From assembly GCA_004295105.1 (NCBI GenBank), contig SHNC01000261.1:1-45528 (forward strand): a stretch of 45,528 nt of DNA. The letters run 5' to 3'. The notes beneath the pieces are model-generated. The model was given only the letters and a program-made list of their open reading frames with translations, did not search any database and was not told where the DNA came from. Every line of letters begins with the position of its first letter. Position 1 is the first letter of the stretch. Shown here in pieces: positions 1-45,528 of this stretch. Origin of the DNA: Betaproteobacteria bacterium (GTDB lineage: Bacteria; Pseudomonadota; Gammaproteobacteria; Burkholderiales; Rhodocyclaceae). A program made the translations under genes and the position numbers.

Positions 1-2
1 GT

Positions 3-530
3 GGCGATACGTATGGCGGTTCGCTGGAGAACCGCATGCGCTTTCCGCTCGAGGTGTTCGACGCGGTGCGCGCGGCCGTTCCCGCGCCCAAACCGGTCGG
101 CATGCGCGTGTCGGCCACCGACTGGGTCGAGGGCGGCTGGGACGTCGAGCAAACGGTCGCCCTGGCACGCGCACTGGAGAAGCGCGGCTGCGATTTCCTG
201 CATGTGTCGAGCGGCGGCGTGTCGCCGCAGCAGCAGATCCCGATCGGTCCGGGCGACCAGGTGCATCTGGCGGCGCGCATGCGCGGCGAGGTGAAGATGC
301 CCGTCATCGCGGTCGGCCTGATCACCGAGCCCGAGCAGGCGGAGACCATCATCGCCTCCGGGCAGGCCGACCTCGTGGGCATCGCCCGCGCGATCCTGTT
401 CGAGCCGCACTGGCCGTGGCGCGCTGCCGGCGAACTCGGGGCCCAGGTGAAGGCGCCGCGCCAGTACTGGCGCTCGCAGCCGCGCGCGTACAAGTCGCTG
501 TTCGGCGATGTCCGCATCGCGCAGCGCTGA
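3..530 (+). CDS. Old Yellow Enzyme family NADH:flavin oxidoreductase (C-terminal part)
   Basis: The gene is cut by the left window edge; the reading frame is open from base 3 to a TGA at 528-530. The visible part starts with the YGGSLENRMRF segment, the usual OYE signature around the flavin-binding half of the barrel. It continues through the SSGG and PVIAVGLI strands and the GQADLVGIAR phosphate-binding region. The tail containing QYWRSQPR is of the kind I associate with the XenA/YqjM subgroup. These FMN enzymes use NAD(P)H to reduce activated C=C bonds or nitro groups in the cytoplasm; the true substrate cannot be read from the sequence. It is followed 29 bp later by a response regulator gene on the same strand. 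Only about the last 175 residues are present, so the N-terminal substrate-binding residues cannot be checked. Confidence 0.9.
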   Translation, partial: GDTYGGSLENRMRFPLEVFDAVRAAVPAPKPVGMRVSATDWVEGGWDVEQTVALARALEKRGCDFLHVSSGGVSPQQQIPIGPGDQVHLAARMRGEVKMPVIAVGLITEPEQAETIIASGQADLVGIARAILFEPHWPWRAAGELGAQVKAPRQYWRSQPRAYKSLFGDVRIAQR

Positions 531-559
531 ACGCGATGCCCTTGGTGGTGGCCCGCTGA

Positions 560-1237
560 ATGCGCATCCTGCTGGTTGAAGACGACGAAGCGCTGCGCTC
601 CGGGCTCTGCGAGGCGCTGGAGCAGGCCCACTTCGCGGTCGATGCGCTGGGGGCGGCCGAGCCGGCCGAGAACGCGCTGGCGAGCACCACCTACGATCTG
701 GCGATCGTCGACATCGGCCTGCCGGGTATCGATGGCTTCGAGCTGATCCGCCGCGTGCGGCGGCGCGGCATCGGGCTGCCGATGCTGGTGCTGACGGCGC
801 GCGACAGCCTCGAGGACAGGGTGGTGGGGCTGGACCAGGGGGCTGACGACTATCTGGTCAAGCCCTTCGACGTGCCGGAACTGCTCGCGCGCATGCGTGC
901 GCTGATCCGGCGCAGCCGGGCGAGCAGCGGCGCGCAACTGAACTTCGGGCCGCTCGCGCTCGACCTGACCGGGCGCAGTGCGACGCTGGAGGGTGAGGCG
1001 CTGGAACTCACCGGGCGCGAGTGGGGTGTCCTCGAACAGCTCATGCTGGCCACGCCGAGGCTGGTGACGAAGAAGAAGCTCGCCGACAGCCTGAGCCAAT
1101 GGGACAAGGAGATCACGCCCAATGCGATCGAGATCTACGTCTCGCGCCTGCGCGCGAAGCTCGCCGACAGCGGTGTCGTGATCCGGACGCTGCGCGGCAT
1201 CGGCTACCGGCTCGAAGATGCGCCCCGCGACGCTTGA
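560..1237 (+). CDS. OmpR/PhoB-family response regulator
   Basis: A 225-residue two-domain regulator. The receiver domain (about residues 1-115) has the acidic pocket EDD at 7-9, the phospho-acceptor Asp51 in IVDIGLPG, and the LVKPF lysine. The C-terminal winged-helix domain carries the usual ELTGREWGVLEQL and IRTLRGIGYRL segments. It is phosphorylated by a partner kinase and binds DNA as a transcription factor. The kinase gene begins inside its last 20 bases (1218), so the two are translationally linked. The pair resembles the TctD/QseB branch. The target is unknown; the redox genes starting at 2725 on the same strand are an obvious candidate, but that is inference from proximity only. Confidence 0.95.
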   Translation: MRILLVEDDEALRSGLCEALEQAHFAVDALGAAEPAENALASTTYDLAIVDIGLPGIDGFELIRRVRRRGIGLPMLVLTARDSLEDRVVGLDQGADDYLVKPFDVPELLARMRALIRRSRASSGAQLNFGPLALDLTGRSATLEGEALELTGREWGVLEQLMLATPRLVTKKKLADSLSQWDKEITPNAIEIYVSRLRAKLADSGVVIRTLRGIGYRLEDAPRDA

Positions 1238-2618
1238 TCGACTGCTGCCGCGGACGCTGCACGGGCGTCTGCTGGTTTCGCTGGCGGGGTCCCTCATCGC
1301 CCTGCTCGCGATCAGCGTGGTCGCCGACTACCGAACCGCGCTCGGACTTGCCAACGAGGCCTACGACCGCGCCCTCGCCAGCACCGCGATCGCGCTGGCT
1401 TCGCGGCTGGAGCGCGATGCCGACGACGAACGCATCGAGATCGACCTGCCGCCCGCGGCCGAGGCCGTCCTGCGTTCCGATCCGGAGGACAGCGTGCTGT
1501 ACGCGGTGGTCGACGAAGCCGGGCGGCTGGTGGCCGGTGACGCTGCGCTCGCGGCGCTGCCCTGGCCCGTGGCGTCGGCTCAGCCTGCCTACGCCGATGG
1601 GCGGCTCGGCGAGCGGGCGCTGCGCATGGCCAGCTACGCGTATTCGAGTCCCACGCTGCGGGCCACGGTCGTGGTGGCCGAAACCACCGTCAAGCGCGAA
1701 CGCTCGGCGCACGGCATCCTGTCCGCGATCATCTGGCCCAATCTGCTCCTGATCGCGGCCACGCTGGGGCTCGTCTTCGTCGTCGTCCGCTTCGCACTGC
1801 GCCCGCTCGATGTGCTGGGAGAACGCATCGATGCGCGCACGGCCGACGACCTGAGCCCGGTTGCCGATGCCGGCGTGCCGGGCGAGGCGCGTCCCCTGGT
1901 GGCTGCGCTCAATCGCCTGTTGTCCAACCTGGATGTCGCCGGACGGGCGCAGCAGGCCTTTCTGTCGAATGCGGCGCATCAACTGCGTACCCCGCTGGCC
2001 GGCATGCTGATGCAGCTCGAGCTGCTGAACGCTGCGCTGCCCGCGGAGCTGCAGCCGCGCGTGGAGCGCCTGCGCGTGTCGGCGCAGCGGCTGACGCGGC
2101 TCACCAACCAGATGCTCGCGCTGGCGCGCTCGTCGCGCCAGGCGGCGTCCATGGTCGAGGGCCTGCTGCGCCCGCTCGATCTGGCGACGCTGATCGAGGA
2201 GCGGGCGTCCGACTTCGCCGACCGGGCGCTCGCGCGCGGCATCGATCTCGCCTTCGAGCCGGCCAGGGCCAGCGTTCAGGGTTCCGACTGGATGCTGCGC
2301 GAACTGATCTCCAACCTGCTCGACAATGCGATCAAATACACGCCGCCCGGCGGGCACGTCACGCTGCGTTGCGGTGAGGACGGGGCGGGCCATCCGTGGC
2401 TGGAGGTGGAGGACGACGGGCCGGGCATCCCGCCGGCCGACCGCGAGCGCGTGTTCGAGCGTTTCCAGCGCCTGGCCGGCGCCGAGGTGGAAGGGAGCGG
2501 GCTGGGACTGGCCATCGTGCGCGAAGTGGCCGGACGCCATCAGGCGACGGTGACGATCGAGTCGGGCGGCTCGGGTGCGGGTACGCGCATCCGGGTGTGC
2601 TTTCCGGCACGGCGGTAG
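1218..2618 (+). CDS. Sensor histidine kinase, TctE/QseC-like
   Basis: A 466-residue membrane kinase. A first membrane segment lies at about residues 17-36, then a periplasmic sensor region (about 40-165) of the double-Cache-like type seen in TctE kinases. A second membrane segment at about 172-192 leads into a HAMP linker. The H-box LSNAAHQLRTPL has His254 as the phosphorylated residue; the ATP-binding domain shows NLLDNAIKY (N-box), DDGPGIP (G1) and GSGLGLAIV (G2). It overlaps the response regulator by 20 bp. The ligand is not identifiable; TctE-type relatives sense small organic acids, but the periplasmic domain is too variable to transfer that. A 106-bp gap with an inverted repeat separates it from the cytochrome genes. 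Confidence 0.93.
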   Translation: MRPATLDRLLPRTLHGRLLVSLAGSLIALLAISVVADYRTALGLANEAYDRALASTAIALASRLERDADDERIEIDLPPAAEAVLRSDPEDSVLYAVVDEAGRLVAGDAALAALPWPVASAQPAYADGRLGERALRMASYAYSSPTLRATVVVAETTVKRERSAHGILSAIIWPNLLLIAATLGLVFVVVRFALRPLDVLGERIDARTADDLSPVADAGVPGEARPLVAALNRLLSNLDVAGRAQQAFLSNAAHQLRTPLAGMLMQLELLNAALPAELQPRVERLRVSAQRLTRLTNQMLALARSSRQAASMVEGLLRPLDLATLIEERASDFADRALARGIDLAFEPARASVQGSDWMLRELISNLLDNAIKYTPPGGHVTLRCGEDGAGHPWLEVEDDGPGIPPADRERVFERFQRLAGAEVEGSGLGLAIVREVAGRHQATVTIESGGSGAGTRIRVCFPARR

Positions 2619-2684
2619 GAGGAACCAGCAGGGCGCAGCGGGCATGGCGCAGCGGCATCGTCAGGTTATTGAAGGGAAGCCTCC

Positions 2685-2711
2685 GTTAGCGTAGCGGCAC
2701 TTTCCGCTAAC
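2685..2711. promoter_or_regulatory. Nested inverted repeat upstream of cytochrome b561 gene
   Basis: TAGCGG at 2692-2697 pairs with CCGCTA at 2704-2709 around a 6-base loop. The overlapping outer pair GTTAGCG (2685-2691) and CGCTAAC (2705-2711) offers an alternative pairing. It lies 13 bases before the b561 start codon, where an operator or a leader hairpin would act. No regulator can be assigned. Confidence 0.35.
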
Positions 2712-2724
2712 CGGATCCGAGCAG

Positions 2725-3384
2725 ATGCGCACCGCGTTGAAATCGAATTCCCTGCATTCAGATTCGCAGCCGAACCTCGTCCCGCGCCGGCCCGTGGCGA
2801 TCATCGCCCTGCATTGGGGGACGGCGCTCGTCGGCCTGGCCGTCGTCGCGCTGATCCTCGGGCGCGAACTGGCGGATGGCAAGGCGATGCGCGCCCTGCT
2901 GCTGGACGGCCATCGCGCATTCGGTGCGCTGGTGCTGGCGCTGACGCTGGCGCGCGTGGCGGTTCGAATCCGACATCATCCGCTGTCCGAATCGGTCGAC
3001 GCGTCCGCAGCGCACCGGCTTGTCATCGCGGCGATGCATCTTGCGCTCTACGGCCTGCTCGTCGCCGTTCCAGTGCTCGGCTGGGCGCTCACGAATGCGC
3101 ATGGGCAACCGGTGTCAGTGTTCGGCCTGTTCGCCCTGCCGTCCCTCCTCGAGCGTGACTCGGACCTCGCCGACACCCTCGGCGACTTACATGAGACGGC
3201 GGCGTGGTGCCTGGTCGGCGCGGTCGGCCTGCACGTCGCGGCAGCGCTGTGGCACCACTTCGTGCGGCGCGATCCGGTGCTGCTCGCGATGCTGCCGCAT
3301 GGCGACCCGGCGCACCTCAGACGCGCGTCCTCTTCCCCCGATCTCGCCGCCATCCCATCCGAATCAACCGAGGCCTCAACATGA
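2725..3384 (+). CDS. Cytochrome b561 family membrane protein
   Basis: A 219-residue integral membrane protein with four predicted helices (about residues 25-45, 65-85, 95-120 and 155-180). Histidines expected to ligate haem b are visible: ALHWG in helix 1, HRAFG, LHETAAW and LHVAAALWHH near helix 4. Bacterial members of this family pass electrons between quinones or periplasmic donors and partner cytochromes. The stop codon overlaps the next start as ATGA (3381-3384), so it is translationally coupled to the haem-barrel gene, and a soluble cytochrome c follows. This suggests a three-part route: inner membrane b561, periplasmic cytochrome c, outer membrane haem protein. The C-terminal 30 residues are polar and low-complexity. 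Confidence 0.9.
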   Translation: MRTALKSNSLHSDSQPNLVPRRPVAIIALHWGTALVGLAVVALILGRELADGKAMRALLLDGHRAFGALVLALTLARVAVRIRHHPLSESVDASAAHRLVIAAMHLALYGLLVAVPVLGWALTNAHGQPVSVFGLFALPSLLERDSDLADTLGDLHETAAWCLVGAVGLHVAAALWHHFVRRDPVLLAMLPHGDPAHLRRASSSPDLAAIPSESTEAST

Positions 3385-4763
3385 TGAACCAATCGAACTC
3401 CCGCCGTGCCACCGGGCGTCGAGCGCGCCGCCGCACCGCCCTTCTGCTGGCGTCGTCCGCCGCGCTGTGCGGAGGCATGCAGTCGGCCCACGCGGTGCCG
3501 AGCTTCGCGCGCCAGACCGGTCAGGACTGCGCAGCCTGTCACGTCGGCGCCTATGGTCCGCAACTGACACCCTACGGCATGAAGTTCAAGATCGGCGGCT
3601 ACACCGACACCGATGGCAAGGACGGCAAGCTGCCGCTGTCGGCGATGGTTCTGGCGGCCTTCACCCGTACGGCGAAGGATCAGGCCGACCCCCCCGCCGA
3701 CCACACCCATCGCAACGACAACCTCACGCTGGACGAGGCCTCCATCTTTCTCGCCGGACGACTGTCCGACAAGATCGGCGCGTTCGTGCAGGCGACCTAC
3801 GATGGCGTCGAGCAGCGCAGCTCGCTCGACCATGCCGACATCCGTCTCGCGCATACGCTCGATCTGGGCGGCAAGGAGGCGGTGTTCGGGATCTCGGTCA
3901 ACAACAACCCCGGTGTGCAGGATCCCTTCAACACCTTGCCGACCTGGGGCTTTCCGTATGTGGGGCCTGCCGTCGGCTTCGGCGGCGGCGATGCGGCGAC
4001 GCTGTTCAATGGCGGGTTGGAGCACCGCGTGCTCGGGGCGTCGGCGTACGCCTTCCTCGACAACTCGCTGTATGCGGAGGTGGGTACCTACCGCTCGCTG
4101 TCGCCGGCGGTGCAGAGCCGGACCGGGCAAGGGCGCGACGAGGACATCGGGCGACTCGGCGGGGGCACGGCCTACTGGCGCCTGGCCTGGCTGCAGGACT
4201 GGAAGAAACAGAACTTTTCGGCGGGGCTGTTCGGCTTCAATGCCAACGTACAGCCCGATCGTGTTGGCGGCGCGCCGAGCAACAAGTATCACGATCTGGG
4301 TGTCGACGCGTCCTACCAGTTTCTCGGCACCCGCGAGCATGTCGGCACGCTCTACACGAGTTACATCCGCGAACGCCAGACGCGCAACGACCTGATCGCG
4401 AATGGCGAGGCGGACAACCGCAAGGGCACGCTGAACGAGTTCCGCATCAATGCGTCCTACTATTACCGGCAGACCTGGGGCGTGAGCGCGGGTCGCTTCG
4501 CCACCCGCGGCAACCGCGACGCCGCACTCTACGGCGACGGCTATGCGAACGGCTCGCCCGACTCCTCGGGAACCGTCCTGCAGGCGGACTGGACGCCGTG
4601 GGGCAAGGAGGATTCGTGGGCGGCGCCGTGGGCCAACCTGCGCCTCGGTCTGCAGTACACGATGTTCGACAAGTTCAACGGGGCGCGCCGCAACTATGAC
4701 GGCAACGGCCGTGACGCCAAGGACAACAACACCCTGTTCCTGTTCGCATGGACGTCGTTCTGA
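3381..4763 (+). CDS. Fused monohaem cytochrome c / outer-membrane barrel protein, Cyc2-like
   Basis: The start at 3381 is chosen because it overlaps the b561 stop (ATGA) and gives a proper signal peptide: an Arg-rich N-terminus, hydrophobic core at about 19-33, and cleavage after AHA (residue 38). The 460-residue protein then has A-V-P-S-F-A-R-Q-T-G-Q-D-C-A-A-C-H at 38-54, one haem c site (Cys50, Cys53, His54). The rest (about 70-460) is rich in alternating polar/aromatic stretches typical of beta strands, and ends in LFAWTSF with the terminal Phe expected of outer-membrane barrels. A single haem domain joined to a porin is the plan of Cyc2 Fe(II) oxidases; I recall AxPxFARQTGxxCxxCH as their conserved motif, and it matches fully. 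Many uncharacterised proteobacterial relatives share the FARQTG..CxxCH start, so iron oxidation is a hypothesis, not an assignment. Confidence 0.8.
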   Translation: MMNQSNSRRATGRRARRRTALLLASSAALCGGMQSAHAVPSFARQTGQDCAACHVGAYGPQLTPYGMKFKIGGYTDTDGKDGKLPLSAMVLAAFTRTAKDQADPPADHTHRNDNLTLDEASIFLAGRLSDKIGAFVQATYDGVEQRSSLDHADIRLAHTLDLGGKEAVFGISVNNNPGVQDPFNTLPTWGFPYVGPAVGFGGGDAATLFNGGLEHRVLGASAYAFLDNSLYAEVGTYRSLSPAVQSRTGQGRDEDIGRLGGGTAYWRLAWLQDWKKQNFSAGLFGFNANVQPDRVGGAPSNKYHDLGVDASYQFLGTREHVGTLYTSYIRERQTRNDLIANGEADNRKGTLNEFRINASYYYRQTWGVSAGRFATRGNRDAALYGDGYANGSPDSSGTVLQADWTPWGKEDSWAAPWANLRLGLQYTMFDKFNGARRNYDGNGRDAKDNNTLFLFAWTSF

Positions 4764-4774
4764 GGATGGTGGAC

Positions 4775-5170
4775 ATGATGAGTCTCTTCGTTCTGCCCGC
4801 CGCCCGCCGTCTGTCAGCCGCCTGCGTGCTTCCGCTCCTGCTCTCCGCCGCGCCGGTATTCGCTGCCGACCTGCGCCACGGAGAAGACGTCTTCGCGCAG
4901 GAATGCGCCGAATGCCACAGCGTTCGCGAGGGCAAGAACAAGAAGGGGCCGTCGCTGTTCGCCGTCGCCGGCCGCCGGGCCGCCACCGTGTCCGATTTCG
5001 CGTATTCGGACGCGATGCGGCAGGCCGGCATCGTGTGGACGCCGGCGGCGCTCGACGCCTATCTCGCCAACCCGCGCAAGGCCGTGCCCGGCGGCAAGAT
5101 GAAGTACGATGGCCTTGCCGATACGCACGACCGCGAGGATCTGATCGCGTATCTGGCGGGCCTGAAATAA
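4775..5170 (+). CDS. Class I cytochrome c (periplasmic, monohaem)
   Basis: A small exported cytochrome. Possible starts are 4748 (inside the previous gene), 4766 and 4775; 4775 is preferred because GAGG at 4762-4765 sits about 9 bases upstream and the product begins with a compact signal peptide ending PVFA-A (about residue 30). The haem site CAECH is at 44-48 and the likely axial methionine is in GGKMKYDGL near the C-terminus. This is the layout of mitochondrial-type cytochrome c2/c550 proteins, which shuttle electrons in the periplasm. It follows the haem-barrel gene with no gap, making it the probable soluble carrier between that protein and inner-membrane components. Confidence 0.92.
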   Translation: MMSLFVLPAARRLSAACVLPLLLSAAPVFAADLRHGEDVFAQECAECHSVREGKNKKGPSLFAVAGRRAATVSDFAYSDAMRQAGIVWTPAALDAYLANPRKAVPGGKMKYDGLADTHDREDLIAYLAGLK

Positions 5171-5195
5171 GCGATCTGCGAGGCGCGATCTGCAC

Positions 5196-5220
5196 GGTGC
5201 GGGCTGCTGTGTCCCGCACC
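5196..5220. terminator. Hairpin between convergent genes
   Basis: GGTGCGGG (5196-5203) pairs with CCCGCACC (5213-5220) around a 9-base loop. It lies between the cytochrome c stop (5170) and the convergent membrane-protein stop (5252). There is no strong T-run, so termination efficiency is uncertain. Confidence 0.45.
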
Positions 5221-5251
5221 TGAATGGGGTTGCGGACCGCTGCCGTCGCGC

Positions 5252-5818
5252 TCAGGCCTCGTCGGCGCCGTTCGCGCGTTCGGCGCGCCGCAGGATGCGG
5301 TCCAGCCCGCGGCCAACGCGTTCGGGAAAGTGGCTCGCTGTCCAGGCAAAGGCGCCGTACTTGATCAGCTTGCCCAGGAGCATGGCCGCAAACGCGCTGA
5401 CAAAGTCGTGCTGTACGGCGCCGAGGAAAATAAGCGCAGGGGTCTGAGGCAGGGGCGAAACCGCGATCAGGAACAGCGCGATGACCCCGTAGGTCGCCGC
5501 CCAACCGACGATGCGAATCCAGGTCTCGTTGTTCGCCAGTTGGGGGAAGCGCTCGAAGAGCTGGGACCAGCCGAGGTGGTGGAAGACGACCATCAGCACG
5601 GCTGCTCCCAGCGCGCTGCCGAAGGCGGATACGACGCTGATCGACCGCCACCTGGCGGCAGCGAGCAGGGTCGCCGGCACGACCACGGCGGTAACGGGAT
5701 AGGCCGCGCTGACGGTGCCGGCAAACGACAGCGCGACGCACACGGGCAGCAACCGATGTCCCTTCGTCGCGTAACGCAGCGCCCGCCGCAGCAGGGCGTC
5801 GATCTGGTCGAGGGGCAT
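5252..5818 (-). CDS. DedA/VTT-type inner membrane protein (YqaA-like)
   Basis: A 188-residue protein with about four to five hydrophobic segments. The stretch FLIAVSPLPQTPALIFLGAV followed by LLGKLIKYGAFAW matches the conserved core of VTT/DedA proteins, with a proline-rich re-entrant loop and a later basic residue. Proteins of this superfamily act as lipid-carrier or small-molecule transporters in the inner membrane; closely studied members flip undecaprenyl phosphate. The specific substrate is not readable. It lies 13 bp downstream of the PsiF-repeat gene on the same strand, so the two are probably co-transcribed. The start gives MPLDQID and a short cytoplasmic N-terminal helix. Confidence 0.75.
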   Translation of the reverse strand: MPLDQIDALLRRALRYATKGHRLLPVCVALSFAGTVSAAYPVTAVVVPATLLAAARWRSISVVSAFGSALGAAVLMVVFHHLGWSQLFERFPQLANNETWIRIVGWAATYGVIALFLIAVSPLPQTPALIFLGAVQHDFVSAFAAMLLGKLIKYGAFAWTASHFPERVGRGLDRILRRAERANGADEA

Positions 5819-5831
5819 CGGCGCAACCTGT

Positions 5832-6158
5832 TCAGCGGGCAGCCTTGGCGTCCGCCTCGCACTTCTTCATGAACGAACTGCGCGCCGCACCGGCGAGCGG
5901 CTTGCCGTTCTTGTCCACCGCCTTCGCCTCGCATCCGGCCTTGCCGCCGGCTTCGGCGTGGCACTTCTTCATGAACGACGCACGCGCCGCGCCGGCCAGC
6001 GGCTTGCCGTTCTTGTCGACGGCACGTGCCTCGCAGGTCGAGTCGGCCGACGGTGTCGCCGCCTGCGGCGGCGTGGCGGGCGTGGCAGGCGCCTGGGCAA
6101 AGGCGATGTTCGCAGCGAAAAGGCTGGTGAGCACGGCGGCGATGAGTCTGGACATCAT
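5832..6158 (-). CDS. PsiF-repeat secreted protein
   Basis: A 108-residue exported protein. A longer frame reaches 6212, but AGGAG ends three bases before the ATG at 6158 and six before the next ATG (6155), and a signal peptide (LIAAVLTSLFAANIAFAQA) follows directly; the true start is therefore 6158 or 6155. After a Pro/Ala/Thr spacer there are two PsiF repeats, each with a Cys, AVDKNGKPLAGAAR, SFMKKC: about residues 41-68 and 76-102. The name comes from the phosphate-starvation-inducible PsiF protein of E. coli, whose molecular role is unknown. Four cysteines could form two disulfides in the periplasm. No pho box was recognised upstream. The two repeats are also near-identical at DNA level, implying recent duplication or gene conversion. 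Confidence 0.85.
   Translation of the reverse strand: MMSRLIAAVLTSLFAANIAFAQAPATPATPPQAATPSADSTCEARAVDKNGKPLAGAARASFMKKCHAEAGGKAGCEAKAVDKNGKPLAGAARSSFMKKCEADAKAAR
5859..6035 (-). repeat. Two direct repeats encoding the PsiF units
   Basis: A 75-bp unit at 5859-5933 recurs at 5961-6035 (offset 102 bp) with only scattered differences. The first 18 bases of each are identical. They encode the two PsiF repeats of the overlapping gene. Confidence 0.8.
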
Positions 6159-6247
6159 GGTCTCCTTCGGGAAATTGCCCTGCGCGCCGCGATGCCGGAT
6201 GGTGCGAGACACGCCAGGGCGGGTGAAGATTGAACTTCGCGTAGACT

Positions 6248-6688
6248 CTAGATCGATTCGGTGAAGTGCAGATAGGGCAGCGTATCGCCGCCGATGCGAA
6301 GGCGATGCACTTCGGTCAGGCCGTTGGCGCGGAGCAGCACGGTGTAGCTGCCATGGTCGAACGGCCCGACCATGCTTTCACCATGGAGGGCGAGCTGGGC
6401 GACCTTGCGGCCCCCGGCGTCGAGGACGCGCAAGTGGGCGAGGGCCCCGCCAAGCACCTGCGAGCCTGCCTCCGGGCCGGGAACTGTGAAGCGGTGCTGG
6501 TAGCCGCGCGGCGCATCGTCGGCGGCGTCGTCGTTACGCGCATCGTCCTTGCGGTCGCCGTTCGGCGGCGGCCAGCCCTCCGCGTCCGCGAGGGCTGGCG
6601 TGGCGCCGATGCCGATCGCGAACGTGGCGGCGGCCAGTTGCAGGAAGCGCTTGATCGCGCGCCGGGAAATGCGACGTCTGCCTTTCAT
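6248..6688 (-). CDS. Secreted protein of unknown function
   Basis: I do not recognise a family. The 146-residue product has an Arg-rich N-terminus, a hydrophobic segment (about 16-32) and a signal-peptidase site after ALA (about 34), so it should be exported. A short acidic linker (KDDARNDDAADDAPRG, about 47-62) precedes a C-terminal domain of about 80 residues that looks all-beta (HRFTVPGP, LAHLRVLDAGG, SYTVLLRANG, VHRLRIGG). No cysteines remain in the mature form. The phrasing resembles small beta-sandwich carrier or adhesion modules, but that is only impression. It lies 57 bp downstream of the HtrA protease gene on the same strand and could be part of that transcript. Confidence 0.7.
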   Translation of the reverse strand: MKGRRRISRRAIKRFLQLAAATFAIGIGATPALADAEGWPPPNGDRKDDARNDDAADDAPRGYQHRFTVPGPEAGSQVLGGALAHLRVLDAGGRKVAQLALHGESMVGPFDHGSYTVLLRANGLTEVHRLRIGGDTLPYLHFTESI

Positions 6689-6745
6689 GGTTGTCTCCAG
6701 ATTGGCCCGCGGTGGCCGCGGCCATGTTCGAGTCGAAGTCGCCGA

Positions 6746-8224
6746 TCAGCCGAGCTCGATCGGCACGAAGATGCGGGCGTCGTGGCGCTGGATCAACAAC
6801 GCGACATGCTTGCCTGCACCGGCGAGCTGCTTGCGCAGTTCATCCGCGCTCGTGACCGGTCTGCCATTTACCGCGAGGATCACGTCGCCTTCCTCGATGC
6901 CCGCGCGCGCCGCGGGTCCGCTGGCGTCGAGCACCACCAGGCCACCCCGGGTTTCGGCCTCCTGCTGTTCCTGCGGGCTGAGCGGTCGCACGGCCACACC
7001 CAGGCGTCCGCGGTCGGTCGCCCCCGAATCCTCCGTCGCGACCTGTGCGGGCTGCATCTCGCCCACGGTGACGGTCACCGTGCGCGACTTGCCCTTGTGC
7101 CAGACTTCGAGCGCCACCGACTTGCCCGGCTGCATCGCCGCGACCCTGGGCGGCAACTCGGCGGAGGAGGCGACCGCCTGCCCGTCGAACTTCAGAATCA
7201 CGTCGCCGGCCTCCAGTCCGGCCTTGGCCGCCGGACTGTCCGCTTCCACCCGGCTGACGAGGGCGCCGTGCGCGCCGTCCAGGCCGAAGGATTCGGCCAG
7301 TCCCTGATTGACGTCCTGGATGGCGACGCCGAGGCGGCCGCGGATGACCTTGCCGTGGGCAAGCAACTGTTCCTTCACCTGCGCGGCGACGTTGATCGGG
7401 ATGGCGAACGACAGGCCCTGATAGCCGCCGGACTGGCTGTAGATCTGCGAGTTGATGCCGACGACCTCACCCTTCAGGTTGAGCAGCGGGCCGCCGGAAT
7501 TGCCGGGGTTGATGGCGACGTCGGTCTGGATGAAGGGCACATAGCCTTCATCCGGCAGCGAGCGCGACTTGGCCGATACGATGCCGGCGGTGACGCTGTT
7601 CTCGAAGCCGAAGGGCGAGCCGATCGCCAGGACCCAGTCGCCCACCTTCGTCTCCGACGGGTCGCCGAGCGGCACCGTCGGCAAGTCGTGCGCATCGATC
7701 TTGAGCACTGCGACATCGGTGGGCTTGTCGACACCCAGCACCCTGGCCTTGAATTCGCGCTTGTCGGTCAGTTTCACAGTCACCTGGCTGGCGTCGGCGA
7801 CGACGTGGGCATTGGTCAGGATCACGCCGTCGGCGCTGACGATGAAGCCCGAGCCCATGCCGCGCTTGATCTGTTCGCCCTGCGGAACGCGAAACTGCGG
7901 CCCGAAGCGACGCAGGAAGTCGTAAAAGGGATCGTTCGGGTCGATCTGGCCGAACGGCGAGTTGCCGCGGGCGCTGGTCTTCACCGTGCCTTCGACACTG
8001 ATGTTCACCACCGCCGGGCCATACCGTTCGACGATGCTCTGGAAGTTCGGCAGGGCGACCACGTTCGTCGTCGCGGGCGGCTGCGCCGGCATGGTTGCAG
8101 CCACGGCGGGCTGGCTGGATTCGGCGTGTGCGGTACCGGCGAATCGGGCGCCTTCATAGGCGCCGGCGAAGATGCTGGCGACGGCGGCGGCGAGAATGCT
8201 GAATTTGATTGCCTGAGCTTTCAT
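6746..8224 (-). CDS. HtrA/DegP-family periplasmic serine protease
   Basis: A 492-residue protease-chaperone with a signal peptide (about 1-34, cleavage near THA), a trypsin-like domain with catalytic triad His140 (TNAHVV), Asp170 (TDVAVL) and Ser243 (GNSGGP), and two PDZ domains (about residues 290-380 and 405-490). This is the DegP/DegQ/MucD arrangement; such enzymes degrade or refold damaged envelope proteins. It is the second HtrA in this window; the other (41743-43167) ends the sigma-E operon. This copy lies 77 bp downstream of a kinase gene on the same strand, suggesting control by that two-component system, like CpxR-controlled degP elsewhere (inference). No SsrA or frame disruption is seen; all key residues are intact. 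Confidence 0.95.
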   Translation of the reverse strand: MKAQAIKFSILAAAVASIFAGAYEGARFAGTAHAESSQPAVAATMPAQPPATTNVVALPNFQSIVERYGPAVVNISVEGTVKTSARGNSPFGQIDPNDPFYDFLRRFGPQFRVPQGEQIKRGMGSGFIVSADGVILTNAHVVADASQVTVKLTDKREFKARVLGVDKPTDVAVLKIDAHDLPTVPLGDPSETKVGDWVLAIGSPFGFENSVTAGIVSAKSRSLPDEGYVPFIQTDVAINPGNSGGPLLNLKGEVVGINSQIYSQSGGYQGLSFAIPINVAAQVKEQLLAHGKVIRGRLGVAIQDVNQGLAESFGLDGAHGALVSRVEADSPAAKAGLEAGDVILKFDGQAVASSAELPPRVAAMQPGKSVALEVWHKGKSRTVTVTVGEMQPAQVATEDSGATDRGRLGVAVRPLSPQEQQEAETRGGLVVLDASGPAARAGIEEGDVILAVNGRPVTSADELRKQLAGAGKHVALLIQRHDARIFVPIELG

Positions 8225-8301
8225 GTCGGCCTCCTGGTGCTGGAGCGGGCTGACCGTGCCCGCGACACCCGCAGCGTAGGGGTTGCCGACTTAACGCAAA
8301 C

Positions 8302-9660
8302 TTAAGGGGCGCGTGGGTCGATTCGAGACGCGGATGCGACGGGCGGGAAGCCGACCGCGACGCGCAGGCCGCCCAGCGGCGAGGTGTCGAGAACCAGCCG
8401 GGCGCCGTGGCGTTCGGCAATCCCACGCACGATGGCGAGCCCGAGCCCGCTGCCTGGCTCGTCCTGCCCGGCGCGGCGGTAGAAGCGGTCGAGCACGCGC
8501 TCCCGCTCGTCAGGCGGGATGCCGGGACCACTGTCGTCGACCTCGAGCCAGCAGCGCACGTCCGGCGTGCCGGCATCGCGCAGGCGAACGCCGACGTCGA
8601 TGCGTCCGCCTTCCGGCGTGTAGCGGATGGCGTTGTCGATCAGGTTGCCGACGAGGGTGCGCAGTGCCGCGGCATCGCCGTCGACGACGACTCCGTCGTC
8701 CAGCGTTGCGGCACCGAGGTCCATGTGCCGCCGATCGGCAAGCGCTGCGTGGTCGGCGAGGGCCTGGCGGGCGACCTCCGCCAGCGCGACACGGGTGCGC
8801 GCGGCTTGCGGCCCGGCTCCCGGCTCCTGCCGTGCGAGTGTCAGCAGTTGCTGCACCATGTGTGTCGCGCGCTGCAGTCCGGCACGCAGTTCGCCCAGCG
8901 CGGCACGGCGCGCATCGACATCAGCGGCGCGCTCGCACAACTGAAGCTGGATCTGCAGCGCGGCGAGCGGTGTGCGCAGCTCGTGCGCCGCATCGGCAAC
9001 GAAAGCGCGCTGCGCGGACAGCGCCTGCCCCAGCCGATCGAGCAGATGGTTCAACTCCTGCACCAGGGGCTGCGCCTCGTCGGGGACATGATCGGCGCGC
9101 AACGGCTCGAGCGAGTCCGGGCGGCGCGCGGCGACTTCACGTGTCAGGCGCTCGAGCGGCCGCAGGCCACGACCCACGAGGTACCAGATCAGCGCACCGA
9201 ACAGCGGGATCAGCGCCACGACCGGCATTAGCGTGCGCAACGCGGCGTCGGCGGCCATGCGGCTGCGCACCGACATCGGCTGGGCGACCTGAATCACGCG
9301 GTCGAGCAGCGGGGTCGAGAACACGCGCCAGTTGCCTTCGGTGGTCTTGACAGTGCTGTAGCCGAGCTGCGCGAGCGAGGGCAGGGTGCTGTGCGGTCGC
9401 GACAGATAGAGCTGCACGCCGCTGCGGTCCCAGATCTGGATGACGAAGTCCAGCGATTCCTCCGGTGCCGCCAGGGGGGCCGCCGTCGGGCGGCCGAACT
9501 GCTGGTCGCGCAGCGACAGCGCGAGCTGGCGCAACTGGTAGTCCATCAGGCCGTCGACCTCGGCGCGTGCAGCGATGTAGGTCGCCAGCCCGCCGAGCGC
9601 GAACACCACGACGAGGGCGCCGAGCAGGGACAGGAGCAGCGTGCGACGCAGCGATCTCAT
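8302..9660 (-). CDS. Sensor histidine kinase, QseC/PmrB-like
   Basis: The frame is open further upstream; the start at 9660 is preferred because AGGAAGAGG precedes it and the protein then opens with RSLRRTLLLSLLG, a standard first membrane segment (about 8-30). The 452-residue kinase has a periplasmic sensor region (about 33-142), a second membrane helix (about 145-163), a HAMP linker, the H-box FVADAAHELRTPL with His226, and the ATP-binding boxes NLIDNAIRY, DDSGPGIP and GSGLGLAIV. It sits 85 bp after its response regulator. Alternative start at 9708 would add 16 basic residues. The stimulus is unknown; the downstream HtrA gene suggests an envelope-related one. Confidence 0.93.
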   Translation of the reverse strand: MRSLRRTLLLSLLGALVVVFALGGLATYIAARAEVDGLMDYQLRQLALSLRDQQFGRPTAAPLAAPEESLDFVIQIWDRSGVQLYLSRPHSTLPSLAQLGYSTVKTTEGNWRVFSTPLLDRVIQVAQPMSVRSRMAADAALRTLMPVVALIPLFGALIWYLVGRGLRPLERLTREVAARRPDSLEPLRADHVPDEAQPLVQELNHLLDRLGQALSAQRAFVADAAHELRTPLAALQIQLQLCERAADVDARRAALGELRAGLQRATHMVQQLLTLARQEPGAGPQAARTRVALAEVARQALADHAALADRRHMDLGAATLDDGVVVDGDAAALRTLVGNLIDNAIRYTPEGGRIDVGVRLRDAGTPDVRCWLEVDDSGPGIPPDERERVLDRFYRRAGQDEPGSGLGLAIVRGIAERHGARLVLDTSPLGGLRVAVGFPPVASASRIDPRAP

Positions 9661-9745
9661 CGGCCTCTTCCTGCGGGCGGACAGCATCCTCGCCATGAGC
9701 GACCGCATGGGCATGGCGGGACAGCGGCGACGGAACGGGCGCAGC

Positions 9746-10408
9746 TCATGCCTGCACCGGCAGGTAATAGCCGACGCCGCGCAGATTGCGCACCCACTCG
9801 GCACCCAGCTTGCGTCGCAGCGCGTGGATATGTACTTCGACCGCGTTGCTTTCCACTTCCTCGTCCCAGCCGTACAGGCGTTCTTCGAGTTGAGCGCGCG
9901 AAAGCGGCTTTCCGGGCTGCTCAAGCAGCGCGCAGAGCAGCGAGAATTCGCGTGCCGAGAGGCGAATCGGCTCGCCATGAAGCGTCACCGTGTGCGCGGC
10001 GGGATCGACCTGCAGGGGCCCGAGTGTGATCGTCGGCGCCGCGGCGCCGCGTTGGCGGCGGAGCAGGGCACGCACCCGCGCGCCGAGTTCGTCGAGGTCG
10101 AAGGGCTTGACGAGATAGTCGTCGGCGCCGGCATCGAGACCGCGGACGCGGTCGGCGACCGCGTCGCGGGCGGTGATCACCAGCACCGGCAGCGTATTGC
10201 CGCCGGCGCGCAGGCGCTGCAGCAGCGCGATGCCGTCGCGCCGGGGCAGACCGAGATCGAGCAGCAGCAACTCGTAGGGGTTGTCGGCAACGGCAAGTTC
10301 GGCAGCGACGCCGTCGCGCACCCAGTCGACCGTGTAGCCTTCACCGCGGAGAGCCTGCTGCACGCCGGCACCGATCATCGGGTCGTCTTCGATCAGGAGC
10401 AGGCGCAT
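9746..10408 (-). CDS. OmpR-family response regulator, QseB-like
   Basis: A 220-residue regulator: receiver domain with EDD at 7-9, phospho-acceptor Asp51 (LLLDLGLP) and the LVKPF lysine, then a winged-helix DNA-binding domain ending VRNLRGVGYYL. It is the first gene of a minus-strand set: regulator, kinase, HtrA protease, unknown secreted protein. It is divergent from the exported SRPBCC gene (start 10481), with only 72 bp between the starts, so the two promoters must overlap and may share control. The regulon is not readable from the sequence. Confidence 0.95.
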   Translation of the reverse strand: MRLLLIEDDPMIGAGVQQALRGEGYTVDWVRDGVAAELAVADNPYELLLLDLGLPRRDGIALLQRLRAGGNTLPVLVITARDAVADRVRGLDAGADDYLVKPFDLDELGARVRALLRRQRGAAAPTITLGPLQVDPAAHTVTLHGEPIRLSAREFSLLCALLEQPGKPLSRAQLEERLYGWDEEVESNAVEVHIHALRRKLGAEWVRNLRGVGYYLPVQA

Positions 10409-10480
10409 CGGGTTCCGACATCAGCAACGTGGGTTAGCATTGCATCAGGGTACGCCGAAACACCGTCGGACGAGAACATC

Positions 10481-11041
10481 ATGAATTCAGCCAGGAATGC
10501 CCTTGTCGGCCTGCTGCTCGGCGTGTCGATGATCGCGTCCGCGATGGCGGCGGAGGGCGCCTTCGTCGCCGATCGCGATGTGCGCGTGCAACGCGCCGGC
10601 GACCATTTCACCGTCGACATGGTTGCGCATGCGCCGGTCGCGGCGGCGCAGGCCTGGGCGGTGCTGACCGATTTCGAGCATATGGCCGACTTCATGCCCA
10701 ACCTGACCGCGAGCGAAGTGCTCGAGCGCAACGGCGAGGTCGTCAGGATCAGGCAGGCGGGGGTGGCGCGCTATGGGCTGTTCTCGGCGCGGTTCGACTT
10801 CGTGCGCGAATTCACGCTCCGTCCGTCGCAGGAGATCCGCGCGCACAGCACCGGTGGCAACGTCCGCCGCATGGACAGCGTGATGCGGCTGACGCAGGAC
10901 GAGGTCGGCACCCGGCTCGAATATCACGCGGAGGTCGAACCCGACTTCTGGCTGCCACCGCTCATCGGCCCGGCTTTCGTCCGCCACGAAACCGCCGAGC
11001 AGTTCTCGGCCATGATCCACGAGATGGTGCGCCGGCGGTGA
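10481..11041 (+). CDS. Exported SRPBCC/START-like (polyketide cyclase-type) protein
   Basis: The start at 10481 gives a signal peptide (MNSARNALVGLLLGVSMIASAMA, cleavage near residue 23); an open frame continues far upstream but only as antisense to the regulator gene. The 186-residue product has the SRPBCC/START shape: HAPVAAAQAWAVLTDFEHMADFMPNL at about 50-75, the helix-grip start of such hydrophobic-pocket domains, then antiparallel beta strands and a long C-terminal helix (about 160-184). The family binds lipids or hydrophobic ligands; being exported suggests a periplasmic lipid-binding role, which is inference. It is divergently placed from a two-component regulator. Confidence 0.82.
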   Translation: MNSARNALVGLLLGVSMIASAMAAEGAFVADRDVRVQRAGDHFTVDMVAHAPVAAAQAWAVLTDFEHMADFMPNLTASEVLERNGEVVRIRQAGVARYGLFSARFDFVREFTLRPSQEIRAHSTGGNVRRMDSVMRLTQDEVGTRLEYHAEVEPDFWLPPLIGPAFVRHETAEQFSAMIHEMVRRR

Positions 11042-11104
11042 AGCGAGAGGCCGGCGGCGCGGCGGCCGCGATTCCGGCGGTAGGCCCGCCTTGCGGGCAT
11101 CGCC

Positions 11105-12679
11105 TCAGGACGTCTTGCGGACCTTGTAGAAGGTGAAGTTGCGTCCGACATGCACGACCTGCAGCAGGTCCGACGCCGGGTTGGCGGAGTCGTCGGGGTC
11201 GGTGCCGAGCACGACCAGGTAGTCGTAGAAAGCCGGCCACCGGTCCCAGTAATGCGCGTCGCCGTCGGCGGCAGCGACGTGGGCTGCAAGGATCACCTGG
11301 CTGATGGTGGGCGTTTCGCCATCCTCGGTATCGACGTTGTCGCGATAATCGGCGCGCGCGTGCAGGATCTGCTTGCCCGGAACCACGAACAGCCGTGACA
11401 CCAGCGCCGAGCGCTCGATGACCGCCAGCGCAGGCGTGTGCGACAGTGCGGCGTCGATGGCGCCATCGGGAAGGTTGTCGGCCTGGGCGACGAGCAGCCG
11501 CGAGCCGGGCGCCATCGCATGGATCGAATTCCTGAGTTCGAGCAGGGGTTGGGAGATCGACGCCCAGTTCACCGACACATCGACCACGCGGAAGGCGATC
11601 GTCGCGAGGCAGATGGCGAAGAATGCGTTCTGCCCCTCCAGCTTGCGCAGATCGGTGGAAATGAAGCCGAGGGTCAGGAAGAAGATGCCCACCACCAGGC
11701 GTTCATCGGCCATCCACGAGCCGAAGGCCATGCGCGGCATGGCGAGGAAGGCGACGGTGAGTACGCCCGCGACGATGAGGCCGGCGCGGTGGAAGCGGAC
11801 GAGGCCGCGGCGGATGGCCACGGCGATGGCGCCGCCGATGAGGATCAGGAAGGGGATGTCGACCACGTCCGAATAGACGGACAGGAAGCGTGTGACGGCC
11901 TCGAGCTTGCCCTGGGCTTCCCAGACGTTATCGTGCGCCAGGCCCCAGGTCGGACTGTGCAGCAGCAGGTAGAGGAAAGGCAGGAAGGGCAGCCCGAGGG
12001 CGAGCGCGCTCGCGAGCAGTTGCCTCGCTCGGCGCGGCTCTTGCCCCGCTAGTCGCCAGGCCTCGAAACTGGCGATGGCAAGGCCGTACAGACCGAGCGC
12101 CGACAGATGGCAGACATACAGGATTGCGCAGAAGGCGAGGCTGCAGAGTGTGCGCAGCGCCGGCCCGCGCTCGGCCAGTTTCACCCAGGCAGCCAGTCCG
12201 AAGATGGCGACGCCAACGCCGAACAGGTAGTTCATCAGGCCGACGAACAGAAAGCCGTTATAGACGAACAGGCCACCGACGAGCGGCCACGCGGACCACG
12301 CCCCGTAGAGCGTGCGATGCAGGACCATGGGACCCAGCAGCAGCAGGAGCATCGTCAGGCCGATGAAGACGCGGCCCGCGGTGTATATGCCCAGCCATGA
12401 CGCCAGTGTCGGCACCGTCAGGTCCATGATCAGATTGGGGATCGGTGCCCATGCCGTCTCGTAATAGCCCGACAGCCATTCATTGCCCGGGATCTGCGCC
12501 AGCGCGAACATCCGCGCAAGGTGGTTGGGATAGTCCTCGAGGGGGGGAACCAGCGTGTATACGAGCGGAACAAGAATCAGCACGGCGACCAGGAGGGTCT
12601 GCTTGGCGATGACCCAAGGCCGTTCGGCCCGCAAGTCGGCCGAAAAATGAGGATGCGCGAGACTTCTGATGCCGGACAC
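11105..12679 (-). CDS. Polytopic membrane protein, possibly GT-C-type glycosyltransferase
   Basis: A 524-residue protein starting with GTG, with about ten hydrophobic segments spread over residues 25-370 and a soluble C-terminal domain of about 140 residues. The first external loop holds PPLEDYPNHLAR (about 45-56); an acidic pair in the first loop of a multi-span protein is the hallmark position for GT-C glycosyltransferases that use lipid-linked sugars, though I cannot prove membership. The C-terminal part (LLVAQADNLPDG, YWDRWPAFYDYLVVLG) resembles the extracytoplasmic domains of large sugar-transfer proteins. It is convergent with the SRPBCC gene and follows the ald gene on the other side in the same direction with a 61-bp gap. 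The start codon has only a weak ribosome-binding site. Confidence 0.7.
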   Translation of the reverse strand: MSGIRSLAHPHFSADLRAERPWVIAKQTLLVAVLILVPLVYTLVPPLEDYPNHLARMFALAQIPGNEWLSGYYETAWAPIPNLIMDLTVPTLASWLGIYTAGRVFIGLTMLLLLLGPMVLHRTLYGAWSAWPLVGGLFVYNGFLFVGLMNYLFGVGVAIFGLAAWVKLAERGPALRTLCSLAFCAILYVCHLSALGLYGLAIASFEAWRLAGQEPRRARQLLASALALGLPFLPFLYLLLHSPTWGLAHDNVWEAQGKLEAVTRFLSVYSDVVDIPFLILIGGAIAVAIRRGLVRFHRAGLIVAGVLTVAFLAMPRMAFGSWMADERLVVGIFFLTLGFISTDLRKLEGQNAFFAICLATIAFRVVDVSVNWASISQPLLELRNSIHAMAPGSRLLVAQADNLPDGAIDAALSHTPALAVIERSALVSRLFVVPGKQILHARADYRDNVDTEDGETPTISQVILAAHVAAADGDAHYWDRWPAFYDYLVVLGTDPDDSANPASDLLQVVHVGRNFTFYKVRKTS

Positions 12680-12740
12680 GTCAGGGGCCTTGGTCGAACG
12701 TTGAGCGGGAATATGTCGCCGGGCGCGGCGCGGCCGTGCC

Positions 12741-13829
12741 TCAGATGCTCTCGAGAACCTCGGCTACCGCAGGGTGCATGACTTTACCACTGTGCACGTT
12801 CAGTCCGGCGGCCAGATGCCGGTCGTCCTCCATCGCCTTCTTCCAGCCCTTGTCGGCCAGCGCCAGGACGAAGGGGAGCGTGGCATTGTTGAGGGCAAAG
12901 GTGGAGGTGCGGGCAACTGCGCCCGGCATGTTGGCGACGCAATAATGGACGATGCCATCGACGACGTAGGTCGGGTCGGCGTGCGTAGTCGCGCGGCTGG
13001 TCTCGAAACAGCCGCCCTGGTCGATCGATACGTCGACGAGGACAGATCCTGGCTGCATGCGGGCGAGCCATTCGCGCGGCACGAGGCGTGGCGTGCGCGC
13101 GCCGGGGACCAGCGCGGCGCCGATGACCAGATCCGCCTTCAGCACCAGCGCTTCTATCATGCCGGCGGTGGCGTGGCGGGTGCCGATGGTGCCGGCGAAG
13201 AGTTCGTCCAGCCGGCGCAGGCGGTCGATCGACGGGTCGGCGATGATCACGTCCGCGCCCATGCCGATCGCCATCCGTGCCGCGTTGTAGCCGACCACGC
13301 CACCGCCCAGGATCACGACCTTGCCCGGTGCCACGCCGGGCACCCCGCCCAGCAGGACGCCGGAGCCGCCGCGTGGCCTTTCCAGATAGGTGGCGCCGGC
13401 CTGAATCGCCATGCGCCCGGCAACTTCACTCATCGGTGCGAGCAGCGGCAGGCCGCCCGACGGGCTGGTCACGGTCTCGTAGGCGATGGCAGTGGTGCCG
13501 GCGTCGAGCAGTAGCCTGGCCTGCTGCGGGTCGGCGGCGAGATGAAGGTAGGTGAACAGCACCTGATCGGCGCGCAACTGCCTGCATTCGTGCGGCTGCG
13601 GTTCCTTCACCTTGATGATCAGCTCTGACCGTGCAAAGACTTCCTCCGGCGTATCGGCAAGGTCCGCGCCGGCGGCCAGATACTGGTCGTCTGCGAGTCC
13701 GATGGCTGCGCCGGCGCCGTTCTGCACCAGCACGCGGTGACCGTGTGCGACCATTTCGCGGACACTGTGCGGCGTCGCGCCGACACGGTATTCGTGCGTC
13801 TTGATCTCCTTCGGGACACCGATGCGCAT
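12741..13829 (-). CDS. ald: Alanine dehydrogenase
   Basis: A 362-residue NAD-dependent enzyme that interconverts L-alanine with pyruvate and ammonia. The N-terminal MRIGVPKEIKTHEYRVGATP segment, the LIIKVKEPQ lysine region, the SEVAGRMA stretch, the Rossmann glycine motif VVILGGGVVGYNAARMA, and the DVSIDQGGCFETSRATTH signature are all present. The start is set at the ATG at 13829, which gives the canonical N-terminus; GGAGG is 13 bases upstream, further than usual. It begins 8 bp after the moaA stop and is probably co-transcribed with it, an unusual pairing with no obvious metabolic link. Confidence 0.95.
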   Translation of the reverse strand: MRIGVPKEIKTHEYRVGATPHSVREMVAHGHRVLVQNGAGAAIGLADDQYLAAGADLADTPEEVFARSELIIKVKEPQPHECRQLRADQVLFTYLHLAADPQQARLLLDAGTTAIAYETVTSPSGGLPLLAPMSEVAGRMAIQAGATYLERPRGGSGVLLGGVPGVAPGKVVILGGGVVGYNAARMAIGMGADVIIADPSIDRLRRLDELFAGTIGTRHATAGMIEALVLKADLVIGAALVPGARTPRLVPREWLARMQPGSVLVDVSIDQGGCFETSRATTHADPTYVVDGIVHYCVANMPGAVARTSTFALNNATLPFVLALADKGWKKAMEDDRHLAAGLNVHSGKVMHPAVAEVLESI

Positions 13830-13837
13830 GGCGGACG

Positions 13838-14917
13838 TCAGCCTCCGATGTAGGACATTTCGATCTTGCGCGCGGCGGCGGTAGCGGCGGTGCGGATTTC
13901 CGAGTAACGGTCCTCGCGCTGGCGCCATACAGCGGCGATCGCGGCGTGCAGGCGTTCGTCGTCGGCACCTGCGCGCAGCAAGGCGCGCAGGTCGTGGCCG
14001 TTCTGCGCGAACAGGCAGGTGTAGAGCTTGCCTTCGGTAGACAGGCGCAGGCGGGTGCATGTCGAGCAGAAGGCGTGGGTAACGGAGGAGATCACGCCGA
14101 TCTCGCCGGCGCCATCCCTGTAGCGCCAGCGCTCGGCGACCTCGCCTTCGTAATTGGGGTCGATGGGTTCCAGCGGAAACAGGCGGTCGATGCGTGCGAC
14201 GACCTCGCGCGAGGGCAGGACCTCGTCCATCTTCCAGCCGTTGGAACTGCCGACATCCATGAACTCGATGAAACGCAGGATATGGCCGCTGTGGCGGAAG
14301 TGATTCGCCATCGCCTCGATGCCCTGGTCGTTGGTGCCGCGCTTGACCACCATATTCACCTTGACCGGTCCCAGGCCGGCATCCCGCGCGGCGGCGATGC
14401 CGTCGAGCACGCGCGCCACCGGGAAGTCGGCATCGTTCATGCGGCGGAAAGTCGGGTCGTCGAGCGCATCGAGGCTGACGGTGACGCGATGCAATCCGGC
14501 CGCCTTCAGGCCAGGAGCCAGCCTGGGCAGCAGCACGCCATTGGTGGTGAGGGTCAGTTCTACGCCGTCGAGTCCGGCCAGCATCTCTATCAGCCGGGGC
14601 AGATCCTTGCGCAGCAGCGGCTCGCCGCCAGTGATGCGGATCTTGCGCACACCCTGGGCCACGAAAAGGCGCGCGACGCGGGTGATCTCCTCGAAGCTCA
14701 GCAAGGCCTCGCGGGGCAGGAAGGGGTAATCGTGGCCGAATACCTCGCGCGGCATGCAATAGATGCAACGGAAATTGCAGCGGTCGGTGACCGAGATGCG
14801 CAAGTCCCGCAGGCTGCGGCCGCGCCGGTCGAGCAGCGGACCGTCCACCGCAAGAGGCGCGGTGACTTCGGGCAGCAACGGGGACGTCGCCGCGTCGCGA
14901 ATGGGGATGACTCTCAT
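13838..14917 (-). CDS. moaA: GTP 3',8-cyclase MoaA (molybdenum cofactor synthesis)
   Basis: A 359-residue radical-SAM enzyme that, with MoaC, converts GTP to cyclic pyranopterin monophosphate. The N-terminal [4Fe-4S] motif CNFRCIYC has Cys47, Cys51 and Cys54; the SAM-contacting TGGEPLL follows. The C-terminal cluster cysteines are in CSTCTRLRL and LYTCLFA, and the chain ends in the catalytically important Gly-Gly (YIGG). The first 30 residues are a non-conserved extension. No other moa or mo genes lie nearby in this window. Its leader carries hairpins described separately. Confidence 0.95.
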
Positions 14918-14956
14918 GGCAAACGGCGCTTGTCGTTGCAGATCGCGTGATCGTCC

Positions 14957-14989
14957 GCCCGGCGGGCATACGATGCCTTGTCCGGCATC
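14957..14989 (-). promoter_or_regulatory. Paired hairpins in the moaA leader
   Basis: Reading the minus strand, GATGCC-GGACAA-GGCATC (14989-14972) is followed by a compact GCCCG-G/C-CGGGC hairpin (14967-14957), about 40 bases before the moaA start. A structured leader before a Moco gene invites comparison with the Moco riboswitch, but I do not recognise its consensus here. Confidence 0.3.
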
Positions 14990-15157
14990 AATCGATGCGG
15001 TTCTCACAGGACGTGGACCACTACGCCGGACAATGATTCGATTATCGGCAGGCGCGCGGGGGCGTGCAAGGCGCTTGCCCTCGGTCGCGCTTGGGGTAAA
15101 GATGATGAGCACGTCACGGCGTACCGCCTCCTTTCTCGGCATCCGGAGAACAACAAC

Positions 15158-17590
15158 ATGGCCGATCTTGCGCCGCTCCCGGCAACCGCCCTGCGCGCGA
15201 GTTGCGATCCCGCTCGCTTCGACTTCGATTCCACCGCCGCGCTGGCCGACCACGCCGGCGACCTCGGCCAGGCCCGCGCCGTCGAGGCGCTGCACTTCGG
15301 GCTGGCGATGGGGCACAGCGGCTATCACGTCTTCGTCCTCGGCGAGCCGGGCAGCGGCAAGCATGCAACGACCTTCCGTCTGCTGCGCGCGCGAGCCGCT
15401 AAGGAGCCGGTGCCCCCCGATCTGTGCTACCTGCACAACTTCGACGAACCGCTGCATCCGCGGCTGCTGACCCTTCCTGCCGGTCGTGGCGGCGCATTGA
15501 GGGCGCAGATGCAGACCTTCATCCGCGAACTGGGGCCGGCGGTGGAGGCCGCGCTCGGCAGCGATACCCATAGCGACCGCGTCGAGGCGCTGCAGAGCAA
15601 TCACAAGGCGCGGGAGGAAGGCGCATTGCGCGAGCTCGGCGAGGCGTGCGGCGCCGAGGGCATCTCGCTGCTGCAGACGCCCGAAGGTTTCGTGTTCGCG
15701 CCCTCGCGCGACGGCGAGGTGCTGTCGCCCGAGGCATTCGACGCCCTGACGCAGGGCGAGCGCGACGATATCGAAGCGCGGGTTTCCGGCTGGAGCGACA
15801 AGCTCGAGGACCTGCTGAACGAGTTTCCCGGCTGGCGCAAGGCGCTGCGCGAAGCGATTGCACGGGCCGAGCAGGAGGCGCTGGGGCCAGCCGTGTCGCA
15901 CCTGCTGCGCGAGTTGCGCGAACACCACGCCGACCTGCCCGAGGTCTTGAATTTTCTCGATGCGGTGAGCCACGACGTGCTCGAGAACGTGGTCAACGGC
16001 ATTCCGCAGGAAGAGGAAGAAGAGGACGTCTCCGAGCCGGAGGAGGCCACGCGCTACCACCGCTACCAGGTCAAGCTGCTGGTCGACCATGCCGCCTCGC
16101 AGGGGGCGCCGGTGGTGTTCGAGAATAATCCTGGCTACGGCAATCTGATCGGCCGCATCGAGCATGTGGTGCAGCAGGGCGCTCAGGTCACGCACTTCAA
16201 CATGATTCGCGCCGGGGCGCTGCATCGCGCCAGCGGGGGCTATCTGGTCATCGACGCCGAACGTCTGCTGACGCAGCCCTTCGCCTGGGAGGGACTCAAG
16301 CGCAGCCTGCGTTCCGGCGAGATCCGCATCGAGCCGCCTGCCGAGGCCCAGGGCTGGAGCGGTGCACTGACCCTGGAACCGCAGGCCGTGCCGTGCGCGG
16401 TGAAGGTCGTCCTGATCGGCGACCGCGATCTCTACTACCTGTTGATGGAAAACGATCCCGAGTTCGCCGACCTGTTCAAGGTGGCGGCCGATTTCGAGGA
16501 CGACTTGCCGCGCACGCCGGACAACGAGTATGAGTACGCCCGGCTGATGGCGCTGCTCGCGCGCGGCGCCAGCCTGCTGCCGATCGACCGCAGCGGAGTG
16601 GCGCGGCTGATCGAGGAAGGCGCGCGCCTGGCCGAGGATGCCGGCAAGCTCTCGCTCAACACCCGCGCGCTGTCCGACCTGATGCGCGAGGCCGACCATC
16701 ATGCCCGCATCAACGGGTGCGAGGCGACCGGCCGCGCCGAAGTCGAGTCGGCCATCGCCGCGCGTGCGCGGCGCGTCAGCCGCTACCCGCTGCGCGTGCG
16801 CGAATCCATGCTGGACGGTACGACCTTGATTTCCACCGAAGGCGAGCGCGCCGGCCAGATCAACGGCCTGGTCGTGGTGGAGCTGGCCGGCGAGCGCTTC
16901 GGTTACCCGGTGCGCATCACGGCGACGGTGCGCCTGGGCGAAGGCGACGTGGTCGACATCGAGCGCGAGGCCGAACTCGGCGGCGCGATCCATTCCAAGG
17001 GCGTGATGATCCTGTCCGCCTTCCTCGCCGCACGCTACGCCCGGCATCAGCCGCTGTCGCTGTCGGCCAGCCTGGTCTTCGAACAGTCCTACGGCATGGT
17101 GGAGGGCGACTCGGCCTCCCTGGCTGAGCTGTGTGCGCTGCTGTCGGCGCTCGCACAGGTGCCGATCCGGCAGCGCTTCGCGATCACCGGATCGGTGAAC
17201 CAGTTCGGTGAGGTGCAGGTGATCGGTGGCGTGAACGAGAAGATCGAAGGCTTCTTCGACCTGTGCAAGGCGCGCGGGCTCGACGGCAGCCACGCGGTGG
17301 TGATCCCCGAAGCCAGCGTGCGCCACCTGATGCTGCGCGAGGACGTCGTGCAGGCGGCGCGCGACGGATTGTTCCATATCCACGCCATCGGCACGGTGGA
17401 CGAGGCGATGACGGTGCTCACCGGCATGCCGGCGGGCGAACCCGACGCGAAGGGCGTGATCCCGCGCGGTACGCTCAACCACAAGGTGGCGACCGTGCTG
17501 GCCGAAATGACCGCCGCGCGCCGCGCGCACGAGGACACGGAAGGGCGCAAGCCGCTCGGCCACCAGCACCGGCAGCGACATGGAGTTTAA
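15158..17590 (+). CDS. LonB-type ATP-dependent protease (YcbZ-like)
   Basis: An 810-residue AAA+ serine protease of the YcbZ/LonB group, distinct from classical LonA because it lacks the long substrate-binding N-terminal domain. The start at 15158 is supported by GGAG about 9 bases upstream. The Walker A motif GEPGSGKH is at 62-69, and a large insertion (about 90-330) splits the ATPase domain as is usual in this group. The proteolytic dyad is Ser652 (EGDSAS) and Lys695 (NEKIEG), 43 residues apart as in Lon. Its substrates are unknown. It stands alone between the moaA leader and a lower-GC insert; the final 30 residues are charged and low-complexity. Confidence 0.93.
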
Positions 17591-17625
17591 TGCCGCAGGG
17601 GTTGGACGTCGGTAGGGTTGCGGCA
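17591..17625. repeat. Inverted repeat just after the Lon-like gene
   Basis: TGCCGCA (17591-17597) pairs with TGCGGCA (17619-17625) around a 21-base loop. It directly follows the stop codon and marks the left edge of the lower-GC insert. No T-run follows, so a terminator role is doubtful; a scar or repeat element is possible. Confidence 0.3.
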
Positions 17626-17818
17626 CCAGGCGAAATGTGGCTTTGGTGGATGACCTAGGGCCGAGAATGGCAAGGGAAGGTGTCCCGCTATCGATCCGGG
17701 ATTCGCAGTCGCCTGCGTGGCAGTTCTGATGCCAAACGACTGTAAGGGCGGCTGAACCTGCCGCGTGTGAAGCTCAAGAAGCGAGACGTACGTCACCGCT
17801 TGCTAGGAGAAACGGACC

Positions 17819-18967
17819 ATGTTGATTACTCGAGTCCGCCTGAAGAACTGGCGCAATTTCCGCACTCTGGATCTGCCACTGCGCGAGGTGACCTATGTCC
17901 TTGGTCCGAACGCCTCGGGCAAGTCGAATCTCCTGGACGTATTTCGATTTCTCAGGGACTTGAGCAAGCCCAAAGGGGGTGGGCTGCAGGCAGCAGTTGC
18001 CGATCGTGATGGCATCAGCAAGTTGCGTTGCCTGCATGCGCGAAAGGACAACGAGGTGCTGCTTGATATCGAGTTGTCCGAGCAGCCGGACGGACCTGTG
18101 TCCTGGCGGTACGTGCTCGGCTTCAAACCGGAAGGCAAGGGAGCTCAGCGCATCATGGTGTCGGCCGAACGGGTATGGCATCAGGGACAACTGAAGCTCG
18201 ATAGGCCCAATGAAGCTGATCAGGCGGACCCGGTGTTGCTGACCCAGACACATCTCGAGCAGATTCAGGCAAACACCAAGTTTCGTGACTTAGTCGATTT
18301 CTTTGGTGCAACGACGTATTTGCATCTTGTGCCACAGCTACTGAAGTTTGGCGACAAGATCGGTGGTCAGCGCCTGGAGGACGATCCCTTTGGACAGGGA
18401 TTCCTGGAACGCCTGGCAAAGACGCCTGACCGCACGAGAGCCGCGCGCCTTGGAAAGATCAATGCTGCATTGCAGCATGCGGTGCCGCAGTTCAAGGAGC
18501 TACGTTTTGCGAAGGACGAACTGGGGCATCCGCACCTCGAAGCCTTGTATGCCCACCACAGGCCGAATGCGGGCTGGCAGTCCGAGGAGCAGTTTTCGGA
18601 CGGTACGCTGCGTCTTTTAGGCCTATTGTGGGCATTGCTGGAAGGAAATGCGCTGCTCTTGCTCGAAGAGCCCGAGATCTCCCTGAATGATGCAATCGTC
18701 AAAGAAATCCCGCTTATCATCGAGCGCATCCAGCGTGACCGAAAAACGCGGCGTCAGGTGATCCTCAGCACGCATAGCGAGGCGCTGTTGAGTAACCCGG
18801 GTATCGATGGACGTGGAGTGATCGTGCTCCAAAGCAGCCAGGAAGGGTCCCAAGCGCGGACGCTCGACATGGCCGAGGAAAGCGCTCTGGAGGCTGGTTT
18901 TACGGTGGCCGAAGTCGTTCTTCCGAAAACTCGCCCGCAGACCGTCAATCAACTGGGGCTTTGGTGA
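17819..18967 (+). CDS. AAA/ABC-type ATPase (AAA_21, OLD/RecF-like)
   Basis: A 382-residue ATPase with the head-domain features of the RecF/OLD/SMC class: Walker A GPNASGKS at 29-36, a signature-like FSDGTLRLLGLLWALLEG, Walker B ALLLLEEPEIS, and the QVILSTHSEALLS switch histidine. The region between is too short for a long coiled coil. AGGAG precedes the start by about 8 bases. Base composition falls sharply here: bases 18241-18360 hold 56 G/C of 120, against 44 of 60 at 16681-16740 in the neighbouring protease. The stop overlaps the next start (TGATG), so it is coupled to a TOPRIM-like partner. Such ATPase plus effector pairs are frequent in anti-phage systems (OLD, Gabija, PARIS), so defence is the leading hypothesis, unproved. 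Confidence 0.88.
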   Translation: MLITRVRLKNWRNFRTLDLPLREVTYVLGPNASGKSNLLDVFRFLRDLSKPKGGGLQAAVADRDGISKLRCLHARKDNEVLLDIELSEQPDGPVSWRYVLGFKPEGKGAQRIMVSAERVWHQGQLKLDRPNEADQADPVLLTQTHLEQIQANTKFRDLVDFFGATTYLHLVPQLLKFGDKIGGQRLEDDPFGQGFLERLAKTPDRTRAARLGKINAALQHAVPQFKELRFAKDELGHPHLEALYAHHRPNAGWQSEEQFSDGTLRLLGLLWALLEGNALLLLEEPEISLNDAIVKEIPLIIERIQRDRKTRRQVILSTHSEALLSNPGIDGRGVIVLQSSQEGSQARTLDMAEESALEAGFTVAEVVLPKTRPQTVNQLGLW

Positions 18968-19563
18968 TGGTGTCGGTGGCCCTTGGCACTGAAGACGAGT
19001 TGAGCGAGGCAATTGGATTACGTTTGTTGGCGGAGCAAGGCGGAGTACTCGATGCTTCTTTGCTCCTGCGCAAGTCAGGCTTTGGTTATCTACGCAGCAA
19101 GATGGATAGCTGGCGGCAACTTGCTCAGTATCAGCCGGTAGTACTGATCACGGACCTGGATCGCGTTACGTGCCCGGTGCTGCTGCTGCGTGATTGGGTG
19201 GGGGCAAATCCGATTCCCGATAGCCTGTTGGTGCGGATAGCAGTGCGAGAAGTCGAATCGTGGCTCCTCGCAGATCACGATGCCATGCGCGCTCTTCTGG
19301 GCAGCGGCCGCCTTCCCCCTCACCCTGACGAATTGCCCGATCCCAAGCAACATCTGCTGCGGTTGGCCAAACGCGCGTCGAGATCGATTCGTCAGGATTT
19401 GTTGCGAGAAGAGGGAAGCGTATCCGCGCAAGGGCTCGGGTATAACGCCCGTCTAACGGACTTGGTCAGGAGCGGTTGGAGTCCGGAGAAGGGCGCGGAG
19501 CGCTCGCCGAGCCTCGCCCGTGCGCGGCGAAGGATCGCCGAACTGGCAGAACGACTCCGATAG
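18967..19563 (+). CDS. DUF4276/TOPRIM-like partner protein
   Basis: A 198-residue protein starting on the ATG that overlaps the ATPase stop by one base. It resembles DUF4276 proteins: an early acidic stretch GTEDELSEAI (Glu9, Asp10, Glu11), a hydrophobic strand ending in DLD (Asp63, Asp65 in VVLITDLDR), a helix REVESWLLAD (Glu97), and a C-terminal SPSLARARRRI. The early Glu plus DxD layout is that of a TOPRIM metal site, as in OLD nucleases and the AriB effector of PARIS. I infer a nuclease or toxin held in check or triggered by the ATPase. It could also be a regulator; no homolog of known function is recognised. Base composition is lower in G+C than the flanks, in keeping with transfer. Confidence 0.8.
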   Translation: MVSVALGTEDELSEAIGLRLLAEQGGVLDASLLLRKSGFGYLRSKMDSWRQLAQYQPVVLITDLDRVTCPVLLLRDWVGANPIPDSLLVRIAVREVESWLLADHDAMRALLGSGRLPPHPDELPDPKQHLLRLAKRASRSIRQDLLREEGSVSAQGLGYNARLTDLVRSGWSPEKGAERSPSLARARRRIAELAERLR

Positions 19564-19600
19564 GCCGTATCAGCAGATCACGCAACGCCTGCAAAGGACG

Positions 19601-19635
19601 AAAAAAAGAAGGCCAGCCACATATGGCTGACCTTC
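19601..19635 (-). terminator. Intrinsic terminator of the tRNA-Asn transcript
   Basis: On the minus strand a 12-bp stem (19635-19624 with 19619-19608, one U-G wobble) encloses a 4-base loop and is followed by seven T residues (19607-19601). It lies just 3' of the second tRNA-Asn gene. Confidence 0.85.
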
Positions 19636-19644
19636 TCCAGGATT

Positions 19645-19720
19645 TGGCTCCCCGACCTGGGCTCGAACCAGGGACCTACGGATTAACAGTCCGGCGCTCT
19701 ACCGACTGAGCTATCGGGGA
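19645..19720 (-). tRNA. tRNA-Asn (GTT), distal copy
   Basis: On the minus strand, 76 bases from TCCCCGATAGCTC to the encoded CCA end. The acceptor stem TCCCCGA pairs with TCGGGGA; the anticodon arm contains ACTGTTAATC, giving anticodon GTT for asparagine; the T arm has GGTTCGAGCC. It is identical to the copy at 19796-19871. Confidence 0.97.
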
Positions 19721-19795
19721 ATTGAAACTGTTGCTGCTGTCGAAACTGTTACTGCTGTCTTGCTGTTCCGTTCAGAAACACCAAGTACCGAAACT

Positions 19796-19871
19796 TGGCT
19801 CCCCGACCTGGGCTCGAACCAGGGACCTACGGATTAACAGTCCGGCGCTCTACCGACTGAGCTATCGGGGA
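19796..19871 (-). tRNA. tRNA-Asn (GTT), proximal copy
   Basis: Identical 76-base tRNA-Asn with anticodon GTT and encoded CCA. It is transcribed first, about 6 bases after the predicted transcription start from the promoter at 19884-19912. A 75-bp spacer separates the two copies, and one matching base on each side extends the identity to 78. Confidence 0.97.
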
Positions 19872-19883
19872 ACAGAGGCGCGC

Positions 19884-19912
19884 ATTCTAGGCAGAGCGCG
19901 TCGCTTCGTCAA
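19884..19912 (-). promoter_or_regulatory. Sigma-70 promoter of the tRNA-Asn pair
   Basis: On the minus strand TTGACG (19912-19907) is followed by a 17-base spacer and TAGAAT (19889-19884). Both boxes are one base from consensus and the spacing is ideal. The expected start is a few bases before the tRNA 5' end. Confidence 0.85.
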
Positions 19913-19915
19913 GGA

Positions 19916-19945
19916 AATGACGACGATTTTCTCGTCGTCGTCATT
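19916..19945. terminator. Hairpin downstream of tyrB
   Basis: An 11-bp perfect stem (19916-19926 with 19935-19945) around an 8-base loop lies 9 bases after the tyrB stop. There is only a short T-run on the minus strand, so it may stabilise the transcript end or act as a weak terminator, insulating the tRNA promoter. Confidence 0.55.
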
Positions 19946-19954
19946 CCGATCGGA

Positions 19955-21163
19955 TCAGGCCTTCACGACCTGGGCGATCGCCTTGGCGACGTAGCCGATA
20001 TTCTTCGAGTTCAGCGCGGCCAGGCAGATGCGGCCGGTCGACACCGCGTAGATGCCGAAGTCGCTCTTCAGCGACTCGACCTGTGCGGCACTGAGGCCCG
20101 TGTAGGAGAACATGCCGCGCTGCTTGATCACGAAGGAGAAGTCCCGCTCCACGCCTGCGGCCTTGAGCTGGTCGACGAGGCCGGTGCGCATCGCGCGGAT
20201 GCGGTCGCGCATGCCGCCCAGTTCGTCTTCCCACATCTGGCGCAGTTCCGCCGAGTTCAGCACCGCGGCGACGATGGCGCCGCCGTGGGTCGGCGGGTTG
20301 GAGTAGTTGGTGCGGATTACGCGCTTCAACTGCGACAGCACACGGGCCGATTCGTCCTTGCTGGCGGTGATGATGGACAGGGCGCCGACGCGCTCGCCGT
20401 ACAGCGAGAAGCTCTTCGAGAACGAGCTGGAGATGAAGAACTGCAGGCCGCTGGCCGAGAAGGCGCGCACCGCGACGGCGTCCGGCTCGATGCCGTCGGC
20501 GAAGCCCTGGTAGGCCATGTCGAGGAAGGGCACGAGGCCGCGCGCACGGCACACCTCGACCACGTCGTTCCACTGCGCGTCGCTCAGGTCGGCGCCGGTG
20601 GGGTTGTGGCAGCAGGCGTGCAGCACGACGACCGAGCCGGGCTGCAGCGTGTCGAGCTTGGCCTTCATGCCCGAGAAGTTCACGCCGCGCGTCTCGGGCT
20701 CGTAGTAGGGGTAGTTCTCGACCGGGAAGCCGGCCGCTTCGAACAGCGCGCGGTGGTTTTCCCAGCTCGGGTCCGAGATGTATACGGTTGCGCCGGGCAG
20801 CAGGCGCTTGATGTAGTCGGCGCCGATCTTCAGTGCGCCGGTGCCGCCCAAGGCCTGGGCGGTGACGACCTTGCCGTCGGCAATGAGGGCGGAATCCTTG
20901 CCGAACAGCAGGTTCTGCACCGCGTTGTTGTAGGCGGCCGGACCTTCGATGGGCTGGTAGCCGCGCGCCGGGGCGGCCTCGAGGCGGGTCTTCTCGGCGG
21001 CGCGCACCGCCGCGAGCAGCGGGATCTTGCCGTTGTCGTCGTAGTACACGCCCACGCCGAGGTTGACCTTTTCGGCACGGGCGTCGGCGGCAAAGGCCTC
21101 GTTCAGGCCAAGGATCGGGTCACGGGGCGCCATCTCGACGGCGGCGAAGATCGAAGCGGACAT
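19955..21163 (-). CDS. tyrB: Aromatic/aspartate aminotransferase (class I, PLP)
   Basis: A 402-residue pyridoxal-phosphate enzyme that moves amino groups between aspartate or aromatic amino acids and 2-oxoglutarate. The PLP lysine is Lys250 in SSSFSKSFSLYGERVG; Asp215 and Tyr218 (PFLDMAYQGF) contact the cofactor; HNPTG at 186-190 and the C-terminal STGRICLA arginine for the substrate carboxylate are present. AspC and TyrB cannot be separated by motifs alone; I use tyrB because this gene next to uvrB is usually named so in related bacteria. It is divergent from uvrB with a 156-bp intergenic region. Confidence 0.9.
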   Translation of the reverse strand: MSASIFAAVEMAPRDPILGLNEAFAADARAEKVNLGVGVYYDDNGKIPLLAAVRAAEKTRLEAAPARGYQPIEGPAAYNNAVQNLLFGKDSALIADGKVVTAQALGGTGALKIGADYIKRLLPGATVYISDPSWENHRALFEAAGFPVENYPYYEPETRGVNFSGMKAKLDTLQPGSVVVLHACCHNPTGADLSDAQWNDVVEVCRARGLVPFLDMAYQGFADGIEPDAVAVRAFSASGLQFFISSSFSKSFSLYGERVGALSIITASKDESARVLSQLKRVIRTNYSNPPTHGGAIVAAVLNSAELRQMWEDELGGMRDRIRAMRTGLVDQLKAAGVERDFSFVIKQRGMFSYTGLSAAQVESLKSDFGIYAVSTGRICLAALNSKNIGYVAKAIAQVVKA

Positions 21164-21319
21164 ATCGACTCCAGTGGTGCCAGTTGTGCTGGCGTGTCAT
21201 GCGCGCCCGCGGCCGACGGTGAGCCGTGCCTTGAGGCGCGATTTGGGAAATAATCGGGGTTTTCGCGTGCGCGCACCGGGTCGGGGCGTGCAGTCGAAGA
21301 AACAAGCGGAAATTTTAGC

Positions 21320-23416
<2,097 letters not shown>

Positions 23417-23430
23417 GGGAGAAGGAAATC

Positions 23431-23901
23431 ATGACGAGAGTGCTTTTCGTGTGCACGGGGAACATCTGCAGGTCGCCGACTGCCGAGGGAGTGGCGCGCC
23501 ACTTCATCGATGTGGGTGGATTCGGCCCCCTGATCGAGGTTGATTCGGCCGGGACGAACGGCTACCACGCGGGCGAAGCGCCGGACCCGCGCACCCAGAA
23601 GGCGGCATTGAAGCGTGGCTACGATCTGTCGAAGCTGCGTGCACGCAAGCTGGAACAGTTGGATTTCCAGCGCTTCGACCTGCTGCTGGCGATGGACCGG
23701 GGACACCTCGACATCATGCGCCGCGCCTGCCCCGAGCCCTACAGGGAGCGCCTGGGGCTGTTCATGCGTTATGCCCGAAACAGCGAATTCGACGAGGTAC
23801 CCGACCCCTATTATGGCGGCCCGATGGGGTTCGACGCGGTGCTGGACATGTGCGAGGACGCAGTCCAGGGCCTGCTGGAGACGATCGCAAGGCGCGACTG
23901 A
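23431..23901 (+). CDS. Low-molecular-weight protein-tyrosine phosphatase
   Basis: A 156-residue phosphatase. The P-loop VCTGNICRS gives nucleophile Cys8 and Arg14, and the general-acid Asp lies in VPDPYYGG (about 129-136). Family members remove phosphate from tyrosines of bacterial kinases, often in polysaccharide export, or from small phosphoester substrates. No tyrosine kinase or capsule gene is nearby, so the role here is open. It follows uvrB by 14 bp with its own GAGAAGGA ribosome-binding site and ends before a strong bidirectional hairpin. Confidence 0.95.
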   Translation: MTRVLFVCTGNICRSPTAEGVARHFIDVGGFGPLIEVDSAGTNGYHAGEAPDPRTQKAALKRGYDLSKLRARKLEQLDFQRFDLLLAMDRGHLDIMRRACPEPYRERLGLFMRYARNSEFDEVPDPYYGGPMGFDAVLDMCEDAVQGLLETIARRD

Positions 23902-23959
23902 ACCGGCGGTGCCCGGGAGCCCCATTGGCGGCGAGTGCCATCGACGGGATCGCAAGTGA

Positions 23960-23987
23960 GAAAGGCCGTCCCGCGGGACGGCCTTTC
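23960..23987. terminator. Perfect palindromic bidirectional terminator
   Basis: A 28-base perfect palindrome, GAAAGGCCGTCCCG followed by its reverse complement, lies between the convergent phosphatase and rne genes. Each strand ends the stem in a short T-run (TTTC), so it can serve both. Confidence 0.75.
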
Positions 23988-24006
23988 AGCGACTTCGGAT
24001 CGATCC

Positions 24007-27000
24007 TTACTTGTGCGTTTCGACCTGCTGCAGCGGTTCTTCCACGATCACCGGGGCCGGGCGTGGTTTGCGCCCGAGGCGGGCCGGCGTCTCGGGTGCG
24101 CCGGTGCCGAACTGTGCGATCTTGCCGGCATCCGTTTCGATCATGATCAGACCGCTGTCGGCGACCACGCCAGCGACCTCGATCGGCGCCGACAGAGATG
24201 GCGCACCAACCGGTTCGACCGCAACCGCCGATGCTTCGGCCTGAACCGCGACCGTGGGGGTGGGCTCCACGACGACCGCCTCGACGCTGACGGGCAGAGC
24301 CGCGACAGGCCCGGTGACGAAGGGCTCGGTGACCACGGGTCCGGTGACCCAGGGCTCGGTGACCCCGGGTTCGGCGGGCGCAGCCTCGACGCCCGCGGCC
24401 GCGGCCTCCTCGATACGAGCGGGTTCGGTGCTTGCTGACTCGACCGTCTCCGGCGTGGCAAGCTCCTCGACACGGCCCGGCTGTTGCTCGAACGCTCGTT
24501 CGGTCGGCTGCGGGGGCTCGGAAACGGCGGCCACGGCGACGGGGAGGGGAGCCTCCACGGCGGGCGCGGCGGGCGCCTCGACGGCCGGGGCTACGGCGAT
24601 CGGCAGCGGAGCGGGCTCGATCGTCTCGACTGCCGGCACCGCGGTTTGCGCCGCCTCGGCCTGGGGCTCCACGATGGACGGGGCGGCGGGCGAGGCGGCG
24701 TGTTCCTCGACCCGAGCTTCGGTCGTGGCGGTCACGGCTTCTGCCGCTGCCGCAGTGGCTGCTTCGGCAACCTCTTCGCTGGCCGGCACCATGCCCTCTT
24801 CCGTCACCAGGGCGACGCCGGCGGCCTCGCCGGTGCGTCGGCCGCGGCCGCGGCCACGGCGGCGACGCTTCTCGGGCTGCAGGCCTTCCTCGGCGCTGCC
24901 ACCTTCGGCCAGGGCGACGCCTTCCCCTGGCGCGAGCGCTTCTTCGGCCGCAGCGGCCGCAGCCGCGGTTGCCGCCATGTCGACCGCCGCTTCGGGGACG
25001 GCCGAGCTCACCGGCTTCTCGGCGCCCTCTTCACTGCGGGGCGTCCGTGGTCCGCGGCCACGACCACGATTACCACCCTCCGCACGTTCCCCGCGTTCGC
25101 CACGCTCGGCACGCTCTGCACGTTCCGGACGTTCGGCGCGTTCCGGACGTTCGGTACGCTCGCTCGGCGGCACCGCACGCTGGGCCCTTTCACCCTGTTC
25201 CGCGCGGTCGCCACGTTCGGCGCGGCTGCCGCCACGGCCGGACGGGGTTTCGGTGTCGCGATCGCGACGGTTGCGGTTGCCGCCGCCACGGCGGACGTCG
25301 GTGCCGCGCTCGGTGCGCGGGCGGGCCTCGCGCTTCGGTTCGGCTTCGACCACGGGCGCCGGGGCTGGCGCTGCTGCGCGTTCGCCACGCAGCCAGCCGA
25401 GGATACGGCCGATGAGGCCCTGACGCGGGGCAGGCGCCTGCGCCGGCGCAGGCTGGACCTCGGCGCGCACCTCGGGCATGGGGGCGGGCTGGGCCGGCGC
25501 GATACCCTTCACGGCGGCCTCCTGGCGGACTGGCTTGTCGCTGGCCTTGCCTGGCAGTCGCTGCTCGACCTCTTCCGGCTTCTGCACCATCTGGTAGCTG
25601 GCAAGCGCGATCTCTTCCGCGTTGAGCTGATCGTGGCGCAGGCGAATGATCTCGTGCGCCGGTGTCTCGAGGTGGCGGTTGGGCACGATGATGAGCTGCA
25701 CCTTGTGGCGCATCTCGATGCGGGCGATGTCGACGCGCTTCTCGTTGAGCAGGAAGGTGGCGACATCGACCGGCACCTGCAGGTGCACCGCGCCGGTGTT
25801 CTCCTTCATCGCTTCCTCTTCGAGGATGCGGATGATGTGCAGTGCGGAAGATTCGGTGCTGCGGATGTGGCCGGTGCCGTTGCAGCGAGGGCAGGTGATG
25901 TAGCTCGTCTCGGCCAGCGCCGGACGCAGGCGCTGGCGCGACAGCTCTAGCAGTCCGAAGCGGCTGATCTTGCCGGTCTGCACGCGGGCGCGGTCATGGC
26001 GCAGCGCATCGCGCAGGCGGTTTTCCACCTCGCGCTGATTCTTCTGCGACTCCATGTCGATGAAGTCGATGACGATGAGGCCGCCGAGGTCGCGCAGGCG
26101 CAACTGGCGGGCGATCTCGTCGGCTGCCTCGAGGTTGGTGCGCAGTGCGGTTTCCTCGATGTCGGCGCCCTTGGTGGCGCGGCCCGAGTTCACATCGATC
26201 GACACCAGCGCCTCGGTGTGGTCGATGACCACCGCGCCACCCGAGGGCAGGCCGACCTGGCGCGAATAGGCGGACTCGATCTGATGCTCGATCTGGAAGC
26301 GCGAGAACAGCGGCACGTCGTCCGAGTAGCGCTTGATCTTGGCGACGTTGTTCGGCATCACGTGCGCCATGAACTGGCGCGCCTGCTCGAAGATGTCGTC
26401 GGTGTCGATCAGGATCTCGCCGATGTCGGGCTGGAAGTAGTCGCGGATCGCACGGATCACCAGGCTGCCTTCCTGGTAGATCAGGAAGGCGCCGCTCTGG
26501 CCCTGCGCCGCACCTTCGATGGCGGTCCACAGTTGCAGCAGGTAGTTGAGGTCCCACTGCAGCTCTTCGGCGCTGCGGCCGATCGCGGCGGTGCGCGCGA
26601 TCAGGCTCATGCCTTGCGGCACGTCGAGCTGGTCCATGTTCTCACGCAGCTCGGCGCGCTCGTCACCCTCGACGCGGCGCGACACGCCGCCACCGCGCGG
26701 GTTGTTCGGCATCAGCACCAGATAGCGGCCGGCCAGCGAGATGTAGGTGGTGAGCGCGGCCCCCTTGTTGCCGCGCTCGTCCTTCTCGACCTGGACGATG
26801 AGTTCCTGGCCTTCCTTCAGCGCTTCCTTGATGGAAGCCTTGCCGGCGTCGACGCCCGGCTGGAAGTAGGAGCGGGAGATTTCCTTGAATGGCAGGAAGC
26901 CGTGTCGGTCGGCGCCGTAGTCGACGAACGCCGCTTCGAGGCTGGGCTCGATGCGGGTGATGACGGCCTTGTAGATGTTGCTCTTGCGTTCTTCTTTTGC

Positions 27001-27096
27001 GGCCGATTCGATATCGAGGTCGATCAGTTTCTGACCGTCCACGATCGCGACGCGCAGTTCCTCGGCCTGCGTCGCATTGAAAAGCATGCGCTTCAT
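24007..27096 (-). CDS. rne: Ribonuclease E
   Basis: A 1029-residue endoribonuclease that starts mRNA decay and processes rRNA and tRNA. The N-terminal catalytic half (about 1-515) holds the S1 domain (about 36-120), metal-binding Asp301 ([12 protein letters not shown]) and Asp344 (VIDFIDM), and the zinc-link CPRC at 402-405. The C-terminal half is disordered: an arginine-rich block of [10 protein letters not shown] repeats (about 620-710), a basic [11 protein letters not shown] cluster, then Ala/Pro/Val/Glu-rich sequence with VTEPxVTGPV repeats. This part normally binds RNA and degradosome partners and anchors to the membrane; it evolves fast. The 434 bp before its start probably include the autoregulatory leader known for rne. 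It is divergent from rluC. Confidence 0.97.
24308..24367 (-). repeat. Two 30-bp tandem repeats in rne
   Basis: Units at 24308-24337 and 24338-24367 match at most positions. They encode VTEPxVTGPV-type repeats in the disordered C-terminal tail of RNase E. Confidence 0.75.
25081..25170 (-). repeat. Short in-frame repeats encoding RNase E arginine-rich block
   Basis: Imperfect 6- to 15-base units (variants of CGTTCCGGACGTTCGG) encode alternating Glu-Arg-Pro/Ala-Glu-Arg motifs. The region is likely prone to slippage and length variation between strains. Confidence 0.7.
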
Positions 27097-27530
27097 TTGA
27101 TCCTTCTCCCGCGCAGGTCACACGGGCAGGACGAACGGCGCGCACCATCGCGCTTTCCGGGATCAGGAGCGATTGGGTAGGGCTGCTGCTTTCATCCGGT
27201 CTTGGTAAGGGCTGTGATGGGTCGGCTGGTCGAAATTCTCTTGTCCCCGCCCGGCTGCCGTTTCGGGCGAGCGGGCCGGCACATTTGATCCTGCGTGTGC
27301 CTGCTTTGATTTAGGCGTTTACGTCCAGTTTGTGAGCTGGACAGGTGTGTCGTACTGGCTTGTTTGCGTTACCATCTGCGCCTTTTTTGGCCTTGGACGG
27401 GACGCGACGATGAAGCCGGGAGCGCTCTTCGAGGCTCGTCGCCAGCAGTCTGCCCCGGTTGCCCGCATGTTCTTGCGGGCGAGGCACTTGGCTGACTGAA
27501 ACCGGATCCAACGGCCCGGAAGTATATTTC
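27097..27530. other. Intergenic region between divergent rne and rluC
   Basis: This 434-bp gap is the longest in the window. It must hold both promoters and the rne leader. I see no clear paired -35/-10 boxes on either strand. One structure stands out: GTCCAGTT (27323-27330) pairs with AGCTGGAC (27335-27342) around a UGUG loop, with a U-G wobble on the plus strand, so it fits the rluC-side transcript better. Divergence of the two genes from a long shared leader is the usual arrangement in proteobacteria, where RNase E controls its own mRNA through the leader. Confidence 0.5.
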
Positions 27531-28493
27531 ATGACGACGACAGAAGGCAAAGCGATTGCGGTGCGCCACGAACGCATCGACGAGGGCGCGGCTGGTCAGC
27601 GCATCGACAATTTCCTGCTGCGTGTGGCGAAGGGGGTCCCGAAAAGCCACATCTATCGCATCCTTCGCAGCGGCGAGGTGCGCGTAAACGGCCGCCGCGT
27701 CCAGCAGACCTACCGCCTGCAAGAGGGCGACGAAGTGCGTATTCCGCCGATCCGCACGGCCGAGCCGACGCGCACGGCGCCGGCTCCCGCCGGCAAGCCG
27801 CTTCCGGTCGTGTATGAGGACGATGCGCTGATCGTGATCGACAAGCCGTCGGGCAAGGCGGTGCATGGCGGCAGTGGCGTGAGCTACGGCGTGATCGAGC
27901 AGTTGCGGGTGCAGCGCCCTGAACTGCGCATGCTGGAACTGGCACATCGTCTGGACCGCGAGACGTCCGGCCTGCTGATCGTGGCCAAGAAGCGCTCGGC
28001 ATTGACCGCGCTGCACGACATGATGCGCGACGGCAAGGTCGAGAAGCGCTACCTGACGCTGGTGCCGGGCCGCTGGTCGAATCCGCTGCAGCATGTGAAG
28101 GTCGCTCTGCACAAGTTCCTGACGGCCGAGGGCGAGCGCCGGGTGCGCGTGAGCGAGGACGGCAAGCCGGCCCACAGCGTGGTGCGACTGGCCAAACGCT
28201 GGCCCGACTACAGCCTGCTGGAAGTGGAACTGAAGACGGGGCGCACGCATCAGATTCGCGTCCATCTGGCGCATCTTGGCTTCCCGCTGTGCGGAGACGA
28301 CAAATACGGCGATTTTGCCCTGAACAAGCGACTGGAGACCGAGGGGCTGAAGCGCATGTTCCTGCATGCGGCCAGGTTGAGTTTCGACCATCCCCTGACG
28401 GGCCAGCGGCTGAGCTTCGAGGCGCCGTTGCCGGACGATCTGCAGGACTTCATCGACCGACTGGATGCGAGGCAGGAGAGGGCACATGGCTGA
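27531..28493 (+). CDS. rluC: 23S rRNA pseudouridine synthase RluC
   Basis: A 320-residue enzyme of the RluA/RluC/RluD family that isomerises uridines in 23S rRNA (RluC: positions 955, 2504 and 2580 in E. coli). An N-terminal S4 RNA-binding domain (about 20-85, KSHIYRILRSGEVRVNG) precedes the catalytic domain with HRLDRETSG at 139-147; Asp142 is the catalytic residue. Later motifs KRYLTLV and GRTHQIRVHLAHLG are intact. An open frame extends to 27459, but the ATG at 27531 gives the expected N-terminus. Divergence from rne is the common arrangement and supports RluC over RluD. It overlaps the next gene by 8 bp. Confidence 0.95.
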   Translation: MTTTEGKAIAVRHERIDEGAAGQRIDNFLLRVAKGVPKSHIYRILRSGEVRVNGRRVQQTYRLQEGDEVRIPPIRTAEPTRTAPAPAGKPLPVVYEDDALIVIDKPSGKAVHGGSGVSYGVIEQLRVQRPELRMLELAHRLDRETSGLLIVAKKRSALTALHDMMRDGKVEKRYLTLVPGRWSNPLQHVKVALHKFLTAEGERRVRVSEDGKPAHSVVRLAKRWPDYSLLEVELKTGRTHQIRVHLAHLGFPLCGDDKYGDFALNKRLETEGLKRMFLHAARLSFDHPLTGQRLSFEAPLPDDLQDFIDRLDARQERAHG

Positions 28494-29142
28494 ACGTTTC
28501 GACCTGATCGTGTTCGACTGGGATGGCACGTTGATGGACTCGGCCGGCGCGATCGTGCGTGCGATCGTGGCGTCGTGCCGCGACCTGGGCCTGCCCGAAC
28601 CTTCCGACGAGCGGGCGCGCTACGTGATCGGCCTCGGCTTGGGCGATGCCCTGCGCCATGCAGTGCCGGAATTGGCCGAAGGCGACTACCCGCGCATGGT
28701 CGAGCGTTACCGCCACCACTACCTGTCCAGCGATCACGAGCTGACGCTGTTCCCCGGCGTCGCGGAAACCCTCGCGTGGTTGACGGAGCAGGGGCGCATG
28801 CTGGGCGTGGCGACCGGGAAGAGCCGCGTCGGCCTCGATCGCGCGCTCGGTCGTGCGGGGCTCGCGGCCTGTTTCCACAGCACGCGCTGCGCGGACGAGT
28901 GTTTCTCGAAGCCGCATCCGGCGATGCTCGAGCAGATCATGGACGAACTCGGCGTGGAGCCCGATCGAACGTTGATGGTCGGCGACACCACGCACGATCT
29001 GCTGATGGCGAAGAACGCCGGTGTGGCCTCGCTCGCCGTTAGCTTCGGCGCCCATCCCGCGGAGGCCCTGCGCGCCGAGGCGCCGCTTGCGTGCGTGGCG
29101 ACGCCGGGCGAACTGGGGGAGTGGCTACGCCGCAATGCCTGA
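28486..29142 (+). CDS. HAD-superfamily phosphatase (Gph-like)
   Basis: A 218-residue class IA haloacid-dehalogenase phosphatase. Motif I FDWDGTLMDS gives nucleophile Asp11 and Asp13; motif II Thr in VATGKS; motif III Lys in SKPHP; motif IV VGDTTHD. The cap domain lies at about 20-85. Family members hydrolyse phosphoglycolate, pyrophosphate or nucleoside monophosphates; the substrate is not decided by motifs. The start is inside the rluC end (ATG at 28486, with GGAGAGGG before it), so translation is coupled. In betaproteobacteria this rluC-HAD pair is common. It converges on a methyltransferase gene. Confidence 0.9.
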   Translation: MAERFDLIVFDWDGTLMDSAGAIVRAIVASCRDLGLPEPSDERARYVIGLGLGDALRHAVPELAEGDYPRMVERYRHHYLSSDHELTLFPGVAETLAWLTEQGRMLGVATGKSRVGLDRALGRAGLAACFHSTRCADECFSKPHPAMLEQIMDELGVEPDRTLMVGDTTHDLLMAKNAGVASLAVSFGAHPAEALRAEAPLACVATPGELGEWLRRNA

Positions 29143-29145
29143 CCC

Positions 29146-29162
29146 GGGGCGGGCAGCGCCCC
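29146..29162. terminator. Short GC hairpin between convergent genes
   Basis: GGGGCG (29146-29151) pairs with CGCCCC (29157-29162) across a 5-base loop, filling the 26-bp gap between the HAD phosphatase and the convergent methyltransferase. No T-run follows on either side. Confidence 0.4.
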
Positions 29163-29168
29163 GCTGCG

Positions 29169-29897
29169 TCAGGCGAGCAGCAGGAACAAGGTGGGGCGCT
29201 TGGCCAGTTCGGGCTTGCTCGTGCGGCGCCAGTCGCCGATGCTTTGGGTGAGCAGGTACTCGCCAGCGGTGCTCAGATCGCAGGCGACGCACAGTCGGGT
29301 GCCCGGGCGGCAGACGCGCAGCAGGGCCTCGAACATCCGGTCGTTGCGGTAGGGCGTCTCGATGAAGATCTGAGTTCGTTGCTGCGCGCGCGACTCGTTC
29401 TCCAGCGCACGTATGCGCTCGTCGCGTTCGGCTTCGGTGACTGGCAGGTAACCGTGAAAGGCGAAGCTCTGGCCATTCAGCCCCGAGCCCATCAGGCCGA
29501 GCAGGATCGAGGACGGGCCGACCAGCGGCATCACGCGGATGCCCAGCACATGTGCGCGTGCCACCAGCCTTGCGCCGGGATCGGCGACCGCAGGGCAGCC
29601 GGCGTCCGACATCAGGCCGATATCCTCGCCGGCGAGCGCAGGGGCGAGCAGGGCGTCGATCGCGGCGTCCGATGCGCTCACCGGGTCGGCGGGCAGTTCG
29701 CGGACGTCGGTCTCGCGCAGCGGGTGCGGATAATCGAGCTGCTTGAGGTGTGCCCGCGCGCTGCGTGCCGTTTCAACCACGAAGTGCCTCAGTCCGGCGA
29801 CGGTGGTCTGCGCATGCTGCGGCAGGAAGGACTGCCAGGGGGCGTCGCCGAGGGCGACCGGAACGAGGTACAACGTGCCGCGAACCGGTGCGTTCAT
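29169..29897 (-). CDS. SAM-dependent methyltransferase, RsmI/tetrapyrrole-methylase fold
   Basis: A 242-residue protein related to RsmI (16S rRNA ribose methyltransferase). The N-terminal GTLYLVPVALGD, the GLMSDAGCPAVADPGA loop and VGPSSILLGLMGSGLNGQSFAFHGYLP match the SAM-binding fold; RsmI itself has the more regular LYVVATPIGNL start and is about 40 residues longer, so this is a diverged, shorter relative whose target is uncertain. The start at 29897 overlaps the maf stop as ATGA, so the two are translationally coupled. It could modify rRNA or another substrate; the family alone does not decide. Confidence 0.85.
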   Translation of the reverse strand: MNAPVRGTLYLVPVALGDAPWQSFLPQHAQTTVAGLRHFVVETARSARAHLKQLDYPHPLRETDVRELPADPVSASDAAIDALLAPALAGEDIGLMSDAGCPAVADPGARLVARAHVLGIRVMPLVGPSSILLGLMGSGLNGQSFAFHGYLPVTEAERDERIRALENESRAQQRTQIFIETPYRNDRMFEALLRVCRPGTRLCVACDLSTAGEYLLTQSIGDWRRTSKPELAKRPTLFLLLA

Positions 29898-30469
29898 GGC
29901 AGTTGCAGGCCTTCGGCGCGCAGCATGCGTGACAACGCGATCAGCGGCAGGCCGATCAGTGCGGTAGGGTCGTCGCCCGACAAGGCCTCGAGCAGGGCGA
30001 TGCCCAGTCCTTCGGACTTCGCGCTGCCTGCGCAATCGAGTGGGCGCTCCTTGGCGACGTAACGGCGGATCTCGTCGTCGTCGAGGTCGCGAAAGCGCAC
30101 CAGGGTGGGCACGCCTTCGCACCGGATACTTCCCGTGCGTGTATTGAGCACGGCCAGCGCGGTATGGAACACCACCGTGCGGCCGCGCATGCGTTGCAAC
30201 TGGGCGATGGCGCGTTCCTCGGTGCCGGGCTTGCCGAACACCTCGTCGCCGAGGTGGGCGACCTGGTCACTGCCGATGATCAGCGCGTCGGGGAAATCCG
30301 ATGCGACTGCTCGGGCCTTCGCGACGGCGAGACGCTCGGCGGTGGCAGCGGGGGGTTCGCCTGGCAGCGGCGTTTCGTCGGTATCCGGTCGCGCGGTTTC
30401 GAACGCGAGCTGCAGGCGCTCGAGCAGCAGTTTGCGATAGACGGACGTGGAGGCGAGGACGAGCTTCAT
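29894..30469 (-). CDS. maf: Maf-family nucleoside triphosphate pyrophosphatase
   Basis: A 191-residue Maf/HAM1-like enzyme that hydrolyses non-canonical or modified nucleotides to monophosphates, a house-cleaning function. The N-terminal LASTSVYRKLLLERL (Ser-x-Arg substrate loop), PDTDETPLPGE (about 29-39) and IIGSDQVA (about 65-72) are typical. Of the bacterial subfamilies it looks closest to YceF (7-methyl-GTP), in keeping with location beside yceD-rpmF as in E. coli. It is divergent from yceD with 126 bp between starts. Confidence 0.93.
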   Translation of the reverse strand: MKLVLASTSVYRKLLLERLQLAFETARPDTDETPLPGEPPAATAERLAVAKARAVASDFPDALIIGSDQVAHLGDEVFGKPGTEERAIAQLQRMRGRTVVFHTALAVLNTRTGSIRCEGVPTLVRFRDLDDDEIRRYVAKERPLDCAGSAKSEGLGIALLEALSGDDPTALIGLPLIALSRMLRAEGLQLP

Positions 30470-30556
30470 CTTGACGGGATCCGGCGTCGGTCGGTGGAAG
30501 GACTGCTTTCGGGCAAACGCCCGGAGGGCGGCGTGCGGGCGATGATCGCGCGGGCT

Positions 30557-30586
30557 TTGACACGAACGCCAAAAAAATCATATCAT
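30557..30586 (+). promoter_or_regulatory. Sigma-70 promoter for yceD-rpmF
   Basis: TTGACA (30557-30562, perfect -35) is followed by an 18-base spacer including a run of seven A, then TATCAT (30581-30586). The predicted start is about 30592-30594, only a few bases before the yceD ATG at 30596. Confidence 0.8.
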
Positions 30587-30595
30587 GCACGGCTT

Positions 30596-31111
30596 ATGTC
30601 GCAACATGGCGCTACCTCTACAACCATCGCGGATCCGTTCCGGTTTGCGGCGGATGGCCGTCGCATCGACGGGGAAGTCGATGTGGCAAAGCTGGAGCGC
30701 CTGGCTGACAATCTGGCAGATACGGCGGGCGTGCTTCGCTACGGTATCGAGGGTTCGCTCGATGAGGAGCGTCGTCCTCGCCTGCGGTTGAATGTCAGCG
30801 GCGGTCTGGTCCTGCGTTGCCAACGTTGTCTCGGTGGGCTCGCCTGGCCGGTTGACATCGGGGTGACGTTGCAGCCGGTCCGCAAGGGGGATGAAATCCC
30901 CGACGAGGAACTGGAAGACGACGAGATCGATGCGCTGGAAGTCGGCGCCGACCTCGACGTGGACGCGCTCGTCGAGGATGAAGTCCTCCTGGCGTTGCCG
31001 ATTGCGCCGCGACACGATGATTGCCAACCGCCTCGCCCCGAGGGCGGGGTGGAGAAAGAATCGCCTTTCGCCAAGCTGGCCGCGCTGCGCGGTGGCGGCA
31101 ACAAGGCGTAG
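30596..31111 (+). CDS. yceD: YceD/DUF177 family protein
   Basis: A 171-residue protein of the YceD family, which is almost always next to rpmF and is implicated in 23S rRNA or L32-related ribosome maturation. It shows the conserved LRCQRCLGGLAWPV cysteine pair near residue 80 and an acidic middle (EELEDDEIDALEVGADLDV). No ribosome-binding site precedes the ATG at 30596, and the predicted transcript would begin only a few bases before it, so translation may be leaderless. The open frame continues upstream antisense to maf, but the promoter position supports 30596. It ends 30 bp before rpmF. Confidence 0.92.
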   Translation: MSQHGATSTTIADPFRFAADGRRIDGEVDVAKLERLADNLADTAGVLRYGIEGSLDEERRPRLRLNVSGGLVLRCQRCLGGLAWPVDIGVTLQPVRKGDEIPDEELEDDEIDALEVGADLDVDALVEDEVLLALPIAPRHDDCQPPRPEGGVEKESPFAKLAALRGGGNKA

Positions 31112-31141
31112 GCGCAACTTTTTTGATTCAGGAGTCATTTC

Positions 31142-31321
31142 ATGGCAGTTCAGCAGAACAAGAAGTCCCCGTCCAAGCGTGGCATGCACCGTGCGCACGA
31201 TTTCCTGACCGGTCCGGCGCTGGCGGTCGAGGCGACCACGGGCGAGGTTCACCTTCGTCACCACATCAGCCCGAACGGTTTCTACCGCGGCAAGAAGGTC
31301 GTCAAGACCAAGGGTGAATAA
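31142..31321 (+). CDS. rpmF: 50S ribosomal protein L32
   Basis: A 59-residue ribosomal protein: [20 protein letters not shown] start, conserved [14 protein letters not shown] end. The first residues [17 protein letters not shown]-type are the L32 signature. No zinc-binding cysteines are present, so it is the Cys-lacking form. It forms part of the large subunit near the peptidyl transferase region. A ribosome-binding site (CAGGAG) precedes it. A strong hairpin with a T-run follows 20 bases later. Confidence 0.98.
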
Positions 31322-31340
31322 GGCTTCAGCCTGATGTGAG

Positions 31341-31378
31341 GGCGGCGCACGGCGCATCGCGCCGGCGCCGCCTTTTTT
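31341..31378 (+). terminator. Intrinsic terminator after rpmF
   Basis: GGCGGCGC (31341-31348) pairs with GCGCCGCC (31365-31372), with a second inner GGCGC/GCGCC pair, followed by six T (31373-31378). It lies between rpmF and plsX and would let L32 be made in excess of the lipid genes. Confidence 0.8.
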
Positions 31379-31407
31379 GTCCGACGTTCTCCCTGTAATC
31401 ACGCGAG

Positions 31408-32430
31408 ATGCCGATGGGTGTCACGATAGCAATCGATTGCATGGGTGGCGATCACGGTCCGTCCGTGACCGTGCCTGCTGCGCTCGCCTTCTTGCGCAGT
31501 CATCCTGATGCGAACGCGATCCTTGTTGGGCGCGAAGATGTTCTGAGACCGCTCGTCTCCAGCCATTCGACCGAGTTCGGTGCGCGGTTGCGGATGCAGT
31601 CCGCCACGGAAGTCGTCACGATGGACGACCCGCCCGCCATCGCGATGCGGACCAAGAAAGACTCGTCCATGCGGGTTTCGATCGATCTGGTGAAGGCCGG
31701 CGAGGCCAGTGCCGCGGTGTCCGCCGGCAACACCGGCGCGCTGATGGCGATCTCGCGCTTCGTGCTGAAAACCCTGCCCGGAATCGACCGCCCGGCGATC
31801 GCCACGGTGCTACCCTCGTTGAAGGGGCATACCTATGTGCTCGATCTCGGGGCGAACGTCGACTGCTCGGCCGAGCATCTGCTCCAGTTCGGGGTGATGG
31901 GTGCGATGCTGGTGGCGGCAATCGAGCACAAGGATCGCCCCAGCGTGGGTCTCCTGAACATCGGCGAGGAGGTCATCAAGGGCAACGATGTCGTCAAGGA
32001 GGCGGGCGAGCTGTTGCGCAACAGTGGTCTCAATTTCTACGGCAACGTCGAGGGCAATGACATCTACGAGGGCACGGTCGACGTCGTGGTCTGCGACGGC
32101 TTCGTCGGTAATGTCGCGCTGAAGACGTCCGAGGGGCTCGCACAGATGATCGGTGCCTTCCTGAAGGAAGAGTTCAAGCGCTCGATGCTGACGAAGCTGA
32201 TGGCGATCGTTGCACTGCCGGTACTCAAGCGCTTCAAGCAACGTGTCGACCACCGGCTGTACAACGGCGCACCGCTGCTCGGACTGCGTGGCGTGGTGCT
32301 GAAGAGCCACGGCTCGGCTGATGCGCTGGCCTTCGAGAACGCCCTGGCGCGTGCGGCCGAGGCTGCGTCGAACCGGCTCATCGAGCGCATCTCCGAACGT
32401 ATGGCGAGCATGAACGAGGTGAAGGCATGA
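31408..32430 (+). CDS. plsX: Phosphate acyltransferase PlsX
   Basis: A 340-residue peripheral membrane enzyme that makes acyl-phosphate from acyl-ACP, the first step of the PlsX/PlsY route to phosphatidic acid. The N-terminal [13 protein letters not shown], the [10 protein letters not shown] stretch and [10 protein letters not shown] are standard. Two Mets (31408 and 31414) are possible starts; the GAG just before 31408 is better spaced for 31414. It begins a tightly packed set: plsX-fabH overlap by ATGA. A terminator between rpmF and plsX suggests partial read-through or a separate promoter. Confidence 0.97.
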
Positions 32431-33392
32431 TCTACGCACGGATCGCGGGTACCGGCAGTTGTCTGCCGGGCAATCCGGTCAGCAACGACGACCTGGTGGC
32501 GCGCGGCATCGAGACGTCGGACGAATGGATCGTTTCCCGCTCCGGCATCAGCAGCCGCCATCTCGCGGCGGCCGACGTGGGGTCCAGCGATCTGGCGCGC
32601 GTGGCTGCGGAGCGGGCGATCGAGGCCGCGGGATGCGAGGCGGACGACATCGACCTCATCATCGTCGCCACGTCGACGCCCGATTACATCTTCCCCAGCA
32701 CTGCGGCACTCGTGCAGTCCAAGCTCGGCATCCGTAACGGCGGTGCCGCGTTCGACGTGCAGGCAGTCTGCAGCGGCTTCGTGTATGCGCTGACCGTGGC
32801 CGAAAAGTTCATCCGATCAGGGAGCCACAAGCGGGCGCTGGTGATCGGGGCGGAAGTGTTCTCACGCATTCTCGACTGGTCGGACCGTGCCACGTGCGTC
32901 CTGTTCGGCGATGGCGCAGGGGCAGTGGTGCTGGAGGCCTCTGACCGGCCCGGCATCCGCGCTGCCGCTCTGCATGCGGACGGCAGTCACCACCCGATTC
33001 TGTGCGTGCCCGGGGGCGTCGCGTCGGGGCAGGTGATCGGCGATCCGTTCCTGCGCATGGATGGCCAGGCGGTTTTCAAGTTCGCGGTGAAGGTGCTCGG
33101 CGACGTCGCGAACGAGGTGCTCGAGCAGACGGGCGCCGCTGCCGACAGCGTGGACTGGCTGATCCCGCACCAGGCCAACATCCGCATCATTCAGGCGACG
33201 GCGAAGCGGCTCGGACTGCCCATGGAGCGCGTCATCACCACCGTGGGTCACCACGGCAACACCTCGGCGGCGTCCATTCCGCTCGCGCTGGACGAGGCCG
33301 TTCGGGGCGGACAGATCCGCCCCGGGCAGCGCCTGATCGTCGAAGGCGTGGGCGGCGGCTTCACCTGGGGCGCTGCCCTGATCGACTTCTGA
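32427..33392 (+). CDS. fabH: 3-oxoacyl-ACP synthase III
   Basis: A 321-residue condensing enzyme that joins acetyl-CoA and malonyl-ACP to begin type II fatty-acid synthesis. The catalytic triad is Cys115 (QAVCSGF), His248 (PHQANIRI) and Asn278 (HHGNTSAAS). The start overlaps the plsX stop as ATGA. Full length and no odd residues. Confidence 0.98.
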
Positions 33393-33424
33393 GACTTCTT
33401 TTTTGCAGACGAGTGGAGAACGGC

Positions 33425-34354
33425 ATGGCATTTGCGCTGGTTTTTCCCGGCCAGGGTTCACAGTCGGTCGGCATGATGGCGGCCTACGGCGAGTCCGCCG
33501 ACATCCGTAACACTTTCGCAGAGGCGTCGGATGCTCTCGGCGAGGATCTGTGGGCCATGGTCTGCGATGGTCCGGCCGAGCGCCTTGCGCTGACCGTCAA
33601 CACGCAGCCGCTCATGCTGACGGCCGGCGTGGCGACCTACCGCGCCTGGCTGGCGGCCGGCGGCCTCAAGCCTGCCTTGGTCGCCGGGCACAGCCTGGGC
33701 GAGTATTCCGCGCTGGTCGCGGCTGGCGCGATCGCGTTCAAGGATGCGGTGCCGCTGGTGCGTTTCCGTGCGCAGGCGATGCAGGAAGCGGTGCCGGCCG
33801 GCGAAGGTGCGATGGCAGCGCTGCTCGGCCTCGAGGCCGATGCGGTGCGCGAAGCCTGTGCCGAGGCTGCTCAGGGTGAGGTCGTGGAGGCGGCGAACCT
33901 TAATGCGCCAGGCCAGATCGTGATCGCCGGTGCCAAGGCGGCGGTCGAGCGCGCGGTAGAGGTCGCCAAGGCCAGGGGGGCCAAACGCGCCGTCCTGCTG
34001 CCGGTGTCGGCTCCCTTCCACTGCGCGCTGATGCGGCCTGCCGCGGAGCGTCTGGCCGAACGCCTGGCGTCGGTCGCGATCGCTGCGCCGCAGATCGATG
34101 TGCTGAACAACGTCGATGTTTCCGTCTATGCTGATCCGGACAGGATCCGCGATGCACTCGTGCGCCAGGCCTTCTCGCCGGTGCGCTGGATCGAATCGGT
34201 GCAGGAGATGGCCCGTCGCGGCATGTCGCACGTCATCGAATGCGGCCCGGGCAAGGTCCTTGCCGGAATGACCAAGCGCATCGCAAAGGATCTGGAGGGC
34301 GGCTCGGCGCACGATGCCGCCAGCCTCGAACAATCGATTGCGGCAGTGAGGTAA
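33425..34354 (+). CDS. fabD: Malonyl-CoA:ACP transacylase
   Basis: A 309-residue enzyme that loads malonyl groups onto ACP. The N-terminal LVFPGQGSQ, nucleophile Ser90 in GHSLGE, and the later VSAPFHCALM histidine form the active site. A GAGTGGAGA stretch precedes the ATG at 33425. The frame is open further upstream within fabH, but the standard N-terminus fixes the start. It ends 3 bp before fabG. Confidence 0.97.
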   Translation: MAFALVFPGQGSQSVGMMAAYGESADIRNTFAEASDALGEDLWAMVCDGPAERLALTVNTQPLMLTAGVATYRAWLAAGGLKPALVAGHSLGEYSALVAAGAIAFKDAVPLVRFRAQAMQEAVPAGEGAMAALLGLEADAVREACAEAAQGEVVEAANLNAPGQIVIAGAKAAVERAVEVAKARGAKRAVLLPVSAPFHCALMRPAAERLAERLASVAIAAPQIDVLNNVDVSVYADPDRIRDALVRQAFSPVRWIESVQEMARRGMSHVIECGPGKVLAGMTKRIAKDLEGGSAHDAASLEQSIAAVR

Positions 34355-34357
34355 GCA

Positions 34358-35107
34358 ATGAGTTTTTCCCTCGAAGGTCAGGTCGCGCTGGTCACCGGCG
34401 CATCGCGCGGGATCGGTCGCGCGGTGGCCATGGAACTTGGTCGCCTGGGCGCGGTGGTCGTCGGCACGGCAACGTCGGAAAGCGGTGCGCTGGACATCGA
34501 CAGCGCGCTTGCCGAAGCCGGCGTCAAGGGCGCGGGCATGGCGCTCGACGTCACCGACGGGGCGGCCTGCGAGACGTTGGTGGGTGAGGTCGAAAAGCGT
34601 TTCGGGATCATCAACGTGCTGGTCAACAACGCCGGCATCACCCGCGACAACCTCGCCATGCGCATGAAGGACGATGAATGGGATGCGGTGCTCGATACCA
34701 ATCTGCGTGCCGTGTTCCGCATGAGCAAACTCGTCATGCGCGGCATGATGAAGGCACGCAGCGGGCGCATCGTGAACATCACCTCGGTGGTGGCGAGTGC
34801 GGGAAACCCGGGGCAGGCCAATTACGCTGCCGCCAAGGCCGGCGTGGCCGGCATGTCGCGCGCGCTGGCGCGTGAGTTGGGCAGCCGCAACATTACGGTG
34901 AACTGCGTGGCGCCCGGGTTCATCGACACCGACATGACGCGCGCGCTGCCCGACGCGGCGCGCGACGCCCTGCTTGGCAACATCGCTCTGGGCCGCCTCG
35001 GGCGTCCGGAGGAGATTGCCGGCGCGGTTGCATTTCTTGCATCGCCTGCCGGTGCCTATGTCACCGGCACGACGCTGCATGTAAACGGCGGCATGTACAT
35101 GTCGTGA
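34358..35107 (+). CDS. fabG: 3-oxoacyl-ACP reductase
   Basis: A 249-residue short-chain dehydrogenase that reduces 3-oxoacyl-ACP with NADPH. TGASRGIG at 13-20 binds the cofactor; the catalytic set is Ser143, Tyr156 and Lys160 (SVVASAG...NYAAAKAG), and NNAG lies at 90-93. Its C-terminus GGMYMS is normal for FabG. It is 3 bp after fabD, so probably on one message. Confidence 0.97.
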   Translation: MSFSLEGQVALVTGASRGIGRAVAMELGRLGAVVVGTATSESGALDIDSALAEAGVKGAGMALDVTDGAACETLVGEVEKRFGIINVLVNNAGITRDNLAMRMKDDEWDAVLDTNLRAVFRMSKLVMRGMMKARSGRIVNITSVVASAGNPGQANYAAAKAGVAGMSRALARELGSRNITVNCVAPGFIDTDMTRALPDAARDALLGNIALGRLGRPEEIAGAVAFLASPAGAYVTGTTLHVNGGMYMS

Positions 35108-35112
35108 TTTTC

Positions 35113-35140
35113 GGCCGGGATAGCGGTTCCCGGCCATTTT
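35113..35140 (+). terminator. Hairpin between fabG and acpP
   Basis: GGCCGGGA (35113-35120) pairs with TCCCGGCC (35128-35135) across a 7-base loop, followed by ATTTT (35136-35140). It can end part of the fabHDG transcripts just before the acpP promoter. Confidence 0.7.
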
Positions 35141-35148
35141 GGTAGAAT
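35140..35148 (+). promoter_or_regulatory. Extended -10 promoter of acpP
   Basis: TGG followed directly by TAGAAT (35143-35148) fits an extended -10 element; no good -35 is present. A separate promoter agrees with the known high abundance of ACP. Confidence 0.6.
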
Positions 35149-35197
35149 ACGCCCGCTTTTCAACTACAAACCTGGACCTGTCAGGAAGGAGTTTTTC

Positions 35198-35437
35198 ATG
35201 GAGAACATCGAACAGCGCGTCAAGAAGATCGTCGCTGAGCAACTTGGCGTGAACGAGTCTGAAATCAAGAACGACTCGTCGTTCGTTGATGATCTTGGCG
35301 CAGATTCGCTGGACACCGTGGAACTGGTCATGGCACTGGAAGAAGAATTCGAGTGCGAGATTCCGGACGAAGAGGCCGAGAAGATCACCAACGTTCAACA
35401 GGCGATCGACTACGTCAACGCCCACCTCAAGAAGTAA
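35198..35437 (+). CDS. acpP: Acyl carrier protein
   Basis: A 79-residue acidic helical protein carrying the growing acyl chain. Ser37 in DLGADSLDT receives the 4'-phosphopantetheine arm. The start [18 protein letters not shown] is typical. The ribosome-binding site is strong (AGGAAGGAG). Its own promoter and flanking hairpins set its level apart from the fab enzymes. Confidence 0.99.
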
Positions 35438-35457
35438 TTCGGGCAGTCAATTCCCCA

Positions 35458-35488
35458 TTCCGGACTCGGCCAGGCGCGGAGTCCGGAA
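35458..35488 (+). terminator. Hairpin between acpP and fabF
   Basis: TTCCGGACTC (35458-35467) pairs with GAGTCCGGAA (35479-35488) across an 11-base loop. No T-run follows, so it may act as an attenuator or stabilise the acpP message rather than terminate fully. Confidence 0.55.
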
Positions 35489-35527
35489 TTCCCGATTCTC
35501 CTGCCTTGATTCCATACGGAGCTGCCC

Positions 35528-36763
35528 GTGTCGCGTCGTAGAGTCGTCGTAACCGGTCTGGGACTCGTTTCCCCGGTTGGCAATACTGTTTCCGAAGCCT
35601 GGGAAAACCTGGTTGCCGGCAAGAGCGGCATCGGTCCGGTAACGCGCTTCGATGCGAGTGTCTTCTCGACCCGCATTGCTGGCGAAGTGAAGAATTTCGA
35701 CGTGTCGGCCTACCTGTCTGCCAAGGAAGCCCGCCGCATGGATATCTTCATCCATTACGGCATGGCGGCCGGCATTCAGGCGATTCGTGATTCTGGAATC
35801 GAGGTCACCGACGCCAATGCGGATCGCATTGGGGTCAATATCGGTTCGGGTATCGGCGGTCTGCCGATGATCTCCGATACGCAGAACGATTTTCTTGCCG
35901 GTGGTCCGCGCAAGATTTCGCCGTTCTTCATTCCGGGCACCATCATCAACATGATTTCGGGCAACCTGTCCATCATGTTCGGCATGAAGGGGCCCAACAT
36001 CGCGGTGGTTACCGCATGCACCACCGGTCTTCATGCCATCGGCCTGAGCGCCCGCATGATCGAATACGGCGATGCGGACGTGATGGTGTGCGGCGGCGCC
36101 GAATCGTCGGTGACGGAACTCGCCATCGGTGGTTTCGGTTCGGCGAAGGCGTTGTCGACGCGCAACGAGGACCCAGCTACCGCCAGCCGTCCCTGGGACA
36201 AGGATCGCGATGGTTTCGTGCTCGGTGAAGGTGCCGGGGTGATGGTGCTGGAGGAGTACGAGCATGCCGTCAAGCGTGGCGCGAAGATCTATGCTGAGCT
36301 CGCCGGTTTCGGCATGAGCGGTGATGCGTACCACATGACCGCCCCGGATACCGACGGCCCGCGCCGCAGCATGCTGAACGCGATGAAGAATGCGGGCGTG
36401 AATGCGGACGAGGTGCATTACCTGAATGCGCACGGCACGTCCACGCCACTGGGCGACAAGAACGAGACCGACGCGATCAAGCTGGCGTTCGGTGCCGACG
36501 CTGCGAAGAAGCTCGTCGTCAATTCGACGAAGTCGATGACCGGTCACCTGCTCGGCGGCGCCGGTGGGCTGGAGTCGGTGTTTACGGTGCTCGCCGTGCA
36601 TCATCAGATTTCGCCGCCGACCATCAACATCTTCGAGCAGGATCCGGAATGCGACCTGGATTACTGCGCGAATGTTGCGCGTCCGATGAAGATCGATGCG
36701 GCGCTGAAGAACAACTTCGGCTTCGGTGGAACCAACGGGACGCTGGTTTTCCGTCGCTTTTGA
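35528..36763 (+). CDS. fabF: 3-oxoacyl-ACP synthase II
   Basis: A 411-residue elongation condensing enzyme, important for long-chain and unsaturated chains. The triad is Cys164 (VTACTTGLHA), His302 (NAHGTSTPLGD) and His340 (KSMTGHLLGGAGG). The start is GTG at 35528, the only one that gives the standard SRRRVVVTGLGLVSP N-terminus. It closes the fatty-acid block and is followed 22 bp later by a YgfX-like gene. Confidence 0.98.
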   Translation: MSRRRVVVTGLGLVSPVGNTVSEAWENLVAGKSGIGPVTRFDASVFSTRIAGEVKNFDVSAYLSAKEARRMDIFIHYGMAAGIQAIRDSGIEVTDANADRIGVNIGSGIGGLPMISDTQNDFLAGGPRKISPFFIPGTIINMISGNLSIMFGMKGPNIAVVTACTTGLHAIGLSARMIEYGDADVMVCGGAESSVTELAIGGFGSAKALSTRNEDPATASRPWDKDRDGFVLGEGAGVMVLEEYEHAVKRGAKIYAELAGFGMSGDAYHMTAPDTDGPRRSMLNAMKNAGVNADEVHYLNAHGTSTPLGDKNETDAIKLAFGADAAKKLVVNSTKSMTGHLLGGAGGLESVFTVLAVHHQISPPTINIFEQDPECDLDYCANVARPMKIDAALKNNFGFGGTNGTLVFRRF

Positions 36764-36785
36764 TTCTGACGGCGCCGGGCGAGGC

Positions 36786-37286
36786 ATGCGTTACCCGCTC
36801 GCATTGCGCCTGAGGCCGTCGTGGGTCCTGATGACGTCAGTGCTTGTCGTGCATGTCGCGGCAGCACTGGCGTTCTTTCATGTCCTGAGCTTGCGCGGCG
36901 GCAGTCTCCAACTGGGCGGGCTCGCCGTCCCGCAAGTTGCGGCGCAGACGACATGCGTGGTGGTGCTGCTCGGTTCGGTCGTCATCGGCCTGCGTCGCGA
37001 GTGGGCGAAGCGAGCACTGCGGCTCGTGTTGGCCGACGATGGCAGCGTGGTGTGCGAGACGCCCATGGGGATGCGGCACTACCGCCTGGAAAACGGCGCG
37101 GTCGATCTTGGCTATGCCATATGGCTGCGATTCTGCCCCGCTGACGCTGACCTGACGGCCAACAGGTCGGCAAGGCGTGACCGCCGCTCCCTGATGCTGT
37201 TGCGGGCCAATCTGCGGCCGGCGGACGGTTGGCGTGGCCTGCGCATCTGGCTGCGACATAAGGCCTATGCCGCGAGACGGGCCTAG
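36786..37286 (+). CDS. YgfX-like membrane protein
   Basis: A 166-residue protein with two predicted helices (about 12-32 and 48-68) and a cytoplasmic C-terminal domain ([47 protein letters not shown]). The two-helix plan and the WRxLRIWLR-type ending resemble YgfX (PF07254), the membrane partner of SdhE in gammaproteobacteria, also described there as a cell-division toxin. The family call is by pattern and by position beside nadB and rpoE; no sdhE gene is in this window. Its stop shares the CTAG palindrome with the convergent nadB stop. Confidence 0.6.
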
Positions 37287-38878
37287 CGCACTGCGCTGCG
37301 GCGTAACGGGCGCAGCACGGTGTTGCGCGCGCTGTCGAGGGTTTCCGGATAGTCCCGGGAGTGATGCAGGCCCCGGCTTTCATGGCGCTTGAGCGCGCAG
37401 CGAACGATCAGGTCGGCGGTGACGACGAGATTGCGTAGTTCGATCAGGTTGTTGCTGACCCGGAAGTGCGAGTAGAACTCGTCGATCTCGCGCGCGAGCA
37501 GGCGAATGCGATGCTGGGCGCGCTGCAGGCGCTTGGTCGTGCGAACGATGCCTACGTAGTCCCACATGGCACGGCGCAGTTCCGCCCAGTTATGGGTGAT
37601 CACCACCTCTTCATCGGCATCGGTGACCCTGCTCTCGTCCCACGCGGGCAGCGTTCGATGCGGAACGCGCGGCTTGGCGAGAATGTCCTGCGCCGCCGCC
37701 TCGCCGAACACGAGGCACTCGAGCAGCGAGTTGCTTGCCAGGCGATTGGCGCCATGCAATCCCGTGCACGCGGATTCCCCGACCGCGTAGAGGCCGGGAA
37801 CGTCGGTTCGCGCCGCCAGGTCGGTGACGATGCCGCCGCAGGAATAGTGCGCTGCTGGAACGACCGGGATGGGGTCGCGCGTGATGTCGATGCCGAGCTC
37901 GAGGCAGCGTGCGTGGATGTTGGGAAAGTGTCCGCGCAGCCAGTCGGCTGGCTTGTGGCTGATGTCCAGGTAGACGCAATCGAGTCCGTGCTTCTTCATT
38001 TCGAAATCGATTGCCCGGGCGACGATGTCGCGCGGTGCAAGCTCGACGCGGGGGTCGTGCTCGGGCATGAAGCGGGTGCCGTCGGGCAGCTTCAGCAGGC
38101 CGCCTTCACCGCGCACAGCCTCCGAAATCAGGAAGGACTTGGCGTGCGGGTGGTACAGGCAGGTAGGGTGAAACTGGATGAATTCCAGGTTCGCGACCCG
38201 GCAGCCTGCGCGCCACGCCATCGCGACCCCATCGCCGGTGGCGACGTCCGGGTTGGTCGTGTACAGATAGACCTTACCCGTTCCGCCGGTCGCCAGGATC
38301 GTATTGTGTGCGCTGAAGGTGACGACCTGGTCGCCGCGGATGTCGAGGACATAGGCGCCGAGGCAGCCGGCACCCGGATGTCCGACCTTGTCGCCGAGCA
38401 CGAGGTCGACCCCGATATGATGCTCATATATGGTGATGTTCGGATGCGCCCGGACCTGCTCGCCGAGGGTGGCCTGAACCGCCGCGCCGGTTGCGTCCGC
38501 AGCGTGGATGATGCGGCGATGTGAGTGGCCTCCCTCGCGTGTGAGGTGATAGCCGAGTTCGGACTGAGCCTCGCGCGTGAAGGGTACGCCACGCTCGATC
38601 AGCCACTCGATCGCCCGGCGGCCGTTCTCCACGACGAAGCGGGTCGCGACCGGATCGCAGAGTCCTGCGCCAGCGGTGAAGGTGTCCTGGATGTGCGCTT
38701 CGATGCTGTCGGTCGTATCGAGCACCGCAGCGATCCCGCCCTGAGCCCAGGCGCTTGCGCTGTCGGACAGTTCGCGCTTGGTGACCAATGCGACCTTGAG
38801 CCGGTCTGCAAGGCGCAACGCAAGCGACTGGCCTGCGGTTCCGCTCCCGAGGATGAGTACGTCGTACTGTTTCAGCAA
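37283..38878 (-). CDS. nadB: L-aspartate oxidase
   Basis: A 531-residue flavoprotein that oxidises aspartate to iminoaspartate for NAD synthesis, using oxygen or fumarate. The FAD motif [19 protein letters not shown] lies at about 7-25; [19 protein letters not shown] and the SCGGIVTD and [15 protein letters not shown] regions are characteristic of NadB rather than succinate dehydrogenase. Length is normal. A lone -10-like TATATT occurs upstream on its strand (38914-38909) without a good -35. It converges on the YgfX-like gene with overlapping stops and diverges from rpoE. Confidence 0.97.
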
Positions 38879-39007
38879 GATGTCGGTCCGAGCGGGTCAA
38901 GGGCCGAAAATATAGCACGCCGGCAAGGTGTCGCGCGGCTGTCTGCCAAGCGCGGCGCGGCGGTGCGGCGAGAGGTGGACCGATGCCCAAATACCCCTGA
39001 TCGCCTA

Positions 39008-39035
39008 TGAACTAATTGAACCTGCTCGTGTCTGT
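39008..39035 (+). promoter_or_regulatory. Sigma-E/AlgU-type promoter of rpoE
   Basis: TGAACTA (39008-39014) is followed by 16 bases and TCTGT (39031-39035), close to the AlgU/RpoE consensus GAACTT-N16/17-TCTGA. This would let the sigma factor drive its own operon. Confidence 0.5.
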
Positions 39036-39078
39036 TCAACTGTCTTCGATTTTTGATCAGGGCGTGTGGACGGGCGCT

Positions 39079-39084
39079 TATAAT
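39079..39084 (+). promoter_or_regulatory. Perfect sigma-70 -10 box upstream of rpoE
   Basis: TATAAT at 39079-39084, 39 bases before the rpoE ATG. The only -35-like hexamer (TTGATC, 39053-39058) is 20 bases away, longer than ideal, so this would be a weak housekeeping promoter. Confidence 0.5.
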
Positions 39085-39123
39085 CGGGCGGTTTCCTCAT
39101 CCAAGTAACAGTATCCGCCCTAC

Positions 39124-39723
39124 ATGAGCGATCGTGAAATCGATCAAGTACTGGTCGAACGCGTCCAGCGCGGTGACAAGCAGGCTTTCGGCTTGCTGGT
39201 ATCCAAGTACCAGCGCAAGTTGAATCGCCTGTTGTCGCGGTTGATCCGCGATCCTGCCGAAGTCGAGGACGTGGCGCAGGAAACCTTCATCAAGGCTTAT
39301 CGGGCGCTCGGTTCGTTTCGCGGAGACAGTGCGTTCTACACGTGGTTGTATAGGATCGGCATCAACACTGCCAAGAACTACCTTGTGTCCCAAGGCAGGC
39401 GGGCGCCTACGTCGACGAGTTTCGATTCGGAGGAAGCGGAGAGTTTCGAGGACGGTGAGCAGCTTCGCGACATCAACACGCCCGAACGGCTGATGATGAC
39501 GCGCCAGATCGGCGAAACGGTCGACGAGGCGATGGCTGCACTGCCCGAAGAGTTGAGGACGGCGATCATGCTTCGTGAGCTGGAGGGGCTCAGCTACGAG
39601 GAAATTGCCAACATCATGGATTGCCCCATAGGAACCGTGCGTTCCCGGATCTTCCGGGCGCGCGAGGCGATTGCTGAACGCCTGCGGCCGCTGCTCGATA
39701 CGGCCCCGGACAAACGTTGGTAG
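39124..39723 (+). CDS. rpoE: RNA polymerase sigma-E factor (AlgU/RpoE)
   Basis: A 199-residue ECF sigma factor for envelope stress. Region 2 holds DPAEVEDVAQETFIKAYRAL and the FYTWLYRIGINTAKN segment; region 4 holds LPEELRTAIMLRELEGLSYEEIANIMDCPIGTVRSRIFRARE. It is held inactive at the membrane by RseA until misfolded envelope proteins trigger proteolysis. Operon order rpoE-rseA-rseB-rseC-mucD is complete, equal to algU-mucABCD. The gene ends 9 bp before rseA. Confidence 0.98.
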   Translation: MSDREIDQVLVERVQRGDKQAFGLLVSKYQRKLNRLLSRLIRDPAEVEDVAQETFIKAYRALGSFRGDSAFYTWLYRIGINTAKNYLVSQGRRAPTSTSFDSEEAESFEDGEQLRDINTPERLMMTRQIGETVDEAMAALPEELRTAIMLRELEGLSYEEIANIMDCPIGTVRSRIFRAREAIAERLRPLLDTAPDKRW

Positions 39724-39732
39724 GTACAAGGG

Positions 39733-40299
39733 ATGAAGGACAAACTCTCCGCACTTCTGGACGGCGATCTGGAAGAGCAGGCGATGAAGCCGGTGTTCGA
39801 TGGGCTGCAGCGTGACTCCGAGCTCAGGAGGGAATGGGAGGCCTATTGCCTGATTGGCGATAGCCTGCGCGGCGAGCGGACCAATTCGTCCGATTTCGTC
39901 AGTCGCGTGATGGCGGGCCTCGAGGAAGAGCCGACCGTGCTGGCGCCGCGCGGTCGAAGTCTGGCATCGGCAGCGAACCAGAGCCGCTGGCGATCGCTGA
40001 TGCCGATCGCAGCGTCGGTGATGGGGGTTGCGGCGGTGGGGCTGGTGGTCAGTTCGCTTTATTCCGGGCAGGAACGGTCGGTCACCCCCGGGGCGGGTGG
40101 GGCGGCGGTCGTTGCGGCGGCGCCGGTCGCGCGACTGATCGCACCGGCGGTGCAGGCCGGCGCGGCGCAGCGGGCGAGTGAAGACCTGCATCGCGAGTAC
40201 CTGTTCGCTCATCAGAGCGTCGTCGGCGGTGGACCGGTTCCCGCTGCCCTGCAGTATGTCCGCAGCGTGTCGAATCTGCGTGAGGATGCCGCCCGATGA
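39733..40299 (+). CDS. rseA: Anti-sigma-E factor RseA/MucA
   Basis: A 188-residue single-span protein: cytoplasmic sigma-binding domain (about 1-85, starting KDKLSALLDGDLEEQ), one membrane helix (about 91-112, LMPIAASVMGVAAVGLVVSSLY) and a periplasmic tail rich in Ala/Val. The domain start matches the RseA_N family. Degradation of this protein by DegS/RseP-type proteases frees the sigma factor. It overlaps rseB by 4 bp (ATGA). The periplasmic C-terminus ends LREDAAR, so no obvious YxF-type PDZ signal is seen. Confidence 0.92.
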   Translation: MKDKLSALLDGDLEEQAMKPVFDGLQRDSELRREWEAYCLIGDSLRGERTNSSDFVSRVMAGLEEEPTVLAPRGRSLASAANQSRWRSLMPIAASVMGVAAVGLVVSSLYSGQERSVTPGAGGAAVVAAAPVARLIAPAVQAGAAQRASEDLHREYLFAHQSVVGGGPVPAALQYVRSVSNLREDAAR

Positions 40300-41267
40300 G
40301 GTTCGCTGCGGCCGTGATCGCGCTCTGCGCGGTACTTGCGCAGTCGCCCGTCCGTGCCGAAGCACTGTCTGATCCACTGACCTGGCTGGGACGCATCGCG
40401 AGTGCCGGACAGAAGCTCAATTACGTGGGCACGTTCACCTATCAGTCCCGTGGGACCTTCGAGACCTCGCGCATCGCGCACCGCATGGATGCAAGCGGCG
40501 AGTACGAGCGGCTCGAGGTGCTGGACGGCAGCCCGCGCGAGGTGATCCGTTCAGGCAACGAGGTGCGCTGCGTGCTGCCGGAGCAGAAAACGGTGATCAT
40601 CGACCAGCCGGGTGGTCGTCGCGCCTTTCCGGCGCGCCTGCCGGCGAGCTTCTCCAACCTGGCCGAGAGTTACCGCATCCGCAAGGGTGAGGTTGGGCGG
40701 GTGGCGGGCTACGAAGCCCAGTCGATCATCCTCGAGCCGCGTGACGATCTGCGCTATGGCCAGGTGTTGTGGGCCGATGCGCAATCGGGTCTGTTGCTCA
40801 AGTCGCGCATGGTGGACGAGCGCGGTGACGTCATCGAGCAGTTCGCCTTCAGTGACGTTCGTATTGGTGGTGATGTCGGTGGCGAGCTGCTGAAGTCGCG
40901 ATTCGACCAGAGTGGCGACTGGCGCGTGGTGAATGCCCGTGGCAGCGAGATCTCCCGCAGCGAGGGCGGCTGGGTGCTGCGTTCGCCGCTGCCCGGATAT
41001 TCGCTGATGTCCATCATGCGTCGTCCGCTCGGCCGCGAGCGCGGCGAAGCAATCCACATGGTCTACAGCGATGGTCTCGCTGCCATCTCCGTCTTCATCG
41101 AACCCCTGCAGAGCCAGGGGGCCTCGGCGGCGCCGGGCGCGCTCGCGTCGGGGGCGATCAGTATCTACAAGCGAACGGTGGATCGTTACCTCATCACGGC
41201 GCTCGGCGAGGTTCCTGCACGGGCGGTGCAGCGGCTGGCCGACGGCATCGAGCACTCGGGGCAGTGA
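40296..41267 (+). CDS. rseB: Sigma-E regulatory protein RseB/MucB
   Basis: A 323-residue periplasmic protein with a signal peptide (about 1-22, cleavage near VRA). The N-terminal lipoprotein-like LolA/B-type domain (about 45-210, LNYVGTFTYQ, RIAHRMDASGEYERLEVLDGSPREVIR) and the C-terminal MucB/RseB domain (about 220-320) are in place. It protects RseA from cleavage and senses mislocalised lipids or LPS. Overlaps rseA and rseC by 4 bp each, so the three are translationally coupled. Confidence 0.95.
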   Translation: MRFAAAVIALCAVLAQSPVRAEALSDPLTWLGRIASAGQKLNYVGTFTYQSRGTFETSRIAHRMDASGEYERLEVLDGSPREVIRSGNEVRCVLPEQKTVIIDQPGGRRAFPARLPASFSNLAESYRIRKGEVGRVAGYEAQSIILEPRDDLRYGQVLWADAQSGLLLKSRMVDERGDVIEQFAFSDVRIGGDVGGELLKSRFDQSGDWRVVNARGSEISRSEGGWVLRSPLPGYSLMSIMRRPLGRERGEAIHMVYSDGLAAISVFIEPLQSQGASAAPGALASGAISIYKRTVDRYLITALGEVPARAVQRLADGIEHSGQ

Positions 41268-41743
41268 TGGAAGCGTTTGCGCGAGTGCAGCGAGTCGACG
41301 GCGGTCGGCTGTGGCTGAAGGTGAGCGACACCGGCGGTGGCTGTGGTCGTTGTGACGAGCCGGGCGGATGCCGCTCCGTGCAGATCGTCCACGTGTTCGG
41401 CAAGCCGGCAACCGAGTTTGCATTGCCATCGTACGAAGGTGCGCGGGTGGGTGACCGGGTGCGAATCCGGATTGCCGACGGGGCACCCTTGCGTGCAGCA
41501 CTCGGCAGCTATGGCCTGGCGGCCGCGCTGCTCGTCACCGGTGCGGCCGTGGGCACTGCGCTTGCCACTGGTAGTGAATCGGATCTCTTCGGCGCAATCG
41601 GGGCCGCTGCGGGCCTTGCCCTCGCATTCGTGAGCAATCGACTGCTGGTGAGGAGCCGGCGCTGGCGTGACGGTCTGAGCATGGAAGTCGTTGCGGACGG
41701 CGCGTGCCTTCAGGCGTCATCGTCTCCTGTTCGGAAGGCCTGA
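41264..41743 (+). CDS. rseC: RseC/MucC-family positive regulator
   Basis: A 159-residue inner membrane protein. The N-terminal cytoplasmic part has a cysteine cluster CGRCDEPGGC (about 28-37), typical of RseC and possibly metal- or cluster-binding; two membrane helices follow (about 83-102 and 107-126). In E. coli RseC has also been linked to reducing the SoxR iron-sulfur cluster. It starts in the end of rseB (ATGA) and its stop overlaps the mucD start (TGATG). Confidence 0.92.
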   Translation: MMEAFARVQRVDGGRLWLKVSDTGGGCGRCDEPGGCRSVQIVHVFGKPATEFALPSYEGARVGDRVRIRIADGAPLRAALGSYGLAAALLVTGAAVGTALATGSESDLFGAIGAAAGLALAFVSNRLLVRSRRWRDGLSMEVVADGACLQASSSPVRKA

Positions 41744-43167
41744 TGATTCGCTCGATCATGCGCCATCTGTCGGCATGGCTCTTTGCGTCCTTTGTCGCCG
41801 GATCGGCGCTTGCCTCGTCGGTTGCCGGTCTTCCCGATTTCACCTCGCTGGTGGAGCGACAGGGGCTTGCGGTGGTGAACATCAGCACCACTCAGGTCCG
41901 CGGCAAGTCTCCGCAATTGCCGTTTCCAGGCCTGGACGAGTCGGATCCGATGTTCGACTTCTTCCGCAAATTCATTCCCAGGCATCCCGAAATACCGCAA
42001 TTCGGTCCCGACAACCAGTCCCTCGGTTCGGGTTTCATCATCAGCGCCGACGGTTACATCCTGACCAACGCGCACGTGGTGGAGGAGGCTGACGAGATCG
42101 TCGTCCGGCTGGCCGACAAGCGGGAGTTTCGGGCGCGGGTCATCGGCGCCGACGCCCGCAGCGACATAGCGTTGATCAGGATCGAGGCCAGCGGGCTGCC
42201 CCGGGTCACCTTTGGTGATCCGGACAAGCTGAAGGTCGGCGAGTGGGTGGTGGCGATCGGGTCGCCGTTCGGCTTCGAGCAATCGGTCACAGCCGGTATC
42301 GTCAGTGCGAAGGGCCGCAGCCTGCCGGACGAGAATTTCGTGCCTTTCATCCAGACGGACGTGGCGATCAACCCCGGCAACTCGGGCGGGCCGCTCTTCA
42401 ACCTGAAGGGCGAGGTCGTCGGCGTCAACTCGCAGATCTACAGCCGCACTGGCGGCTTCATGGGGCTCTCGTTCGCCATACCGATCGATGTGGCGATGGA
42501 CGTTCAGCACCAGTTGCGGACCCATGGCCGGGTACAGCGCGGACGTATCGGGGTCGCGATCCAGGAGGTGACGCGCGATCTCGCCGACGGCTTCGGCCTG
42601 CCGCGCGCGGCCGGTGCGCTGGTGAGTGCGGTGGAGCCGGACAGCCCGGCGGCGCGCGCGGGCATGGAGCAGGGGGACGTCATCGTCCGCTTCGACGGCA
42701 AGTCGGTGGAAAATTCGAGCGACCTGCCGCGCATCGTCGCCGCGGTGCGCCCGGGCGCCAAGGTGCCGGTGCAGGTGTATCGCAACGGTGCGCCGCGGGA
42801 TCTCGTCGTGACGGTCGGCGAATGGCAGGACGGCAAGCCGGGACGGCAGCGGGGCACGGTGCCGAAGTCCCAGGCTGCACCCAATCGACTGGGGCTCGCC
42901 CTGGCCCCGCCGACTCCGGCACAGCGCCGCGAGCGCGGCATCGAGCAGGGACTGGTGGTGGAACGGGCGGTCGGCGCCGCCGCCCGCGCGGAGATCCGCG
43001 AGGGCGATCTGGTGCTCGCACTGGTCGTCGCCGGCAAGCAGACGCCGTTGAAGTCGGTCGAGGAATTCAATCGCCAGGTGGCGAACCTGAAGGAAGGACA
43101 GCAGGTCACGCTGCTCGTCAAGCGCGGCGAGGCGACGTCCTACGTCAGCCTGCGCGCGGACAAGTAG
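41743..43167 (+). CDS. mucD: HtrA/DegQ-family serine protease MucD
   Basis: A 474-residue periplasmic protease. The ATG at 41743 is chosen because it overlaps the rseC stop and has GGAAGG upstream; a longer frame starts at 41704. A signal peptide (about 1-28) is followed by the protease domain with His111, Asp141 and Ser214 (NPGNSGGP) and two PDZ domains (about 265-350 and 390-470). It closes the sigma-E operon, where it degrades misfolded proteins and so dampens the signal. It parallels the other HtrA in the window (6746-8224). Confidence 0.95.
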   Translation: MIRSIMRHLSAWLFASFVAGSALASSVAGLPDFTSLVERQGLAVVNISTTQVRGKSPQLPFPGLDESDPMFDFFRKFIPRHPEIPQFGPDNQSLGSGFIISADGYILTNAHVVEEADEIVVRLADKREFRARVIGADARSDIALIRIEASGLPRVTFGDPDKLKVGEWVVAIGSPFGFEQSVTAGIVSAKGRSLPDENFVPFIQTDVAINPGNSGGPLFNLKGEVVGVNSQIYSRTGGFMGLSFAIPIDVAMDVQHQLRTHGRVQRGRIGVAIQEVTRDLADGFGLPRAAGALVSAVEPDSPAARAGMEQGDVIVRFDGKSVENSSDLPRIVAAVRPGAKVPVQVYRNGAPRDLVVTVGEWQDGKPGRQRGTVPKSQAAPNRLGLALAPPTPAQRRERGIEQGLVVERAVGAAARAEIREGDLVLALVVAGKQTPLKSVEEFNRQVANLKEGQQVTLLVKRGEATSYVSLRADK

Positions 43168-43170
43168 CCG

Positions 43171-43452
43171 ATGGTTTCGTCTGCGAACACGCCCACGCGC
43201 GAATTCACCGTGATGAGCCGCGAGTGGTGCCACCTGTGTCACGAGCTCGTCGATGCACTGCGGCCCATCGCCGACGAGTTCGGCTGGCGCGTGGTGGTGC
43301 TGGACGTCGACCAGGATCCGGTGCTAGAGGAGCGCTGGAACGAACTGGTGCCGGTGCTGCTGCATGGCGACACCGAACTGTGTCACTACCACCTCGACGC
43401 CGAGGCCGTCCGTGCCTATTGCGCGGGTTTTCCGCTAGAATCCGGGGCTTGA
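43171..43452 (+). CDS. Glutaredoxin-like/DUF836 thioredoxin-fold protein
   Basis: A 93-residue protein with CHLC at 20-23 in [15 protein letters not shown], the CxxC redox motif of the glutaredoxin-like DUF836 family. The [15 protein letters not shown] and LVPVLLHGD strands match the thioredoxin fold; the cis-proline is the Pro in VPVLL. No signal peptide, so it is cytoplasmic. It follows mucD by 3 bp and precedes lepA; this position is conserved in many betaproteobacteria as I recall. Its partner is unknown. Confidence 0.88.
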
Positions 43453-43472
43453 CCTCGTCAACCAATCCGAAC

Positions 43473-43497
43473 CGGGTGCTGAAAGGCACCCGTTTTG
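43473..43497 (+). terminator. Intrinsic terminator-like hairpin in the lepA leader
   Basis: CGGGTGC (43473-43479) pairs with GCACCCG (43486-43492) around a 6-base loop, followed by TTTTGTT. It ends only about 8 bases before the lepA ATG. It either stops the rpoE operon or attenuates lepA; a -10-like TAGAAT (43436-43441) lies upstream without a -35. Confidence 0.7.
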
Positions 43498-43504
43498 TTA
43501 TCGC

Positions 43505-45301
43505 ATGCAGCACATCAGAAACTTCTCCATCATCGCCCACATCGACCACGGCAAGTCCACGCTGGCGGATCGCCTGATCCAGTTCTGCGGCGGGCTGTCC
43601 GAACGCGAGATGGAATCCCAGGTGCTCGACTCGATGGACATCGAGCGAGAGCGCGGAATCACGATCAAGGCTCAGACCGCCGCCCTGCATTACAAGGCGA
43701 AGGACGGCAAGGTCTATAACCTGAACCTGATCGATACTCCCGGACACGTCGACTTCTCCTACGAGGTCAGCCGCTCGCTGGCCGCCTGCGAGGGCGCGTT
43801 GCTGGTGGTCGACGCGTCGCAGGGCGTCGAGGCGCAGACGGTGGCCAACTGCTACACCGCCCTGGATCTGGACGTCGAGGTGGTGCCGGTGCTGAACAAG
43901 ATCGACCTGCCGGCGGCCGATCCCGAGAACGCGCGCAGCGAGATCGAGGATGTCATCGGCGTCGATGCCTCGCACGCGATCCTGTGCTCGGCCAAGACCG
44001 GCCTGGGGATCGAGGATGTGCTCGAGGCCATCGTCGAACGCATCCCGGCGCCGAAGGGCAAGGTCGACGCGCCGCTGAAGGCGTTGATCATCGATTCGTG
44101 GTTCGACAACTATGTCGGCGTGGTGATGCTGGTACGCGTGGTGGACGGCGTGCTCAAGCCCAAGGACCGCATCCTGCTGATGTCGACCGCCGCGCAGTAT
44201 CCGTGCGAGCAGGTCGGCGTGTTCACGCCCAAGTCCGTGGGGCGCGAGCAGCTTTCCGCGGGGGAGGTCGGTTTCGTCATCGCCGGCATCAAGGAACTCG
44301 AGGCTGCCAAGGTCGGCGACACCATCACGCTGGCCAATCAAGCCGCGGCCGAAGCACTGCCCGGCTTCAAGGAGATCACGCCGCAGGTGTTCGCCGGCCT
44401 GTATCCGGTGGAATCGAGCGAGTACGACCAACTGCGCGATTCGCTCGAGAAACTGCGGCTCAACGACGCCTCACTGCAGTTCGAGCCGGAAGTCTCGCAG
44501 GCGCTGGGTTTCGGCTTCCGCTGCGGCTTCCTGGGTCTGCTGCACATGGACATCGTGCAGGAGCGGCTCGAGCGCGAGTTCGACATGGATCTCATCACCA
44601 CCGCGCCGACGGTGGTGTACGAAGTCGTGCTCAACAGCGGCGAGATCATTCACGTCGAGAATCCGGCCAAGCTGCCCGAGGTGGGAAAGTATGCCGAGAT
44701 TCGTGAGCCCATCATCACCGCGACCATCTTCCTGCCGCAGGACTACGTCGGCCCGGTGATCACGCTGTGCAACCAGAAGCGCGGCACCCAGGTGGACATG
44801 CGCTATCACGGCCGTCAGGTGCAACTGATCTATGACATGCCGATGAACGAAGTCGTGATGGACTTCTTCGACAAGTTGAAGTCGGTGTCGCGTGGTTACG
44901 CCTCGCTCGACTACGAGTTCAAGGAATACCGCACCGCCGATCTCGTCAAGCTCGACCTGATGGTGGGCGGCGAGAAGGTGGACGCCCTGTCGGTGATCGT
45001 GCACCGCTCCAGCGCGCAATACCGCGGCCGTGAGCTGGCATCCAAGCTGCGCGGCCTGATCCCGCGCCAGATGTTCGACGTGGCGGTGCAGGCGGCGATC
45101 GGCTCGCACATCATCGCGCGCGAGACGATCAAGGCGCTGCGCAAGAACGTGCTGGCCAAGTGCTATGGCGGCGACATCACGCGCAAGAAGAAGCTGCTCG
45201 AGAAGCAGAAAGAAGGCAAGAAGCGCATGAAGCAGGTCGGCAACGTGGAGATTCCGCAGGAAGCCTTCCTCGCCGTGCTGCGCGTCGAGGATGGCAAGTA
45301 G
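43505..45301 (+). CDS. lepA: Elongation factor 4 (LepA)
   Basis: A 598-residue ribosomal GTPase implicated in back-translocation and ribosome biogenesis. G1 AHIDHGKST (11-19), G2 around [11 protein letters not shown]3 DTPGHVDF, G4 NKID and G5 SAKTG are intact; domains II-V and the LepA-specific C-terminal domain (about 490-598) follow. It sits between the redox protein and lepB, its usual neighbour. No true ribosome-binding site is seen close to the ATG because the hairpin ends there. Confidence 0.98.
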
Positions 45302-45375
45302 CCGGCGCGGGCACCACCGGCCTGCCTTCGTCCTGTCGACACTGCCACGACCTACCCTGTTTCATCGGAGTCCGC

Positions 45376-45528
45376 GTGAACTTTGCGTTAATCCTGTTCC
45401 TGCTGCTCGTCGTCACCGGCGTGCTGTGGGCCTACGACCATTTCTTCGCCCGAAGGCAGCGCGCCGTCGATGCCCCCTCACCGTGGTGGGTGGAATATGG
45501 CGCCAGCTTCTTCCCCGTAATCCTGATC
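45376..45528 (+). CDS. lepB: Signal peptidase I (N-terminal part)
   Basis: The gene starts with GTG at 45376 (CGGAG upstream) and runs off the right window edge. The visible 51 residues hold a membrane helix (NFALILFLLLVVTGVLWAY), the basic FARRQR cytoplasmic loop, and WWVEYGASFFPVILI, the beginning of the second helix leading to the catalytic Ser region. LepB cleaves signal peptides of exported proteins. The lepA-lepB order is standard. Confidence 0.93.
   Translation, partial: MNFALILFLLLVVTGVLWAYDHFFARRQRAVDAPSPWWVEYGASFFPVILI

Follow-up and report, generated by a model that had tools for sequence, protein, structure and literature searches.

A Cyc2-like cytochrome-porin gene coupled to cytochrome b561 and cytochrome c genes behind a two-component system: a possible envelope-spanning electron wire in a member of the Rhodocyclaceae

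Among the closest described systems are the Cyc2 fused cytochrome-porins, such as Acidithiobacillus Cyc2, Mariprofundus Cyc2PV-1 and Leptospirillum Cyt572, which share a signature sequence, a single CxxCH, an N-terminal haem domain and a 16-strand porin, and which have an adjoining cytochrome c gene in many loci (Keffer 2021). As defined there (PMC8406198), a Cyc2 carries AXPXFAR[Q/K][T/Y] five residues upstream of CXXCH and PXL four residues after it, measures 365 residues or more, contains a haem-binding site, shows blastp similarity (1E-5) to a known Cyc2, and continues from the haem domain into a 16-strand outer-membrane porin in which that domain sits as a plug. Three representatives, one for each published cluster, are described with biochemical evidence of Fe(II) oxidation (PMC8406198). 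The rus operon, given as cyc2-cyc1-cup-coxBACD-rus, joins Cyc2 to its own periplasmic carrier, an oxidase and a copper protein (PMC10654088), and Cyc1 is di-haem according to McAllister 2020. In the mto cluster of Gallionellaceae sp. KS, which has the multihaem MtoA/MtoB, a b561 fused to a di-haem cytochrome c (Cytbc) is proposed as the quinone-active end of the iron-oxidising path (PMC5566968). In A. ferrooxidans the two-component system RegB/RegA, called global and redox-responding, is described as controlling genes for the oxidation of iron and of sulfur (PMC5506826).

The window, the whole stretch of 45,528 nucleotides analysed here (contig SHNC01000261.1), carries a unit on its forward strand that shares features with each of these. 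It appears to include a response regulator of the OmpR family, PmrA/TctD/QseB-like (560..1237; PF00072 and PF00486), and a sensor histidine kinase with a TctE-type 2CSK_N sensory domain (1218..2618; PF08521 at 110 bits, HisKA, HATPase_c). A putative regulator site, the box GTCAGG-N4-YGAARG with half-sites 11 bp apart (2660..2675), and a -10-like element TAnnnT placed 11 bp 3' of it (2687..2692), precede three genes. These encode a cytochrome b561 of 219 aa, probably a quinone-reactive inner-membrane protein (2725..3384; PF01292 at 83 bits), a Cyc2-like fused monohaem cytochrome-porin of 460 aa (3381..4763), here called the haem-barrel, and a probably periplasmic monohaem class I cytochrome c of 140 aa (4748..5170; PF00034 at 37 bits, one CxxCH). 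The order and coordinates that a sequence-only reading had assigned to the three genes are right, and the genes overlap head to tail. The haem-barrel gene starts with ATG at 3381 in an ATGA overlap with the b561 gene (3381-3384), the coupling that had been proposed, and the cytochrome c gene follows directly with an overlap of 16 nt, its start codon being uncertain among several in-frame ATGs. The response regulator and kinase (560-2618) and the conserved promoter (2660-2692), which the sequence-only reading had left unmentioned, seem to be parts of this unit as well, and the b561, Cyc2-like and cytochrome c genes are probably co-transcribed.

Like the rus operon (PMC10654088), the unit gives Cyc2 its own periplasmic carrier, but it has a b561 as inner-membrane partner and no oxidase gene. 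Its neighbouring cytochrome is monohaem class I, unlike the di-haem Cyc1, and the b561 and the two-component system are additions to the known Cyc2 arrangement. A b561 would likewise form the quinone-active end in Gallionellaceae sp. KS (PMC5566968), here with Cyc2 in place of MtoA/MtoB and with separate genes. The global RegB/RegA contrasts with a neighbouring 2CSK_N kinase and an OmpR-type regulator that probably pair with a box of their own.

Crude dN/dS, a ratio of two distances, was 0.11-0.24 for the Cyc2 gene and 0.29-0.46 for the b561 gene (each against L031, L034, L073 and L081), and 0.18-0.37 for the cytochrome c gene without L034, in which the synonymous distance was saturated. All three genes look to be under purifying selection. 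With an E-value limit of 0.001, 33 of the 150 genomes searched, its own included, have a match to the haem-barrel, though in some the match covers just the N terminus. These matches and the dN/dS pattern argue that the gene unit is not a product of chance.

The haem-barrel has 460 residues, one CxxCH, AVPSFARQTGQDCAACH followed by PQL, and a final Phe, all but the PQL having been noted before. Its signature reads AVPSFARQT-GQD-CAACH, with three residues between the motif and CxxCH where the published spacing is five, and PQL stands five residues after CxxCH where the published spacing is four. This second spacing varies: it is three residues in other relatives, and the window protein's gap is two residues longer than that of the Cyc2 of L211, a rusticyanin-type operon with Cyc2, COX2, COX1, CtaA, UbiA-family and copper-protein genes. 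An alignment of the two proteins along their full length, 481 columns in all, gives 35% identity, with an E-value of 1e-80 for this one pairwise comparison. The predicted model has an N-terminal haem domain and 16 strands of at least three residues each (mean pLDDT 89.7, pTM 0.85), and its Foldseek matches are mostly porins, with OprP at rank 15. No Pfam or NCBIfam model matched the haem-barrel at E 0.1 or better, and PDB sequence searches with the protein and with the alignment made for folding (A3; 70 of 80 loci plus the window protein) gave no credible match. The N-terminal sequence suggests a signal peptide, and such an N terminus on a predicted barrel would place the protein in the outer membrane. 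Kinship with Cyc2, proposed earlier, is supported by the published motif and by the identity to the L211 protein, with no sign that the haem-barrel lies outside the family, and a barrel of suitable size is indeed predicted.

Further references for Cyc2 were sought among plasmids and rusticyanin-bearing genomes. Ten plasmid records matched, nine of which cover most of the haem-barrel query at 31-43% identity; the A. ferrooxidans plasmid copy has the identity, E-value and bits of the Acidiphilium cryptum copy and was not taken as the rus-operon Cyc2. The rusticyanin search placed one of 369 class genomes (G702) above its cut-off, and the Cyc2 profile A1 (34 of 41 proteins) found no match in that genome. 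Of the four genomes to which A1 was applied, one (G757) gave matches, and a rusticyanin-like gene is situated 7 kb away from one of them; that gene scores 137 bits, below the cut-off of 146.7.

Pairing with b561 is conserved in relatives, as the sequence-only reading had asked of its proposal, but patchily. In 31 of the 42 loci of one Cyc2 subclade a b561 gene is found no more than 1.5 kb from Cyc2 and on its strand, whereas none of the remaining 67 of the 109 rows in the tree, some with incomplete flanks, has one; the search used a profile from this b561 family, which highly divergent b561s near other Cyc2 genes could escape, and an opposite-strand b561 2.7 kb from the L055 Cyc2 was seen and left out of the count. 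A cytochrome c gene accompanies Cyc2 in 39 of the 42 loci. Nine subclade loci lack b561 despite at least 860 bp of upstream sequence (L035, L037, L089, L099, L100, L101, L103, L106 and L138), and L037 lacks the cytochrome c as well. Within the genus, the operon b561 (at least 63% identity) occurs in five of 29 genomes, exactly those that carry Cyc2.

In the quick tree the 42-row subclade has an SH-aLRT of 94 and is not starred; in the careful tree the 25 b561-linked rows all fall together in a single clade with support 99/89 that comprises 35 rows, and L103 is outside the subclade. The b561-linkage label requires seven changes on the careful tree, at least five of them forced by starred branches, as gains or losses (the count covers 44 rows and omits the 27 that belong to no group), so a single origin of the linkage cannot be claimed. 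In this tree the haem-barrel lies far from the CHFQHFP-type group (f24/f37), which, by the look of its motif, we take to be Cluster 1 of the neutrophilic iron oxidisers. Rows dropped were L072, L074 and L082 (copies of L032, L035 and L038), L115 (ambiguous letters, no CxxCH), L061, L062, L064 and L137; L056-L060 were left out of the first tree, and the second omits six near-copies together with many rows that are not in the subclade.

What is new here is a TctD/QseB-like two-component system and a conserved promoter ahead of the operon. The best NCBIfam models for the response regulator are PmrA (222.9 bits), TctD (213.1) and QseB (194.9), all below their cut-offs. A regulator homologue of at least 200 bits, a limit picked after the scores were seen, lies upstream of the operon on the same strand in 20 of the 42 subclade loci. 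The box is also present at the same site in 20 of 42, and matches the window once against 0.02 expected. TAnnnT follows at the 11-bp offset in 19 of the 20 box loci and at no other offset from 5 to 25. Because box and -10 were first spotted by eye in 17 stretches, finding them in those stretches does not count as independent evidence. A later pattern search added the box in L035 (where none had been visible by eye), L077, L080, L088 and L093; some of these loci are closely related to rows inspected earlier. The box alone was ruled out as a specific marker, with eight matches in its own genome against two for the reversed control; it is unique in the genus only when joined to the -10 spacing. 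The full promoter, GTCAGG-N4-YGAARG-N11-TAnnnT, occurs once in each of the five operon-bearing genomes among the 29 of the genus and is absent from the remaining 24. The response regulator probably acts on this box.

In PDB sequence searches the b561 matched a single entry, 5OC0, the E. coli superoxide oxidase CybB (E 5.5e-15). It is assigned to the prokaryotic cytochromes b561 by PF01292 and by four histidines, at 5OC0 positions 13, 45, 137 and 151, which we take to be the haem ligands and which are kept in 31 of 31 subclade proteins. It also resembles CybB in the quinone-site residues R63, H87, H158 and D164, kept in 30, 29, 31 and 31 of 31. The cytochrome c has the CcoP-cytochrome cy chain as its best solved match (97 bits), and its CxxCH and Met 118 are conserved in 39 of 39.

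The reading we favour, at about an even chance, is an envelope-spanning wire from an outer-membrane Cyc2-like porin to quinone, with its own two-component switch and probably serving dissolved Fe(II). It is favoured by the Cyc2 motif and length, the 16-strand porin model and the identity to the rusticyanin-type-operon Cyc2, by the biochemical evidence for iron oxidation by three Cyc2 representatives, by the frequency of b561 and cytochrome c neighbours in the subclade, by the single supported clade that holds the b561-linked rows, by the quinone-site residues kept, and by the co-occurrence of b561 and Cyc2 in the genus with a single-copy promoter in those five genomes. In the outer membrane, the Cyc2-like haem-porin would trade electrons one at a time with a soluble donor outside the cell, for which homology makes Fe2+ the likeliest candidate. 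A class I cytochrome c from the same transcript would ferry them through the periplasm to terminal oxidases or to enzymes of denitrification, the b561 would link this carrier to the quinone pool, and the adjacent two-component system would turn the operon on through its box. The path from outer membrane through periplasm to inner membrane that had been thought plausible gains support from Cyc2 homology, the predicted barrel and the conserved b561 pairing; the reserve expressed about iron use stands. Against the wire are the nine subclade loci without b561, one of which also lacks the cytochrome c, and the distance of the haem-barrel from the CHFQHFP-type group. No RuBisCO match was found in the window's genome (94.7% complete), which thus gives no indication of autotrophy fed by iron; RuBisCO is present in 17 of 29 genus genomes and in four of the five operon carriers, the window's own genome not among them, and shows no clear link to the operon as a partner trait.

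A first alternative concerns the direction of flow. With Cyc2PV-1 reported at 208 mV (Keffer 2021) and ubiquinone at +90 mV, an electron passed from such a haem via b561 to quinone goes uphill and, as it travels from the P to the N side, also against the membrane potential. The b561 therefore fits inward flow only with a Cyc2 or donor of lower potential. The reverse course, from quinol through b561 and cytochrome c to the Cyc2-like porin and on to Fe(III), humics or an electrode, would run downhill and along the membrane potential. It would need a dedicated quinone protein, for which the b561 with quinone-site residues kept in 29-31 of 31 is a candidate; none of the eight scanned genes of the L211 operon has PF01292. 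The biochemically evidenced Cyc2 proteins, one per published cluster, are however described as Fe(II) oxidases (PMC8406198), and a lone haem looks ill suited as the outlet of large-scale anaerobic respiration. We judge it unlikely that this Cyc2 subfamily has been adapted to export electrons from quinol, at the outer end of a wire under a two-component switch of its own.

Instead of free Fe2+, the inward wire could also be fed by another donor such as sulfide, Mn(II), reduced organic compounds or Fe(II) held in organic chelates. Named carriers of the Cyc2-like gene include Zoogloea, Ideonella, Derxia and Azoarcus, which to our knowledge are not classical iron oxidisers. Additional functions of Cyc2 are considered by Keffer 2021 (PMC8406198), but nothing positive speaks for any other donor, and we regard this version as rather improbable.

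Least probable among these readings is that the b561 stands outside the wire as a superoxide oxidase or anti-oxidant helper that passes superoxide from Fe(II) oxidation near oxygen into quinone: superoxide oxidase is its only solved sequence relative found, three of the five superoxide-collecting charges are kept as basic residues and a b561-lipocalin pair is described in lipid-peroxide defence (PMC9113575), but such a role is not required by the tight coupling to the Cyc2 gene, and the cationic cluster lacks the other two. For R30, R35, R38, R108 and K134 the window b561, which unlike CybB is operon-linked to c-type cytochromes, has R, K, R, H and G, and R or K stands at these positions in 26, 22, 25, 13 and 0 of the 31 subclade b561s.

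Returning to the wire from porin to quinone, the operon is a compact, conserved version of Cyc2 with an apparent regulator, promoter and quinone partner of its own. Cyc2 homologues occur in many bacteria without known iron oxidation, in which their use of iron is described as an open question (PMC8406198). The operon suggests that common bacteria of soil and sludge exchange electrons at the cell surface in a way not suspected before, and since it occurs in groups with named isolates, its induction, substrate and electron path are directly testable. If electrons flow inward, iron oxidation would be commoner than thought. If they flow outward, the Cyc2 family would be reversible and hold more than oxidases, and relatives of Zoogloea, Azoarcus and Ideonella would have a three-gene means of electron discharge.

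The cytochrome b561 (2725-3384), haem-barrel (3381-4763) and monohaem cytochrome c (4748-5170) genes, all on the plus strand, have the positions and overlaps claimed in the sequence-only reading, and domain matches confirm the identities of the first (PF01292) and the last (class I cytochrome c). The barrel protein, P0002, has no match in Pfam, NCBIfam or a PDB sequence search. Its length, motif, single haem and PxL nonetheless fit, with small spacing differences, the definition of Cyc2 in the available portion of Keffer et al. (2021; PMC8406198). An AlphaFold2 model from 71 sequences (pLDDT 89.7, pTM 0.85) places three short helices (40-46, 50-53 and 64-71) round the haem site, followed by the 16-strand barrel that had been anticipated. 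Porins prevail among its Foldseek matches, with Vibrio OmpT first (TM 0.41 by query) and OprP at rank 15 (0.44). BLASTP gives 35% identity over 481 columns to a Cyc2 encoded in one operon alongside COX2, COX1, CtaA, UbiA-family and copper-protein genes; credible similarity to a CHFQHFP-type protein, from a distant Cyc2 group, is N-terminal only (133 columns). All three genes look to be under purifying selection by crude dN/dS. Farther along are a small secreted-looking protein with PsiF-like repeats (5832-6212; 19.7 bits against a Pfam cut-off of 21) and, on the minus strand at 6746-10408, a protease of the DegP/HtrA type together with a second two-component system of the OmpR type. L031-L034 and L081 likewise have an opposite-strand two-component system, 3-5 kb downstream of their operons.

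P0002 matches are present in 33 of 150 genomes searched, its own included, among them four others of its genus at 86-87% identity; a wider Cyc2 profile finds matches in 93 of 399 genomes sampled within the order, again counting its own. Named genome contigs were also scanned. The best 80 loci, a similarity-biased sample, include Azoarcus sp. L1K30 (79%), Zoogloea (68-69%), Ideonella (60-64%), Derxia (62-63%), Uliginosibacterium gangwonense (52%) and single records named Chromatium, Cellvibrionaceae, Solimonas and Gallionellaceae (48-50%). These identities suggest that the window comes from a betaproteobacterium close to Azoarcus and Zoogloea. U. gangwonense is named as a carrier of Cyc2-like genes in the part of PMC5566968 available. 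Its locus (L213, 5391-11354) has two such genes about 1.9 kb apart: one stands behind a b561 gene, and the next, from another Cyc2 branch, precedes a cytochrome c that contains both PF00034 and PF13442 stretches.

The subclade containing the window comprises 42 tree rows (SH-aLRT 94) after removal of three duplicate records. The proposed b561-barrel-cytochrome c order holds here in part: a homologous monohaem cytochrome c is near Cyc2 in 39 of the 42 loci and a same-strand b561 in 31, whereas 9 of the 11 loci lacking b561 have at least 860 bp of upstream sequence (the other two, L078 with 120 bp and L097 with 558 bp, are too short to judge). The b561 gene is upstream of and adjoins Cyc2 in 30 loci; L133 (7983-10300, end approximate) has the order Cyc2, cytochrome c, b561. 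In the 109-row tree, no b561 pairing was seen in the 67 rows outside the subclade, some of which have incomplete flanks. Among 32 listed loci outside the subclade, 13 have a same-strand two-haem reading frame adjoining Cyc2 by crude gene calls, and a "c-type cytochrome" is beside Cyc2 in 5 of 6 plasmid regions viewed. In a careful 71-row tree all 25 b561-linked rows fall inside one clade of 35 (99/89), and their patchiness within it indicates that the linkage was lost, or gained, repeatedly. Within the genus, Cyc2 occurs in 5 of 29 genomes; the same five carry a b561 63-100% identical to that of the window, and the other b561 matches listed are at most 39% identical.

A response regulator (560-1237) and a 2CSK_N kinase (1218-2618) precede the operon. 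Between kinase and operon is a box, GTCAGG-N4-YGAARG (2660-2675), first noticed by eye and counted afterwards. Over 3.43 million positions, counting both strands of the scanned loci, it has 23 matches, of which 22 are at the operon site, two of them in duplicate records (L072, L074), and one is elsewhere (L126). The box is present in 19 of 20 subclade loci with a same-strand upstream regulator of at least 200 bits, the remaining one (L084) having a variant, and in none of the 19 without that regulator, three of which (L083, L101, L103) have less than 1.3 kb upstream; L078 and L097 are again too short to be judged. L080 has the box on a contig showing the kinase alone. Among the same 19, regulators of the 270-bit class lie about 700 bp upstream on the opposite strand, without the strict box, in L091, L092 and L095, which may use a different operator. 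Another four of the 19 (L099, L100, L104 and L138) have weaker regulator homologues (128-160 bits) nearby. Where b561 is absent in L035, L037 and L089, the box is 141-223 bp ahead of Cyc2 itself; it thus tracks the promoter, not b561. L037 (7998-12057) keeps the two-component system, box and Cyc2, with neither b561 nor the homologous cytochrome c nearby.

A -10-like element, TAnnnT (2687-2692 in the window), lies 11 bp past the box in 19 of 20 loci, and no other offset between 5 and 25 shows it. Within the genus, the five genomes that carry the operon have one copy each of the full pattern, and the remaining 24 (completeness 68 to 100%) have none; its reversed control gave no match throughout. 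The half-sites of the box stand 11 bp apart, a repeat usual for OmpR-type regulators. Together with the co-occurrence, this repeat suggests a putative pairing in which the neighboring regulator binds the box. The inverted repeat GTTAGCG/CGCTAAC (2685-2711), which overlaps and extends past the -10-like element, was not seen by eye in the relatives inspected.

The operon, apparently a single transcription unit, would supply a haem at the outer membrane, a soluble carrier and a quinone protein. By its solved-structure match the window's cytochrome c is an ordinary class I protein, and class I cytochromes are the usual donors to oxidases; with class I potentials, electrons passing from Cyc2 via cytochrome c to an oxidase run downhill. 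An inward wire with b561 as quinone link is the reading we favor, at about an even chance. The available text of two sources gives 208 mV for Cyc2PV-1 (Keffer et al., PMC8406198) and +90 mV for ubiquinone (PMC11869295), so that transfer from Cyc2 to quinone is uphill and from quinol to Cyc2 downhill. With these published potentials either direction may hold. Outward flow, which the downhill step favors, is unlikely, and a donor other than iron less likely still. Iron is the putative donor by homology.

At an E-value of 1 or below, the sole solved structure related in sequence to b561 is the E. coli superoxide oxidase, in which five charges collect superoxide, according to the part of PMC11869295 available. 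Of these charges, K134 is basic in none of the 31 aligned subclade b561s and R108 is R or K in 13. A role in superoxide defense is the least probable of the readings. The quinone-site residues are kept (R63 in 30 of 31, H87 in 29, H158 and D164 in all). On these residues b561 is probably quinone-reactive and probably not a superoxide oxidase. Four histidines, which we take to be the haem ligands, are kept in all 31.

The operon is not described in the portions available of PMC10654088, PMC11784278 and PMC13386937, among papers that mention Cyc2 together with Thauera, Zoogloea or Azoarcus; subscription papers, preprints and supplements may mention it. Where the accessible literature pairs Cyc2 with b561, the latter is an mto-linked fusion (PMC5566968) or part of a co-occurrence list, which are other matters. 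The upstream two-component system and the promoter pattern are new in the present analysis. The operon is a real and conserved variant of the Cyc2 kind, apparently under regulation, and its proposed substrate is a candidate only.
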